DNA from: a virus
IMG/VR virus record: IMGVR_UViG_3300009285_005341
Span: 1-49,622 of that record
DNA: 49,622 bases
Reading direction: 5' to 3' (one strand)
Both the position numbers and the translations under genes were made by a program. This document shows positions 1 through 49,622 of the stretch, one piece after another. A model generated the notes under the pieces. The model made no database searches and was not told the DNA's origin. It saw only the letters and a program-made list of their open reading frames with translations. Each line of letters opens with the position of its first letter. The stretch's first letter is position 1.

Positions 1-69
1 ACCCTGGCTGGAAGCAACTACAATGAGAGAATATGATATAGTTTATAACAGTGAAATTCTTGCGGCGGG
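1..69. repeat. Left copy of contig-end redundancy
   Basis: The first 69 bases are identical to 49532-49600. This spans the last codons of the connector gene and the start of the following virion gene. The overlap shows that the contig closes on itself, so the genome is circular, circularly permuted or terminally redundant. It is not a biological repeat inside a longer chromosome as far as can be seen. Confidence 0.9.
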
Positions 70-1699
70 AATCCGTAGAGGAGATAAGGCTAACCGCAAT
101 TCAAAGGCTTTGATAGCGGCTAGTGATGTAGTGTGTGAACCAGGTGGATTGGAAGCCTTTCCACTTGTTTCACAAATAGTTCCATTTGGGGCAGAGCTTC
201 AATATCCTGTTGAGGGAGCCTCATATCCGTGGCCACAATTAATAGTAGGACGTGAAGTCACGCTTTTGTGTTATGACACGGCTATATATGCAATTGATAA
301 AGATGATCCACCTACTACCGCTGAGGAGTGGGAACAGTCTAGAATTGTTGTTAGGCTAGCCACTTCTATTGATTTGGAGTACGATCTAGATCCAAGTTCT
401 GAGCCGTGGGATTTTGTCGATATGGGTCCAGCTTGGATATTAGTAAGGCCTGATATACAGCTTGTAAAGCACAACTTAGAAGAAACTCACTTAGACAACA
501 TAGGACCTCTTGGTCACGGCGGCAATTATGTGCTAGCACTAAGTACTGATATGCTAACAGCTGTGTATCATCGTGGAAGGGTTATCTACGGTGGGATGGA
601 TGTTAACACAAGTTGGCTAGTCATGCTATTCGACTTATTTAATCAACTGTATCCTGAAGTACCGGAGCCATTTAAAGTAATCACTAACTTCTATGACATG
701 AAGGATAATTGGGTTGGCTGGACTGGAATAGGCGCAGAAGATCTATGGGGAATATTCCTTCCACAACTAGCACTAGGAGGTGTTTTGACTGAATGGAATC
801 CTGAATTGACTACTGCTCCATTTATGGATATGCTGCGTAAGAATGAGTTTGGATTGATGCCTACTGAAACTCAAGGCCAGATATTGCGTGTAAAGCCGTT
901 AGGCGATAATATAGTTGCTTATGGTTCTGAGGGAATTACATTGCTGACACCAATTCAGCGCCCTTACCCAACGTTTGGTAGCCAATTACTTCTAAAAACT
1001 GGAATAGCTTCTCGTGGAGCAGTTGGAGGTAATGATGGTGAGCATGTATTTATTACTAATGTAGGCGACACATTTAAGCTGACTGGTGATGGCTTGCAGA
1101 TGCTTGGCTATCGACATGTGTTTAGCGAGTTTGTCGATGACGAGTTTAGGATATCTTATGATGATGCAGAACGACGATTCTATATAAATACAGGTGGTGA
1201 TGCACTTACACTTTACTTGTTGTCACCAAGCGGATTGTCTGCAGCTTCTGGACAGAAAGGATTGACATCAGCGTTTCGTGTTGACGGTGCTTTAGTCGGT
1301 GTAGCCACGGATCTAAGCTATACTTTGTCACGGTCTTATATAACTACTGATTGGATTGACTTTGGAAATCGTGGTGTCAAGACCTTAGTTTTGGCTGAGC
1401 TTGGTGGTTATGTTAACGAAGAAGCTGCAGTGTACGTTAAGATTTGTTCTCGCTACCATGACAGCACTATTTACAATAGTGGTTCGATAGCTGTAAGGGA
1501 TGCTCTAGTCGATCCTCATGCAGATACTTTACAGGCACGAGTTCAATTTTCAGGTGTTGAGTTTCGTGTTGAGTTCATGATTAAGACTAATACATCTTCA
1601 CCTACTAAGTATCCATTTGACGGTATAGAAATTGACTATATACGTGTAGGGTATCAACAGAATGATAGACGACATAGGAGGGGCGCAGATGTTGGTTAG
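23..1699 (+). CDS. Virion structural protein after the connector
   Basis: Protein of 558 residues that I do not recognise by motif. It has the alternating beta-strand character and low Lys content typical of tail or neck proteins, with no signal peptide or membrane segment. By position it follows the head-tail connector (its ATG overlaps that gene's TGA as ATGA at 49554-49557 of the other contig end) and precedes the ejection-protein genes. In short-tailed phages this slot usually holds the tail tubular B or stabilisation protein, so a neck or tail-hub role is inferred. A GGAAG ribosome site lies 8 nt before the start. Confidence 0.6.
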   Translation: MREYDIVYNSEILAAGIRRGDKANRNSKALIAASDVVCEPGGLEAFPLVSQIVPFGAELQYPVEGASYPWPQLIVGREVTLLCYDTAIYAIDKDDPPTTAEEWEQSRIVVRLATSIDLEYDLDPSSEPWDFVDMGPAWILVRPDIQLVKHNLEETHLDNIGPLGHGGNYVLALSTDMLTAVYHRGRVIYGGMDVNTSWLVMLFDLFNQLYPEVPEPFKVITNFYDMKDNWVGWTGIGAEDLWGIFLPQLALGGVLTEWNPELTTAPFMDMLRKNEFGLMPTETQGQILRVKPLGDNIVAYGSEGITLLTPIQRPYPTFGSQLLLKTGIASRGAVGGNDGEHVFITNVGDTFKLTGDGLQMLGYRHVFSEFVDDEFRISYDDAERRFYINTGGDALTLYLLSPSGLSAASGQKGLTSAFRVDGALVGVATDLSYTLSRSYITTDWIDFGNRGVKTLVLAELGGYVNEEAAVYVKICSRYHDSTIYNSGSIAVRDALVDPHADTLQARVQFSGVEFRVEFMIKTNTSSPTKYPFDGIEIDYIRVGYQQNDRRHRRGADVG

Positions 1700-2126
1700 A
1701 CTTGTAGCAAGTGATGTACAACAAAACTGGGAGCTGATAAAGCATTGTGTAGAGCGATGTTTTCCTCCACACGAGATTCCAAGTCCTGAAGTGTTTACAT
1801 CTATATTTGATGCGTTGTTGGAAGGCTCTATGCAATGCTGGGGATATGTACTGGATGACGGCAAGCTATTAGCTATAGTCGTTACACAGTATACCAAGGA
1901 AAGAGTTTCAGGACAGTCGTCATTGCTTATATATAGTTTGGCAGCACCGTACGATGGAGTTGAAATTCCTGAAGCTGCTTGGAGAGTTGGCTACGATGTA
2001 CTGACTAACTTTGCACGTACATTAGGCTGTACTTCAGTCACTGCATATACAGACTTTGTTGGGTTGGCTGATCGTATAAAGAAGTTGGGTGGGACGGCTA
2101 AGTACTATCTAAGATTGGAGGTATAA
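1689..2126 (+). CDS. Small GNAT-fold-like protein
   Basis: Protein of 145 residues. The start at 1689 is preferred over upstream codons because TAGGAGG lies just before it; it overlaps the preceding stop by 11 bp, which suggests translational coupling. The C-terminal half (SLAAPYDG, then an Arg-Val-Gly-Tyr helix, a Thr-Ala-Tyr-Thr strand and a final Leu-Gly-Gly-Thr-Ala turn) resembles the late strands of GNAT acetyltransferase folds. Such small GNAT-like proteins are often seen among short-tail phage structural genes. No acetyl-CoA signature (Q/RxxGxG/A) is clear, so enzymatic activity is doubtful. Confidence 0.45.
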   Translation: MLVRLVASDVQQNWELIKHCVERCFPPHEIPSPEVFTSIFDALLEGSMQCWGYVLDDGKLLAIVVTQYTKERVSGQSSLLIYSLAAPYDGVEIPEAAWRVGYDVLTNFARTLGCTSVTAYTDFVGLADRIKKLGGTAKYYLRLEV

Positions 2127-2130
2127 TTAA

Positions 2131-3000
2131 ATGGCTGGCGGTGGCAGCGGTTCTAGTGCTATAGAGTATCCTGGATACATGGAGGCTATTCACTCGGCAG
2201 CACTCTATGGAGTGACACACGATGGTGAAACACTACCATATAACCGTGCACATACAAGCGGATCGCTATTCGGCTTGATAAATGCTGGCGTGACTGGTGT
2301 TGAACCACGCTTCGGTCCGTACAAAGATTATGCTACAAACTTGTACAATCCAACAGCTGACTTAGCATCAATTAAGGCTGAAATAGATGACTTTGATGAT
2401 ATGCTTGATGTGACGTTTGATGACGCTGCGTTGGACAATGAAGTAATTAGCTTTGAGCAGCAATTGGAGGATGTACATTTTCGTGGTATTAATACTTTAA
2501 CTGGGCAACTAGCATCAGTCAATGCTGTCAACAGCACTGCATTTGTATTAGGACTGGTGCTACTTGAGTCGAATCGTCTACGTGAGGTGTCACACTTCAG
2601 AACTAGGCTTGAGCTTGATCGTAGAACTGCACGTCTGGCTGGCAAGCAAGTCTCTGTATCGATGCATACAGATCATTTGCTTAAGAAGATAATCGGACTT
2701 ACTGATCATGGATTACAGTTGATGGAGTTACACGACAAGCATATGACTTGGGGAATAGAGCTCTACAGGCCGCTAGGCAATTTTCTTGGAGCATTGAATG
2801 GTTCTGCAATAGCTAACACTCAAGGAATGAGCAAAACACAATCAGCATTGGTCGGCGCGTTGGGAGGCGGCGCGTTAGGATATGCAGCTGGCGGTGCATT
2901 GCTTGGTAAGACAACTATTCTTGGTATGGCTGGAGGGCCGTTCGGAATGATAGCCGGAGCGCTGCTTGGTATAGGCGGTGCACTGCTGTTAAGTGATTAG
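2131..3000 (+). CDS. Probable internal virion/ejection protein with glycine-rich C-terminus
   Basis: Protein of 289 residues, with GGAGG ten bases before the ATG. The N-terminal and middle parts are helical and acidic, with no recognised domain. The last 50 residues alternate Gly, Ala and hydrophobic residues (GALGGGALGYAAGGALLG, then MAGGPFGMIAGALLGIGGAL), like glycine-zipper segments that insert into membranes. Together with the two following genes it forms a typical three-gene ejection-protein block, in which such proteins leave the capsid with the DNA and line a channel through the envelope. The function is inferred from this character and position. Confidence 0.5.
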   Translation: MAGGGSGSSAIEYPGYMEAIHSAALYGVTHDGETLPYNRAHTSGSLFGLINAGVTGVEPRFGPYKDYATNLYNPTADLASIKAEIDDFDDMLDVTFDDAALDNEVISFEQQLEDVHFRGINTLTGQLASVNAVNSTAFVLGLVLLESNRLREVSHFRTRLELDRRTARLAGKQVSVSMHTDHLLKKIIGLTDHGLQLMELHDKHMTWGIELYRPLGNFLGALNGSAIANTQGMSKTQSALVGALGGGALGYAAGGALLGKTTILGMAGGPFGMIAGALLGIGGALLLSD

Positions 3001-3009
3001 GAGACTAAG

Positions 3010-4170
3010 ATGGATACTCGTCTATCGGGAATGCTTGGTGAGTACGACAGAACTATAGCCGATATTCTTCGCGGCACTAGTGACTTCAGTGCTAGATTGA
3101 AGTCACTTAACAGCCTTCTTGACGAAGCTAGTGGTACTAGTGCACAAGGTGGAATACCGCCGTTTCCATTTCTTGATCCTAATAAGGTTTATGCTTCAAG
3201 TACTGCAGCAAAGGCTACGGCTGTCAAAGCTGCTGGACCTGGCATGGCAATAATTCCACTGATTCTTGGTGAAGCTGCTAATATCTTGGCGCAAGGTGGG
3301 AGTCCGGCTATACAAGCACTAGGCTCGGCTGCAGCTCGCGTTGGACAGGGAACAGCGGAATCCGACTTTCTTAAACGCCTACAAGAAGACCCGGCGGCGC
3401 AACCTCCAGCATTTCTTAATCCCGAAGCTTCACAACGAGCCCGACAAACTGCCACTTCAGAGCGTGAGCAAAGTCGACTCGATACAGCGCTAGGGCTACA
3501 GAAGCAGATGGCTAAGTTGCAAGCTGTCGAGACACGGTTTGGGATTCTGAATGCACAAGAGCGATCACAGATGGATGCAGCCAAACTACGGCTGGATGCA
3601 TTACGTGACAAAGTTGATATTGAACGTGCAGCTAGACTTGACGTACTCGATGCAAATGTATCTATTGCACAAGCAGCAAACTTAAACGCACTTACCAAGG
3701 TTCACTTGGCACAAGAGGAACAATTGAAGAAAGGAAAGGAAGGAGGCGTAATTTCGGCTGCACAGATGAAGACTATTCGTGAAGATGCTGCTTTACAAAC
3801 TATTAAAAAATTCCCTGATTTGCAGACAGCCTATACAGGCACTATGGCACGAGTGCTAGGCTCAGGAGGAGCTACACTTGAAACTATGATGGATGTCATA
3901 ATAGAGGATCCTGAAGCAATTCAGTACTTTGTTGATACAAGTAACCAATTGCTGGGCACCAGTGCTGTACTTGAAGCGCCAACAACTGGTACTGACAACA
4001 GCGCGAAAATACAGAAAGCCGTTGGAGATGTGAACACTAAAATTAGCGGTTTGTTACTGCCTTATGTCAGGGATGGAGAGCTAGACAGAAACGCTGTACC
4101 TATTGAAGTACTACGCGAAGTAAAGCAACTGACAGAAGACAGAAAAAGAATTCAAAGTTTAGGTGACTAA
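3010..4170 (+). CDS. Probable internal virion protein, alanine-rich coiled coil
   Basis: Protein of 386 residues with a TAGGAG site before the start, 9 bp after the previous stop. An Ala/Gly stretch around residues 60-115 could associate with membranes. The middle (about residues 140-240) is a long Ala/Gln/Arg/Glu-rich helix with heptad character. There is no enzymatic motif. It lies directly upstream of the giant internal protein, and its TAA is separated from that ATG by one base. An ejection or core protein is the best reading, from context. Confidence 0.5.
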   Translation: MDTRLSGMLGEYDRTIADILRGTSDFSARLKSLNSLLDEASGTSAQGGIPPFPFLDPNKVYASSTAAKATAVKAAGPGMAIIPLILGEAANILAQGGSPAIQALGSAAARVGQGTAESDFLKRLQEDPAAQPPAFLNPEASQRARQTATSEREQSRLDTALGLQKQMAKLQAVETRFGILNAQERSQMDAAKLRLDALRDKVDIERAARLDVLDANVSIAQAANLNALTKVHLAQEEQLKKGKEGGVISAAQMKTIREDAALQTIKKFPDLQTAYTGTMARVLGSGGATLETMMDVIIEDPEAIQYFVDTSNQLLGTSAVLEAPTTGTDNSAKIQKAVGDVNTKISGLLLPYVRDGELDRNAVPIEVLREVKQLTEDRKRIQSLGD

Positions 4171-4171
4171 C

Positions 4172-7100
4172 ATGGCTAGAGCTGCTACTCCTTCAATTGA
4201 TGTTGACAACTTGCTACAACAACTCGATGTTGATAATTTGCTGCAACAACTCGGCGAGTCAAAGGATAGTCAACTCGACGTTGACGACTTGCTACAACAA
4301 CTCGACGTTGACGACTTGCTACAACAGCTTGACAAACCTAAGCAAGGTACAAATTTGTCTCTTGCTCAACCCAAAAAACCTTCATTTTTAAGTGAAGTTG
4401 GCGGATTCTTACGTGATTCGCTTGCAAACATGACGCCAACAGGTTCACCAGTTAGAACTGTAACTGACGCACAGAATATTATAGATGCTAATAGAGATCT
4501 TAGGGAAGGCTTCATTAAGGAAACGGCTGATCTTGCACGTAGCAACGTTGCAGATATAAAGCTTGATTGGGATCGAATTGTGAAAGGTGAAAGAGCTCCA
4601 CAATTCAGTGCTCAGGCACTTGTAGGTTACCAGGAGGGACTTCTAGGACTTGCTTCTGACAACATCAGACTGGTAAACACGGCTAAGGCCGACAAGATCG
4701 ATGCAACAATAGCTGCCATTACAAAAGGCTTCGATCCACAAGGATTCTTTGAAAAGCTTGGCAGGAATACTGGAAGTGCATTAGCGGCATTCACTGCACT
4801 ATTACCTGGAATAGCTACACGCAATCCGGCCATGATTTACTCAGCACTTGCAGCGTATGGCGGAGCTGGAGCTGGACAAGTCAAGAAAGATTTGGAGAAG
4901 TGGGAAGATGACACTGGCAAGAAGCTTGATGTCGGAGTCAAAGAAGCTGCTATGTTGTTTGGAGCCTTGGTCGAAGCTGGCGGTGCTGAGCTTGGTATTA
5001 GAGCAGCGATCACACCATTTGTAGGCCCAGCGCGTGCTGTAGCGGCTGGAGTAGCTTTCAAACAAGGCAGCTTCTCATCAATCAAAACTTATCTATACAC
5101 TGGATTTGCTCAATCCGGCATTGAGATGGGTGAGGGAGTTCTTAACGATCTAACACGTACAATAGCTACAGGCTACAATTGGTTCAAGGGCGGTGTTGAG
5201 CGGCGGTTCTGGGAAGGACTGTCAACATTTCCTGTTGGCATGGCTAGTCGTGTAGTTAGCGATGCTGGTGAGTTCGTCCGACGCCGTGAAGCCACTGATA
5301 ATCTTGTCAACGATCACCAACCTACGCTGGTACCGAAGGATATAGTGACAACGGAAGCAGTTCCTGACGAGACTCGTGGATCGAAAGGATCGCTACCACC
5401 AGTACGTCCACCAAAAGCTCCAAAAGCAGTACCGCTAACGCCAGCAGTACAGCCATTAGTACCATCAGCTGATTTAAGCAGTCTACGTGAACGTGCAAGA
5501 GAGCTAGGCCTGTCCATATCTGGTGATAGGATAGCTTTGATATCACGTATAAGAAAGCGAATTAGTGAACTACGTTCGGAACAAGAAGCTGTATCTAAAG
5601 AGCTAATACCGCCAGTTGAGCACATTCAAACAGTGCTATCGCCAGAATTAGCATATCTTAAAAGTATAGTGCCTGCTGAACGCTTTGAAGCTCTTATCTC
5701 TATGGAAAAGAGACAATTGCTAATAAGGACTCCGAGATATCTAGGATTAGACCCCGAACTTTTAAAAAAGCTAAGACGGTACGGTCTTGATAACCCTGAG
5801 GTATCAGCACAAGACATGCTAAAATTTTATGCTTTGGCAGCAGCTAAAGAGAACAAAGTAGATATTACAAAGCAATTTTCGCAGGCAACGACTAAACCTA
5901 GCAAGACTACAAAGACGACTAAAGATATCAAAGCTGAAAGACAGAAAGACATTCAAACTGCGGCTGACTTTCATGAAGTTGCACCAACAGCTGTTGTACC
6001 AGAAGCGGTTGAGTCAGTACAGCGTGCCAATGAGACGGCTGCAGAAAGAAAGCAACTTGATCGTGAATTAGCTGACTTTGATGCTGAAGCAGCTTTGGTA
6101 AAATCGACGGCTGTGAAGCTAACTGACAATGTATCTGTTAGAAGCGTAGCACGGCAACAAGCCGTTAATTATATAGAGACGCCTAAAGGCAAGCTACAGA
6201 TAAAAAAGGCTGTTTGGAGTGAACCTATTGTAACATTCGCTGTCAAGGATGATGCAGGTAATTTGCGCAACTTTTCTATAGCTATGCCTGAAACTGGAAA
6301 AAGTCCTGCATCAAAACTTAGTCCTATAGATGTTGCTATAGCCGACGCTGCAAATGTACAAGCTTTCAGGGAGGCTGCTACAAAACAGTTAGTCAACATT
6401 CTCAATAATAGTACAAGTACAGAAACTGCAACTGGCGCTAAATATAATAACGCTTTGGCCGATTTGGCAGCTCTTGGTTACGAAGTAATAGCTCCATCTG
6501 ATTACATTACAAATGTATTCGGTGATTACGAGCGCTTGGGATTCACACTTGATGATGAAACAGTTGACATTAAAGATTCAGATTTTCTGCCTGAAGATTT
6601 AAGTATTGGTGAGGCATTGAATTATGCTGCAGACACACTAATAGATGCTGGATATCCGTTAGACAAAGCTCAAGCTATTATCGATCGCTGGCAAGCAAAA
6701 GCACTTGAGCCTCGTCAAATTATAGAACTTGCACGAGATTACGAAAGGTTAGGTGCAAAACGCCATGAACAACTCGTTGAAAGAGCTAGAGCAAACCAGG
6801 GAGAAGGTACTAAAGAAGTTCAAAGCAGCAAAGAACCCCAAGTTCAAAGCAGCGCTGAGCAGCTTATTGGTAAGCTTGACGAGGGAAGTTTCGCTTCAAA
6901 CGGCGATGTTGAAGCTGTAAAAGCTCAGCTCTGGTCACTTCCACAAGTTTTTACAGAATTACTCATTGAATCTGTAGAGACAATTGTAGGCAGATCTATA
7001 CTTACATTAGATAACCTAGATAAATTAGTGGCTGTACTAGAACGCAATACTGAACGTGTCCGAGCAGCCTGGCTAGCACCTGGTGTTGGACTGCATATAC

Positions 7101-10100
7101 TAATGCCTCCTGACATTTCAGTGATGGTTACATCACACAATCTAGCCATAAATACTGCACTTGGTCTTATGGCAAATGCAGTATTTGAGAGTGACGCTTT
7201 TTATGCTCCTGGACTGTTAGGAATAGTTAATCTCAATCAGGCCATTGGAACTAGCATACTACATGAATCCGTACATGCTGTATTAGAACTGCCTTATATA
7301 GCTAAAAGCAAAAGTATAAACGCTTATATACAACAATTAGTAATACAAGGTAAAGTAGCATATGACAGTTTAAAACCTAAACAAAGAGCTAATGTAGAGG
7401 CTGTAATCGATGGCAAGCGCAGTCTAGATGCTGTACTATCATTGTCTACGACTGAAGAACAGTTTGTTGCTACAACAACCGCTGTTTTATATAAGCTGCT
7501 CAAAGGTAATACACTAGACACAATACCGAGAAATGCTCGTACAAGATCTATTGTACAAGAGGCTATAGCGTATCAAACTAGCGGTACTGAGGCACAAGTT
7601 TCCGCTCTGGTAAGTGCTTTTGAAGCAGCCCAAGCCGAGACTTTGCAGAAAGCTCCAGAAGTCACAGTGTATCCTGCTGTTGATCCAGTAGAAACAACAT
7701 ACGATGCTCCTGACTTGCGTACTGATGCCGAAATGGCACTTGACGAGGACGTTAGACAGATAGAAAAAATCAAACGTCGCAGAAGGGTGAAGCGTACACG
7801 TCCAAAGAAAGAAACTGTCGAGGAGCCACTTTACACTTATGACGACGACGGTAATCCACTTGTAGTCGAAGGTAAAGCTGAAGCCGAAATTCCTGAAGGT
7901 TTCAACGAAGTTAGCCTTTCTGAAGAGTTGGAGGAAATTTTACCTGACGCAGAAACGGAAATTCAAACTGAAATTGATCGAATGAATGAAGAACTTAGGG
8001 ATAGACAGCAGCCAGCAGTAAAGCCAGCAGAAAAGGTAGCAATAAAGCCAAACCAACTATTAGCGTCTGTAACTGAGCAGAAACTATTAGATAAACTCGA
8101 CAAAATGGCAATACCTCAGGAGGGAACTCCTGCTTATAATGAGTACAAGACTGCAATAGACCAAGTTGATCTATTATACAAACAGCTTGGAGCAAGTAAG
8201 ACTACAGCCAGCACTGCATTTAAAGAAAGAACTAGAAGGAATATAGTTGATACTTTGCGCAAACTGATTACAACACTTGAGGCTGCCAAGAAGGACGTGA
8301 AAGCTGAAAAAGCAGTTGAAAAAGTTGAAACAGTTGAAACAGTTGAAACAGTTGAAACAGTTGAAGTGGCTGAAAAGCATGTACCAACACCGCCAGAAAA
8401 TGCTGCTGAGATTCACAAGAACGTCTCATTGATGGTTAGATCTCTTGGACATAACGATGAATTGATTACTAAAATAGCGGCTATATTCGGCGGCGATGTT
8501 CAAGCTGCAATTGATACTATGGGAGACTTCTTGACAGGACGCGTAAAGTTGCCACCAGAAGTTGAAGCACGAATTGCTAATGTACTTGGAGTGCTGCCAT
8601 TCTATGCTGAAACAAAGCTTGGCAAGGAAGCGTTGGTAGGCACTTATGCACTTAACGAGAACCATGATCCAGCCATTACTGGTATGCAGATGGCTATTCA
8701 CTCGTCTGCGCTGCATATGACTGCGACGAGCCTTGACGGTTATATAAATAAGAAGTGGAGAAAACTGCCACAGCCTATGATAGCAGCCCTAAGAGAGCTA
8801 ATCAAAGACGCCAGGAGTGTTCCTGTAATCGATGTTGACAACGCCGACGCTGCATCTGTGGCTAATGAACTTGCTAAACATCCGGCGGTTGTTGCTGATA
8901 TAATTGATAGAGCAAGTAAAGGACTTGCGCCTGGTAGAGGTGCCAAAGCTGATGTAACGCAATTCAGGGCTGAAGCTCTGTTGCTTCATCAGCTAGCTAA
9001 TAATGCTTCAGCTAAGATTTACATAGAGTACAGAAATAATCCAAGTAGAGCGAAAGATCTAGCCGAGAACTATAGCATGGTAATACTCGGTGATGAAACT
9101 TGGGGAAGGCTTATAGGTAAGTCGCTAGCCGATCGTGCTGATACTATGACTTCAGTCGAATTCATGGTGGCGGCTGAGCATTTATTTGATAAAGCTTACA
9201 AAGACGTGCACGGTAGGAAGCCAACATTTGAGGAGCGTGAAGCACTGTTCACACCCAAGGCTAGAAAGCAGGTTGACGCTATTCCAGCTAGTAATACAAT
9301 TAAACGGCTAGACATGTTAAGGGAATTAGTTAAAACTGGCAAGATTTTAGGCCCGACAATCTATCAGTTGTTAGCATCAGTTTTAGTGAACAACTTTTTG
9401 TACTCAGCAAGAGTAATATTCAAGAACGCTTTTCTTAACGTACCACGAACAGCTTGGAACTATGTCGATGCTGTTAATTACGGGCTAGCTGATGCAGTAC
9501 TGACGCGTGGCGGTATGCGTAATAATTATATCTCGGAAGTTGTACCTATGACGTTGGCAATGCTTGATGCAAAACACTTGTGGTTTCCTGCAGCTAAGTT
9601 TGCAGCCAAGGCAGTATTTTATCCTAGTGTTGCTGAACTTAACAACGAACCGATAGTTAGAGAGCTTGGTGGATTTACAGCCGGAGTTTTTCATCAAGCA
9701 GCGCTAGCCGCTAACGGTCAATTTACTGCAGGTATGCTAGAAGGCATGGGCTATGTACTGGAGGCTCCAATTAGGGCGCTGATCGCTGGAGACTTTTTAT
9801 TCAGGCTTATGGCTAATAACCAAGAGACAGCCAGAAGGCTGCATCGTGAAGCGCTTAATGCTGGTTACAAAAAAGGTAGTATAGACTATAAGAATCATAT
9901 CACCGACAGAATGGCTACTCTGTCACCGCAAGATATAATCGCTGCTAGGAAAGCTGGTGAAGATGCGGTATTTCTTGGTGAGGCAGGCAAGATACTTAAG
10001 GAAGTAAAGAGGTTTAGGGCAGGCGAATGGGCAGGAGAGGAACGCTCTCACACTAGAGGATTAGCCATGCTAACGGCTACTAGATTTATGCCTTTTGTGC

Positions 10101-11206
10101 ATACTTATGGAAAAGTAATTGAATATGGAGTACAGCGATCTCCTGGTATTGGTCTGTTAATGAAGAAAGATGATCCAGCTAACCGTCAGATAGGGCGTCA
10201 GATGACTGGAATTGCGTCACTGGCATTGTTTACGGCGATAGTAGCCGCAGCCAAAGCTAAGCTTGATGATGATGATGACGAGAATAAACTTACTGTTGTA
10301 GGCGCACTTCCTAGAAATCAAGCCGAGCGTCAGATTTTCTGGGATCGCGGTATGAAGCCGTGGTCAATAAGAATTCCTGGAACTAAGACTTTTATGCCGA
10401 TCCAGGACAGTCCATTGCAAGCTATTTTAAAGCCTGCTATGGTTATTGCTTCAATGCTTGAGACACCACAGTGGCAGCCAGAAGAAACTTCTAAGTGGAT
10501 AGCTAAGGCGGGCGAGGAAATCTACAAGTCGTTTCTAGATACATCATTTGTAGGAGGTATTACTAGAACAGCTAACGATCCAAGTGTTAATGACTTCAAA
10601 AGGATTCCAGCCGAGTTCTTTCCCATGTCAAACTTGTGGGAAAGCAGTTGGCGACTGTATGAACGTGCAAGCCAAGGAAACTGGATTTCTGATGAAGGTA
10701 ATCCTGGAATGCCAGTGTTTGCTAAGGATACTTGGACTGATTACTTTCCAGATGTTTTTCGGCACTTAATTCCTGGAGCTAACAAAGATCTGCCGCCGCG
10801 CTTGAACGTATTTGGAGAGGAAGTTTTCCTGCCTTCGTCGGTACTTAAGGAAGTAATGCCGTGGAAGTGGTGGAGGGAGGCAGATTCGCCGATTGATAAC
10901 GAGCTGTATCGCATGGGAATGGGATTGACTCAAGTTCCAGACAAGATTGATGTTCTTGGTAAGCCAGTTAAGCTTCCGTTACCACTGCATCAGCAGTATG
11001 CAGTCTACACTGGCGTGCTAATGAAAAGAATGCTTGGTGGAATTATACAAACGCCTGCTTATATCAAGTCGAAGGACGACATCACTAAACGGCTTATTCT
11101 TGAGAAGGGAGCTCGTAAGGTTCATGAGGCTGGATTGGCGAGGATTCGGGCCGAGATAATACGCAACTACCCAGACCTGATTCCGAAGCGGCAGCCGTTG
11201 CCATAA
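4172..11206 (+). CDS. Giant internal virion protein with zincin motif and N-terminal repeats
   Basis: Protein of 2344 residues, the largest in the genome and probably a multi-domain ejection or core protein. The start at 4172 has AGGTG six bases before it; a GTG nine bases upstream is the alternative. The first 50 residues are four copies of a (L/I)DVD(N/D)LLQQL repeat. A SAP-like helix-turn-helix follows at about residues 435-467. An HESVH metalloprotease motif lies at about residue 1031 (nt 7262). A Val-Glu-Thr tandem repeat lies at about 1382-1396. The C-terminal 700 residues are helical with hydrophobic stretches, including one just before a DDDDDE run. The size and position match giant internal proteins that cross the envelope with the DNA; the zincin may process cell wall or virion proteins. 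A degenerate copy of the genome's palindrome is translated in frame near residue 60. Confidence 0.65.
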   Translation: MARAATPSIDVDNLLQQLDVDNLLQQLGESKDSQLDVDDLLQQLDVDDLLQQLDKPKQGTNLSLAQPKKPSFLSEVGGFLRDSLANMTPTGSPVRTVTDAQNIIDANRDLREGFIKETADLARSNVADIKLDWDRIVKGERAPQFSAQALVGYQEGLLGLASDNIRLVNTAKADKIDATIAAITKGFDPQGFFEKLGRNTGSALAAFTALLPGIATRNPAMIYSALAAYGGAGAGQVKKDLEKWEDDTGKKLDVGVKEAAMLFGALVEAGGAELGIRAAITPFVGPARAVAAGVAFKQGSFSSIKTYLYTGFAQSGIEMGEGVLNDLTRTIATGYNWFKGGVERRFWEGLSTFPVGMASRVVSDAGEFVRRREATDNLVNDHQPTLVPKDIVTTEAVPDETRGSKGSLPPVRPPKAPKAVPLTPAVQPLVPSADLSSLRERARELGLSISGDRIALISRIRKRISELRSEQEAVSKELIPPVEHIQTVLSPELAYLKSIVPAERFEALISMEKRQLLIRTPRYLGLDPELLKKLRRYGLDNPEVSAQDMLKFYALAAAKENKVDITKQFSQATTKPSKTTKTTKDIKAERQKDIQTAADFHEVAPTAVVPEAVESVQRANETAAERKQLDRELADFDAEAALVKSTAVKLTDNVSVRSVARQQAVNYIETPKGKLQIKKAVWSEPIVTFAVKDDAGNLRNFSIAMPETGKSPASKLSPIDVAIADAANVQAFREAATKQLVNILNNSTSTETATGAKYNNALADLAALGYEVIAPSDYITNVFGDYERLGFTLDDETVDIKDSDFLPEDLSIGEALNYAADTLIDAGYPLDKAQAIIDRWQAKALEPRQIIELARDYERLGAKRHEQLVERARANQGEGTKEVQSSKEPQVQSSAEQLIGKLDEGSFASNGDVEAVKAQLWSLPQVFTELLIESVETIVGRSILTLDNLDKLVAVLERNTERVRAAWLAPGVGLHILMPPDISVMVTSHNLAINTALGLMANAVFESDAFYAPGLLGIVNLNQAIGTSILHESVHAVLELPYIAKSKSINAYIQQLVIQGKVAYDSLKPKQRANVEAVIDGKRSLDAVLSLSTTEEQFVATTTAVLYKLLKGNTLDTIPRNARTRSIVQEAIAYQTSGTEAQVSALVSAFEAAQAETLQKAPEVTVYPAVDPVETTYDAPDLRTDAEMALDEDVRQIEKIKRRRRVKRTRPKKETVEEPLYTYDDDGNPLVVEGKAEAEIPEGFNEVSLSEELEEILPDAETEIQTEIDRMNEELRDRQQPAVKPAEKVAIKPNQLLASVTEQKLLDKLDKMAIPQEGTPAYNEYKTAIDQVDLLYKQLGASKTTASTAFKERTRRNIVDTLRKLITTLEAAKKDVKAEKAVEKVETVETVETVETVEVAEKHVPTPPENAAEIHKNVSLMVRSLGHNDELITKIAAIFGGDVQAAIDTMGDFLTGRVKLPPEVEARIANVLGVLPFYAETKLGKEALVGTYALNENHDPAITGMQMAIHSSALHMTATSLDGYINKKWRKLPQPMIAALRELIKDARSVPVIDVDNADAASVANELAKHPAVVADIIDRASKGLAPGRGAKADVTQFRAEALLLHQLANNASAKIYIEYRNNPSRAKDLAENYSMVILGDETWGRLIGKSLADRADTMTSVEFMVAAEHLFDKAYKDVHGRKPTFEEREALFTPKARKQVDAIPASNTIKRLDMLRELVKTGKILGPTIYQLLASVLVNNFLYSARVIFKNAFLNVPRTAWNYVDAVNYGLADAVLTRGGMRNNYISEVVPMTLAMLDAKHLWFPAAKFAAKAVFYPSVAELNNEPIVRELGGFTAGVFHQAALAANGQFTAGMLEGMGYVLEAPIRALIAGDFLFRLMANNQETARRLHREALNAGYKKGSIDYKNHITDRMATLSPQDIIAARKAGEDAVFLGEAGKILKEVKRFRAGEWAGEERSHTRGLAMLTATRFMPFVHTYGKVIEYGVQRSPGIGLLMKKDDPANRQIGRQMTGIASLALFTAIVAAAKAKLDDDDDENKLTVVGALPRNQAERQIFWDRGMKPWSIRIPGTKTFMPIQDSPLQAILKPAMVIASMLETPQWQPEETSKWIAKAGEEIYKSFLDTSFVGGITRTANDPSVNDFKRIPAEFFPMSNLWESSWRLYERASQGNWISDEGNPGMPVFAKDTWTDYFPDVFRHLIPGANKDLPPRLNVFGEEVFLPSSVLKEVMPWKWWREADSPIDNELYRMGMGLTQVPDKIDVLGKPVKLPLPLHQQYAVYTGVLMKRMLGGIIQTPAYIKSKDDITKRLILEKGARKVHEAGLARIRAEIIRNYPDLIPKRQPLP
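4340..4367. repeat. Palindrome copy 1 (diverged, inside a gene)
   Basis: The left arm and core match the dispersed 28-bp palindrome exactly (AAGCAAGGTACAAATTTGT), while the right arm is altered to CTCTTGCTC. It lies within the reading frame of the giant protein, directly after the four N-terminal repeats, and is translated as K-Q-G-T-N-L-S-L-A. It may be an old gene junction absorbed into the reading frame. Confidence 0.75.
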
Positions 11207-11375
11207 GAAACAACCATAGAGGATCATTGCCTATGAAGTCTGCAGATTGAATTACAGCTTTTGAAGCAGCTTCCTCAACTGCATCTACGCCGAATTCATC
11301 GATCAGCATGGCTGCTGTAACATCGTCAATCTTGAGTGCTATCAAAAACTCGTGAGCGTAATTAGGTTTATCCAT
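11094..11375 (-). CDS. Small protein, last gene of the leftward arm
   Basis: Protein of 93 residues, unrecognised. TGAAAGGA stands 8 nt before the start and palindrome copy 2 stands 15 bp upstream. The first 60 residues look like a folded acidic helical domain. The last 38 codons run antisense through the end of the giant virion gene (11094-11206), so the two arms overlap tail to tail. The C-terminal segment is rich in Ser, Pro and Glu and may be unstructured read-through into the converging gene. A shorter ancestral protein extended after loss of its stop is possible. Confidence 0.5.
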   Translation of the reverse strand: MDKPNYAHEFLIALKIDDVTAAMLIDEFGVDAVEEAASKAVIQSADFIGNDPLWLFLMATAAASESGLGSCVLSRPESSPIQPHEPYELPSQE

Positions 11376-11390
11376 AGCAGGTTCCTTTCA

Positions 11391-11418
11391 AAGCAAGGTA
11401 CAAATTTGTACCATGCTT
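11391..11418. repeat. Palindrome copy 2
   Basis: AAGCAAGG / core / CCATGCTT, with a single A:A mismatch between the arms. It lies 3 bp after the TAA of the DUF3987-type gene and 15 bp before the ATG at 11375. Flanking TTTAATTAAA makes it a possible bidirectional terminator at the point where the two arms meet. Confidence 0.85.
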
Positions 11419-11421
11419 TAA

Positions 11422-12657
11422 TTAAATCTCCTTATCACCAATGTAGATAACCTTTCGGTCCCTACCGCTGTTAGGTATTTCTATCAAGCCTGCAAATTTA
11501 AAGCCTGTAAGAATCTCTGCTAACCGTCGCGGTTCTGCATCGGCCATGAATCTGGCGTAGAGCTCGTCTGATTGTACTGATCGATCAATAGTCATCTTGG
11601 ATCGCTCTCGGATGAACTCCAGCATTGCAGATTGTACACTGGATAACGAACTAGCGCCTAGTCCACTAAATGTTTCAAGCATCTTTTCTTCAACTTGCTT
11701 CAACTCATACTCAGCACGATCAAGGTCTTCAACTGTCATTAGCTTGTCGTTGCTACGTGCAGCACACATTATCATACAAAGCTTCATTAAATGAGAAGCT
11801 CGCCTAGAGTAGTAGCTGGCTAGCTTACCGTTGGCAACTGTGTCAGGAACAGTGCCATTTTCATAACGGCTACTGAACTCTTTGAAGAACTGCTCAGTGA
11901 TAGAAAACAATCCAGCTAAGCTTTTTATTACAAACAAGTCGTTAACTAGCTCTTTGTGCAAGTTTTTCTTTGCCGATCTATCATTGTAAGCTATAGCTAG
12001 CGGTGATATGCGCTTTCCACCACTCTTCTCATTAACGAATATCACACGGCTAGCAAAGCCACCACCGACTACGTCAGGCAATGATTCCTGAAGCGACAGT
12101 GGTGTAGTAGCGCCGATTACATTTAGCCAAACACCCACTATTTCTTCACGTCCGCGACCGACAGTGTCACGGTCAGTATTGTCTTGACAGTCGTACCAAT
12201 CGCAGAGATTGGCTAATAATTCTTGCTGCCCGTAACCAAGAAATACAGTAAACTCCTCACTAAACACAGTCAGTGAAGAGTGCTGTACTGGTACGGCTGG
12301 TCCGTCCTCCAACTTTACCATCGTAGCTTTGGTTGAGTTGGCTAGCTCTTTAGCCAATGCTTGTAATGTTACAGCAGAAGCGCTCGTCGCCACTTGAACT
12401 TCACGTAATAAGGCCCGACCTGGCCTCATAGCAGTTCCTTTGCGTGCAGTGCCACTAGGTCCAACAAGCACTATAAACATGTTAGGATATATTTCACCTT
12501 CACACCAATAAGTAAAGCACTTGCGTTGCAAACATGCTGCTATAAGGCCTATTCCTACCCACTTATGATAAGATTGTGGAGGCTCTGTAACGTGAGTATA
12601 TTCCATATAAGCGTCGAGCCAGTTAGACAATAAGCGTTTCCTAGCTGGCACGATCAT
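11422..12657 (-). CDS. DUF3987-type phage ATPase (helicase/primase-associated)
   Basis: Protein of 411 residues. GAGGAGG lies 6-7 nt before the ATG at 12657, which is therefore preferred over the ATG at 12672. It has a Walker A motif at about residues 66-76 (GPSGTARKGTA), preceded by the helical YHKWVGIGLIAACLQRK segment typical of DUF3987 proteins. A conserved Asp/Glu-rich middle and a C-terminal winged-helix-like region follow. This family is found in phage replication modules and is thought to be a helicase or ATPase partner of primases. The gene overlaps the polymerase gene by 17 bp, so the two are probably co-translated. Helicase activity is inferred, not visible. Confidence 0.7.
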   Translation of the reverse strand: MIVPARKRLLSNWLDAYMEYTHVTEPPQSYHKWVGIGLIAACLQRKCFTYWCEGEIYPNMFIVLVGPSGTARKGTAMRPGRALLREVQVATSASAVTLQALAKELANSTKATMVKLEDGPAVPVQHSSLTVFSEEFTVFLGYGQQELLANLCDWYDCQDNTDRDTVGRGREEIVGVWLNVIGATTPLSLQESLPDVVGGGFASRVIFVNEKSGGKRISPLAIAYNDRSAKKNLHKELVNDLFVIKSLAGLFSITEQFFKEFSSRYENGTVPDTVANGKLASYYSRRASHLMKLCMIMCAARSNDKLMTVEDLDRAEYELKQVEEKMLETFSGLGASSLSSVQSAMLEFIRERSKMTIDRSVQSDELYARFMADAEPRRLAEILTGFKFAGLIEIPNSGRDRKVIYIGDKEI

Positions 12658-15151
12658 ATAGCGCCTCCTCAAGTGCTGTAACAGTCGAGCGCATATCGTC
12701 GATTATAGCAACCTTTCTCAAACCTTTTGGATTGCTACTGCTATACTTGCCTTTGTTCCATCCAACGGAGAATCCTACTGGAATCACAAATTCTGTACCG
12801 TTGGCGGTCAGCGGACGTTCTAATGACTCCTTTATTCGAATGCAGCATTCACCAAGCAGTGGAATGCCTTCAGACACGAGAAACTCGGAACAAGCACTGT
12901 CATGAACTTGATCTAATAAGTGCAACTCCCTTGCACAGTGATACTTATTGAGCTCATAGTATATGAACTCTATTCCGTGCAAGTTAACTTTATTCCCTAC
13001 AGTTGATTGTGGAATGTAAGAGTAAGCGCTTCTGAACAGATCATCTCCCCAATGATCTAGGAAGGTTCGCTTTCGTCCAAGCAAGTCAACTAGCGTTCTA
13101 TTACGTCCTAGCTGCTTTCTGATAAGTTCATGACCAACAAGAATTTCATTGTAAGCCCGGAAGTAGCTTTCACGTATCATCTTTGCCATTGACTGCTCCA
13201 TACGATTCTTGATTGCGAACGTTACATACCCTAAGTCATAGTTGAACGCATGGTTAGCACGCTTACCGACAGTTCGCTCACTCCAGTTTCCAGGTCCGAT
13301 TACTTCACCTGAAGGTGAAATAGCTGAACCGCTCACATCAGAGATTTCACCTTCAGGTTTTCCCAAGATTAGTGATGCAGTCCTGCGATGCACATCTATA
13401 CCATTTTCAAAGGCTTCTATCATAGCTTGAACACCCCAGATATAAGCTACAATACGGTTTTCAGCTTGTTCCAAGTCAAAGTTTACCAGGCAGTAACCAG
13501 GACTTGCAACTAAACAGTTATTTATTTCTTCTATTGCAGTCTGCATATTACCGCCAGTCCCAAAGATAGTCTTACGGGAGGACAAACGTGATCCTGCACC
13601 GACTGGATCATAGGCGCATCGCATCCTACCGTCGTCATCAACAGTGGTTGTAAAGTAAGTGCTTATTCGCTTCGTTAGATGACGAACGTCAAGAACAATT
13701 TTAGCTTCGTGTGATTGCTGCGTGGTTGACAGTCGTACCATAGCATCGTGGTCAGTTGTAACACTGCCGCCCTTACGGTAAGGCTTGTAGCCTTTCTCGA
13801 TGTAGAAGTATGTAGCCAACTGTTTTGGGCTATTGAAGAATGTACATACATCGTCCACTGATTTACCACGTGCAAACTTACACTGATATTCTAGAAGCTT
13901 CTCCTCAAGCTCCCGTTTTGCATCAACGCAGAATTGCTCCCTCAGAGCCAAATCCAACTTGAAACCGCGTCGTTGGATAGCTAGCAAAGGTTCAATCAGC
14001 CGACACTTATGCAGAAAGTACTTAGTTAGCTTGGCTTCATCAAGCAAAAGTTGCTGTTCATCAAGTATGTCGAGAATAAAAGCGGAGTCTTTACAATTGT
14101 AGAGTGCGAACTGATTGTCTGATGCTTCCCTTGTCTGCCAACGCTTGCCATCACCTTTGTAGTAAGGTTCATATAAATACTGCGATGTTAAGAAGTCTAG
14201 CCCTTTAGGAAAGTCAGGATACAGCACGGCTTGAGCTATCATAGTATCGAGAATATTCTTCGTTACAATCCCGTACTTGTGAAGTAGAAAGAATGCATCA
14301 AACATGAAGTTCTGTCCAACCTTCACTATCGCCTCATTCCTAAGTAGCGCACCAAGTTCTCTCATTATGGCAGCTTCATGCTCAACAGTATACTTGCTGA
14401 CAGCATCCAAACCGTGGTACTGTAGAAGCGGAATGCACATAGCTTCACTCGATGACACTGCTAGCCCTATATGTGAAAGCTCAGCCATTGGTGAATCTCT
14501 GATGTAAGTTACTTCAATGTCGACGCCTACACGTGGCTGACATTTACAATACAGCAGAAATTCTATAGCTTCATCGAAACTTGGATTAGTGGCAAAATCA
14601 CGTCTTGTTGGAGTGCGAAGCTTAACGTTGCCTGCCAGCTTCTGAGCCTTCTCCAAATCCATAGTTATGAAATATTTGTAGTTGGCTAACCCAGTACGAT
14701 TAGCGAAGCTTGGATGCAGTGATACCACTACAGTGCGATCTCTCAACAGTGTGCACGGAAGCACTGAGCCTCTCCACTTGGTTATGCCGTGCATACCGGT
14801 CAACACGTACATAGGTACATTGCCTAAGGCTACAAACACCTTAGATGTAGTCTGCTCCAGTTCGTGCTTAAGCCGTCTGACGGCCTTTTCGTATTCGTCA
14901 GATGTTGCTGCTTCTCCTTTCGAGTTAAAACTTATAAACGGTTTGATATCGTTTAACTTAGGGTGAAAGTCAAAGACATTGGTGATGTAGCACTCAGGCC
15001 GGACTATACCGGCTCCCGACAGACATTGGTCGAGGAGTTGGCCAGCAACGCCAACGAACGGACGGCCTAGCCGTACTTCGTCAGCGCCGAGTGCCTCACC
15101 TATTAAGACGACTCTAGCGTCCTTTGGTCCCTCGCAATGACGGTTAGACAT
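12641..15151 (-). CDS. Fused UDG-like domain, 3'-5' exonuclease and family A DNA polymerase
   Basis: Replicative DNA polymerase of 836 residues. The start at 15151 has AGGAGG eight bases upstream and follows the preceding stop by 2 bp. Residues 1 to about 180 form a uracil-DNA-glycosylase-superfamily domain: GEALGADEVRLGRPFVG, then ITNV, then SLHPSFANR. The cysteines that hold the family 4 iron-sulfur cluster seem absent. An exonuclease domain follows (GVDIEVTY; VGQNFMFDAF; YNCKD, a YxxxD motif III). The polymerase domain has motif A (NFDLEQAENR), motif B (GKRANHAFNYDLGY) and motif C (DQVHDSACSEF, with HDS where most have HDE). The UDG-like part may recognise uracil or only bind DNA. Confidence 0.9.
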   Translation of the reverse strand: MSNRHCEGPKDARVVLIGEALGADEVRLGRPFVGVAGQLLDQCLSGAGIVRPECYITNVFDFHPKLNDIKPFISFNSKGEAATSDEYEKAVRRLKHELEQTTSKVFVALGNVPMYVLTGMHGITKWRGSVLPCTLLRDRTVVVSLHPSFANRTGLANYKYFITMDLEKAQKLAGNVKLRTPTRRDFATNPSFDEAIEFLLYCKCQPRVGVDIEVTYIRDSPMAELSHIGLAVSSSEAMCIPLLQYHGLDAVSKYTVEHEAAIMRELGALLRNEAIVKVGQNFMFDAFFLLHKYGIVTKNILDTMIAQAVLYPDFPKGLDFLTSQYLYEPYYKGDGKRWQTREASDNQFALYNCKDSAFILDILDEQQLLLDEAKLTKYFLHKCRLIEPLLAIQRRGFKLDLALREQFCVDAKRELEEKLLEYQCKFARGKSVDDVCTFFNSPKQLATYFYIEKGYKPYRKGGSVTTDHDAMVRLSTTQQSHEAKIVLDVRHLTKRISTYFTTTVDDDGRMRCAYDPVGAGSRLSSRKTIFGTGGNMQTAIEEINNCLVASPGYCLVNFDLEQAENRIVAYIWGVQAMIEAFENGIDVHRRTASLILGKPEGEISDVSGSAISPSGEVIGPGNWSERTVGKRANHAFNYDLGYVTFAIKNRMEQSMAKMIRESYFRAYNEILVGHELIRKQLGRNRTLVDLLGRKRTFLDHWGDDLFRSAYSYIPQSTVGNKVNLHGIEFIYYELNKYHCARELHLLDQVHDSACSEFLVSEGIPLLGECCIRIKESLERPLTANGTEFVIPVGFSVGWNKGKYSSSNPKGLRKVAIIDDMRSTVTALEEALYDRAS

Positions 15152-15153
15152 GG

Positions 15154-15696
15154 CTAAGCCTCCTGTAGTGGACATTCTTCAAGCTTCACCAAGCGCTTTT
15201 TCAAACTAAGAATTTCATCCAGTATGTGTTCAATTTCAGCCTCCAAATCAGTTATCTTGCTATGAATGGTCAGAAAGTGACGATTAAGATCTATTGCATT
15301 TCTGGCATTTTCGACCAAAGACGGCTTAGTCAAAGATGGTACATCAGATAGTTCAAAGTATACTATTATACCATGCTCTTGTGCAAAGGCTACCTCTTTA
15401 TCCGCGCCGCTGGAACGACTTAGTAAAGCAACACTGTCACACATAGCTAGTAGCTTTTCATCGTATTCTAGCCACTTTTCATAAGTTATAAAGTCTATAC
15501 AATGCGTAGCATTATTACGCTCATGAATAAAGTGTGATAAATGTGGACAGATAGGTGTCCAGCCATTAGAGTACAAGTGCAGCCATGCATCAATAGCAAG
15601 ATTTACATTTCTCAAGACATCTTCCGGTGTTTCAGCCGAGTACGGTCCTGCAATGTAGATAAGATTATTAGGAAACTTAACACGTTCGAATGTCAT
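15154..15696 (-). CDS. DUF4406 / nucleoside deoxyribosyltransferase-like protein
   Basis: Protein of 180 residues with AGGAGGAG before the start; its ATG shares bases with the TGA of the upstream exonuclease gene (ATGA). The N-terminal IYIAGPYSAETPE motif, a following Asn-helix, PICPHLSHFIH, a YEKWLEYDEKLLAMCD helix and the SSGADKEVAFAQEHGI segment match the nucleoside 2-deoxyribosyltransferase superfamily (DUF4406 branch). Such phage proteins probably cleave or sense modified nucleosides or nucleotides. A coiled helix at the C-terminus (about 135-175) is an addition to the domain. Substrate unknown. Confidence 0.7.
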   Translation of the reverse strand: MTFERVKFPNNLIYIAGPYSAETPEDVLRNVNLAIDAWLHLYSNGWTPICPHLSHFIHERNNATHCIDFITYEKWLEYDEKLLAMCDSVALLSRSSGADKEVAFAQEHGIIVYFELSDVPSLTKPSLVENARNAIDLNRHFLTIHSKITDLEAEIEHILDEILSLKKRLVKLEECPLQEA

Positions 15697-16274
15697 TTTA
15701 CTCCTCCTATGATAGCTAAGCTAGTGCTAGCAATCTGTCGTGCCAATTCAACGTCGTACCAGCCTTCGTGAAGACCTTCAGCTTCTACTGACATTTTGAA
15801 GTGTACAGCAGCATCGCCAAGTGTAAACTTGGGCATCAAGAGCCGTTTTTCACCTATAGCTAGCAATGCTAGCTGTGCTACATCAATAGAAGGCCAAATA
15901 AAGTATGATCCAAAATATTTGTCACCGTTCGACTTGAACCATTCGCGTACAAAACGCTCGTCGAATTGTGCATTATAGGCTACAAATAACATCTTGTCGT
16001 TACAATCATAGCAATCGACATGCTTCCGTAGATCGTATATAAACTTCGAGTAGGCATTAGAAGAATTAAAGATCACATTGTCAAGTCGCTTGCCACACAT
16101 CTCAAGTGCTTTGGGTTCCCATACAACTTCTGAATCAGGTTGAAAGACTAAATGATTAGCCTCACTAATACAGTTTAGCTGTGGCCAGTCACAGACAATG
16201 TAGGCTAGCTCCCAGATTCCATGAACGGCTGGATCTAATCCAGTTGTTTCAACATCAATTATCATGGCTTTCAT
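15693..16274 (-). CDS. DnaQ-like 3'-5' exonuclease
   Basis: Protein of 193 residues. Two adjacent ATGs exist (16277 and 16274); the second is better spaced from the AAGGAG site. It has the three DEDDh motifs: Exo I IDVETTGLDP near the N-terminus, Exo II YNAQFDERFV around residue 100, and Exo III with LHEGWYDVE (H-x4-D). It is a stand-alone epsilon/RNase T-type exonuclease, additional to the proofreading domain of the polymerase encoded just downstream. It may trim replication or recombination ends, or degrade RNA. It overlaps the upstream membrane-protein gene by 20 bp. Confidence 0.85.
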   Translation of the reverse strand: MKAMIIDVETTGLDPAVHGIWELAYIVCDWPQLNCISEANHLVFQPDSEVVWEPKALEMCGKRLDNVIFNSSNAYSKFIYDLRKHVDCYDCNDKMLFVAYNAQFDERFVREWFKSNGDKYFGSYFIWPSIDVAQLALLAIGEKRLLMPKFTLGDAAVHFKMSVEAEGLHEGWYDVELARQIASTSLAIIGGVK

Positions 16275-16716
16275 CATAAGGCTCCTTTTCTAGTTCTTGT
16301 GAAGCACTTAATACACGCAAACTTTTCAACATAGAATCTAGTTTGCTGTTAAGTTCCATGCGTGCTTGCATAGATTCTGCAATTTCTATTGCTTCTTTTT
16401 GTGCAAAGACTTGCATAAATTCTGTATACTTAGCACTTCCAGGTTCACAACTTTGAATATCAACCAGTACACCGTATCTGTTGATGCGTCCAAAGCTTAA
16501 TGTAGCAGACTTACCGTTGTTACTAACATAAGCAACATTGTTGTGTGATGCTACTACTGGATAAAAAGCTCCGTCTAGCACATTGTATAGTTCAGAATCA
16601 GGAGCCGTCATAACAGGGCAATTGTTTATTTCGTGTAGAACTGCAACTCCTACATAGACAGTAAAAACTGCGGCTATGGACATTGATACATTTGTAAAAG
16701 TCGATATTTTTAGCAT
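16255..16716 (-). CDS. Membrane-anchored small protein
   Basis: Protein of 153 residues, unrecognised. One N-terminal hydrophobic segment (about residues 9-28, SMSIAAVFTVYVGVAVL) acts as an anchor or uncleaved signal. A short beta-rich extracytoplasmic-type domain follows (LYNVLDGAFYPVVASHNN to VDIQSCEP), then a C-terminal acidic helix (95-150). Two cysteines are spaced widely enough for a disulfide. It is the first gene after palindrome copy 3, with AAAGGAAC before its start. An early membrane protein acting in exclusion or in host takeover is possible but not shown. Confidence 0.6.
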   Translation of the reverse strand: MLKISTFTNVSMSIAAVFTVYVGVAVLHEINNCPVMTAPDSELYNVLDGAFYPVVASHNNVAYVSNNGKSATLSFGRINRYGVLVDIQSCEPGSAKYTEFMQVFAQKEAIEIAESMQARMELNSKLDSMLKSLRVLSASQELEKEPYDESHDN

Positions 16717-16735
16717 TTTCAGTTCCTTTCATTTG

Positions 16736-16763
16736 AAGCATGGTACAAATTTGTACTTTGCTT
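16736..16763. repeat. Palindrome copy 3
   Basis: AAGCATGG / core / CTTTGCTT, with a T:T mismatch and one G:T wobble between arms. It lies 28 bp after the stop of the ParB-methyltransferase gene and 19 bp before the ATG at 16716. It is flanked by TTAATTAAG. Confidence 0.85.
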
Positions 16764-16790
16764 AATTAAAAATTTAGCTCAAGATTCCTT

Positions 16791-18143
16791 TTATCCATAA
16801 GATTTGTACTCTCCTATCTTTGATGAAATTACTCGATTGGCGAACTGTCCTTTATAGCGCTCTGAATTGTCGAATCCAACTGCAGCACAATTAAGATTGG
16901 CAGCTGCAAGCAAAGTGTTTCCTGATCCAGCGAATGGTACTAAGATCTTAGCACCAGGATTGCAGAAGCACGCAATCAAGGTTTGCATCAGTTCTACCGG
17001 CCGTTCAGTTGGATGAATACGGTTGTGAGTTGTCTTAAAATTGAAGACATTTCCTGAGGCATATTGCTTTACCAGCTGCGCCGTTGGCATCTTACAATAG
17101 AAGAACGGTTCAACGGCATTTGCGAACACATAGAGTGGTGATCTAGCGTTAGCTACAGGCTTCGACCAGAATGCAGGCATACTCGGTTTGAAACCAGCTT
17201 CTACAATTATTTCTTTCATAGCTTCGTACCAAGGATGCAAAGCAAACCACAGCACTAGCCAGCCATCGCTGCGCAGTTTCTTCTTAGACTCCAGAACCAC
17301 GTCACGTACAAGTGACAGCCATTCCAATGGATCGAAGTTGTCGCTATCAAATACATCTTTCTTAGCTTCGCTCAGTATTTCCGAAGCTTCGAAGTCTACA
17401 CCGTACGGTGGATCAATCTCCACCAAGTTGTAAGTATTATCAGGAACAGCTTGCAATCCCTCCATAACGTCACAGATTATGTAAGAGTCAACTAGCATAT
17501 GCTTTTGTTTATCTTCGGGAGTTAAAGTTGTACGAGCCAAAACTTTAGCGGCTGCCTTTTCGGTTAGCTCATCTTTGACTGTAATGTAAAGCTTCTTTAG
17601 CGCTGTGGCACGCTTAGGCTCATTGTAAAGTTCTGTCGCCAACTTACGGTCATCAGGGTCAGTGATAACAGCTTGCAATAGTACATCTTCTCTTACCTTC
17701 CTTACATCTATGCCAACAAGCTCAGCCGTGTCTTTAGCTGACCAACCGACATCGCTGCCACGAATAGCCTTGCCGTGCTTTGCTTCCATAAGTTCATGAA
17801 TTTGCACGGTCAACCGTGATCGTTCTTGCCAAGACAAATCGAGTCTGTGGACATTCTCGACCAACTCCAGAGTCTTTCGATCCAACTCATTCGGCATATA
17901 AGGATAGATTACAGCCGGCACTGTTTCCCATCTCAGCGCTCGTACAGCTACCATTCGCCGTCCACCATATAGTAATGTATAGGTAGTATTGTCCTCATTA
18001 ATCATGACACCAACAGGCTCTAGCAGCCCGTTAGTTGTCAAGCTTTGCATCAGCTCGTTAACGTCACCGTAGTCCGTCCGTGCGCGAACATCCTCACGTA
18101 CAAGTGCTACTGAAACTTGATTCATTTGTTGCTCGATGCTCAT
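16791..18143 (-). CDS. ParB-like nuclease domain fused to N4/N6 DNA methyltransferase
   Basis: Protein of 450 residues with AAAGGATAG before the start, which follows the upstream stop directly. Residues 1 to about 125 are ParB/sulfiredoxin-like: the LLYGGRRMVAVRAL signature, then ELVENVHRLDLSWQE. The middle resembles the ParB DNA-binding helices. The C-terminal half is an amino-methyltransferase with motif IV DPPYG at residues 244-248 and the later SAM-binding motif FAGSGN at about 404-409 (beta-type order). The HPTERP segment preceding motif I is typical. Phage ParB-MTase fusions are generally thought to protect phage DNA from restriction; the recognition site cannot be read from sequence. 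Confidence 0.85.
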   Translation of the reverse strand: MSIEQQMNQVSVALVREDVRARTDYGDVNELMQSLTTNGLLEPVGVMINEDNTTYTLLYGGRRMVAVRALRWETVPAVIYPYMPNELDRKTLELVENVHRLDLSWQERSRLTVQIHELMEAKHGKAIRGSDVGWSAKDTAELVGIDVRKVREDVLLQAVITDPDDRKLATELYNEPKRATALKKLYITVKDELTEKAAAKVLARTTLTPEDKQKHMLVDSYIICDVMEGLQAVPDNTYNLVEIDPPYGVDFEASEILSEAKKDVFDSDNFDPLEWLSLVRDVVLESKKKLRSDGWLVLWFALHPWYEAMKEIIVEAGFKPSMPAFWSKPVANARSPLYVFANAVEPFFYCKMPTAQLVKQYASGNVFNFKTTHNRIHPTERPVELMQTLIACFCNPGAKILVPFAGSGNTLLAAANLNCAAVGFDNSERYKGQFANRVISSKIGEYKSYG

Positions 18144-18386
18144 CTAGCTATCCTTTCTGAGTCTCGCCATTATAGCGGCTTCCAAGCGTTCTAGTTCTTT
18201 GTCTGAGGCCGTTGATATTGCAGAGCGTGGCTTCTTCTGCTTGACTACAGTTTTTGCCTTCGGCTTCGCACGAAGCGATGCTATGCCTAGCCGGTCCTTA
18301 CGTACACCCGCCACTGCGTCCAAAAGCTGTTGTTCAGACATATCGTCGATAGAAACACCAAACATTAGCTCATCCAGCGTTGCCAT
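18144..18386 (-). CDS. Small protein with basic linker
   Basis: Protein of 80 residues, unrecognised, with AAAGGAG before the start. It has an acidic helical N-terminus (LDELMFGVSIDDMSEQQLLD), a Lys/Arg-rich centre (KPKAKTVVKQKKPR) that could bind nucleic acid, and a C-terminal helix. Its stop codon abuts the ATG of the ParB-methyltransferase gene, so the two are likely co-translated and may act together. Confidence 0.6.
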   Translation of the reverse strand: MATLDELMFGVSIDDMSEQQLLDAVAGVRKDRLGIASLRAKPKAKTVVKQKKPRSAISTASDKELERLEAAIMARLRKDS

Positions 18387-18609
18387 TATGATCTCCTTTC
18401 ATATGCTTTCTTGCTAGTTCAGCAAAATCTATTTCTCCGTCACGAATAGCTACAAGCATGTGTGGCCCGAACTCCTCAATCAAAGCTACCGCTGAAAGCG
18501 TTATTGGATGTAGTACGGCTGAGCAGCTGCCTTTTGGAACAACTTTCCACAGCCGTTCACGGTCCTCAAGTGAGACTTCTACATAGACACGGTAACGTTC
18601 AGGTTCCAT
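18370..18609 (-). CDS. Small conserved-looking early protein
   Basis: Protein of 79 residues. The second of two adjacent ATGs is better spaced from AGGAG. The pattern is beta strand (RYRVYVEVSLEDRERLW), then helix, ending in charged residues. It overlaps both neighbours by about 11-17 bp in a tight operon. No domain recognised. Confidence 0.55.
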   Translation of the reverse strand: MEPERYRVYVEVSLEDRERLWKVVPKGSCSAVLHPITLSAVALIEEFGPHMLVAIRDGEIDFAELARKHMKGDHNGNAG

Positions 18610-18829
18610 CATCGATCTCCTGTAGTGTCATGTCAAAGTCTAACGGACACAAAGTAGACCAATTGACAATAATAGCTACTTTTGTAGCGTTGACACTCTT
18701 AAGAAGGTCAAACAATGCTGAGCGTACCAACAACTCTCGCTGTGCTCTCAGCGCGTTTAAGGCTACATCCTTGAGATGCTGATATCCGTCTTGATTGTCG
18801 GTAGGGTAGAATTCATCCTTCTGCCACAT
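18599..18829 (-). CDS. Small unknown protein
   Basis: Protein of 76 residues. GAGGT, formed by the last codons of the upstream gene, precedes the ATG at 18829; an upstream ATG at 18850 is less well placed. It begins MWQKDEFYPTDNQDGYQHL and continues with a helix and a strand (VAIIVNW). No function can be assigned. Confidence 0.5.
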   Translation of the reverse strand: MWQKDEFYPTDNQDGYQHLKDVALNALRAQRELLVRSALFDLLKSVNATKVAIIVNWSTLCPLDFDMTLQEIDDGT

Positions 18830-18833
18830 AGAC

Positions 18834-19166
18834 TTAAACCTCAGTTTCACTTTTGGTAACCCGAGCCTCGTTTGTAGTAACTATATACAGGAATGCAAGG
18901 TAGTTTATTGCGTCCTTAATATGTTCAGGTAGTTGATCTCCCTTTAAAGGTTCGGCTTTTCTGACGCAATTGTTAATTGCAGCCATATGCTTGTCAAGAT
19001 GTACCAGTACTACTTGTGGCACTGTTATTCCCAGCTTTGTCGATGAATGTTTAAAGTTCTCGAACGAATCGAACTCAGCACTGTAGTCTTGCCCTTTTTT
19101 GTCAGCCAGTGCTAGGCAGGCTTCAAAAATATCTGATACAGCTTTCTTTCTATCGTTAAGGTTCAC
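18834..19166 (-). CDS. DUF1599-like (nucleotide modification associated) protein
   Basis: Protein of 110 residues. A GTG start at 19166 is chosen because GGAGGTT lies 7-8 nt upstream; an ATG at 19196 would start inside the loop of a strong hairpin. The pattern KKGQDYSAEFDSFENF, a helix with LDKHMAAI, and LPEHIKDAINYLAFLYIV is typical of the domain found with hypermodified-nucleotide genes in phages (DUF1599, nucleotide modification associated domain 1). This all-alpha family resembles nucleotide pyrophosphohydrolases. A role in handling dNTP pools or modified bases is likely. Confidence 0.65.
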   Translation of the reverse strand: MNLNDRKKAVSDIFEACLALADKKGQDYSAEFDSFENFKHSSTKLGITVPQVVLVHLDKHMAAINNCVRKAEPLKGDQLPEHIKDAINYLAFLYIVTTNEARVTKSETEV

Positions 19167-19182
19167 TTTTTTAACCTCCGTA

Positions 19183-19220
19183 AGGGGAGGCAGCAACCGG
19201 TGAAGTACGCTGTCTCCCCT
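19183..19220. other. Strong hairpin between early genes
   Basis: AGGGGAGGCAGC (19183-19194) pairs with GCTGTCTCCCCT (19209-19220) around a 14-nt loop: 12 pairs with one G:U on the plus strand, or one A:C mismatch in the minus-strand transcript. It sits 16 bp before the GTG at 19166, just upstream of its ribosome site. No U tract follows, so a translation-control or RNA-stability element is more likely than a terminator. Confidence 0.6.
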
Positions 19221-19234
19221 CAGATGCTCTGTTG

Positions 19235-19672
19235 TTATAGCACCAAGTAGCCTTTGTTAAGCACTCGATTTCGGTCGGGGTTTACACCTTTCTTGTCTTC
19301 TTCCAAGCCAACCTTTACAGTTCCGCGTGAACCTACAAACTCGTTGCCCGTTACATTGTCACTTATTGATCTGAGGATGTTCCAGAAATCCTCAGTGTTG
19401 ATGGCGAAGCAAGCACAGAATTCACGCAGCTTCCTCATTTTGTTGTTAGCGACATCTTCTTCATCGGTGACAGCGGGCAATGGTATATACTCGTGAATCT
19501 TTGCATGACGTGGATTTGAAGGGTCACTAAGCACTACATACAGCGAAGACTTTCCTGACGAGTCCGCGGTGTGGAGCTCGGCTCTGGCGATTTCGACCAA
19601 AACTTCTTCATCGGAGTCATACAACTCCGGCTCCCAGACTGCATCGAAATTCAACTCGGCAAAATTCGGCAT
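19235..19672 (-). CDS. Small acidic recombination-block protein (DUF669/SSB-like by context)
   Basis: Protein of 145 residues. AAAGGAGC lies seven bases before the ATG at 19672, which is preferred over 19690. The N-terminus NFAELNFDAVWEPELYDSDE and the following strand VLVEIARAELHTADSSGKSSLYVVLSD match the pattern of small phage proteins that accompany Sak4-like ATPases and Cas4-like nucleases and are thought to bind single-stranded DNA. A helix around residues 85-110 and an RGTVKVGLEEDKKG strand follow. The exact family is uncertain; the gene order supports a role in recombination or replication. Confidence 0.5.
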   Translation of the reverse strand: MPNFAELNFDAVWEPELYDSDEEVLVEIARAELHTADSSGKSSLYVVLSDPSNPRHAKIHEYIPLPAVTDEEDVANNKMRKLREFCACFAINTEDFWNILRSISDNVTGNEFVGSRGTVKVGLEEDKKGVNPDRNRVLNKGYLVL

Positions 19673-19694
19673 GATTAAAGCTCCTTTCAATTTG

Positions 19695-19722
19695 TAGCAA
19701 GGTACAAATTTGTACTTTGCTT
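19695..19722. repeat. Palindrome copy 4
   Basis: TAGCAAGG / core / CTTTGCTT, where the usually mismatched base pairs A:T and the next pair is a G:T wobble. It lies 13 bp after the stop of the Sak4-like gene and 22 bp before the ATG at 19672. Confidence 0.8.
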
Positions 19723-19735
19723 TGAACGCTTTTTA

Positions 19736-20581
19736 CTAAAACAATTTAGGCTTGTCACTCACGTCGTAGCCAACCTTTTTTAGCAGCATCTTGATGTTTG
19801 GCTCTTCGTAAGTATTGAACTTAAACTCTCCAATACGGGTTTCTGCGTGCCACTTGACGCCGTCAGGCTTTACTTGCAACTTGTATTCGTCATCTTTAGC
19901 GCCCTTGACTATGCGTGTAAGCCATTGTTCCAAGAACAGTGATGGCACTTCAACTGATAGCTTTGGTGTCAAGTTTGGCACTGCTACCATAGTGTTAAGA
20001 AGATCATCTTTCTCCATCTGCAAGTGCCCTGTGACAATTACGTCACAAGGCAACTGCAAGATTTCGTTAAGCTCGTCCATCATAGTCATGTAGAGAACCT
20101 GATAGTCAGCTATTCCTGGGGTTTTGTCCGTCTTCTGATGACCAGACAACTTAATAATGTAGTACAATACATAGCGTACAAAACCAGACAGGCTATCAAG
20201 AGCATAAGTTGCAAACCTGTCAAAGAATCCTTCACGCTTTCTAGCCGTGAAATCCTTCGACCAGCGATCATAAGTAACAGGATTGTTCCAGTCATCATAT
20301 TCGTAGTCACAGACTATGATGTCTCCACGCTCAATAAATGGACGTAATGCAGCCGTTTGTGTTCCAAACGGATCGAACGAATCAATACAGACTGGCAGTC
20401 TGCATGTTGATAGCAAACGCGTTTTACCAGTACCCTTCTGACCGAGCACTAAGCCGTTAAATCGCTTTAATTGCATACGTTCCAGTTGCTTAGTACGCAG
20501 ATCGCTGGCTCGCTTTAGCACTGCATCTTCAGACACTTTAGCAGGTACCTTAGCTTGTTCAAGCACCTTAGCTTGTTCCAT
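19736..20581 (-). CDS. Sak4-like (AAA_24) RecA-fold ATPase
   Basis: Protein of 281 residues. CCAGGAGG lies eight bases before the ATG at 20581, so the longer 320-residue reading is rejected; the start overlaps the nuclease gene's stop. Walker A is at residues 47-54 (GQKGTGKT), followed by CIDSFDPFGTQT and a Walker B-like strand. The YALDSLSGFVRYVLYYI segment and VIVTGHLQMEKDD resemble the RecA-like single-strand-annealing ATPases of phages (Sak4). These promote homologous recombination together with SSB and an exonuclease; here both partners flank it. Confidence 0.75.
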   Translation of the reverse strand: MEQAKVLEQAKVPAKVSEDAVLKRASDLRTKQLERMQLKRFNGLVLGQKGTGKTRLLSTCRLPVCIDSFDPFGTQTAALRPFIERGDIIVCDYEYDDWNNPVTYDRWSKDFTARKREGFFDRFATYALDSLSGFVRYVLYYIIKLSGHQKTDKTPGIADYQVLYMTMMDELNEILQLPCDVIVTGHLQMEKDDLLNTMVAVPNLTPKLSVEVPSLFLEQWLTRIVKGAKDDEYKLQVKPDGVKWHAETRIGEFKFNTYEEPNIKMLLKKVGYDVSDKPKLF

Positions 20582-21536
20582 CTGATTTCCTCCTGGGGTC
20601 CCAGGCGTCGACTTTGAAGCCTGTAGGCGGATTGTCGTGAGTGTGAGTAAGTGGATTATGTCGTGACGGACAGATGCTAAGGTACGGACATCCGCCATAG
20701 CTCATACATTGGGAGTCGTTGCGAGGAAACGCTTTCATTACTTCATTGTCGTCGTTCTCCAGTGAGAGCTTGTCGAATTCGTTCTCCAAACGTTCCAACC
20801 AATAGTTAACATCAAGCAGCCATGAATCAATCGCGGTTGCAGAACGTTTTATTGGCGTACGTACAAATTCGTTACCTAGCTTGCCAGTAGGAGATCTAAA
20901 ACACATCCCGTTCACTATAACACCACGAATGTCGTCAAGTGAATACAAAGCGCCAGCATAGCTTTGTATAACATACAAATAGCAGTGAATTTGACTGCTG
21001 TTGAACCATTGCGCTGTCCAATTGGTACTATTAATACTGTACTTTGTCGTCTTGTGCTCCATAGAGCACACACCACGACTGTCAGCAAGAATTGAATCCA
21101 TCTTGAAATAAAGCACACGCTCAGGCGACTGATTAACTAGTATGTTACCAGGGATTTCACTAAATAGTACCTTAAAGTTGTCATTATTATAGCGCTCTGT
21201 CCACTCAATTATTCCACTTGATAGGTTGGCTAACGACTTACCTTTGTGAATATCAGCATCAGTTAACAATGCTGCTTCACCGTACTGTGCTATCCATGCT
21301 AACCGTGCAAGCTTTAGTGCATCTGAAAGCACTTGCACTGGATAGCCAACAGTTCCTTGGCTGTCGATTAGTAGCTTCTCCATTACTTTGTGAACTGTGC
21401 TTCCAAAGAACAAGTCGTGTGACTCTTCTTCTGGTCGCCAGTTGTAAACATGAGCATAGAAGAACCTACGTGGGCATGTCTTGAAACAGCTGAGTTTTGT
21501 ACCGTCGATTACTTTGTGTAGTTCGTTTAGTTCCAT
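20568..21536 (-). CDS. PD-(D/E)XK nuclease, Cas4/RecB-like
   Basis: Protein of 322 residues with TTGGAG before the ATG at 21536. The N-terminal LSCFKTCPRRFFY and GSTVHKVMEK, the catalytic MDS...MEHKTTKYS (Asp, then Glu-x-Lys) and the C-terminal cysteine group (CMSYGGCPYLSICPS) give the Cas4/AddB arrangement, with an N-terminal Cys and three C-terminal Cys able to hold a 4Fe-4S cluster. It is probably a single-strand exonuclease that feeds the Sak4-like ATPase encoded immediately downstream. No cas1/cas2 genes or CRISPR array are in the window. The folded RNA element at 21555-21621 stands 18 bp before its start. Confidence 0.85.
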   Translation of the reverse strand: MELNELHKVIDGTKLSCFKTCPRRFFYAHVYNWRPEEESHDLFFGSTVHKVMEKLLIDSQGTVGYPVQVLSDALKLARLAWIAQYGEAALLTDADIHKGKSLANLSSGIIEWTERYNNDNFKVLFSEIPGNILVNQSPERVLYFKMDSILADSRGVCSMEHKTTKYSINSTNWTAQWFNSSQIHCYLYVIQSYAGALYSLDDIRGVIVNGMCFRSPTGKLGNEFVRTPIKRSATAIDSWLLDVNYWLERLENEFDKLSLENDDNEVMKAFPRNDSQCMSYGGCPYLSICPSRHNPLTHTHDNPPTGFKVDAWDPRRKSDGTS

Positions 21537-21554
21537 AGTATCTCCAATTAAGTA

Positions 21555-21621
21555 GGCGAGACCAGCGTGCACGCATCTTCTGCTTTGTCGGCAGATGTCC
21601 TATATGGACGATGGCCTCGCC
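21555..21621 (-). ncRNA. Second folded element with a tRNA-like closing stem
   Basis: In the minus-strand transcript GGCGAGGCC (21613-21621) pairs with GGUCUCGCC (21555-21563), the same 9-bp closing stem as the tRNA-like gene 30 bp upstream. Inside are three hairpins: GUCC/GGAC with a 5-nt loop, CUGC/GCAG with a 7-nt loop CGACAAA, and GCG/CGC around UGCA. The whole 67 nt can form a four-way junction. It has no T-loop sequence and no U before the loop triplet, so it is not an ordinary tRNA. It may be a tRNA relic, a tRNA mimic or an mRNA leader structure for the downstream nuclease gene. Confidence 0.5.
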
Positions 21622-21651
21622 CACGGCAACTCTTAAATTTTCTTGTGGGGG

Positions 21652-21723
21652 CGAGACCGACGGGATTCGAACCCGCGCCTCTGGTTCAGCTAGCGCAACG
21701 CTCTACCCCTGAGCTACGGCCTC
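21652..21723 (-). tRNA. tRNA-like gene with weak anticodon stem (reads AGC if real)
   Basis: Acceptor arm GAGGCCG/CGGTCTC with discriminator G, positions 8-9 TA, D arm GCTC-AGGGGTA-GAGC, and a perfect T arm GCGGG-TTCGAAT-CCCGT are all present with standard spacing. The anticodon arm is abnormal: the 5-bp stem would pair TTGCG with AACCA, only two of five pairs. The 7-nt loop CTAGCTG puts T at position 33, AGC at 34-36 (Ala) and T, not a purine, at 37. No CCA is encoded directly after the discriminator. It is either a degenerate tRNA or one recruited for another role such as RNA processing. It lies 19 bp after the gene ending at 21743. Confidence 0.6.
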
Positions 21724-21742
21724 GCCTTTACTTGTTACTGGC

Positions 21743-22255
21743 TCAGCTAGCGCCAAGTTTCTTTCTTACAAGTGCCAGCATTGCTTCGAGCTCCGTTTGA
21801 GTGAGCTCTCCCTTTTCGATCTTGTTTTCCATGTCGGTGACAGTTATTACTCCGATACTTTTGGCGCGTACACCAGGACGGATGCTTTCAAGCGCTTTTT
21901 GACAATCAGCCTCGGTTCCACCGCGGTTCATTACGTTACGGATCGGTGTAGCCATCCTCACGGCCCAAGTAGCAGTAGCCAGATCGAACACAGCATCAGC
22001 TCCCCACTTCGCAACGGCTGCATCAAGGTTAGCACCGAATGGAAACTTAGCAGTAAACTTGCAGCACTTGTACTTCCCTGGCTGGAATTCGGCAGAGTTC
22101 GAATCCATTCCACGTTCGGCTTTCGGAGATCTCACAACGGTGACGACAAAGTCGCCTTCCATAGTTTCAGCTTCGATAGCCTCGCTTTCGTCGTTGTGAA
22201 TTGTTTCGTCAGTCAGCTCTTGGTCATTAAAGTCTACAACGGGTTTCGATTTCAT
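21743..22255 (-). CDS. Early protein of unknown function
   Basis: Protein of 170 residues. AGAAAGGAG lies before the ATG at 22255, preferred over 22291. The N-terminal 40 residues are acidic and probably disordered (DDE/E-rich). A compact domain follows (GDFVVTVVRSPKAERG, KYKCCKFTAKFPFGANLDAAVAKWG, VRMATPIRNVMNRGG). The C-terminus (MENKIEKGELTQTELEAMLALVRKKL) is helical. It is next to the recombination genes and could be a DNA-binding or SSB-type accessory, but I do not recognise it. Its last bases (CTTGGCGCTAGCTGAGCC) nearly repeat part of the adjacent tRNA-like gene. Confidence 0.6.
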   Translation of the reverse strand: MKSKPVVDFNDQELTDETIHNDESEAIEAETMEGDFVVTVVRSPKAERGMDSNSAEFQPGKYKCCKFTAKFPFGANLDAAVAKWGADAVFDLATATWAVRMATPIRNVMNRGGTEADCQKALESIRPGVRAKSIGVITVTDMENKIEKGELTQTELEAMLALVRKKLGAS

Positions 22256-22315
22256 AGTCGAAACTCCTTTCTGAGTTTTATCTGTCCACATAAGTGTGAC
22301 AGTAATTGAGCGTCT

Positions 22316-22492
22316 TCACTTCCAACATTTTAATGCTTCTAAGAAAGTCATATCTGGCGTAGCTTCGTTTGGAATGCTTGTAGTTGCGTATGCACCTAGC
22401 CTGATGGCGCACCAGTAGACTAGCCTCTTTGGTAATCTAAGAGCGATCCACAAACAGATTATATCTAGAGCTTTGCTCAAAGATTCGTTCAT
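22316..22492 (-). CDS. Small hydrophobic-helix protein
   Basis: Protein of 58 residues beginning MNESLSKALDIICLWIALR and continuing LPKRLVYWCAIRLGAYATT, ending with a KCWK tail. GAAAGGTAG lies 8 nt before the start. The first helix is hydrophobic. Similar small proteins with an LPKRLVYW-type stretch are, to my memory, common unnamed phage ORFs. It is the first gene after promoter P1 and the folded RNA at 22518-22581, so that structure could control it. Confidence 0.6.
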   Translation of the reverse strand: MNESLSKALDIICLWIALRLPKRLVYWCAIRLGAYATTSIPNEATPDMTFLEALKCWK

Positions 22493-22512
22493 AATACTTA
22501 CTACCTTTCATA

Positions 22513-22612
22513 AAAATGCGACTATCGCTTTGGGGATTCCTGATGAAGATCAGGTAGTCGGCCACGACTAGCGATAGTCGCAAGTGCAAATAGCTTGTGT
22601 CATGGCCGATTG
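22513..22612 (-). ncRNA. Candidate structured small RNA or leader attenuator
   Basis: Transcription from P1 should start near 22611. The RNA then contains GCGACUAUCGC (22571-22581) pairing with GCGAUAGUCGC (22518-22528). These enclose two perfect 6-bp hairpins, UAGUCG/CGACUA with loop UGGC (22555-22570) and CCUGAU/AUCAGG with loop CUUC (22539-22554), which makes a three-way junction. The closing stem is followed by AUUUUUAU, as in an intrinsic terminator. CGACUA and UAGUCG each occur twice, so an alternative pairing of neighbours is possible. The element is either an independent RNA of about 100 nt or a switchable leader of the gene at 22492. Confidence 0.6.
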
Positions 22613-22617
22613 CATCA

Positions 22618-22645
22618 ATTATAACACGAATTTATCCATTGTCAA
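22618..22645 (-). promoter_or_regulatory. Promoter P1, consensus sigma70
   Basis: On the minus strand TTGACA (22640-22645) and TATAAT (22618-22623) are both perfect, with a 16-bp spacer. It overlaps the stop of the upstream gene at 22632. Its upstream block, GCTCAG...ACTGGGACTTGACA, is shared with promoter P2 six kilobases away. Confidence 0.8.
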
Positions 22646-22997
22646 GTCCCAGTATTGGCTGAGCCTTGAACAGATTGTCGGCCAGCTCATCCTCAGCTGC
22701 CGTACTAGCGGAAGCTGAATCGAATAAGCGTTGAGCCTCCGCCATTAAATCACTTTCTGAATCACTAAGATTTTCGAACACAGTCGTAACTTCATCGACT
22801 GTCAATGCTCTCATCCTGCCAGCTTCTATCTGTTGTTCGCAATAGGAGAAGATGGCACGACGAAGAGCTCCGCTAGCCGTCGTTACAAGCTTGTCATGCT
22901 CAGCTAGATGTACAACAAGCATAGCAACCAATTGCGGCGTCAGCCGTACTGAGTACGGACGACTTCGATTATGCTCAAACTTGGCTACGCTCTTCAT
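22632..22997 (-). CDS. Probable ribbon-helix-helix type DNA-binding protein
   Basis: Protein of 121 residues. AAGGGAG before the ATG at 22997 decides the start; the upstream extension to 23108 overlaps the previous gene. A strand RPYSVRLTPQLVAML followed by two helices (VHLAEHDKLVTTAS, ALRRAIFSYCEQQ) fits a ribbon-helix-helix DNA-binding fold. The C-terminal half is acidic and helical. Its 3' end contains the -35 box and the upstream block of promoter P1, so an autoregulatory link is conceivable. This is inference from fold pattern only. Confidence 0.5.
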   Translation of the reverse strand: MKSVAKFEHNRSRPYSVRLTPQLVAMLVVHLAEHDKLVTTASGALRRAIFSYCEQQIEAGRMRALTVDEVTTVFENLSDSESDLMAEAQRLFDSASASTAAEDELADNLFKAQPILGLDNG

Positions 22998-23001
22998 TTT
23001 A

Positions 23002-23229
23002 CTATGGCTCCCTTCTACGCACTTCGAATACTCGTGACGATGGTAAGTGTTTATACGAAAACACCTTCTCCTCACCGTCATGGCCACTGTAGCCGGTACA
23101 GCTGACATTGCTTAAGACAGTTTCACCTATGGCGCGACAAACAGCGGCTGGTGCAGTCATAGCTAGCACTGACCAGTTAGTGCCGTTCGACACTTCGTGT
23201 ACTTCCCAACAAGGCGACGCGCTTAACAT
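23002..23229 (-). CDS. Small unknown protein behind a palindrome
   Basis: Protein of 75 residues with GAAAGGAG before the ATG at 23229. It is beta-rich with three cysteines, beginning MLSASPCWEVHEVSNGTNW and ending in a basic KHLPSSRVFEVRRREP tail. It is the first gene downstream of palindrome copy 5. No function assigned. Confidence 0.55.
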   Translation of the reverse strand: MLSASPCWEVHEVSNGTNWSVLAMTAPAAVCRAIGETVLSNVSCTGYSGHDGEEKVFSYKHLPSSRVFEVRRREP

Positions 23230-23250
23230 TTGCAAATCTCCTTTCAATTT

Positions 23251-23278
23251 AAGCATGGTACAAATTTGTACCTTGCTT
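23251..23278. repeat. Palindrome copy 5
   Basis: AAGCATGG / core / CCTTGCTT, with a single T:T mismatch. It lies 2 bp after the stop of the MazG-like gene (TTAATTAAGC junction) and 21 bp before the ATG at 23229. Confidence 0.85.
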
Positions 23279-23280
23279 AA

Positions 23281-23592
23281 TTAACAACGCTTTCCGTGCA
23301 AGAATGGTCGTGTCAAGTTATATTGATGCTTGACGTAGACCTCCCTCGCTAAGTCCACACCTCTAGCATGGCAAGTGTCAGCTAGTCGAAGGTATACATC
23401 GGCAAGCTCTTCATCGACTGGCTCGTTGTGACGATAAGCCTGGATGGCTTCACCGATCTCACTGATTATCAGAGCCATCTCCTCTAGAAAACTTCTGGTG
23501 ACACCGTCTGACGTTGTGTGAAAGCCGTGAGCTTCAGCGCAGTCCCAGACAGCTTCGGGGTGGACAAGTTTGACTTCCTTAATCGGTTCCAT
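23281..23592 (-). CDS. MazG-like nucleotide pyrophosphohydrolase
   Basis: Protein of 103 residues. The helix ALIISEIGEAIQAYRHN and the following DEELADVYLRLADTCHARGVDL reproduce the ExxE...ExxD metal-binding arrangement of all-alpha NTP pyrophosphohydrolases (MazG/dUTPase-2 superfamily). This enzyme type hydrolyses NTPs, dNTPs or ppGpp-like alarmones; phages use it to shape nucleotide pools. TCGGTTCC before the stop of the upstream gene places its ATG inside a 14-bp overlap with it. Confidence 0.75.
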   Translation of the reverse strand: MEPIKEVKLVHPEAVWDCAEAHGFHTTSDGVTRSFLEEMALIISEIGEAIQAYRHNEPVDEELADVYLRLADTCHARGVDLAREVYVKHQYNLTRPFLHGKRC

Positions 23593-23779
23593 GGTTAGCC
23601 TCCTCAGCTAGTATTGTGTTTACTGTGCATAACAGAAATTTTAATGTAACTGCATCATCGCCAGAGTCTATTAAGTCTATTACAACTATTTTGTCTCCTT
23701 TGTCTAGCACTATGAAGCCTTGCAGCTTCTTTGTGTCAGCTCCTTTCATGTAAGTTGAAATCTTGTCGACGTCAATCAT
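23579..23779 (-). CDS. Small unknown protein
   Basis: Protein of 66 residues with short beta strands (LQGFIVLDKGDKIVVIDLI) and a helix at the end. It overlaps the upstream zinc-finger gene by an ATGA junction and the MazG-like gene by 14 bp, so it is part of a tightly coupled operon. No family recognised. Confidence 0.55.
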   Translation of the reverse strand: MIDVDKISTYMKGADTKKLQGFIVLDKGDKIVVIDLIDSGDDAVTLKFLLCTVNTILAEEANHGTD

Positions 23780-24069
23780 GATTGACCTCCTAATGCTCTA
23801 TCAAGTGCTTCCATGTCTACTAAGCGCTTTTCCTGTATTCCTTTTAGTGCACAAGCCGTTGTGCACCACTTCGTGTTTGAGTTGTCAATCCAATAGCCAA
23901 AGGTGAGATGACATCCGCAAGTACATTTAGTTGTATCGCTTGTATTACGGAACGATACATTTTCCGTAGTGATCTCCTGTACGAAGAAATATAGTTTGCT
24001 GTACGTGTCTACAATTCCTGCATGAGCTTCATCAAGTAATCGTACAAGTGTCTCCTTAATATGTTCCAT
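23776..24069 (-). CDS. Small treble-clef-like zinc-finger protein (paralog 1)
   Basis: Protein of 97 residues. The N-terminal helix is followed by TKCTCGCHLTFGYWIDN and KWCTTACALK: a CxCxC group then WCxxxC. The arrangement and the words GYWIDN and WC are shared with the next gene upstream (24056) and, more loosely, with 25527. This points to a small paralogous family with a MYM/TRASH-like zinc knuckle. Such proteins may bind host proteins or nucleic acid; the role is unknown. Confidence 0.6.
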   Translation of the reverse strand: MEHIKETLVRLLDEAHAGIVDTYSKLYFFVQEITTENVSFRNTSDTTKCTCGCHLTFGYWIDNSNTKWCTTACALKGIQEKRLVDMEALDRALGGQS

Positions 24070-24373
24070 GATTAACCTCCAATGCTTTCAAGCTCTTTTT
24101 AAGCTTCTTCAATAACATACAGTTTATTGAACAGTACTGTGCACCGCGGTTATCTATCCAGTAGCCTTCTTCAAGCCATTCATTACAATCTTCGCAGCAG
24201 TCAAGCACGTCATTGCCTGCGTCGTCGACTGGAATACCATGTTCGTACAACAGTTTGTTATTGAAGATGCTTTTTAAAACTTCTTTGACTTCAGGTGTTG
24301 AATCCAATGCTCCTGGTTCAACACACAGTCGATTTAGTGTTTGTATAAGTTGTGTAGGTGTTGAATTGAACAT
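24056..24373 (-). CDS. Small treble-clef-like zinc-finger protein (paralog 2)
   Basis: Protein of 105 residues. AGGAGC six bases before the ATG at 24373 decides the start; the longer reading adds a repetitive Lys/Ala/Arg leader (a triple AGCAAAGCTAG-type DNA repeat) unlikely to be translated. The C-terminal half has CCEDCNEWLEEGYWIDN and QYCSINCMLLK, i.e. CxxC...YCxxxC. It overlaps paralog 1 by 14 bp, so the pair probably arose by tandem duplication. Confidence 0.6.
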   Translation of the reverse strand: MFNSTPTQLIQTLNRLCVEPGALDSTPEVKEVLKSIFNNKLLYEHGIPVDDAGNDVLDCCEDCNEWLEEGYWIDNRGAQYCSINCMLLKKLKKSLKALEVNHGTY

Positions 24374-24395
24374 AGCTTTGCTCCTAGCTTTGCCC

Positions 24396-24728
24396 CTAGC
24401 TTTGCTCGTCTTCTGCACGCCAGAATCCGATTAATGCGCCGTCATCAGGGTGAGTACCGAAGTAGCAACCATCGGGAGCTATCGATTCAAGATAGTAATC
24501 GAGCGCTTCATAAAAGGTTTCATCGTCGAGTATTTCGCGCTTGTCAAGCAACGAGTCTAGTTCTGGATCTAGTCCACGCAGCTCGGCATCGATTGAAGCT
24601 ACTATATCGGCTATTACTAAAGTTCCCTCTGACACAGTACGGTCAGCCCACTCTTGTGACAACTGGAATTGCTCAGACTGTTCTGAATCGGCGCCTTTCA
24701 GCATGACTTGTAAGTAGCGTTTTAACAT
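24396..24728 (-). CDS. Small acidic protein with IAPDG...FGTHP...GFW tail
   Basis: Protein of 110 residues with GAGGAAAA before the ATG. The acidic helical body ends in IAPDGCYFGTHPDDG...GFWRAE. The same C-terminal word order (IAPEGTSFGPHPG...GFWE) ends the protein at 26134. Acidic small proteins of this kind in an early arm could be DNA mimics or host-factor inhibitors, but that is only a suggestion. The shared tail looks like a conserved binding motif. Confidence 0.55.
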   Translation of the reverse strand: MLKRYLQVMLKGADSEQSEQFQLSQEWADRTVSEGTLVIADIVASIDAELRGLDPELDSLLDKREILDDETFYEALDYYLESIAPDGCYFGTHPDDGALIGFWRAEDEQS

Positions 24729-24934
24729 TGCTTTTCCTCCTCTGGCTCTTGTATCATTGCATATATATCGTACGAATGTTGCATTAGTCTGCGTCTCATT
24801 GTATCGCTAGTAGTGTTTGCTCGTGCAGTTATAAGTCCTGTAGTGAATGCATCTAAGCATGCATCCAGTGAGTTTGTGTTAATAAATTCAGCTATAGTGT
24901 CTACCAATTCAGTGTAAGATAACGTTAGCGACAT
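24722..24934 (-). CDS. Small helical early protein
   Basis: Protein of 70 residues, all-helical by appearance (SYTELVDTIAEFINTNSLDA; then a second helix with Met/Arg). AAAAGGAG precedes the start and palindrome copy 6 stands 20 bp upstream. Its stop overlaps the next ATG by 7 bp. No function assigned. Confidence 0.55.
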   Translation of the reverse strand: MSLTLSYTELVDTIAEFINTNSLDACLDAFTTGLITARANTTSDTMRRRLMQHSYDIYAMIQEPEEEKQC

Positions 24935-24954
24935 TTTGAAGCTCCTTTTTGTTT

Positions 24955-24982
24955 AAGCATGGTACAAATTTGTACCATGCTT
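24955..24982. repeat. Palindrome copy 6 (perfect)
   Basis: AAGCATGG / core / CCATGCTT: a fully self-complementary 28-bp palindrome, the only copy with no mismatch. It lies 11 bp after the stop of the coiled-coil gene and 20 bp before the ATG at 24934. Confidence 0.9.
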
Positions 24983-24993
24983 ATCACCAGCAG

Positions 24994-25521
24994 CTACTCT
25001 GACGGTGTGCTTGCAACTGGTACAGATCCGACTATAAATGCTTCATGTACAATAAGTTTACTAGTACGTATCTTGTTTAGCGCCGTTACCGTTATTATGT
25101 CTACGGTCGCTACAACACTTCTGACTGTCACATGAAGTAGTTGTTTGCCGTTCTTTCCTGTCAGCATCAATGTATGTCCTGCGTGAATTTTACTACTATT
25201 TTCTAGGCAAACCTGGAGATCGTCACCTATTCTTATTTTATTCCTTCTCGATGTTCTTATTGCTTGAACTTTAAACTTGTACGGTTCACTTCCTGCAGTG
25301 TACCAATCTAGAGTGGGTGCACTAGCCAGTTCATCCTTTTTGTGTATTCTTATTTCATTCTCTATCGTGCGTATAACGTTATTTAATGTTACTAGCAAAG
25401 CCTTGACATTGTCGATTTCATGTTGAAGCTTCACTATGCTAGCACTTACACCCTGAATGTCCTGGTGCTTTTTGTATAACCTACCCTGTAGAGTGTGCAA
25501 CTTTAATGTATGTGTGTTCAT
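24994..25521 (-). CDS. Coiled-coil protein with small beta domain
   Basis: Protein of 175 residues. GAAGGAGTG before the ATG at 25521 decides the start. Residues about 10-65 form a clear coiled coil (GVSASIVKLQHEIDNVKALL and following). A beta-rich domain follows with an alternating strand pattern (FKVQAIRTSRRNKIRIGDDL; TLMLTGKNGKQLLHVTVRS). The coil suggests oligomerisation. No known family; function open. Confidence 0.55.
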   Translation of the reverse strand: MNTHTLKLHTLQGRLYKKHQDIQGVSASIVKLQHEIDNVKALLVTLNNVIRTIENEIRIHKKDELASAPTLDWYTAGSEPYKFKVQAIRTSRRNKIRIGDDLQVCLENSSKIHAGHTLMLTGKNGKQLLHVTVRSVVATVDIITVTALNKIRTSKLIVHEAFIVGSVPVASTPSE

Positions 25522-25526
25522 AAGGT

Positions 25527-25817
25527 TCACTCCTTCTCTCTCACACATCTAAGTGAGCACCATCTCTCTTCTCCTACACCTCCCCATCCTTCGGTACCGC
25601 TTTGCTTTCCACATCTATCACAATCGTAATAGACGCTGAGGTCTCCATACCATAGCTGATATCGGATGATGAGATCAAGTAAGCGAGAAACTTCTTCTCC
25701 ATACTCAAGAAGTGCATAAGCTGGAGTGGCTAGAGACTGCCACTCTTTCTGGAAGTCATTTGTGACAATCTCTTCCCTAAAAGCGTCAAGGGTTCGAATC
25801 ATATGCTTGTCTAACAT
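25527..25817 (-). CDS. Small zinc-finger protein (paralog 3)
   Basis: Protein of 96 residues with GAAGGAG before the ATG. The helical N-terminal region (about 75 residues) is followed by YYDCDRCGKQSGTEGWGG and RWCSLRCVREKE, i.e. CxxC...WCxxxC, the same C-terminal knuckle as the proteins at 23776 and 24056. The body differs, so the knuckle seems to be a portable C-terminal module. Confidence 0.55.
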   Translation of the reverse strand: MLDKHMIRTLDAFREEIVTNDFQKEWQSLATPAYALLEYGEEVSRLLDLIIRYQLWYGDLSVYYDCDRCGKQSGTEGWGGVGEERWCSLRCVREKE

Positions 25818-25861
25818 GATTGAGGCTCCTTCTCAGGCTATCATCCTGTCAGTTATTGGCT

Positions 25862-26137
25862 TCATGTGACTTCTCCTTTCTCGAATAGTTGCATTCCTGC
25901 TATTCGATTCGCTTCTTCAATTGTCATAAGGATAAGTGGAGTTTCGATGGGGATTCCGTCAGACTTTTCTGAACTGCCAAGCCCTTCATAATACGCGGTA
26001 AATGCAACTGCCCAGCAGTCACGATTCAATTCAACAATCGCTGGACACTTGTATACCGATGCATCACAATCCTTTCTACCAACTAAAATCTTGTGACTTT
26101 CATTGCTGGGGTTGAATTGATACGTGAGAGTTCTCAT
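25862..26137 (-). CDS. Small beta-rich unknown protein
   Basis: Protein of 91 residues. GAAGGAG and an ATGA overlap with the upstream gene fix the start at 26137; the 165-residue reading is an artefact running antisense to its neighbour's frame. It contains MRTLTYQFNPSNESHKILVG, one cysteine-rich strand pair and a final helix TIEEANRIAGMQLFEKGE. Function unknown. Confidence 0.55.
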   Translation of the reverse strand: MRTLTYQFNPSNESHKILVGRKDCDASVYKCPAIVELNRDCWAVAFTAYYEGLGSSEKSDGIPIETPLILMTIEEANRIAGMQLFEKGEVT

Positions 26138-26388
26138 TTTATTACTCCTTCTTGTTTCTCCCAGAAGCCGTAGCCTCCCTCTTCTTTTCCTCCAGGATGT
26201 GGACCAAAGGAGGTCCCTTCGGGCGCGATTGCTTCCATCTGTATGCATAGATACTCGAGCAGGTTGGTTTCGACTCTTATTGCTTCTTTCAGCGGTAGTT
26301 GATCCACAACTCCCAGAATTACATCCAGCGGTACAAGTGAACCGCAAGACATGTCGCAATTCCTAAACTCTTCTGATAGGTTTGACAT
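26134..26388 (-). CDS. Small protein with IAPEG...FGPHP...GFW tail
   Basis: Protein of 84 residues with AAGGAG before the start. The first half includes two cysteines (RNCDMSCGSLV) and a helix; the C-terminal half, MEAIAPEGTSFGPHPGG...GFWEK, is the paralogous tail also seen at 24396. Part of the same operon as the flanking tiny genes. Confidence 0.55.
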   Translation of the reverse strand: MSNLSEEFRNCDMSCGSLVPLDVILGVVDQLPLKEAIRVETNLLEYLCIQMEAIAPEGTSFGPHPGGKEEGGYGFWEKQEGVIK

Positions 26389-26400
26389 CTTAGTTTCTCC

Positions 26401-26631
26401 TTATGTTATCCTCGCATTCTCTCCATCCCACACGATTGTGGCGTACCACTTGCGCTGGTATGGCTCTGGCCCAACTACAAGATATCTACCTGGACGTGCA
26501 TGTTTTAGCAGTCCGTTATACTCGTCGCCAAAAACGCTTGTCGCTATTATGTAGATCTCTTCGGGAGTTGCTTCACGGATTGACTTCTTCGTTTTGAAGA
26601 GCCTTCCGTTTGTACGTTTCACGCTTTGCAT
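26401..26631 (-). CDS. Small basic beta protein
   Basis: Protein of 76 residues. The ATG at 26631 is six bases after GGAGGA; an ATG at 26637 is too close to it. The N-terminus is Lys/Arg-rich (SVKRTNGRLFKTKKS) and the C-terminus is beta-rich (GRYLVVGPEPYQRKWYATIVW). Its first 59 bases overlap the 3' end of the tiny gene at 26573 in another frame, a real dual-coding overlap if both are expressed. Confidence 0.55.
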   Translation of the reverse strand: MQSVKRTNGRLFKTKKSIREATPEEIYIIATSVFGDEYNGLLKHARPGRYLVVGPEPYQRKWYATIVWDGENARIT

Positions 26632-26728
26632 TTTCATTCCTCCGTTGCCGGTCAAGGTTCTCAGCGATGGCGCGGGCGCGTTCGGCCTCCCGCGCAAGGT
26701 GGATACTGCGTTCGGTCCAGTGGTTCAT
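26573..26728 (-). CDS. Tiny charged helical protein
   Basis: Protein of 51 residues beginning MNHWTERSIHLAREAERARA, almost all Arg/Glu/Ala/Lys/Asn and helical. GAGGAGG lies seven bases before the ATG, which overlaps the preceding stop as ATGA. Its end overlaps the next gene by 59 bp. Composition is GC-rich compared with genes outside 26.4-27.7 kb. Confidence 0.5.
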   Translation of the reverse strand: MNHWTERSIHLAREAERARAIAENLDRQRRNENAKRETYKRKALQNEEVNP

Positions 26729-26937
26729 TGGGGTTCCTCCTCGGCTTCAACGATGCGGATCGCTTGCTCCAGATGGAGTATAAGCCCATCGAGAATCTCA
26801 ATTTTCTCTCCGTTCGCCGCAATTTGGCGATGCAAGAGAATGCTTTCTTGGTTCGTCTCCGTGATCTCCGCTCGTCGAGCGTCGCGTATTTGACGCAAGG
26901 CCTCGATTCGAAGTTTTCGTTCCTCGCGTTCGTTCAT
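26725..26937 (-). CDS. Tiny coiled-coil protein
   Basis: Protein of 70 residues, nearly one continuous charged helix with heptad pattern (MNEREERKLRIEALRQIRDA; then ILDGLILHLEQAIRIVEAEEE). The ATG at 26937 follows AGGAGGAAAG within a leader that is repeated upstream of the gene at 27033. The 154-residue reading is rejected because its N-terminus crosses that leader and a GC hairpin. Confidence 0.55.
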   Translation of the reverse strand: MNEREERKLRIEALRQIRDARRAEITETNQESILLHRQIAANGEKIEILDGLILHLEQAIRIVEAEEEPQ

Positions 26938-26940
26938 GAT

Positions 26941-26972
26941 CTTTCCTCCTGCCGGTCGTCCGGCGTTTGATT
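26941..26972. repeat. Duplicated leader, copy A
   Basis: TTTCCTCCTGCCGGTC followed by a CCGGCGTTTGATTGG-type segment. The same segment, slightly altered, is at 27337-27367. Both copies carry the ribosome site of the gene downstream on the minus strand. Confidence 0.7.
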
Positions 26973-27032
26973 GGCTCGTGGAGCCGGGGGGAGGCGCGCT
27001 CCCCCTGAACCCGCGAACTATGAGAATCAATA

Positions 27033-27332
27033 TCATTTCACCCATCTGCCATTCCAGTATTCGTGCGTTCCCCGTGGTTGAGATATTCTCCTTTCTGTAC
27101 AGATTGGTCTTGTTTCGTTTCCAGCAACCAGCCGTAGAAGAGTCCCATCCTCGAGGGCATAGATACCGCCGCCGTGACGCGGGCGGCATTTTTTTCCGAT
27201 CAAGTGTTGATAGTCTTTTGTTTCAAGGCCCGTTGGCCATTCCAGCTGATATCTGATCGGCTGGGAGAAATGGGTTTGCCATAGGCTGAGGATGAACAAT
27301 AATCCGCCGCGATCAATTATCTCGTGTTCCAT
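27033..27332 (-). CDS. Small unknown protein in GC-rich block
   Basis: Protein of 99 residues. AGGAGGAAAG in the duplicated leader fixes the start at 27332. Sequence begins MEHEIIDRGGLLFILSLWQT and has a central YQLEWPTGLETKDYQHLIG and a strand pair GGGIYALEDGTLLRLVAG. The pattern suggests a small beta-barrel-like fold, but no family is recognised. Arg and Gly codons are of the CGG/GGC type, unlike most early genes. Confidence 0.5.
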   Translation of the reverse strand: MEHEIIDRGGLLFILSLWQTHFSQPIRYQLEWPTGLETKDYQHLIGKKCRPRHGGGIYALEDGTLLRLVAGNETRPICTERRISQPRGTHEYWNGRWVK

Positions 27333-27336
27333 AATT

Positions 27337-27367
27337 CTTTCCTCCTGCCGGTCTCCCGGCTTGATTG
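27337..27367. repeat. Duplicated leader, copy B
   Basis: CTTTCCTCCTGCCGGTCTC and CCGGCTTGATTGGTACC, corresponding to copy A at 26941-26972. The shared leader suggests that the downstream genes were duplicated or imported with their own translation signal. Confidence 0.7.
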
Positions 27368-27440
27368 GTACCTCTTCCCCCGCGTCGATCATCGAGCGCG
27401 GGAAGATGCGTCAATCGTTAAGCCATCATTTCGCCCGCCT

Positions 27441-27659
27441 CTATCGCCTGCAAGGCAAGCGGTTAGACGTCCAAACTTTCTCGAGATACCGATTCCGCTC
27501 CTCTAGCAATGCGTGATATTCCTCGAGATCGCGGAATTCTAGTTCCACGATCAAATCCCCTTCCGCCCGGCATCTCCAATTTGGGCAGACTTCGGCCTCG
27601 GACTGGAATTTCGCTTCCCAGAACTCATCGCACACCAAGCAATGACAGCGTGTTGTCAT
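27441..27659 (-). CDS. Small zinc-ribbon-like protein
   Basis: Protein of 72 residues with CGGAGG before the ATG at 27659. Cysteine pairs CHCLVC (residues 5-10) and CPNWRC (about 25-30) form a compact zinc ribbon, followed by an acidic helix (ELEFRDLEEYHALLEERNRY). GC-rich codon use, like its downstream neighbours. It may be a nucleic-acid or protein-binding knuckle; unknown otherwise. Confidence 0.55.
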   Translation of the reverse strand: MTTRCHCLVCDEFWEAKFQSEAEVCPNWRCRAEGDLIVELEFRDLEEYHALLEERNRYLEKVWTSNRLPCRR

Positions 27660-27681
27660 GATCTTTTCCTCCGCTCTCTTG

Positions 27682-27867
27682 CTACACTTTGTCATGTAGC
27701 AACCTTTCGTGAAAGTCATCATACAAACAGCCGATTAAGTCGTCTAGATCTTCGGCCTTATTGCAGATGTCTTCAATCTGGGCCTCTGTTAAACCGCTAG
27801 AATCTAGCGATTTGACACGGTGGATAGCCAGGTCAAGCGCTGCCATGCTTTGTTGGTAGTAGTCCAT
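27682..27867 (-). CDS. Small acidic helical protein
   Basis: Protein of 61 residues starting MDYYQQSMAALDLAIHRVKS and ending with an acidic helix. GAAAGGAC precedes the start and palindrome copy 7 lies 17 bp upstream. No family recognised. Confidence 0.55.
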   Translation of the reverse strand: MDYYQQSMAALDLAIHRVKSLDSSGLTEAQIEDICNKAEDLDDLIGCLYDDFHERLLHDKV

Positions 27868-27884
27868 TTTGAGCGTCCTTTCCT

Positions 27885-27912
27885 AAGCAAGGTACAAATT
27901 TGTACTTTGCTT
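27885..27912. repeat. Palindrome copy 7
   Basis: AAGCAAGG / core / CTTTGCTT, pairing A:T at the variable position with one G:T. It lies 11 bp after the stop of the FlbD-like gene and 17 bp before the ATG at 27867. Confidence 0.85.
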
Positions 27913-27923
27913 TGAATTGTTTT

Positions 27924-28262
27924 TCAGATAAAGTCTGGCGCATGAGAGAGTAGTTCTAAAGTGTAGGCTGCTCCATGCTTGTTTGTATAGTGTTGCAAAA
28001 CTTTAATAACACTGTTAGCATCGGGAGAGTCTAGAATGAAAGCTCTCTCCTTGTGCAAGTCGTGAAACTTGCTATCGTCTTGAAGCATCACTGTTATTGC
28101 TGTAATAACGTCGGCGACGGTCTGCTGCACTGTAATCTCAGGACCGTCAGCTGAGGTCATGTTTACAGTGGTGCGGCCTTGAAATCCGAATACAGCAGCG
28201 ATTGTGTCGACGTTTACGGCGATCTGTCCGCCATCGCTGGCGGTTAGAAGTAGCAATCTCAT
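27924..28262 (-). CDS. FlbD-like small protein
   Basis: Protein of 112 residues with GAAAGGAC before the ATG at 28262. The first 55 residues (MRLLLLTASDGGQIAVNVDT, then IAAVFGF...TTVNMTSADG, then ITVQQTVADVIT) match the short FlbD-type fold, in which an N-terminal strand, an Asp-x-Ile turn and a V-x-E/Q-S/T helix are diagnostic. The C-terminal half is an added helical region. FlbD-like domains in phages have no settled role. It heads a three-gene group transcribed from P2. Confidence 0.5.
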   Translation of the reverse strand: MRLLLLTASDGGQIAVNVDTIAAVFGFQGRTTVNMTSADGPEITVQQTVADVITAITVMLQDDSKFHDLHKERAFILDSPDANSVIKVLQHYTNKHGAAYTLELLSHAPDFI

Positions 28263-28275
28263 GTGATTAGTCCTT

Positions 28276-28482
28276 TCATAACGTTTCTTGCCATGAGCCT
28301 TCTTCCATTGGTGTGATTGCGCCGGCCCCTTCCAAGTCATGTAGCCACTCAAGCAAGTTGAGTGTTAAATGCATTGCATCCCTGTACTCAGATTCGCTTA
28401 TCTCGTTCGTGGCTACTAGTCCTTGCACTACTTCCCGCAAGGTTGTGACGGCTTGCTCAACTGTCATTTCTTTTTCGGTCAT
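28276..28482 (-). CDS. Small acidic early protein
   Basis: Protein of 68 residues, helical (MTEKEMTVEQAVTTLREVVQ; ESEYRDAMHLTLNLLEWLHD), acidic overall. AAAGGAC lies before the start. It sits between two similar-sized helical genes in the P2 transcript. Not recognised. Confidence 0.55.
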   Translation of the reverse strand: MTEKEMTVEQAVTTLREVVQGLVATNEISESEYRDAMHLTLNLLEWLHDLEGAGAITPMEEGSWQETL

Positions 28483-28486
28483 CTGG

Positions 28487-28705
28487 TTAGTCCTTTTCGT
28501 GGCTACGATTCCTCAAGGCGTTTAGTTCTTGCTGAAGTGTACAGTGATAAACACTCAGCTTTGACAGTTGATCAGTAGTAGCACTTGTTATAAGGCTTAC
28601 CAATGATGCAGTTTCAGCCAATGCTTCTGTAATGACGGCGATTGTTGCATCAGTGCTATCTACCGACTCGAGGTACGCTTTTACGTCGAATAACTTTTCG
28701 TTCAT
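28487..28705 (-). CDS. First small protein of the P2 transcript
   Basis: Protein of 72 residues with AAAAGGAA before the ATG. Helical, Ser/Thr/Ala-rich, beginning MNEKLFDVKAYLESVDSTDA. P2 is 30 bp upstream, so this should be one of the first proteins made from this transcript. Function unknown. Confidence 0.55.
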   Translation of the reverse strand: MNEKLFDVKAYLESVDSTDATIAVITEALAETASLVSLITSATTDQLSKLSVYHCTLQQELNALRNRSHEKD

Positions 28706-28734
28706 GCTGATTCCTTTTCTGTTTGATTTTCACC

Positions 28735-28763
28735 ATTATATCATCAATCGGCCGTGTTGTCAA
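28735..28763 (-). promoter_or_regulatory. Promoter P2, consensus sigma70
   Basis: On the minus strand TTGACA (28758-28763) and TATAAT (28735-28740) are perfect, with a 17-bp spacer. The upstream sequence GCTCAGTCCTCACTGGGAC parallels that of P1 (GCTCAGCCAATACTGGGAC), which suggests a shared regulator or activator site. Confidence 0.85.
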
Positions 28764-28790
28764 GTCCCAGTGAGGACTGAGCACTTACGG

Positions 28791-29121
28791 CGTAATTGAC
28801 GTAATTGGTGTAAACAGGCTTTCGGCGCTTTCGGCGCTTTCGGCCGTAATTGTTAATCGATTGACTTTAATCTGCAACGAAACGTTGCAATTTTGGCCGT
28901 AATTGTAATGTAATCGTGCAATTACGGCTGTAATCTAGTAGCAGTGTTTTCGCCCCCCATGGCATGGAGGTGGGGGTCTTTTATATATTTTTTTTTTTAA
29001 GACTACTACCTACTACTACAATCATATTAAGATAGGCCTTAAACCCCATATGCCAAGGGGGTAGAAAACCATGCTACCAGAATACGGCGACTACGGCAAT
29101 TACACAATTACGCCGTAATTG
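28791..29121. other. Candidate replication origin with CGTAATTG iterons
   Basis: CGTAATTG occurs at 28791, 28800, 28845, 28898 and 29114, and as CAATTACG at 28919 and 29105. Other features are three perfect tandem copies of GCTTTCGGC (28818-28844), a TGCAACG-AAA-CGTTGCA inverted repeat (28873-28889), a GCCGTAATTG/CAATTACGGC inverted repeat (28896-28928) and an AT tract (28979-29000). The rest of the 558-bp gap 28706-29263 holds no convincing gene. Iterons plus an AT-rich tract are typical of origins; the initiator is unknown. Confidence 0.5.
28953..28998 (+). terminator. Possible rightward terminator next to the iterons
   Basis: CCCC and GGGG arms enclose a CCAT-GGC-ATGG hairpin, followed by GTCTTTTATATATTTTTTTTTTT-type T-rich sequence. 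It would stop rightward transcripts before they run antisense into the gene at 29264. The hairpin has a bulge, so strength is uncertain. Confidence 0.4.
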
Positions 29122-29263
29122 GTGAAAAATTTGGGTTTCTGGCAATGGCTCCACATGGCTCCATAACGATCCACAAGGTTCTACTTGCGGGCCAGTGCGA
29201 GCTCCGTCAAGCTCCGTCAAGCTCCGATTGCGATTTCAAGTGAAGTGGCGTTCAGCCCTCGGT

Positions 29264-29728
29264 TCAGCCTAGCCGCAAACGTGCGGCGGCAAGCATCTTT
29301 TCGAGTTCTTCCAGCTCGCTTTTATCCGTGACGGCTGTAAATGCAGCCCTCACTTGCGAGCCGGACGATCGCTTCGACGGCTTGGAACGCGAAGCCCAGT
29401 CAACGTCGATGATAAGCTCAAGGCCGTTGTTGGCTTCAAGAAAGTTCGTCTTTCGAGCGAAGTCTTCTTCGGAGTCTTGTTCCTTCCGTGGCCGGATTTT
29501 ATTCGTATAGCGGCGAGCGGAATCACTCACCGCGTACGCAATCAGATCCGTCACGGAGCAGCCGCCGAGATTGACGATTAAGTCTAGCTCGAGGGTCCCA
29601 TAGCCAAAGCTCGTATTGTGAGCGCGTCCTTGACCTTGAGGTTCCCTTGTAACTAGAGGCCAGTTTTCGTCAAGAAGCACGAGGTCGCCGACTTCTACTA
29701 CCCAACTGCCGTTTTCCAATTGTTTCAT
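29264..29728 (-). CDS. Early protein of unknown function
   Basis: Protein of 154 residues with GAAAGGAC before the ATG and palindrome copy 8 upstream by 16 bp. It has a small beta-rich N-terminal half (GSWVVEVGDLVLLDENWPLV; GTLELDLIVNLGG), an Arg/Lys-rich centre, and a final acidic helix (KSELEELEKMLAAARLRLG). It is the last gene before the putative origin, and I do not recognise it. Its GC content is higher than that of its neighbours to the left. Confidence 0.55.
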   Translation of the reverse strand: MKQLENGSWVVEVGDLVLLDENWPLVTREPQGQGRAHNTSFGYGTLELDLIVNLGGCSVTDLIAYAVSDSARRYTNKIRPRKEQDSEEDFARKTNFLEANNGLELIIDVDWASRSKPSKRSSGSQVRAAFTAVTDKSELEELEKMLAAARLRLG

Positions 29729-29742
29729 TTGAGTGTCCTTTC

Positions 29743-30145
29743 TTAAGCAAGGTACAAATTTGTACCATGCTCAGAACGCCACTCCACTTGAAACAGCAAT
29801 GGAACTTTTGTGGCGAACTTCGGCAAGCCAAACCGCAGCTTGCCACTACACTTCCCGTCAAATGCCGCACGTTGGGCAGCGGCGTGGAGCCGTGTAGCAA
29901 GGCGATCGTCGATCGTTATGGTGGACTCGAGGGCGCGGCTTGCCGTTGGGTTTGCCGAATCCCTTGACTACCATCGAGCAGCTCGGAAACCGTCGGCGAA
30001 TCAGCTGGACATTGCTTCTGCCATGGGCCGTACCGCGTTCGATAATTCTGCCGTCGGCGAGGTCCGCCACAAAGTAGCTGAAGAAGCCGGGTGACGTTTC
30101 GGTTGCCCTAACGACGATCTTTGGGGAGTAGTTAATCTTCGACAT
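29743..30145 (-). pseudogene. First leftward gene, apparently frameshifted
   Basis: As read, the ORF from 30145 (GGAGG six bases before the ATG) stops at 29858 after 95 residues, with an unlikely Arg/Pro/His-rich end. Dropping one C from the CCC near 29932 gives a smooth 133-residue protein: KGFGKPNGKPR continues as LESTITIDDRLATRLHAAAQ and ends in the palindrome at 29743. The one-base defect may be a sequencing error, a mutation or programmed +1 frameshifting. The N-terminal half (INYSPKIVVRATETSPGFFS) is beta-rich. Function unknown; as the first gene leftward it should be expressed very early. Confidence 0.5.
29745..29772. repeat. Palindrome copy 8
   Basis: AAGCAAGG / core / CCATGCTC, last base changed. 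On the minus strand it encodes E-H-G-T-N-L-Y-L-A-stop in the second frame of the preceding gene, so here the palindrome supplies the stop codon itself. Confidence 0.85.
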
Positions 30146-30438
30146 GTCAATCCTCCATTACAAATAGTGGTTTGGTTTGTCGAAGTTCGCCACTTTCTAA
30201 ATTGTCAAAGAACACTCCTCAATAAGTGAGGTTTTGGGCCTGCCTTGCCCATGCATGAATCATAACATAGATAGAAAAAAGTGGATACCAAAAAAAGGTT
30301 TTTTTCCACAAATTTTTTGGAGCCTACCGGGGTAGAGGGGGAAGAGGCGCGGCGATGGCTGAGCGCTCCCTCTTTTCGCCTTCTCAGCATCGCCCAGCCA
30401 TGGCTCCACATGGCTCCTGAAAGCTCCTGAACGATCCA
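30146..30438. promoter_or_regulatory. Divergent control region between the two arms
   Basis: About 340 bp without a convincing gene. It holds AT-rich inverted repeats (CCAAAAAA...TTTTTTGG, 30288-30321), a 12-bp hairpin with one bulge (GGCGATGGCTGAG/CTCAGCATCGCC, 30352-30393) and a block ATGGCTCCACATGGCTCC at 30400 that is repeated at 29145. A weak leftward promoter (TTGGTA-16 bp-TATGTT, or extended -10 TGTTATGAT) is near 30259-30291. The T-rich and hairpin features may separate the two transcription units. Confidence 0.5.
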
Positions 30439-30467
30439 TTGACAACCTAGCCATTCTATGTTATAAT
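30439..30467 (+). promoter_or_regulatory. Promoter P3, consensus sigma70, rightward arm
   Basis: TTGACA (30439-30444) and TATAAT (30462-30467), both perfect, with a 17-bp spacer. Start of RNA near 30474 leaves a very short leader before the AAAGGG ribosome site and ATG at 30487. It could drive the whole rightward arm. Confidence 0.9.
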
Positions 30468-30486
30468 TCTGGCAGAAAGGGTCGCC

Positions 30487-30966
30487 ATGCAAACAATAAC
30501 GATTACGGCCAGCGCTGTTTCTATTGTACGGCACGCTTCAACTGCGTTAACGCTTTCGCTTGACGCCTCGCTAGCCGTGGCAAAGCTTCACTTGCGCGTC
30601 ACTTTTGATGCAAACAATGTGCTGTTGTCGGAGTTTGAATTCCCCGACTCGCTCGGTGAATGGAAAAAGTCGGTCAGTGTCGACTTGAATTCGCTTGGCG
30701 CTCTAAGCACGGTTGAATTGCAATTTGACGCGCCATGCTATGAATTGTACACAGCACTGCCTGCTGGTGTGATTACAACTATGCGATTTGCGTCAGTTTC
30801 AGACAACTATTCTATTGGACAAACTTATGTTTATATTGGCAGTGGGACTAGCCGTGAGGCGTACTTGTCGGAGTTGATTATTCCAAAACTTGGTTCGAAC
30901 GAAGGCAGAAACAATGAATTGATTCAACTCAACAGTGTTGCTGGCAATTTTCTTATCAATTGGTAA
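30487..30966 (+). CDS. Beta-rich protein, first gene of rightward arm
   Basis: Protein of 159 residues starting 13 bases after the predicted RNA start. Alternating strands (LTLSLDASLAVAKLHLRVTF; STVELQFDAPCYELYTALPAG; SYSIG-like turns) suggest a jelly-roll or immunoglobulin-like fold. No signal peptide. It may be a small virion decoration or fibre-associated protein. Not recognised. Confidence 0.55.
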   Translation: MQTITITASAVSIVRHASTALTLSLDASLAVAKLHLRVTFDANNVLLSEFEFPDSLGEWKKSVSVDLNSLGALSTVELQFDAPCYELYTALPAGVITTMRFASVSDNYSIGQTYVYIGSGTSREAYLSELIIPKLGSNEGRNNELIQLNSVAGNFLINW

Positions 30967-30978
30967 TGGAGCTGAAAA

Positions 30979-31425
30979 ATGAGCTATTCTCCAAGAAGAG
31001 TTCAGCCAAAGCAGATGGAAGTGCTGCGCTTAGCCGTGGCTGGATGGTCGGCCGTAAAAATCGCGGACCAGTTGGGATTGTCAGTAGTAACAATCGGCAA
31101 CATCATTAACTCACCGCTTGGACAGGGAATAATTGCTTCGCTGCAGCAGCGGCGTAATGAGCTGGTAGTCGATTTGGATAAAGAAGTTAGTGAGTGCGCT
31201 GCAAGTGCTATGAATTTGGTAAAGGACGCGGTGGCGGGACGTTTAGGCGGGCTGAAGCCTGAGGACCGTGTTCGCACTGCGCTAACAATGCTGGCGGCTG
31301 CTGGTCACGGACCGGTCAAGCGTGCAGACGTGCATCAACGTACGGAGATTATCGACGCTGAGTTTTTGCGTGCGTTGGATGAACGGGCTGCTCGTGATGA
31401 GGTGATTGTCAGTGTCAATAGTTAA
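30979..31425 (+). CDS. Putative terminase small subunit (HTH protein)
   Basis: Protein of 148 residues. Residues 10-42 form a helix-turn-helix (QMEVLRLAVAGWSAVKIADQ, LGLSVVTIGNIIN) of the type at the N-terminus of phage small terminases. A helical central region (about 50-115) suits oligomerisation. A C-terminal acidic/Arg segment could bind the large subunit. TerS starts DNA packaging by recognising the packaging site. A transcriptional regulator is the main alternative. TerL is 10 kb away on the same strand, unusual but seen in mosaic phages. Confidence 0.5.
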   Translation: MSYSPRRVQPKQMEVLRLAVAGWSAVKIADQLGLSVVTIGNIINSPLGQGIIASLQQRRNELVVDLDKEVSECAASAMNLVKDAVAGRLGGLKPEDRVRTALTMLAAAGHGPVKRADVHQRTEIIDAEFLRALDERAARDEVIVSVNS

Positions 31426-31879
31426 GTGGACTGATGGTTACTATGCAGCACGAAGCGGTCATTATGACGCTACCGTGCCGTACTATGATGACACTGATCA
31501 CTATTATGGACGGGCGGCGAAGCTAAGCAACAATCCGCTGGTTAACAAAGCTGCGTTTGAAATAAATAGTCAAGTTAGTGTAGTTAAGGGTGGCTGGTTG
31601 AATCAAGCCAAATCAGCTGATTCGCCATTTGTAGGCAACGGCTCAGCGGATCAGTACACTTTGGCAGGAAATCCGGCGTACAGCGGCTCAGTTGAAGTGC
31701 ACGCTATAGCAATTGGACCGATTCCTAATCATGTGGAATGGTTAGCTGTATATCATTTTACTGAAGTGCTTAACGGCGATGGCTACGTTATTGGTGTAAC
31801 GCCTGTGAATTTGTGGAGCACTGGAGTTACATTCTTAGTAAAGTATGCTGAGATCGATGATTGGCAAGCCGATTTGTAA
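31412..31879 (+). CDS. Beta-rich protein of unknown function
   Basis: Protein of 155 residues. GAGGTG lies seven bases before the GTG at 31412; a TTG at 31406 is possible. The start overlaps the TerS-like gene. Tyr/Asp-rich strands (GYYAARSGHYDATVPYYDD; VEVHAIAIGPIPNHVEWLAVY) suggest a beta-sandwich, perhaps a virion or fibre component. No family recognised. Confidence 0.5.
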   Translation: MSIVKWTDGYYAARSGHYDATVPYYDDTDHYYGRAAKLSNNPLVNKAAFEINSQVSVVKGGWLNQAKSADSPFVGNGSADQYTLAGNPAYSGSVEVHAIAIGPIPNHVEWLAVYHFTEVLNGDGYVIGVTPVNLWSTGVTFLVKYAEIDDWQADL

Positions 31880-31890
31880 GGAGTTGTACA

Positions 31891-32031
31891 ATGTCTAAAG
31901 CTTTGCACGACAAACTAATTCGTGAAGGCAAGAAGCGTGGATTGAAAGGCAAAGCACTTGATGACTACGTTTTTGGGACACTGCATGACGTAGAGGGTCG
32001 TAAAGCACGGAAGGCTAGAAAGAAGAAATGA
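31891..32031 (+). CDS. Tiny basic protein
   Basis: Protein of 46 residues: MSKALHDKLIREGKKRGLKG, then a DDYVFGTLHDVEGRK helix and a run of Arg/Lys. AAGGAG lies 7 nt before the ATG. The stop overlaps the next ATG as ATGA. It is similar in pattern to small basic phage ORFs of unknown role often found near packaging and virion genes. Confidence 0.6.
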   Translation: MSKALHDKLIREGKKRGLKGKALDDYVFGTLHDVEGRKARKARKKK

Positions 32032-32228
32032 CTTACAATAGAGGGCTTGCATGTGCTTGTCTAGGAGTGCTGATAGTGGCACTATGCACTGATGTTAGTG
32101 CTACGCTGACTGGCGCAGCAGGTGTTTGGCTATCATCTATTGGGCTTGTGATGATTTTAGCGTCTGGTGGTAAGCAAAGTACAAATTTGTACCATGCTTC
32201 AAATAAAGAAAGTGAACTGAGGCACTGA
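32028..32228 (+). CDS. Small membrane protein ending in a palindrome copy
   Basis: Protein of 66 residues with two hydrophobic segments (about 6-22 and 27-46: LACACLGVLIVALC; AGVWLSSIGLVMILAS), hence a small inner-membrane protein and possible holin. After the second segment the frame runs through palindrome copy 9, translated K-Q-S-T-N-L-Y-H-A, and stops at 32228. The tail is likely an extension caused by the palindrome lying in a frame without stops. Confidence 0.55.
   Translation: MTYNRGLACACLGVLIVALCTDVSATLTGAAGVWLSSIGLVMILASGGKQSTNLYHASNKESELRH
32172..32199. repeat. Palindrome copy 9
   Basis: AAGCAAAG / TACAAATTTGTA / CCATGCTT, two mismatches between arms. It lies in the 3' end of the small membrane-protein gene and 42 bp before the ATG at 32242. 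Confidence 0.8.
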
Positions 32229-32241
32229 AGGAAGAGAAGGC

Positions 32242-32541
32242 ATGACTAAGGTATTGAAGGTGTTAGGTCTTCCAATTAAAGTCACATTTTCACCAAGGAG
32301 TGCTCCATCTGCATTTCTAGGGCAGTATAATAGTTTAGACAGCACAATATGGGTAGACAATTCTAGGCAAATCGAGGAGGCAGCAGAGACTTTAATGCAT
32401 GAGATAATTCATGCTGTACAAAGGGCTAATGGGATTGATTTGAAGGAGAGGGAAGCGCATGCTTTAGCCAGAGGCTTATTTGCTGTTTTTGAAGATAATG
32501 GCTTGAACGAACCGCTGAAGGAGTTCTGTCGTGAAGCTTAA
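32242..32541 (+). CDS. Small HExxH zincin (metallopeptidase-like)
   Basis: Protein of 99 residues. LMHEIIHAVQRANG gives the HEIIH zinc motif (His53, Glu54, His57); a downstream Glu/His in KEREAHALARGLFAV may be the third ligand. The N-terminal strands (VLGLPIKVTFSPR, SLDSTIWVDNS) fit minimal zincins of the ImmA/IrrE or SprT-like type. Such small phage zincins may cleave host repressors or act in lysis. Overlaps the next start by 11 bp. Confidence 0.65.
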   Translation: MTKVLKVLGLPIKVTFSPRSAPSAFLGQYNSLDSTIWVDNSRQIEEAAETLMHEIIHAVQRANGIDLKEREAHALARGLFAVFEDNGLNEPLKEFCREA

Positions 32542-33079
32542 ATCACTCATTGTCTGGCTGTTCCTTGCATGCTCCTCTAGTTGGGGGGCTGAGGAGCCTG
32601 AGCTTCGCCTTTGGCCTGGCTCAGTTGGTGCGGGACGAGTATCTGGTAGTGTGCTTGGCGTAACTCATCCATTCGAAACTATGCCTAGTGCGGTAAGTGC
32701 TGTAGTGAATAACATCACTTACTCATTTGTGCACGGCGATATTATTCTTAGTTCGACTGCGGGACTTTGGTATCGTGGATCTACCGCGGTATGGATTCCT
32801 TTTATTGGCTTGCTTCAGAAGCGTTATGTGGTGAAGGTTGGAGATGGAACGGTGAATGCACTAGATGTAGGTGTGACTTTCTTTCCTACTTCCACTGAAG
32901 TGTGGATGGGTAAGACTCGTATGTGGCCACGCCATTCACTAGCTGAGGCTGCTGAAGCGTTGGTGAACCAAGATGTGTGGGATTACGAGGAAACTGACGC
33001 TTATTCAACTGTGACTCCAAGAAGGGCAGTTCCTCCTGGAGAGCCGATTTACATATTCTACATTCCAGATTGGCTATAA
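32531..33079 (+). CDS. Exported beta-rich protein
   Basis: Protein of 182 residues, GTG start with AAGGAG seven bases upstream. Sec signal peptide MKLKSLIVWLFLACSSSWGA, probably cut after WGA. The mature protein is beta-rich. Its last 35 residues (DVWDYEETDAYSTVTPRRAV, then PPGEPIYIFY) match the C-terminus of the fibre-like protein at 33624 ([16 protein letters not shown]...PAGEAV), so both share a terminal module. It is probably exported or surface attached; its role is unknown. Confidence 0.6.
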   Translation: MKLKSLIVWLFLACSSSWGAEEPELRLWPGSVGAGRVSGSVLGVTHPFETMPSAVSAVVNNITYSFVHGDIILSSTAGLWYRGSTAVWIPFIGLLQKRYVVKVGDGTVNALDVGVTFFPTSTEVWMGKTRMWPRHSLAEAAEALVNQDVWDYEETDAYSTVTPRRAVPPGEPIYIFYIPDWL

Positions 33080-33087
33080 GGTGCAAG

Positions 33088-33627
33088 ATGAAAAATGAAG
33101 CCGTTGGGATTTTGCTGTCCGTGCTGATAGGCGTGAGCGCGGGAGTGTTCATCCTCGTGCACGCGAGCGTGGCGCCAAGCGGAAGTGGTGTTGAGTTTTG
33201 GGTACGAACCAAAGACGCAGCGATCGAGTTCAAATTTCAGGACGAGTTCACCGGACTCGAAATCAATCACACGCCGCGCAAGGGGGAGATATGGGCTGCG
33301 CAATCTTATGCGGATGGCAAGATTCCTTCTTGGGGCCGAATGCAGGACCCGCGCAAGAATGATAAGATTGATTGGGGCATCCTGCGTGTCAGCGATCTCG
33401 GACCGGAAGCCAAGTTTTACTATCATTCCACGATCAACAACGTCAGCATGATGATTTCCCCAGTGCGATTCAGGGTGAATGCCGCGCTCGTGGATAAATT
33501 GATTGCGTCAGGCGGATTCCTAGAAATCGGTTCGGGAGATTTTTCCGTCACGGACAAGATGAGCGACGCCAAGATCATCACGGCCAAGAGCGTGTATGAA
33601 AAATCCTTCGGGGTGTTGACTCAATGA
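33088..33627 (+). CDS. Membrane-anchored protein of the fibre module
   Basis: Protein of 179 residues with AAGGTG before the ATG at 33088. One N-terminal hydrophobic segment (residues 6-27: [21 protein letters not shown]) acts as anchor or uncleaved signal. A beta-rich domain follows ([33 protein letters not shown]). Its GC-rich codon use (GCG, CGC, GGC) differs from the AT-richer genes to its left, marking the start of an imported block. The stop overlaps the next start (ATGA). Function unknown. Confidence 0.55.
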
Positions 33628-35387
33628 AGAGACTGTTTGTCTTCGTGATTTTTGTTGGGCTTGCGCAGATCGCGCGTAGCCAGACCTATTACATCGGTCC
33701 GGGGCAGGATTACGAGACTTTGGCCGCGCTGTTTGCTGATACGAGAGTTCTTACCGAGGATTTGATCGGAGTAATCAACGCTTCTTTTCTCGATACGACC
33801 AACGTTCCGGTAACCAATCAGACGACCACGGAGAATTTCAGGGTGGAAGTTTCCGTGGCTTCCGCGCATCGGCATCCAGGATATTGGGACGCCAGCAAGT
33901 ACCGGCTTATTGTTGCGAATGCGGATGGCTTGACGATCACGAATGTAAATCATCTTTGGTTTGATGGCTTGCAGATTCAGTCGTCCCCAATAAATGGCAG
34001 TGATCAGAATCCAGTGGATGTAGCCTCGGCGGGCAATTACTCCCAGTTCCATTTCTCCAATATGCTGATTCGGGGCGCGAGCCAAGCGACATCGAATTAT
34101 CAAAAGGGATTCGATCTCTCAAATGGAAATCTTAGTTCCGTGGTATGGAATTCCGTGGTATGGGATTTAGGAATTTTTAATAATGCGTCTCAGCGCTATT
34201 TCGACTTATCCATAGTTGGCGGAAAAGTTCGTGTAGCCAATTGCACACTATGGGGTCCAGGCCCCGGATCGAATGCCATAGGCTTCAAGGTTGAAGGAAC
34301 CATGGTGGAGATCGACAACTGCGTCACATTCAACTTCGTTACTAGCTATGAGGTTTCGGGATCACTTGGCACGGACAGCGATTATAACGCGAGCCAATGG
34401 GAAAATGTCGGCGATGGATCGACTGATATAACCATCCTGGAAACAGCCGGGACGGATGTTTTTAATGATCCTGCCAATCATGACTTTCGAATCTTCTCTG
34501 GTTCGCCACTTCAGGATGTGGCGGGCGTGATTGTGGATGCTTCGTTTGAATCGATCGATATCGACATCGAAGGAGATTCGCGAGTCGATCCATGGGATGT
34601 GGGAGTGGATGAATTCCTGGATGTGACGCCTACGCCTACACCGACAACGACGTCCACGAGCACGGCGACTGAAACTTCGACCCCGACAGAGACTTCAACT
34701 CCGACAAATACAGCCACGGCGACATCAACCGACACTCCGGTTCCGCCGACGAATACCCCAACTGAGACTCCCACTCCAACGGCAACCGACACTGCGACAC
34801 CTACGCCTACAGCCACGAATACAGTTCCAACGCCAACGCCGACAGAAACCTCGACGCCGACAAATACACCAACGAATACTCCTACGGAGACTTCGACGCC
34901 AACCAATACCCCCACCAGCACGCCGACTTTCACGGCAACGCCGGTTCCGACTGCGACTCCAACTGGCGGGACTCCCACGCCAACTATGCCGTTCCGCAAG
35001 ATTTCCACCGGCAACGTCGAGTTTGGATGGCAGCCTACGCCAGGCGGGGAACGCTACTTCGGGCGCGCGAAGGGTGGAGACGCACTAGAAGGTGACGAAT
35101 TCGTGACGCTGGATCAGATGAACGGTGTCTCGGCTCCGTCTGAAACGATCATCATCTCCGATGGAACCCTTGACCCCATGCCGGTGGGCGGAACGTTCCA
35201 GGCTGGCTCGACGAAAGTGTACGTTGGGGCCGTGCGGCTTTTCGCCAAAACCGATGATCGAGATACCGGTGAGGCTTCATACGTCTATGATTTCTGGCAT
35301 TACGAGGAGACCGGCGGCAACACGACAATAACGCCGCGCTTTCTCATCCCGGCGGGTGAGGCCGTGACGGTGGAGTGGTCACCATGA
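33624..35387 (+). CDS. Exported beta-helix protein with T/P-rich linker and fibre C-terminus
   Basis: Protein of 587 residues. Sec signal peptide [20 protein letters not shown]. Residues about 20-330 show right-handed beta-helix character ([49 protein letters not shown]), like secreted pectate-lyase-fold proteins. Residues about 334-455 are a Thr/Pro-rich linker ([14 protein letters not shown] units). The C-terminal domain has [20 protein letters not shown], shared with the protein at 35384, and the YEET...ITPR tail shared with 32531. It is an exported adhesin or fibre-like protein, probably assembled from host-derived parts. Confidence 0.65.
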
Positions 35388-37273
35388 AAAGAGATAAACA
35401 TTCTCGATACTTAGAGAGGCGAATTGCCGCCGATATACGTATGATTTCATGGCTACGCCGGTGGTGGATGCCATTTTGGCTTATCGTCTTCGTCGTGACA
35501 CTTATCGTGCAAGTCTTGCGCGCCGATGAGGTGACGTTCCAGGTCACCGCTACGAATCGAGATGCGCGAAGCTGGCAAGAGGGTGCTTCTTACAGATACG
35601 ATGACACTATACGCATGTCGGCAGGCGACTACGATTTAGACAATTTTGACTTTCAGAGCGGAGCAATATTTGCAGTGACGCTGGATGACAGCGTGTATAT
35701 AGATTCCGCATACCTGAAACTTTTCGCTCTGCAATCTTTTGGAGACAATTTCAATCTTGCTATCTTTGTTGAGAATGTGGACAACGCAGCTGTGTACAGT
35801 GCAGGAGCGACAGTATACGACAGAACGCACTCTTCCATTTGGATGCAGTGGCAACCTATCACTTGGGATTTGAGCACTTGGCATACTTCGCCCGACATCC
35901 GAACTCTAATAAACGAGACCTTTGCACGTCCCGGATGGTCATCTGGGAATTTACTCAATCTCATTGTGGACGATTACAGCAATAATTGGAGTGGCGTCCA
36001 GCGACGGATCGATTTTTATGATTACTCTACTGCTCCATCCGGCTACGCGCCGAGGCTCGTGATCAATTACTCGACTTTCACCCCGACGCCCACGATCACG
36101 CCTACCCCGACCATCACTTCGACTCCCACCATCACGCCTACGCCGACGATTACGGATACTCCCACGGAGACGCTTACGCCGACCCCGACTTACACCGGGA
36201 CCCCAGAACCGACACTGGTCCCCACCTCGAGTTTCCTTCATATCTATGGCGGCAATGCGCAGTTTGGGATGCAACCGACGCCGGGTGGAGAGATCGTGGA
36301 TGGCCGGGTGAAGGGTGGCGCGGCGCTCGATCCCGATGAATTCACGCGTCTCGATCAGACGGAAGGCGCCTACCTCCGCAAGGACGGCTCCAGTTGGACG
36401 AGCGCGGCGGAATTTCACGGCGCGCCTTTCACTCACTTCGACGCGAATATCCTATCCGGGACGCTGGCAGTCCTGGATCAGAGCGGCGCCATCTTTCGCG
36501 TCATGCATGATGGCTCGCAGTACAATCTCCTGTCTGACATCACCATTCGCCTCGATCCCACCAATGATGGAGCCACTGCCGGACACATCAGCGCAGGCGC
36601 GATGATCGTTTTCGATGATTTCCTTGGCACGAAGATGAAGTTTTACGGAGAGACTTATACGATCTCCATCTCCGATTTTACCTGGCGATCCAAGAGCGAT
36701 CTGAATTTCGCTTGGGATTCAGACAATCAGCTCAACATGATGAGGCTGCTGGGCGATGCAGGTGATCTGGAGTTGCGCAGGAACTTCTCGGCCGGCGGCT
36801 GGATCAAATCGGCGTCCTACTTCGAGGTGTCGCCGGCCTACGAGGGTGACAAGTTCTACTTCTATGGTCCGCTGTACAAGATGGGAGTTTCGACGGATTC
36901 CCTGGATTACCAATCCGATCGATACCATAGATTCCACTCCGACACCGTGGATGACGCTTTTGTGATCGACGCGGACACCCAATCGGCGACCGTCAACACC
37001 GTGAATGTGGACACCATCCACTTCGACTCGTATCGCACGGAGGCGGATGCGGCGACGCTGAAAGCCAACACCTCCGTAGGCGACTTCGGGATTTGGCAGC
37101 CGTCCGGCGGGCCGATCTCGATCTACTACCGAGATGCAGACTACGTCTATTATCAGGAGCTTACACTCCATTCGGAGATCAATCACAATTGGGACTACGG
37201 CCCCTTCTATCATGGCGACGATGGCGTAGACGAGGATATCTTTTTGGCAAGGATTCATTATTTAACGAACTAA
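35384..37273 (+). CDS. Exported fibre-like protein with jelly-roll N-domain and T/P linker
   Basis: Protein of 629 residues. ATGA overlap with the previous stop and GGTGGAG fix the start at 35384. A basic N-terminus and a hydrophobic segment (about 24-45) form a signal-anchor. Residues about 48-228 look like a DNRLRE-type beta-sandwich ([29 protein letters not shown]). Thr/Pro/Ile repeats follow (TPTPTIT, about 231-285), then [20 protein letters not shown], which matches the protein at 33624, and a long fibre-type C-terminal domain. Exported structural or adhesive protein; receptor unknown. Confidence 0.6.
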
Positions 37274-38619
37274 TGAGACAAGTGCTGATCACTCTCATGG
37301 TGTTGTTGCTGACCATGCCGCTGATGGCTCAGGTGGATGAGCCTGACATAGCGAATATCCGTCTATACAATGATGGGAATGCGCCGATTGGAGCAATTGG
37401 TAGCAGCATTATCAGCACGTTGCCGCGCTACTTTGAGGATGACGGTGATCAGTACGATGCCTCCGTGCCGGGCTGGCGTGTGCAGACAAGCATTTCAATG
37501 TCTTACTTTGGTAGTGAATCCTATCCATACATTTTGCTTGGTGTGTGGTTCAAGGCTGCTGGAAGTAAAGCTTTACTCGATAGTGCGGCATGGTTTGAGA
37601 TTGATTCAGAAGCCTTCTCGTTAGCACCAGACATTTACTACAGCAGATCGTATGGTGCAAGGAAAGTATTCGGTCTTGGGAGTGAGGGAACTTGGGTCCA
37701 ATTTAAGTGGGTAATAGTGTGGGGTGAGAGTGCTGGGCAGAGTGAGACGCTGGAATCTCCCAAGATCGAGCTGGTTGCTTACATTCCTCCCACCCCTACT
37801 TCAGTGGTTCTCACCCCCACGCTCACGCCTACATTCACGCCCACGCTCACGCCGTCAAGCACGCCGACGCCATCCCCGACCGCGACCTCTACCATGACCG
37901 GGACAAGCACGGCGACTAGCACTCCGACCGTCACTTCGACTGGGACGCAGACTCCAACGAATACGCCGACGCAGACTCCGACATTCACGGCGACGCCTAC
38001 GCCGACTTACACTTACACGCCCTCACCGACGCCATCCAGCACGCGGACGAGTACACCGACCGCGACGCCGACCCGGACGCCCACGAGTACGCATACGCCT
38101 ACCATCACGCCGACCGAGACACCTACTGTCACTGGTACTACTACACCGACGGATACTCCGACCATCACGCCGACCTTCACGGAGACGTCGACGCCCACGA
38201 TTACTCCAACGTGGACGAGCACTCTCACAGTCACGCCGACCTTCACGGAGACCGCTCTGCCGTCTCCCACGAATACCTTCACCCCGACGGAAACGCTCAC
38301 GCCGACCGCGACAAGCACCTCGACGCTTACGCCCACTTCGACGCCTACCTTCGTGGATACACCGACGATTCCGCCCAACACGCCGACACCCGCACCCACG
38401 AATACAAATACGCCGACTGCGACAAATACGCCGACGGCGGCTCCGACTCCGACTGCAACGCCGGAATTCACGAACACGCCAACGGACACCCCCACGAGTA
38501 CGGTGACGCCGACATTCACCCCTGTACCGACAGCGACTTCAACGCCACAATTGTTTCCGATATACCTCCATGGGCCAGATGGCCGTATCTGGGGAATCGT
38601 GAGGACTGCGAGGGTCTGA
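37273..38619 (+). CDS. Exported protein with long T/P-rich tail
   Basis: Protein of 448 residues. The start shares a base with the previous stop (TAATG); upstream codons are rejected because they would delay the signal peptide. Signal peptide [21 protein letters not shown] phage-like AT-richer domain (about 21-170) precedes some 255 residues of Thr/Pro/Ser repeats ([20 protein letters not shown] and so on). It ends [20 protein letters not shown]. The repeat tract is encoded by a GC-rich ACG/CCG array and probably forms an extended stalk, possibly O-glycosylated. Confidence 0.6.
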
Positions 38620-38620
38620 G

Positions 38621-38959
38621 ATGGAAGAGAGTCCTTTGATGGAAATGATGCATAACATGAAGGAAAACCTTCAACGTATTGAAGCGTGCGTTCAAAGTCT
38701 TGATGTAAAAATGGAAAAAAATTTAGACGAAATCTACACCAGACTACGAAATGTAGAAATAAAGGGGTGTGGTGCAGGAATTCATCATCAAGAAGGACTG
38801 AACAAAATGACTGTAGAAATTGATAAAGTTAAGGTAGAGCTGAGCACTTTGCAAATCGCGGTTGCCGCGTTTAAGGTTGGGAATTCTTGGTTGGAACGGA
38901 TTGTTTGGCTATTAATTATGACGTTAGTCGGTATAAGTGCATCATGGTTAGGGAAGTAA
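38621..38959 (+). CDS. Coiled-coil plus C-terminal membrane segment (XhlA-like lysis protein)
   Basis: Protein of 112 residues. A long amphipathic coil (residues 10-90, with heptads [20 protein letters not shown]) is followed by one membrane segment ([20 protein letters not shown]) and a short end. This is the layout of XhlA-type haemolysin/holin accessory proteins. It begins a run of small membrane and lipoprotein genes leading to the endolysin. Start overlaps the preceding TGA by spacing of one base. Confidence 0.55.
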
Positions 38960-38971
38960 AGGAGCCTTAAG

Positions 38972-39151
38972 ATGTGGACTTACAAGTTTGGTAAAGAACT
39001 TGCAATTTTCATTGTCATAGCAGCAATGATACTTTTTGCTCTTGATGTGATATCTGATCAATTACTGTATGAGGGTTTCTTTTATGCCGGTGCATTATTA
39101 GTGGGATTTGTGATAGGTGTATTTAGTGCTTTATGGATCATGGAGGATTAA
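38972..39151 (+). CDS. Small two-helix membrane protein, holin candidate
   Basis: Protein of 59 residues with AAAGGAG nine bases upstream. Two hydrophobic segments (about 10-27: LAIFIVIAAMILFALDVI, and 34-56: FFYAGALLVGFVIGVFSALW) are joined by a short loop; the ends carry few charges. It fits a class II holin. Its last codons contain the GGAGG ribosome site for the lipoprotein gene that follows. Confidence 0.6.
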   Translation: MWTYKFGKELAIFIVIAAMILFALDVISDQLLYEGFFYAGALLVGFVIGVFSALWIMED

Positions 39152-39152
39152 G

Positions 39153-39392
39153 ATGAAATCATTGATACTTTTACTCATACTGTGTCTCTCTGGTTGCGCC
39201 ACAGGGAAAAGTAACATTGTTACTGATTACAAGGAAGTCGAAAATTGGGAGTATTTTACTCGTGATGATTCGTCTTATCTTGTGCACCAAGCAGAGCCAG
39301 CAAAGTACTGCATGATTATATCTGGCACTGCTGGCGAGAGAATAATACAAGAAATACAGTGGGAGGAGATTGTAAGATGCACAAGCAGGTAA
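39153..39392 (+). CDS. Small lipoprotein, possible outer spanin
   Basis: Protein of 79 residues; ATG at 39153 with GGAGG eight bases upstream. Signal MKSLILLLILCLSGCATGKS with lipobox LSGC, so it is lipidated at Cys15. The mature part is 65 residues. Position in the lysis cassette between holin-like and endolysin genes suggests an outer-membrane spanin subunit, although no partner inner spanin is certain; the coiled-coil protein at 38621 could serve. Overlaps the next gene by 16 bp. Confidence 0.55.
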   Translation: MKSLILLLILCLSGCATGKSNIVTDYKEVENWEYFTRDDSSYLVHQAEPAKYCMIISGTAGERIIQEIQWEEIVRCTSR

Positions 39393-39847
39393 CATGTATT
39401 AAGTGTGGAGAATGGACTTTTGACTCTGGTGACTGGTGTGTGTTTTGTGGGCCGTGTGAAGGCAGTTATACGCACAGATTAAAATGGCTGATTCCTGGAA
39501 TTATTTTTATGTTATTCTTGGCCGGCTGCGCGGCGCAATCGACGCGCTCCTTCGTGATCGATGGCGTGGGCCAGGACTTGTACATCCGGGATATCGGCGG
39601 GAATAACCAACAGGCGGGTACATCTCGCCAAGACGCCGACGTTGATCCTGGAATCGCGGGCAAGGGATTCCCCCATCTAATCCTTGGTGGCAACTCGCTG
39701 GCGGGATCAGATCACATTGAGATTCGCAATGTTGAGGGTAGTGTGGTGATTGACCGCGCCCTGGGCGGCAACCAGGGGATCGATCTACCGTTGGCGTTGG
39801 AGAAGTTGTTCACACCGGGGAATCCATTCGAGGAGAGACGTCGATGA
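39377..39847 (+). CDS. Chimeric zinc-knuckle plus lipoprotein-like protein
   Basis: Protein of 156 residues; GGAGGAG precedes the ATG at 39377. The N-terminal 35 residues carry CIKCGEW...CVFCGPC, a zinc knuckle. A hydrophobic stretch LIPGIIFMLFLAGCAAQ with a lipobox-like LAGC follows, then a polar Gly/Asn/Asp-rich domain. The DNA changes abruptly from AT-rich to GC-rich at about 39530, just at the lipobox, so the gene looks like a fusion of a resident ORF with an imported lipoprotein. Whether the internal lipobox is processed is unknown. Confidence 0.5.
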   Translation: MHKQVTCIKCGEWTFDSGDWCVFCGPCEGSYTHRLKWLIPGIIFMLFLAGCAAQSTRSFVIDGVGQDLYIRDIGGNNQQAGTSRQDADVDPGIAGKGFPHLILGGNSLAGSDHIEIRNVEGSVVIDRALGGNQGIDLPLALEKLFTPGNPFEERRR

Positions 39848-40071
39848 ATGAATCTTCTATTCGTGAGGGTAAGTCAGAAGCTATTGGTGCGTTTGGCTTA
39901 GCGCAATTCGTCTTTGGCATGATGGCTGGCGAAACTGACGCTTCGTTTAAGGTATGGCTGCTTTGCACTGGAGCACTGCTGGGCTTGGTAGCAGTGGGAA
40001 GTCGTCTTGTAATGAAGTTCAAACTTATTAACGGAAAGGGAGCTTCTAATGCAAAGGTTGACAGCGTTTGA
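39844..40071 (+). CDS. Small membrane protein near endolysin
   Basis: Protein of 75 residues starting in an ATGA overlap. Hydrophobic segments at about 16-29 (AFGLAQFVFGMMAG) and 37-55 (VWLLCTGALLGLVAVGSRL), and a basic C-terminus. Overlap of 23 bp with the endolysin gene suggests coupled expression; a holin or anti-holin is plausible. Confidence 0.55.
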   Translation: MNESSIREGKSEAIGAFGLAQFVFGMMAGETDASFKVWLLCTGALLGLVAVGSRLVMKFKLINGKGASNAKVDSV

Positions 40072-40504
40072 ACTGGCAAAGCGTTTTGTAGGCGTAAGGG
40101 AAGTCGTGGGAGCGGTGGCTAATCCACAAGTTATGGCAATGCTAAAATTAGATCAGTCATGGCCAGCCGACGATAGTGTTCCGTGGTGCTCTGCATTTGT
40201 CAACTACATTGCATGGCTATTGCAATTGCCAAGATCTAAGAGCTTGAGAGCCAGGTCCTGGTTGTCAGTAGGTAGATCCATAGATTTAAATGCTGCCTTA
40301 CCGGAGTTCGATATTGTGATCCTTTCACGAGGGACAGGGAAGCAGCCAGGGCCATCTGTGATTGACGCTCCTGGGCATGTAGGTTTTTATGTTTGTCATG
40401 ACGATAAAAAGATTTCTATTCTTGGTGGAAATCAGCGTGATTCAGTAAGTACGACAAAATTTCCGATAAGTAGAATTCTTGGCCTAAGAAGGCTTATTGG
40501 ATAA
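40049..40504 (+). CDS. Endolysin, TIGR02594-type NlpC/P60-CHAP peptidase
   Basis: Protein of 151 residues, the usual size. Catalytic Cys47 in VPWCSAFVNYIAWLL, SLRARSWLSVG, PEFDIVILSRG, catalytic His110 in GHVGFYV, and the third residue Asn128 in ILGGNQRDSV, ending ILGLRRL, match this peptidoglycan endopeptidase family. There is no signal peptide, so release depends on a holin, as encoded nearby. The stop codon is directly followed by palindrome copy 10. Confidence 0.85.
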   Translation: MQRLTAFELAKRFVGVREVVGAVANPQVMAMLKLDQSWPADDSVPWCSAFVNYIAWLLQLPRSKSLRARSWLSVGRSIDLNAALPEFDIVILSRGTGKQPGPSVIDAPGHVGFYVCHDDKKISILGGNQRDSVSTTKFPISRILGLRRLIG

Positions 40505-40530
40505 GCATGGTACAAATTTGTACCTTGCTT
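40503..40530. repeat. Palindrome copy 10
   Basis: AAGCATGG / core / CCTTGCTT with one T:T mismatch. It overlaps the TAA of the endolysin gene and lies 16 bp before the ATG at 40547. Confidence 0.85.
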
Positions 40531-40546
40531 CAAAAAGGAAATACTA

Positions 40547-41596
40547 ATGAAAAAGTTGCTATTGTCGCTTATGGTTGTAATGTGCAGTGTTTCGTGTAGC
40601 TTTGCACAAACATTCTCCAACAAGCTAACAAGCTATGACATAGCTATCTATCATGTCGATGCGTGTAGGAAGTTGTTGCTTACACTATCGGCTATAACTA
40701 ACAACGTGGTAGATATTTGTCTGTGGCTGGACCCTCCTGATGGTTATAGAGGTATCGAGATTGAGCTGCTTGAGATTCAAGCTGGGTATGAATCTACACG
40801 ACAGTTCTATCCGCGTGGCTACGACATTATGGATGCTTTCGATAGCTCTTATGCGGCTGATCAAATAAGAGTACCGACTGGCACTGGTTCTTGGAAAACA
40901 GTAGTGTCTGTAATAAGTGACACTCTTGCTGTGGTTGATAGCAATTGGGCAGCATCACTAACTGACGAACTCTACACTATATCTCGACAACGGTTGTTGG
41001 CTCAAGCATTGACTGGCACTCGTACTAATGAGTTGCAAGCTCCTGGTACTGGAAGGGCAACTATCTACGATGGGTCTAATGTTGTAGTCGGTACTGGAAC
41101 TAAGTTTTTGACGCAGTTAAGGGATTCGAGGCGTAGTGGAGGTATTGGCAATGCGTTACGGTGGGCTGCAGTAATGGAGCTTAGCTCTATGCAGCTTGTT
41201 ATTGAGAATGTGGCTGACATAGCTGACGTTACTTATGGCTTGTATTTACAACTGCCTGAGCCGATGGTTGATATCGATTCGTTGACTAGTGGCATAGTTA
41301 TAAAGATGCCTACAACGTTAGCTGGCAGTAGCGCAAAGGATTTATCTACAGTATACAACGATATAAACGATGCGTTGTATCGGCTAGATGATTTACGGAC
41401 TGCTGTTGAGAATGCAAGGGATTTCTATAGGGCAGCCAGGAATGTAGTTGATGTAGATGTGCTGGATGCTGCTGTGGATGTTCTAATGCACGCGACGGGA
41501 GCTGCTCCATTAAATACAGCGCTTGCACACTCGTTAAGAATGGATGTAATTGATAGATTACTTCGTTTGCAACTTAACACAAGGGATTTTAAATAA
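40547..41596 (+). CDS. Exported protein in a single-gene palindrome-bounded cassette
   Basis: Protein of 349 residues with AAAAGGAA before the start. Sec signal peptide MKKLLLSLMVVMCSVSCSFA, cut before QTF; an alternative lipobox is imperfect (SVSC). The mature part is helical, with a Gly-rich middle and no recognised domain. It lies alone between palindrome copies 10 and 11, splitting endolysin from terminase, which looks like a moron insertion. As an exported non-lysis protein it may alter the host surface or exclude other phages. Function unknown. Confidence 0.6.
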   Translation: MKKLLLSLMVVMCSVSCSFAQTFSNKLTSYDIAIYHVDACRKLLLTLSAITNNVVDICLWLDPPDGYRGIEIELLEIQAGYESTRQFYPRGYDIMDAFDSSYAADQIRVPTGTGSWKTVVSVISDTLAVVDSNWAASLTDELYTISRQRLLAQALTGTRTNELQAPGTGRATIYDGSNVVVGTGTKFLTQLRDSRRSGGIGNALRWAAVMELSSMQLVIENVADIADVTYGLYLQLPEPMVDIDSLTSGIVIKMPTTLAGSSAKDLSTVYNDINDALYRLDDLRTAVENARDFYRAARNVVDVDVLDAAVDVLMHATGAAPLNTALAHSLRMDVIDRLLRLQLNTRDFK

Positions 41597-41622
41597 GCAA
41601 AGTACAAATTTGTACCATGCTT
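41595..41622. repeat. Palindrome copy 11
   Basis: AAGCAAAG / TACAAATTTGTA / CCATGCTT, the same variant as copy 9. It overlaps the TAA of the exported protein gene and lies 10 bp before the ATG of the terminase gene. Confidence 0.85.
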
Positions 41623-41632
41623 TGGAACCAAA

Positions 41633-43174
41633 ATGACTACATTACCTATTGAAGCTCGCCATAGACTTTCTGACATTATGTTTCAATGTCGTAATAGTAC
41701 TAAAGCTATGGCATTGCGATTCTTCCCGCACCATTTTAACCGACAGTTTGAGGTTGGACATGATGCTATATTTAACACTATAGATTCTGACAGCCAATTG
41801 ATAGCTATAGCTGCACCGCGAGGAATTGGCAAGACGACAATTACAACGATACCATTTATATCTAGACATATCTTGTTTGGGCTGTCGCATTATGTACTTG
41901 TAGTTGGTGCTAGCCAGGACGCCGCGATGGAGCAGACAGAGTCATTAAAGAATGAGTTACTTAACAACGACGACATATGTCGTTTGTTTGGTAGTGTAAA
42001 GTCAAGTACGTTTGCTCAAACGCATTGGGATATAGAGGTTGGAAAAGATCATATAGGGCGCCCTCATCACATGGCGAGGGTGATGCCTGTAGGGCCGTGG
42101 CAGAAGATTCGCGGCAGAAAATTCTTTCATTATCGGCCAGATCTACTTGTGGTAGATGATCTGGAGAATGACGAAAATGTTGATAGTGAAGATCAGAGAC
42201 ACAAATTAGAGTTCTGGTTTAATGCAGCTTTGCGCAATTCAGTTGATCGTGGAAGTCCGTTCTGGAAGCTAGTAATGATCGGTACTATTCTACATCACGA
42301 TTCGTTGTTGGCTAATATAGTCATTGATGAGAAGCTGCGGTATAGATTCTGGACTAAGTTGCGCTTAAGTATCTGCACTAATGAGTACAAGTCGTTGTGG
42401 CCTAAGTTTATCTCTGATGATGCTGTGATGCGCTTGGTTGAAGAGCATAGACATCGAGATGCAATGGCTCAATTCGGTCGTGAGTACATGAATGAGCCTG
42501 TACCTGACGAAGAGAGAAAGTTTCGCAGGGAGTATTTTAAGTATTATAATGCAGACGAACTAAATCTTAATGCGAATCCAAATGTTGTATCGGCTGTACT
42601 AATGGACCCAGCTAAGACTATCTCACAAGGTTCATGCTATACTGCTGTAATATGTGTTGGAGTTGACTGTTCGTCAGGACGTATTTATGTAAGAGAAGTT
42701 TCCAAAGGAAAAATGTCGCCTGATGATCAGATACACGAAGCCTTGTCTATGGTAATGCGTAATAAAGCTAGAATTTTGGCTGTTGAGGTGACTAGCTTGA
42801 ATGAATTCATAACACATCCTATTTACAACGAGCTCAGCCGAATACGCTTGCCTCTTGAAGTGCTGGAAATTAAGCCAAGAGACAAGAAAGAGAAACGTTC
42901 CGGCGGATTGGTACCTTACTACAAGCAAGGCTTTGTTTATCACAACGACAACGGTTGCTGCAAAAATCTTGAGGACAATCTTGTTAACTGGCCACGTCCG
43001 TCTGACTGGGACTCAATTGATGCTCTTGGCAATATAATACCTGCTATGGAGCAAGGACGTGTATACTTCTATCCACCTGCATTGGATGAAGGTTCGCCTG
43101 ATAGTGAGTACGAGTCTTTGTATAAGAAGCAGTTGGAAGAAGACGGAGAGATCAATTTCAGAGGGGTCATCTAA
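41633..43174 (+). CDS. terL: Terminase large subunit
   Basis: DNA-packaging ATPase and nuclease of 513 residues. Walker A APRGIGKTT (residues 61-69), Walker B LLVVDDLE (171-178) and a coupling-motif-like MIGTILHHDS form the motor. The RNase H-like nuclease domain is in the C-terminal half, with acidic residues in VLMDPAKT (about 324), LAVEVTSLN (about 383) and DSIDALGN (about 465). It works with the portal encoded immediately downstream (TAATG junction at 43172-43176). The ribosome site is weak (GGAACC), so expression may rely on the palindrome-linked leader. Confidence 0.9.
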   Translation: MTTLPIEARHRLSDIMFQCRNSTKAMALRFFPHHFNRQFEVGHDAIFNTIDSDSQLIAIAAPRGIGKTTITTIPFISRHILFGLSHYVLVVGASQDAAMEQTESLKNELLNNDDICRLFGSVKSSTFAQTHWDIEVGKDHIGRPHHMARVMPVGPWQKIRGRKFFHYRPDLLVVDDLENDENVDSEDQRHKLEFWFNAALRNSVDRGSPFWKLVMIGTILHHDSLLANIVIDEKLRYRFWTKLRLSICTNEYKSLWPKFISDDAVMRLVEEHRHRDAMAQFGREYMNEPVPDEERKFRREYFKYYNADELNLNANPNVVSAVLMDPAKTISQGSCYTAVICVGVDCSSGRIYVREVSKGKMSPDDQIHEALSMVMRNKARILAVEVTSLNEFITHPIYNELSRIRLPLEVLEIKPRDKKEKRSGGLVPYYKQGFVYHNDNGCCKNLEDNLVNWPRPSDWDSIDALGNIIPAMEQGRVYFYPPALDEGSPDSEYESLYKKQLEEDGEINFRGVI

Positions 43175-45147
43175 TGCCTGCTATACTACACACTTCTACG
43201 TTTGACACGGCTATAGTAAAGCGCAATGATCAGTCGCTACGTGATAGTAATTATCACTATCGATATCCATATAACAAGAATCTTAAGCCGGGGACGGAGT
43301 TTCATGATAGCATACGTAACCGACTGATGGCACGTGCACTGTCCAGTCGTAATGTTATTCAGAATAGGTTCGAGAGTTGGAATCGAATAGACGAAACATT
43401 GACAGCTTACATCCCGATGGACGAGCATGAGAGCAAGTTGAAGAGCAAGGACAGCCGTACACCTGTATCTATTGTAGTGCCTATAACTTATGCTGTACGA
43501 GAGACATTACTGACTTACTTGGCTGCGGCATTTCTTAATAATCCTATATTTCGTTATAGCGGTGCTGGACCTGAGGACACAATAGGTGCAATGTTGCTAG
43601 AGCGGGTTGTTGATCTGCAATGCCGTCGTTCTAAGGTAGCACTAGATCTTTATGTCTTATGGAGTGATGCGTTGACTTACGGTTTCGGTGCTGCTGTGCC
43701 TGCATGGTATGTCAAGCGTGGTGTTCGAACGCGTGCTGTCAAGTCCTACACCTATGACAACCTTAATCAGCATATGTATAGTATGACACCTACTGAATCT
43801 AGTAATAGAGTCCGCTATGAAACTGTGATCTTTGAAGGTAATCGACTGGACGTAATAGATCCTTACATGGCCTTGCCTGATCCTAATGTTCCTATTCATA
43901 AAGCTTCAAGTGGAGAGTATTTTGGGTGGGTTGATAGAACTAATCAGTTCGATATTTTGAGGGAGGAGATTGACAATCCTAAGTGGTTTAATGGTAAGTA
44001 TCTAAAGCATATTGATGGTAGGAGCGTGCTGTACGATACCGATCCAAGCGAGCGCAATAAGTTTAAATTGCCTAGGGTTTATGATGACACTCTACGTCCA
44101 GTCGATATTCTCTATATGTATGTCGATCTGATACCAAGTGAGTGGAAGTTGACACGTAGTGAGTATCCAGAGAAGTGGCTATTTGGCTTGGCTGGAGATG
44201 GCGTAATAGTGCATATGACTAGATGGGACACTGATTTTGACTTGTTTCCTGTAGTGACAATGGCACCTGACTTTGACGGTCATAGTATAGCGCCGTTATC
44301 ACGGCTTGAAGTGGTAGCTGGATTGCAGGAATTTGCCAACTTCAAGATCAACAGTCAGATAGCTAATGTTCGACGTGCTATTAACAACGTGCTATTAGTT
44401 GATCCTATGCTAGTCAACATGAACGATGTACTTAATCCTAATGCTGAAGGCGTTATTCGACTTAGACCATCAGTATGGGGAAGGGGAATTGAGAATGCTG
44501 TCACACAGTTGAAAGTAACTGATGTTACACAGAATAACTTGCCTGATGCATTAGCTTTAATGGAGCTTGTCAATCGTGTATCTGGCGCTGTAGACTCGCT
44601 GCAAGGTGTAAGGCGTAGTGGCAGTGAGCGTGTTACTGCCACTGAGGCTGCTGGTGATAGAACTGGAGCGTTGTCACGGCTTGAACGTATGGCTAGGATT
44701 TGCTCTATTATGGGAATGCAAGACATAGCACAGATATTTGCGCTGAACACTCAACAGTTTGCAGACTTGCCACAGTACGTAAAAGCATCTACTGGTAGGG
44801 AAGCTGAAATTTTACGCATGGCGTACGGTGGCGAAGATTCTATTTACACAGAGCCAGATGATTTGCTTGTAGACTACGACGTAGTTGTAGGTGACGGGTC
44901 ATCGCCTACTACTGGTGATGTAAATTCACAGATAACGTTGTTTCAAATAGCAGCTACAGACCCTGAAATTAGACAGGAAGTTGATATTGTAAAGATGTTT
45001 TTTCAGATTAGTCAAATGTCTGGCAATCGTAACGTTCAGGATATTCTTAGAACATCTTACAAAGCTAAGGCTCAGCCACAAAGCCAAATTGATAGCGGAG
45101 TTGAGAGTGGTAACCTTGTACCTATTGGAGATATGGTAAATGGGTAA
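43174..45147 (+). CDS. Portal protein
   Basis: Protein of 657 residues, the length usual for short-tailed phage portals, placed between TerL and scaffold. It has the RNRLMARALSSRNVIQNRF N-terminus, a conserved wing with VVPITYAVRETLLTYLAAAF, a stretch with FDVTMAPDFDGHSIAPLSR-type pattern (TVT/VTMAPD...), and the GVRRSGSERVTATEAAGDR motif near residue 490 that precedes the long crown helix in SU10/T7-type portals. It forms the dodecameric ring through which DNA enters and leaves. Confidence 0.85.
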   Translation: MPAILHTSTFDTAIVKRNDQSLRDSNYHYRYPYNKNLKPGTEFHDSIRNRLMARALSSRNVIQNRFESWNRIDETLTAYIPMDEHESKLKSKDSRTPVSIVVPITYAVRETLLTYLAAAFLNNPIFRYSGAGPEDTIGAMLLERVVDLQCRRSKVALDLYVLWSDALTYGFGAAVPAWYVKRGVRTRAVKSYTYDNLNQHMYSMTPTESSNRVRYETVIFEGNRLDVIDPYMALPDPNVPIHKASSGEYFGWVDRTNQFDILREEIDNPKWFNGKYLKHIDGRSVLYDTDPSERNKFKLPRVYDDTLRPVDILYMYVDLIPSEWKLTRSEYPEKWLFGLAGDGVIVHMTRWDTDFDLFPVVTMAPDFDGHSIAPLSRLEVVAGLQEFANFKINSQIANVRRAINNVLLVDPMLVNMNDVLNPNAEGVIRLRPSVWGRGIENAVTQLKVTDVTQNNLPDALALMELVNRVSGAVDSLQGVRRSGSERVTATEAAGDRTGALSRLERMARICSIMGMQDIAQIFALNTQQFADLPQYVKASTGREAEILRMAYGGEDSIYTEPDDLLVDYDVVVGDGSSPTTGDVNSQITLFQIAATDPEIRQEVDIVKMFFQISQMSGNRNVQDILRTSYKAKAQPQSQIDSGVESGNLVPIGDMVNG

Positions 45148-45472
45148 CGATGCTGATAACATGATGGTGTCCGAAGCTGCTGACTTTGAAGCATTGCTGG
45201 AAAGCTGTGTATGGGCTGATATGTTGTCTAGAATTAATGAAAGTATTGTTTTTAATTCTGAAGTTACGCATTCGTCTAGTGACATGTTGGAAATAAAGTA
45301 CGCTCAGGGTGCTATAGCAGCGCTACGGAGCGTTCAAAACTTGCCTAATATATTAAAAGAGCTGGCTGAGAGTCAGCTTGGAAGGGAAGACTCTAATGAA
45401 GGATCAAACACCCGTGAACACACCCACGGACATCGCAGGCGTATTAGGCCTAAGCGGGAACCGTGGGAGTGA
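45140..45472 (+). CDS. Small protein between portal and scaffold
   Basis: Protein of 110 residues overlapping the portal end by 8 bp and the scaffold start by 77 bp. The helical N-terminal 75 residues (EALLESCVWADMLSRINESI; AQGAIAALRSVQNLPNILKE) look like a real small protein. The His/Arg-rich C-terminus lies in the overlap. Similar small genes sit between portal and scaffold in other phages; role unknown. Confidence 0.55.
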   Translation: MGNDADNMMVSEAADFEALLESCVWADMLSRINESIVFNSEVTHSSSDMLEIKYAQGAIAALRSVQNLPNILKELAESQLGREDSNEGSNTREHTHGHRRRIRPKREPWE

Positions 45473-46292
45473 GATAGACAGTGCTAGTGCAGCTGGTGCT
45501 GACGAGCAAGCTGAGGTCGACACGCAGGAAGACGTTGACATTGACTATGGCGACGGTAATAAAGAAGTTCAGGCGGAAGATGAGGACACAGTTGACACTG
45601 AAGAGCCTCCTGAGCCTGACGAAGACGCTAACGAGCGGCTAACTAATCAGATCCTCTATGAGCAGATCCAGGCGCTTGGACGCCAGCTATCTGACATGCA
45701 GGCAGCGCAGCAAACTGCAGCGCAGAAGTCTACAGAGCCAAAACCTGAGCCTGTAGTAGAGCCTGAATTGATAGCATTTGCGACTGACGAAGAGGCAGAA
45801 GGTTTAGCCGCGGCTGATCCGGCCGTAGTCAATGCACTGCTGAACAAGGTCTATCGACATGCTGTCGAAACTGCACGGCAACAGCTGAGAGTTGAAGCAC
45901 CAAAGATTGCTGCGGAGCAAGCTGCACGACGAGAGTCGGAAGCTGAAATTCGTCGCAAGTTTTGGGCTGCACAGCAGGATCTGTTCGTGGGTGTAGCGCC
46001 GGAAGCTGTTCAACAACGTGAAGTTGCGGTCACTGCAATAGCATCTCAGGTATCCAGCGAAAGACCCGAGCTGAGCATCGATGAGCTTATCAAAGAAGTT
46101 AATCGACGCGGAAGGATGGCTTTTGGCATTGCTGAAAAGAAGGGAGGCGAGCAGCAGCACCGGCGCAATCGGCCTGGACCGCAGTTCCGAAAGCGACCAC
46201 CAGCTACTCGACCTCAGAAACAAGACAAAGCACCTCAGATGACAGATCAAGAAAGGATTCTGACATCAGGGAAAGGATATAGAAAGCTATGA
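45396..46292 (+). CDS. Capsid scaffolding protein
   Basis: Protein of 298 residues; GGAAGGGAAG before the ATG at 45396 fixes the start. It is acidic and disordered at the N-terminus (Asp/Glu-rich 30-80), then a Gln/Ala coil (QIQALGRQLSDMQAAQQTAA), then a helical region and a basic C-terminus (KRPPATRPQKQDK) that would bind the capsid protein. The composition and the position before the major capsid gene are typical of scaffolds. Its stop overlaps the next start (ATGA). Confidence 0.75.
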   Translation: MKDQTPVNTPTDIAGVLGLSGNRGSEIDSASAAGADEQAEVDTQEDVDIDYGDGNKEVQAEDEDTVDTEEPPEPDEDANERLTNQILYEQIQALGRQLSDMQAAQQTAAQKSTEPKPEPVVEPELIAFATDEEAEGLAAADPAVVNALLNKVYRHAVETARQQLRVEAPKIAAEQAARRESEAEIRRKFWAAQQDLFVGVAPEAVQQREVAVTAIASQVSSERPELSIDELIKEVNRRGRMAFGIAEKKGGEQQHRRNRPGPQFRKRPPATRPQKQDKAPQMTDQERILTSGKGYRKL

Positions 46293-46651
46293 CTGACCAA
46301 GCTGGAAGAGCTCAAAGCCTAGAAATTGCTCCTGTAAATAGGATAGTTCCTATTGGTGCAGCTTATGTAATGAAGGGCTTTGAAACAACATTACTTTTAA
46401 CTGGAGCTGTCGCGTATACTGTTACTATACCTACGCTATCGCGAGCTGCTGGAAAGTTTTTCTCGTTTCGTGGCTCTGCTGGGCTAGCTGCTTCTGTAAC
46501 TATTGCAGCACCTGATAGCCCGGCTGGATGGGCGAATGGAACGATTAGTGCTACAACTGATCGTTTGACACTGTACTGCGACGGAATTGAGTGGTTCGAG
46601 ATAATCGACACTGGCACGAACATCGCGCTAGGTGGACCTGGAGGTGATTAA
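46289..46651 (+). CDS. Small head protein, possible decoration protein
   Basis: Protein of 120 residues, beta-rich (TTLLLTGAVAYTVTIPTLSR; KFFSFRGSAGLAASVTIAAP), ending in Gly-rich GGPGGD two bases before the capsid ATG. It resembles phage DUF2190-like or decoration proteins in size and place. A head-stabilising or spike role is inferred from position. Confidence 0.55.
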   Translation: MTDQAGRAQSLEIAPVNRIVPIGAAYVMKGFETTLLLTGAVAYTVTIPTLSRAAGKFFSFRGSAGLAASVTIAAPDSPAGWANGTISATTDRLTLYCDGIEWFEIIDTGTNIALGGPGGD

Positions 46652-46653
46652 TT

Positions 46654-47997
46654 ATGGTTGATAACCCTATACAAGGAATGGTAGGCTACGCAGATTTTGT
46701 TGAAAACGAACTTCCAGGAGATTGGCGTTCTGGACTTCTACGTCAGGAACCTGCAGGAGACGCGCCGTTGACTGCATTGACAGCACTGATGCCGTCAACG
46801 AGTGTTTCAGACCCCATCTATCATTGGTGGACCAAAGATCTGTTTTCACAAAGAGCTGCCGTGACAGGACTGTTTACAGATCCAGCTGGTGTTAATGCAT
46901 ATGCTGGTGGTGGAGTTGCAAATGACCACCTTTTCATTGGCTGCGCTCAAGCTGATGCTGGACAGTTTCGGCATGGACATCAGATTGCACTTAGGTACAC
47001 TGAAGATCCATCGCTTGACGTTACTGCGAAGATTGTCGGTGCGCCAATTCTGCAAGGTGCAAACACCAAGATTCCTATATTGCTTATGGAAGATGATAAC
47101 AACAGCAAGATTGCGGGTAATGATTTGCAGCTTGCTGATGCTATGCTTATTATAGGCAATATGAATCCGCATGGATCGTTGCGTCCTGAGTCGATTGTAT
47201 ATAAGTCGACTAGTGTGCTTAATTACACACAGATCTTCCGCAACCCGATTGATCTAACGCGACACAAACGCAAAGCCAGGACTCGTTCTGTTAATCCGTA
47301 CGATGAAGCACGTAAAGATGCATTCATTGAGCACTCTATTGAGATTGAGAAAGCATTGATCTGGGGTGAGCAGTGGTATGACTCCAACGGCACTTACTCA
47401 TACAATGGGCAGCCTGAGTCGGCAATGCGTGGTATCGTTAACTGGATCAAAGCGTTGGCGAGTGACAATCATGCATACTTCAATCTTGAAACTGATGAAG
47501 ATTACATCGGTAAGACATGGGCTGCGGCTGGCTATCAATGGCTAGTTGATCAGATGGAGAAGACTTTTAAGTGGACTGGTGGTACTGGCAGCAAGTTGGT
47601 TTACTGCGGTACTGGTGCACTAAAAGCGCTAACCAGGCTAGCTGAGATGCATCCAAATTCAGCTATATCAATCGAATCTGGGCAGATGGAATTCGGTATT
47701 AATATCCGAAAACTGATTTCACCGTTTGGCATCTGGAATCTTCAGACACATCCGTTGTTTAGCCATGAAGTCACTAACACTAACAACATGCTTGTAGTCG
47801 AGCCGAAAAATCTGGAGTATGTTTACTACGAAGGTTTTGATACTCACTATGTACCACAAAAGGGTGAGCAAGGCGAAGGTGGTAAGGACGGGTTGTCGGA
47901 GGAGTTCATAACGGAGTGCGGAATCAAGTTGTTCTTCCCCAACACTTTTGGGTACTTTGGTGGAGTTGGCTTGAATAACGTACTAGTACCAGCGTAA
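46654..47997 (+). CDS. Major capsid protein, SU10/DUF5309-like
   Basis: Protein of 447 residues. The sequence features expected of an HK97-fold SU10-type capsid protein are present: a short N-arm, a spine helix region, RNPIDLTRHKRKARTRSV, and EIEKALIWGEQWYDSNGTYS, where E-x-A-L-I-WG is characteristic. The C-terminal strand has FITECGIKLFFPNTFGYFGG. It is flanked by scaffold and connector genes as expected. A GGAGGTGATT ribosome site lies at the end of the preceding gene. Confidence 0.85.
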   Translation: MVDNPIQGMVGYADFVENELPGDWRSGLLRQEPAGDAPLTALTALMPSTSVSDPIYHWWTKDLFSQRAAVTGLFTDPAGVNAYAGGGVANDHLFIGCAQADAGQFRHGHQIALRYTEDPSLDVTAKIVGAPILQGANTKIPILLMEDDNNSKIAGNDLQLADAMLIIGNMNPHGSLRPESIVYKSTSVLNYTQIFRNPIDLTRHKRKARTRSVNPYDEARKDAFIEHSIEIEKALIWGEQWYDSNGTYSYNGQPESAMRGIVNWIKALASDNHAYFNLETDEDYIGKTWAAAGYQWLVDQMEKTFKWTGGTGSKLVYCGTGALKALTRLAEMHPNSAISIESGQMEFGINIRKLISPFGIWNLQTHPLFSHEVTNTNNMLVVEPKNLEYVYYEGFDTHYVPQKGEQGEGGKDGLSEEFITECGIKLFFPNTFGYFGGVGLNNVLVPA

Positions 47998-48007
47998 GGA
48001 GGTAGCT

Positions 48008-49622: not shown

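What the first reader, a model, noticed from the sequence alone, without database searches (positions are those of the whole stretch)
22513..22645. Promoter plus three-way-junction RNA plus U tract: a candidate new small RNA or leader switch
Seen: a perfect TTGACA/TATAAT promoter on the minus strand, then an 11-bp closing stem with two perfect 6-bp hairpins inside, then AUUUUUAU. CGACUA and UAGUCG each appear twice, so the 5' half can instead fold as GCGACUA/UAGUCGU, leaving the terminator stem broken. Inference: either a free RNA of about 100 nt that terminates itself, or an attenuator before the 58-residue gene at 22492. I know no phage riboswitch with this layout.
Basis: partly seen in the sequence, partly recalled or inferred. 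Interest (0 to 1): 0.82.

Follow-up and report, generated by a model that had tools for sequence, protein, structure and literature searches.

The report
Structured leader RNA of phage gene
In an uncultured tailed phage, a perfect promoter is followed by an unusually strong folded RNA ending in a terminator-like U run, in front of a small gene and a lineage-conserved replication-region gene; it is most likely the regulatory leader (attenuator) of that transcript, which may also be released as a 100-nt RNA.

Summary
Minus-strand promoter TTGACA-16-TATAAT (22645-22618) is followed by a ~100-nt RNA whose closing stem is 13 bp (reader: 11), encloses two hairpins and ends in UUUUU. It crosses the closing stem, so the RNA could form a large pseudoknot: the strongest such site in 1.6 Mb of related phage DNA, and never reached in shuffles. 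Rfam has no match.

The relatives give the context. The next conserved gene (21746-22252, "gene169", unknown function) has a strong promoter directly upstream in 17 of 35 relatives (1 of 120 for neighbouring genes). Its upstream region is unusually structured across the lineage, and in one subgroup it holds a different leader fold whose closing stem has compensatory changes at 8 of 13 pairs. So the element most likely is a structured 5' leader of the p58-gene169 transcript. Because it carries a terminator-like end and no other promoter precedes gene169, attenuation is the best mechanism, with a free ~100-nt RNA as its short product.

No close homolog exists in the collections, so its own fold has no covariation test. 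What it senses is unknown. New variant of a known kind.

The parts
22618..22645 (-). perfect sigma70-type promoter TTGACA-16-TATAAT with extended -10 TG; predicted start about 22611
   Evidence: equivalent promoter >=10/12 upstream of the same gene in 17 of 35 relatives
22599..22609 (-). S1 5' arm UCGGCCAUGAC
22558..22568 (-). S1 3' arm GUCGUGGCCGA (11 bp with one GU)
22570..22582 (-). S2 5' arm UGCGACUAUCGCU (13 bp; crosses S1)
22517..22529 (-). S2 3' arm AGCGAUAGUCGCA, terminator-like
22555..22570 (-). inner hairpin UAGUCG-UGGC-CGACUA of the three-way-junction form (competes with S1)
22539..22554 (-). inner hairpin CCUGAU-CUUC-AUCAGG (compatible with both folds)
22510..22517 (-). U tract AUUUUUAU; U-tail score 4.02, in the range of the terminators that follow gene169 in relatives
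22568..22603 (-). possible 11-codon uORF MTQAICTCDYR*, start inside S1, covering the S2 5' arm, stop at the S2/S1 junction; no Shine-Dalgarno (speculative)
22316..22492 (-). p58: 58-aa gene of a small phage family (LPKRLVYWCAIR motif)
   Evidence: nine homologous loci in IMG/VR, 43-54% identity
21743..22252 (-). gene169: lineage-conserved gene of unknown fold; main gene behind this promoter
   Evidence: (HMM E=1.6e-32)

Best explanation
The element is the 5' leader RNA of a middle/replication transcript of a lytic-type tailed phage: promoter 22645 -> leader 22611-22510 -> p58 -> gene169 -> (tRNA-like gene) -> PD-(D/E)XK nuclease, Sak4-like ATPase and onward. The 13-bp stem S2 plus UUUUU at the end of the leader acts as a conditional intrinsic terminator. 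Part of the transcripts stop there, giving a stable ~100-nt RNA, and part read through into p58 and gene169. The upstream arm S1 can pair with the segment that otherwise makes an inner hairpin, so the leader can fold as a three-way junction, as an S1 hairpin, or as a large pseudoknot holding both long helices; the balance sets read-through or mRNA stability. Shown: promoter, helices, U tract, gene context, conservation of promoter and gene, and a covarying structured leader of the same gene in a related subgroup. Inferred: that termination happens, that it is regulated, that the folds interconvert. Unknown: the signal (uORF translation, binding by the gene169 product or another protein, or none, i.e. 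fixed partial termination).
For: Promoter 12/12 directly followed by the structure. Fold far beyond chance. Gene169 is conserved in 40 loci of the lineage, and a promoter of >=10/12 lies within 250 nt upstream of it in 17/35 relatives versus 1/120 for exo, Sak4, MTase and ligase genes (Fisher p 4e-12), so this promoter belongs to gene169. No promoter >=9/12 between element and gene169, so gene169 needs read-through. Stem/U-tail quality equals that of the terminators after gene169 in relatives. The 200 nt upstream of gene169 is more structured than upstream of other genes: z<=-2 in 15/35 versus 13/101 (p 4e-4). In 13 relatives (L121-L133, 11 distinct) a different large leader lies directly before gene169, with 8 of 13 closing-stem pairs showing changes on both sides, 0/500 shuffles reaching the covariation score, and slid controls far below.
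Against: No homolog of this particular RNA was found, so neither its fold nor its function has covariation support. Relatives' leaders have different sequences and folds, and several are unstructured. In group L121-L133 the promoter lies further upstream with a small ORF before the RNA. The U tract is short (five U) and the stem encloses 40 nt, which may weaken termination. No transcript data.
Confidence: 0.5

Rival explanations
1. A dedicated small RNA gene: promoter, ~100-nt pseudoknotted or three-way-junction RNA, efficient terminator. The product acts in trans (antisense or protein-sponging) and p58/gene169 are expressed from upstream transcripts.
For: Compact promoter-fold-U-tract unit; terminator quality equal to bona fide ones; RNA of ~100 nt with z -4.8.
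Against: The promoter matches the position of the gene169 promoter in relatives. Transcripts from upstream would cross the same terminator. No target stands out: the best RBS duplexes are unremarkable and the longest exact match is 7 nt for eight genes, gene169 among them. No homologous RNA anywhere.
Confidence: 0.2
2. A stabilising or translation-controlling 5' UTR structure without transcription termination, in the manner of the T4 gene 32 pseudoknot operator, perhaps bound by the gene169 product.
For: Pseudoknot potential upstream of a replication-region gene; structured regions upstream of gene169 in the lineage; in L121-L133 the start region itself (AACUGGGAGA..CCAGUG) lies in an invariant hairpin.
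Against: A U tract follows the stem directly; the stem ends 11 nt upstream of the AAAGG motif and does not occlude it; p58 lies between leader and gene169; gene169 has no SSB-like (OB) fold match.
Confidence: 0.2
3. DNA-level operator: four CGACTA/TAGTCG half sites (three at 10-bp intervals) just downstream of the promoter bind a repressor or ParB-like protein, and the RNA fold is a by-product.
For: Half sites 10 bp apart in alternating orientation; the phage has a ParB-methyltransferase fusion protein.
Against: S1 and the full 13-bp S2 with its U tract are not explained by half sites; no clustering of the 6-mer elsewhere in the window, including the other perfect promoters.
Confidence: 0.06

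Closest known systems
Intrinsic-terminator leader attenuators (trp-type and riboswitch/protein-controlled attenuators)
   Same: strong promoter, ~100-nt leader with mutually exclusive helices, terminal stem plus U run ~25 nt before the first gene
   Different: no known ligand motif, no Rfam match; terminator stem is the closing stem of a 40-nt multibranched loop; possible pseudoknot; uORF without Shine-Dalgarno
T4 gene 32 translational operator (PMC535899)
   Same: pseudoknot-capable leader upstream of a highly promoted replication-region gene; operators diverge between related phages and some lack the pseudoknot
   Different: T4 pseudoknot is ~28 nt followed by a less structured >40-nt region with UUAAA/UAAA repeats and the start site; here ~95 nt, with a U tract, and the gene product has no OB fold match
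Phage sRNAs with three-way or multi-hairpin folds (phi29 pRNA, lambda OOP; from general knowledge)
   Same: short phage RNA from its own promoter with a self-terminating end
   Different: no sequence or covariance-model match; no phi29-type context tested or seen; linked to a downstream gene

Membership tests
Leader attenuator with intrinsic terminator | promoter immediately upstream of the leader | tested here: met
   12/12 promoter 22645-22618
Leader attenuator with intrinsic terminator | stem followed directly by a U tract, before the first gene | tested here: met
   13-bp stem, UUUUU, U-tail score 4.02
Leader attenuator with intrinsic terminator | downstream genes depend on this promoter | tested here: met
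   by sequence only: no promoter >=9/12 in between; conserved gene169 promoter in relatives
Leader attenuator with intrinsic terminator | alternative (anti-terminator) fold that competes with the terminator stem | tested here: inconclusive
   S1 competes with the inner hairpin and is the nested MFE, but it can also coexist with S2 as a pseudoknot
Leader attenuator with intrinsic terminator | premature termination in vivo | not testable with these tools
   needs RNA ends
T4 gene 32-type autogenous operator | 5' pseudoknot in the leader | tested here: inconclusive
   strong potential, no covariation data
T4 gene 32-type autogenous operator | controlled gene encodes an SSB | tested here: not met
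   no Pfam/PHROG or fold match for gene169; AlphaFold model shows strands then helices, no OB fold match
Any Rfam family | covariance-model match | tested here: not met
   none at gathering or at E<=10

The most novel reading that the evidence does not exclude
Gene169 of this podovirus-like lineage is controlled by a family of cis-acting leader RNAs kept by position and function but not by sequence or fold (a pseudoknot/three-way-junction attenuator here, a covarying multibranched leader in L121-L133). In the window the leader would be a pseudoknot-gated terminator, possibly controlled by translation of an 11-codon uORF spanning both arms.
Probability: 0.15. Interest if true: 0.7.

Novelty: new variant of a known kind. 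Interest (0 to 1): 0.45.

Why it matters
Phage leader RNAs that gate replication-module genes are rarely described outside model phages. If confirmed, this gives a defined lineage and gene in which rapidly diverging leader RNAs can be compared, a covarying one (L121-L133) as a testable entry point, and a pseudoknot-capable terminator of unusual stability.

Tried and rejected
Exact and degenerate DNA searches for the RNA in IMG/VR, GTDB genomes and phage records found nothing (the one weak hit is a chance match in a microvirus). Homologs of p58 have no similar RNA in front. A class-wide enrichment of 'long stem enclosing >=25 nt plus U tract' elements was not supported: 347 real versus 229-303 in shuffles, though such sites are enriched directly after gene169 (p 2e-4). 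L016 35567-35663, with the same 11/13-bp crossing helices, folds as one long hairpin instead and is not upstream of gene169. 3WJ-like elements at L002 3618-3710 and L030 7796-7869 resemble the layout but lie after gene169 or after Sak4. An SSB identity for gene169, my working label in the scripts, was dropped after the structure search. Antisense pairing of UAGUCG to the gene169 start (CGACUAUG, 22255) is a 7-nt match no better than chance.

Full report
What is there. The window is an IMG/VR record of 49,622 bases. On the minus strand a perfect promoter, TTGACA-16-TATAAT with an extended -10, lies at 22645-22618. The predicted RNA starts near 22611. Its segments are: UCGGCCAUGAC (22609-22599), UGCGACUAUCGCU (22582-22570), GUCGUGGCCGA (22568-22558), a hairpin CCUGAU-CUUC-AUCAGG (22554-22539), AGCGAUAGUCGCA (22529-22517), then UUUUU. 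These two helices cross.

How it can fold. Three folds are possible. (b) The nested minimum, an S1 hairpin plus the small hairpin, -35.4 kcal/mol, z -4.8. (c) A pseudoknot with both long helices; a rough estimate with published pseudoknot penalties recalled from memory gives about -44 kcal/mol (hand calculation, indicative only). As a pair of crossing helices the site has a stack sum of -51.1. Fourteen shuffles of the whole window reach at best -42.9, and 1000 shuffles of the element at best -32.9. It ranks first in 1.6 Mb of related phage DNA read on the matching strand. A caveat by reasoning: 13 bp is more than one helical turn, so during transcription the full pseudoknot needs S1 to open or the 3' end to thread.

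Whose leader it is. Close relatives do not exist in the collections. An alignment of the UDG-DNA polymerase fusion reached a lineage of distant relatives, with conserved order gene169 - (ligase) - nuclease - Sak4 - ParB-methyltransferase - polymerase. Gene169 (window 21746-22252) occurs in 40 loci (window E=1.6e-32). A strong promoter lies directly upstream of it in 17/35 relatives, against 0/35, 0/32, 1/34 and 0/19 for nuclease, Sak4, methyltransferase and ligase genes (p 4e-12). The window's promoter is therefore the gene169 promoter. In the window it is separated from gene169 by the folded RNA and by p58, a 58-aa gene of a widespread small family.

Leaders in relatives. The 200 nt upstream of gene169 are more structured than those upstream of other genes: mean z -1.98 versus -0.88, -0.74 and -0.42; z<=-2 in 15/35 versus 13/101. 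Some of this may be terminators of preceding genes. In the subgroup L121-L133 a large folded RNA lies directly before gene169. Its 13-bp closing stem has changes on both sides in 8 pairs across 11 distinct sequences, with 97% of cells paired in the whole structure, 0/500 shuffles reaching the covariation score, and slid controls below half. That RNA differs in sequence and fold from the window's and has no Rfam match, so the link is positional and not one of demonstrated homology.

Terminator. In most relatives a canonical intrinsic terminator follows gene169. None was detected around the window's gene169; instead the window's terminator-like stem stands before p58. Its stem (13 bp) and U-tail score (4.02) fall in the range of those terminators. 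As no promoter of at least 9/12 lies between it and gene169, gene169 and the genes behind it need read-through. That makes conditional or partial termination the most economical mechanism.

Mechanism. Best reading: a leader attenuator that yields a ~100-nt RNA when it terminates and the p58-gene169 mRNA when it does not. What tips the balance is not known. One concrete possibility is the 11-codon uORF MTQAICTCDYR* (22603-22568), which starts inside S1, covers the S2 5' arm and stops at the junction: a ribosome on it would block S2 and favour read-through. It has no Shine-Dalgarno, so it stays speculative. Autogenous binding by gene169 protein is another; its predicted structure has no fold match and is not an SSB by these tests.

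Limits. No RNA data, no close homolog, no covariation for the window's own fold. The promoter, the gene context and the extreme pairing potential are solid; termination and regulation are inference.

Noticed in passing
window 21649-21724 (-): tRNA-like gene between gene169 and the nuclease gene; Rfam tRNA match 49.5 bits, but ARAGORN reads a four-base anticodon (agct), i.e. an enlarged anticodon loop. A tRNA-like sequence, read by eye, also follows gene169 in L043.
   Followed up: partly
L121-L133, directly upstream of gene169 (e.g. L123 2285-2500): Large (~150-220 nt) leader RNA without Rfam match, covarying closing stem, invariant UAACA/UGUUA hairpin and an invariant hairpin holding the GGGAG motif and GUG start of gene169.
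   Followed up: yes
L030 7796-7869 (+): Three-way-junction-like element (16-bp closing stem, UUUUUU) directly before the gene that follows Sak4; same layout as the finding.
   Followed up: partly
window 28763-28735 (-) and 30439-30467 (+): Two further perfect TTGACA-17-TATAAT promoters, pointing left and right, probably the early promoters.
   Followed up: no
window 28750-29200 (-): Non-coding stretch rich in repeated AATTACGG/CGTAATT motifs upstream of the leftward early promoter; origin or operator candidate.
   Followed up: no
window 12641-15175 (-): DNA polymerase A fused to a uracil-DNA glycosylase domain, with many distant relatives in IMG/VR.
   Followed up: partly
window 16791-18143 (-): ParB N-terminal domain fused to an N6/N4 DNA methyltransferase.
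   Followed up: no
window 37779-38519 (-): Repetitive ORFs of GVxVGVFVGV type on the minus strand, probably the antisense of a repetitive region.
   Followed up: no
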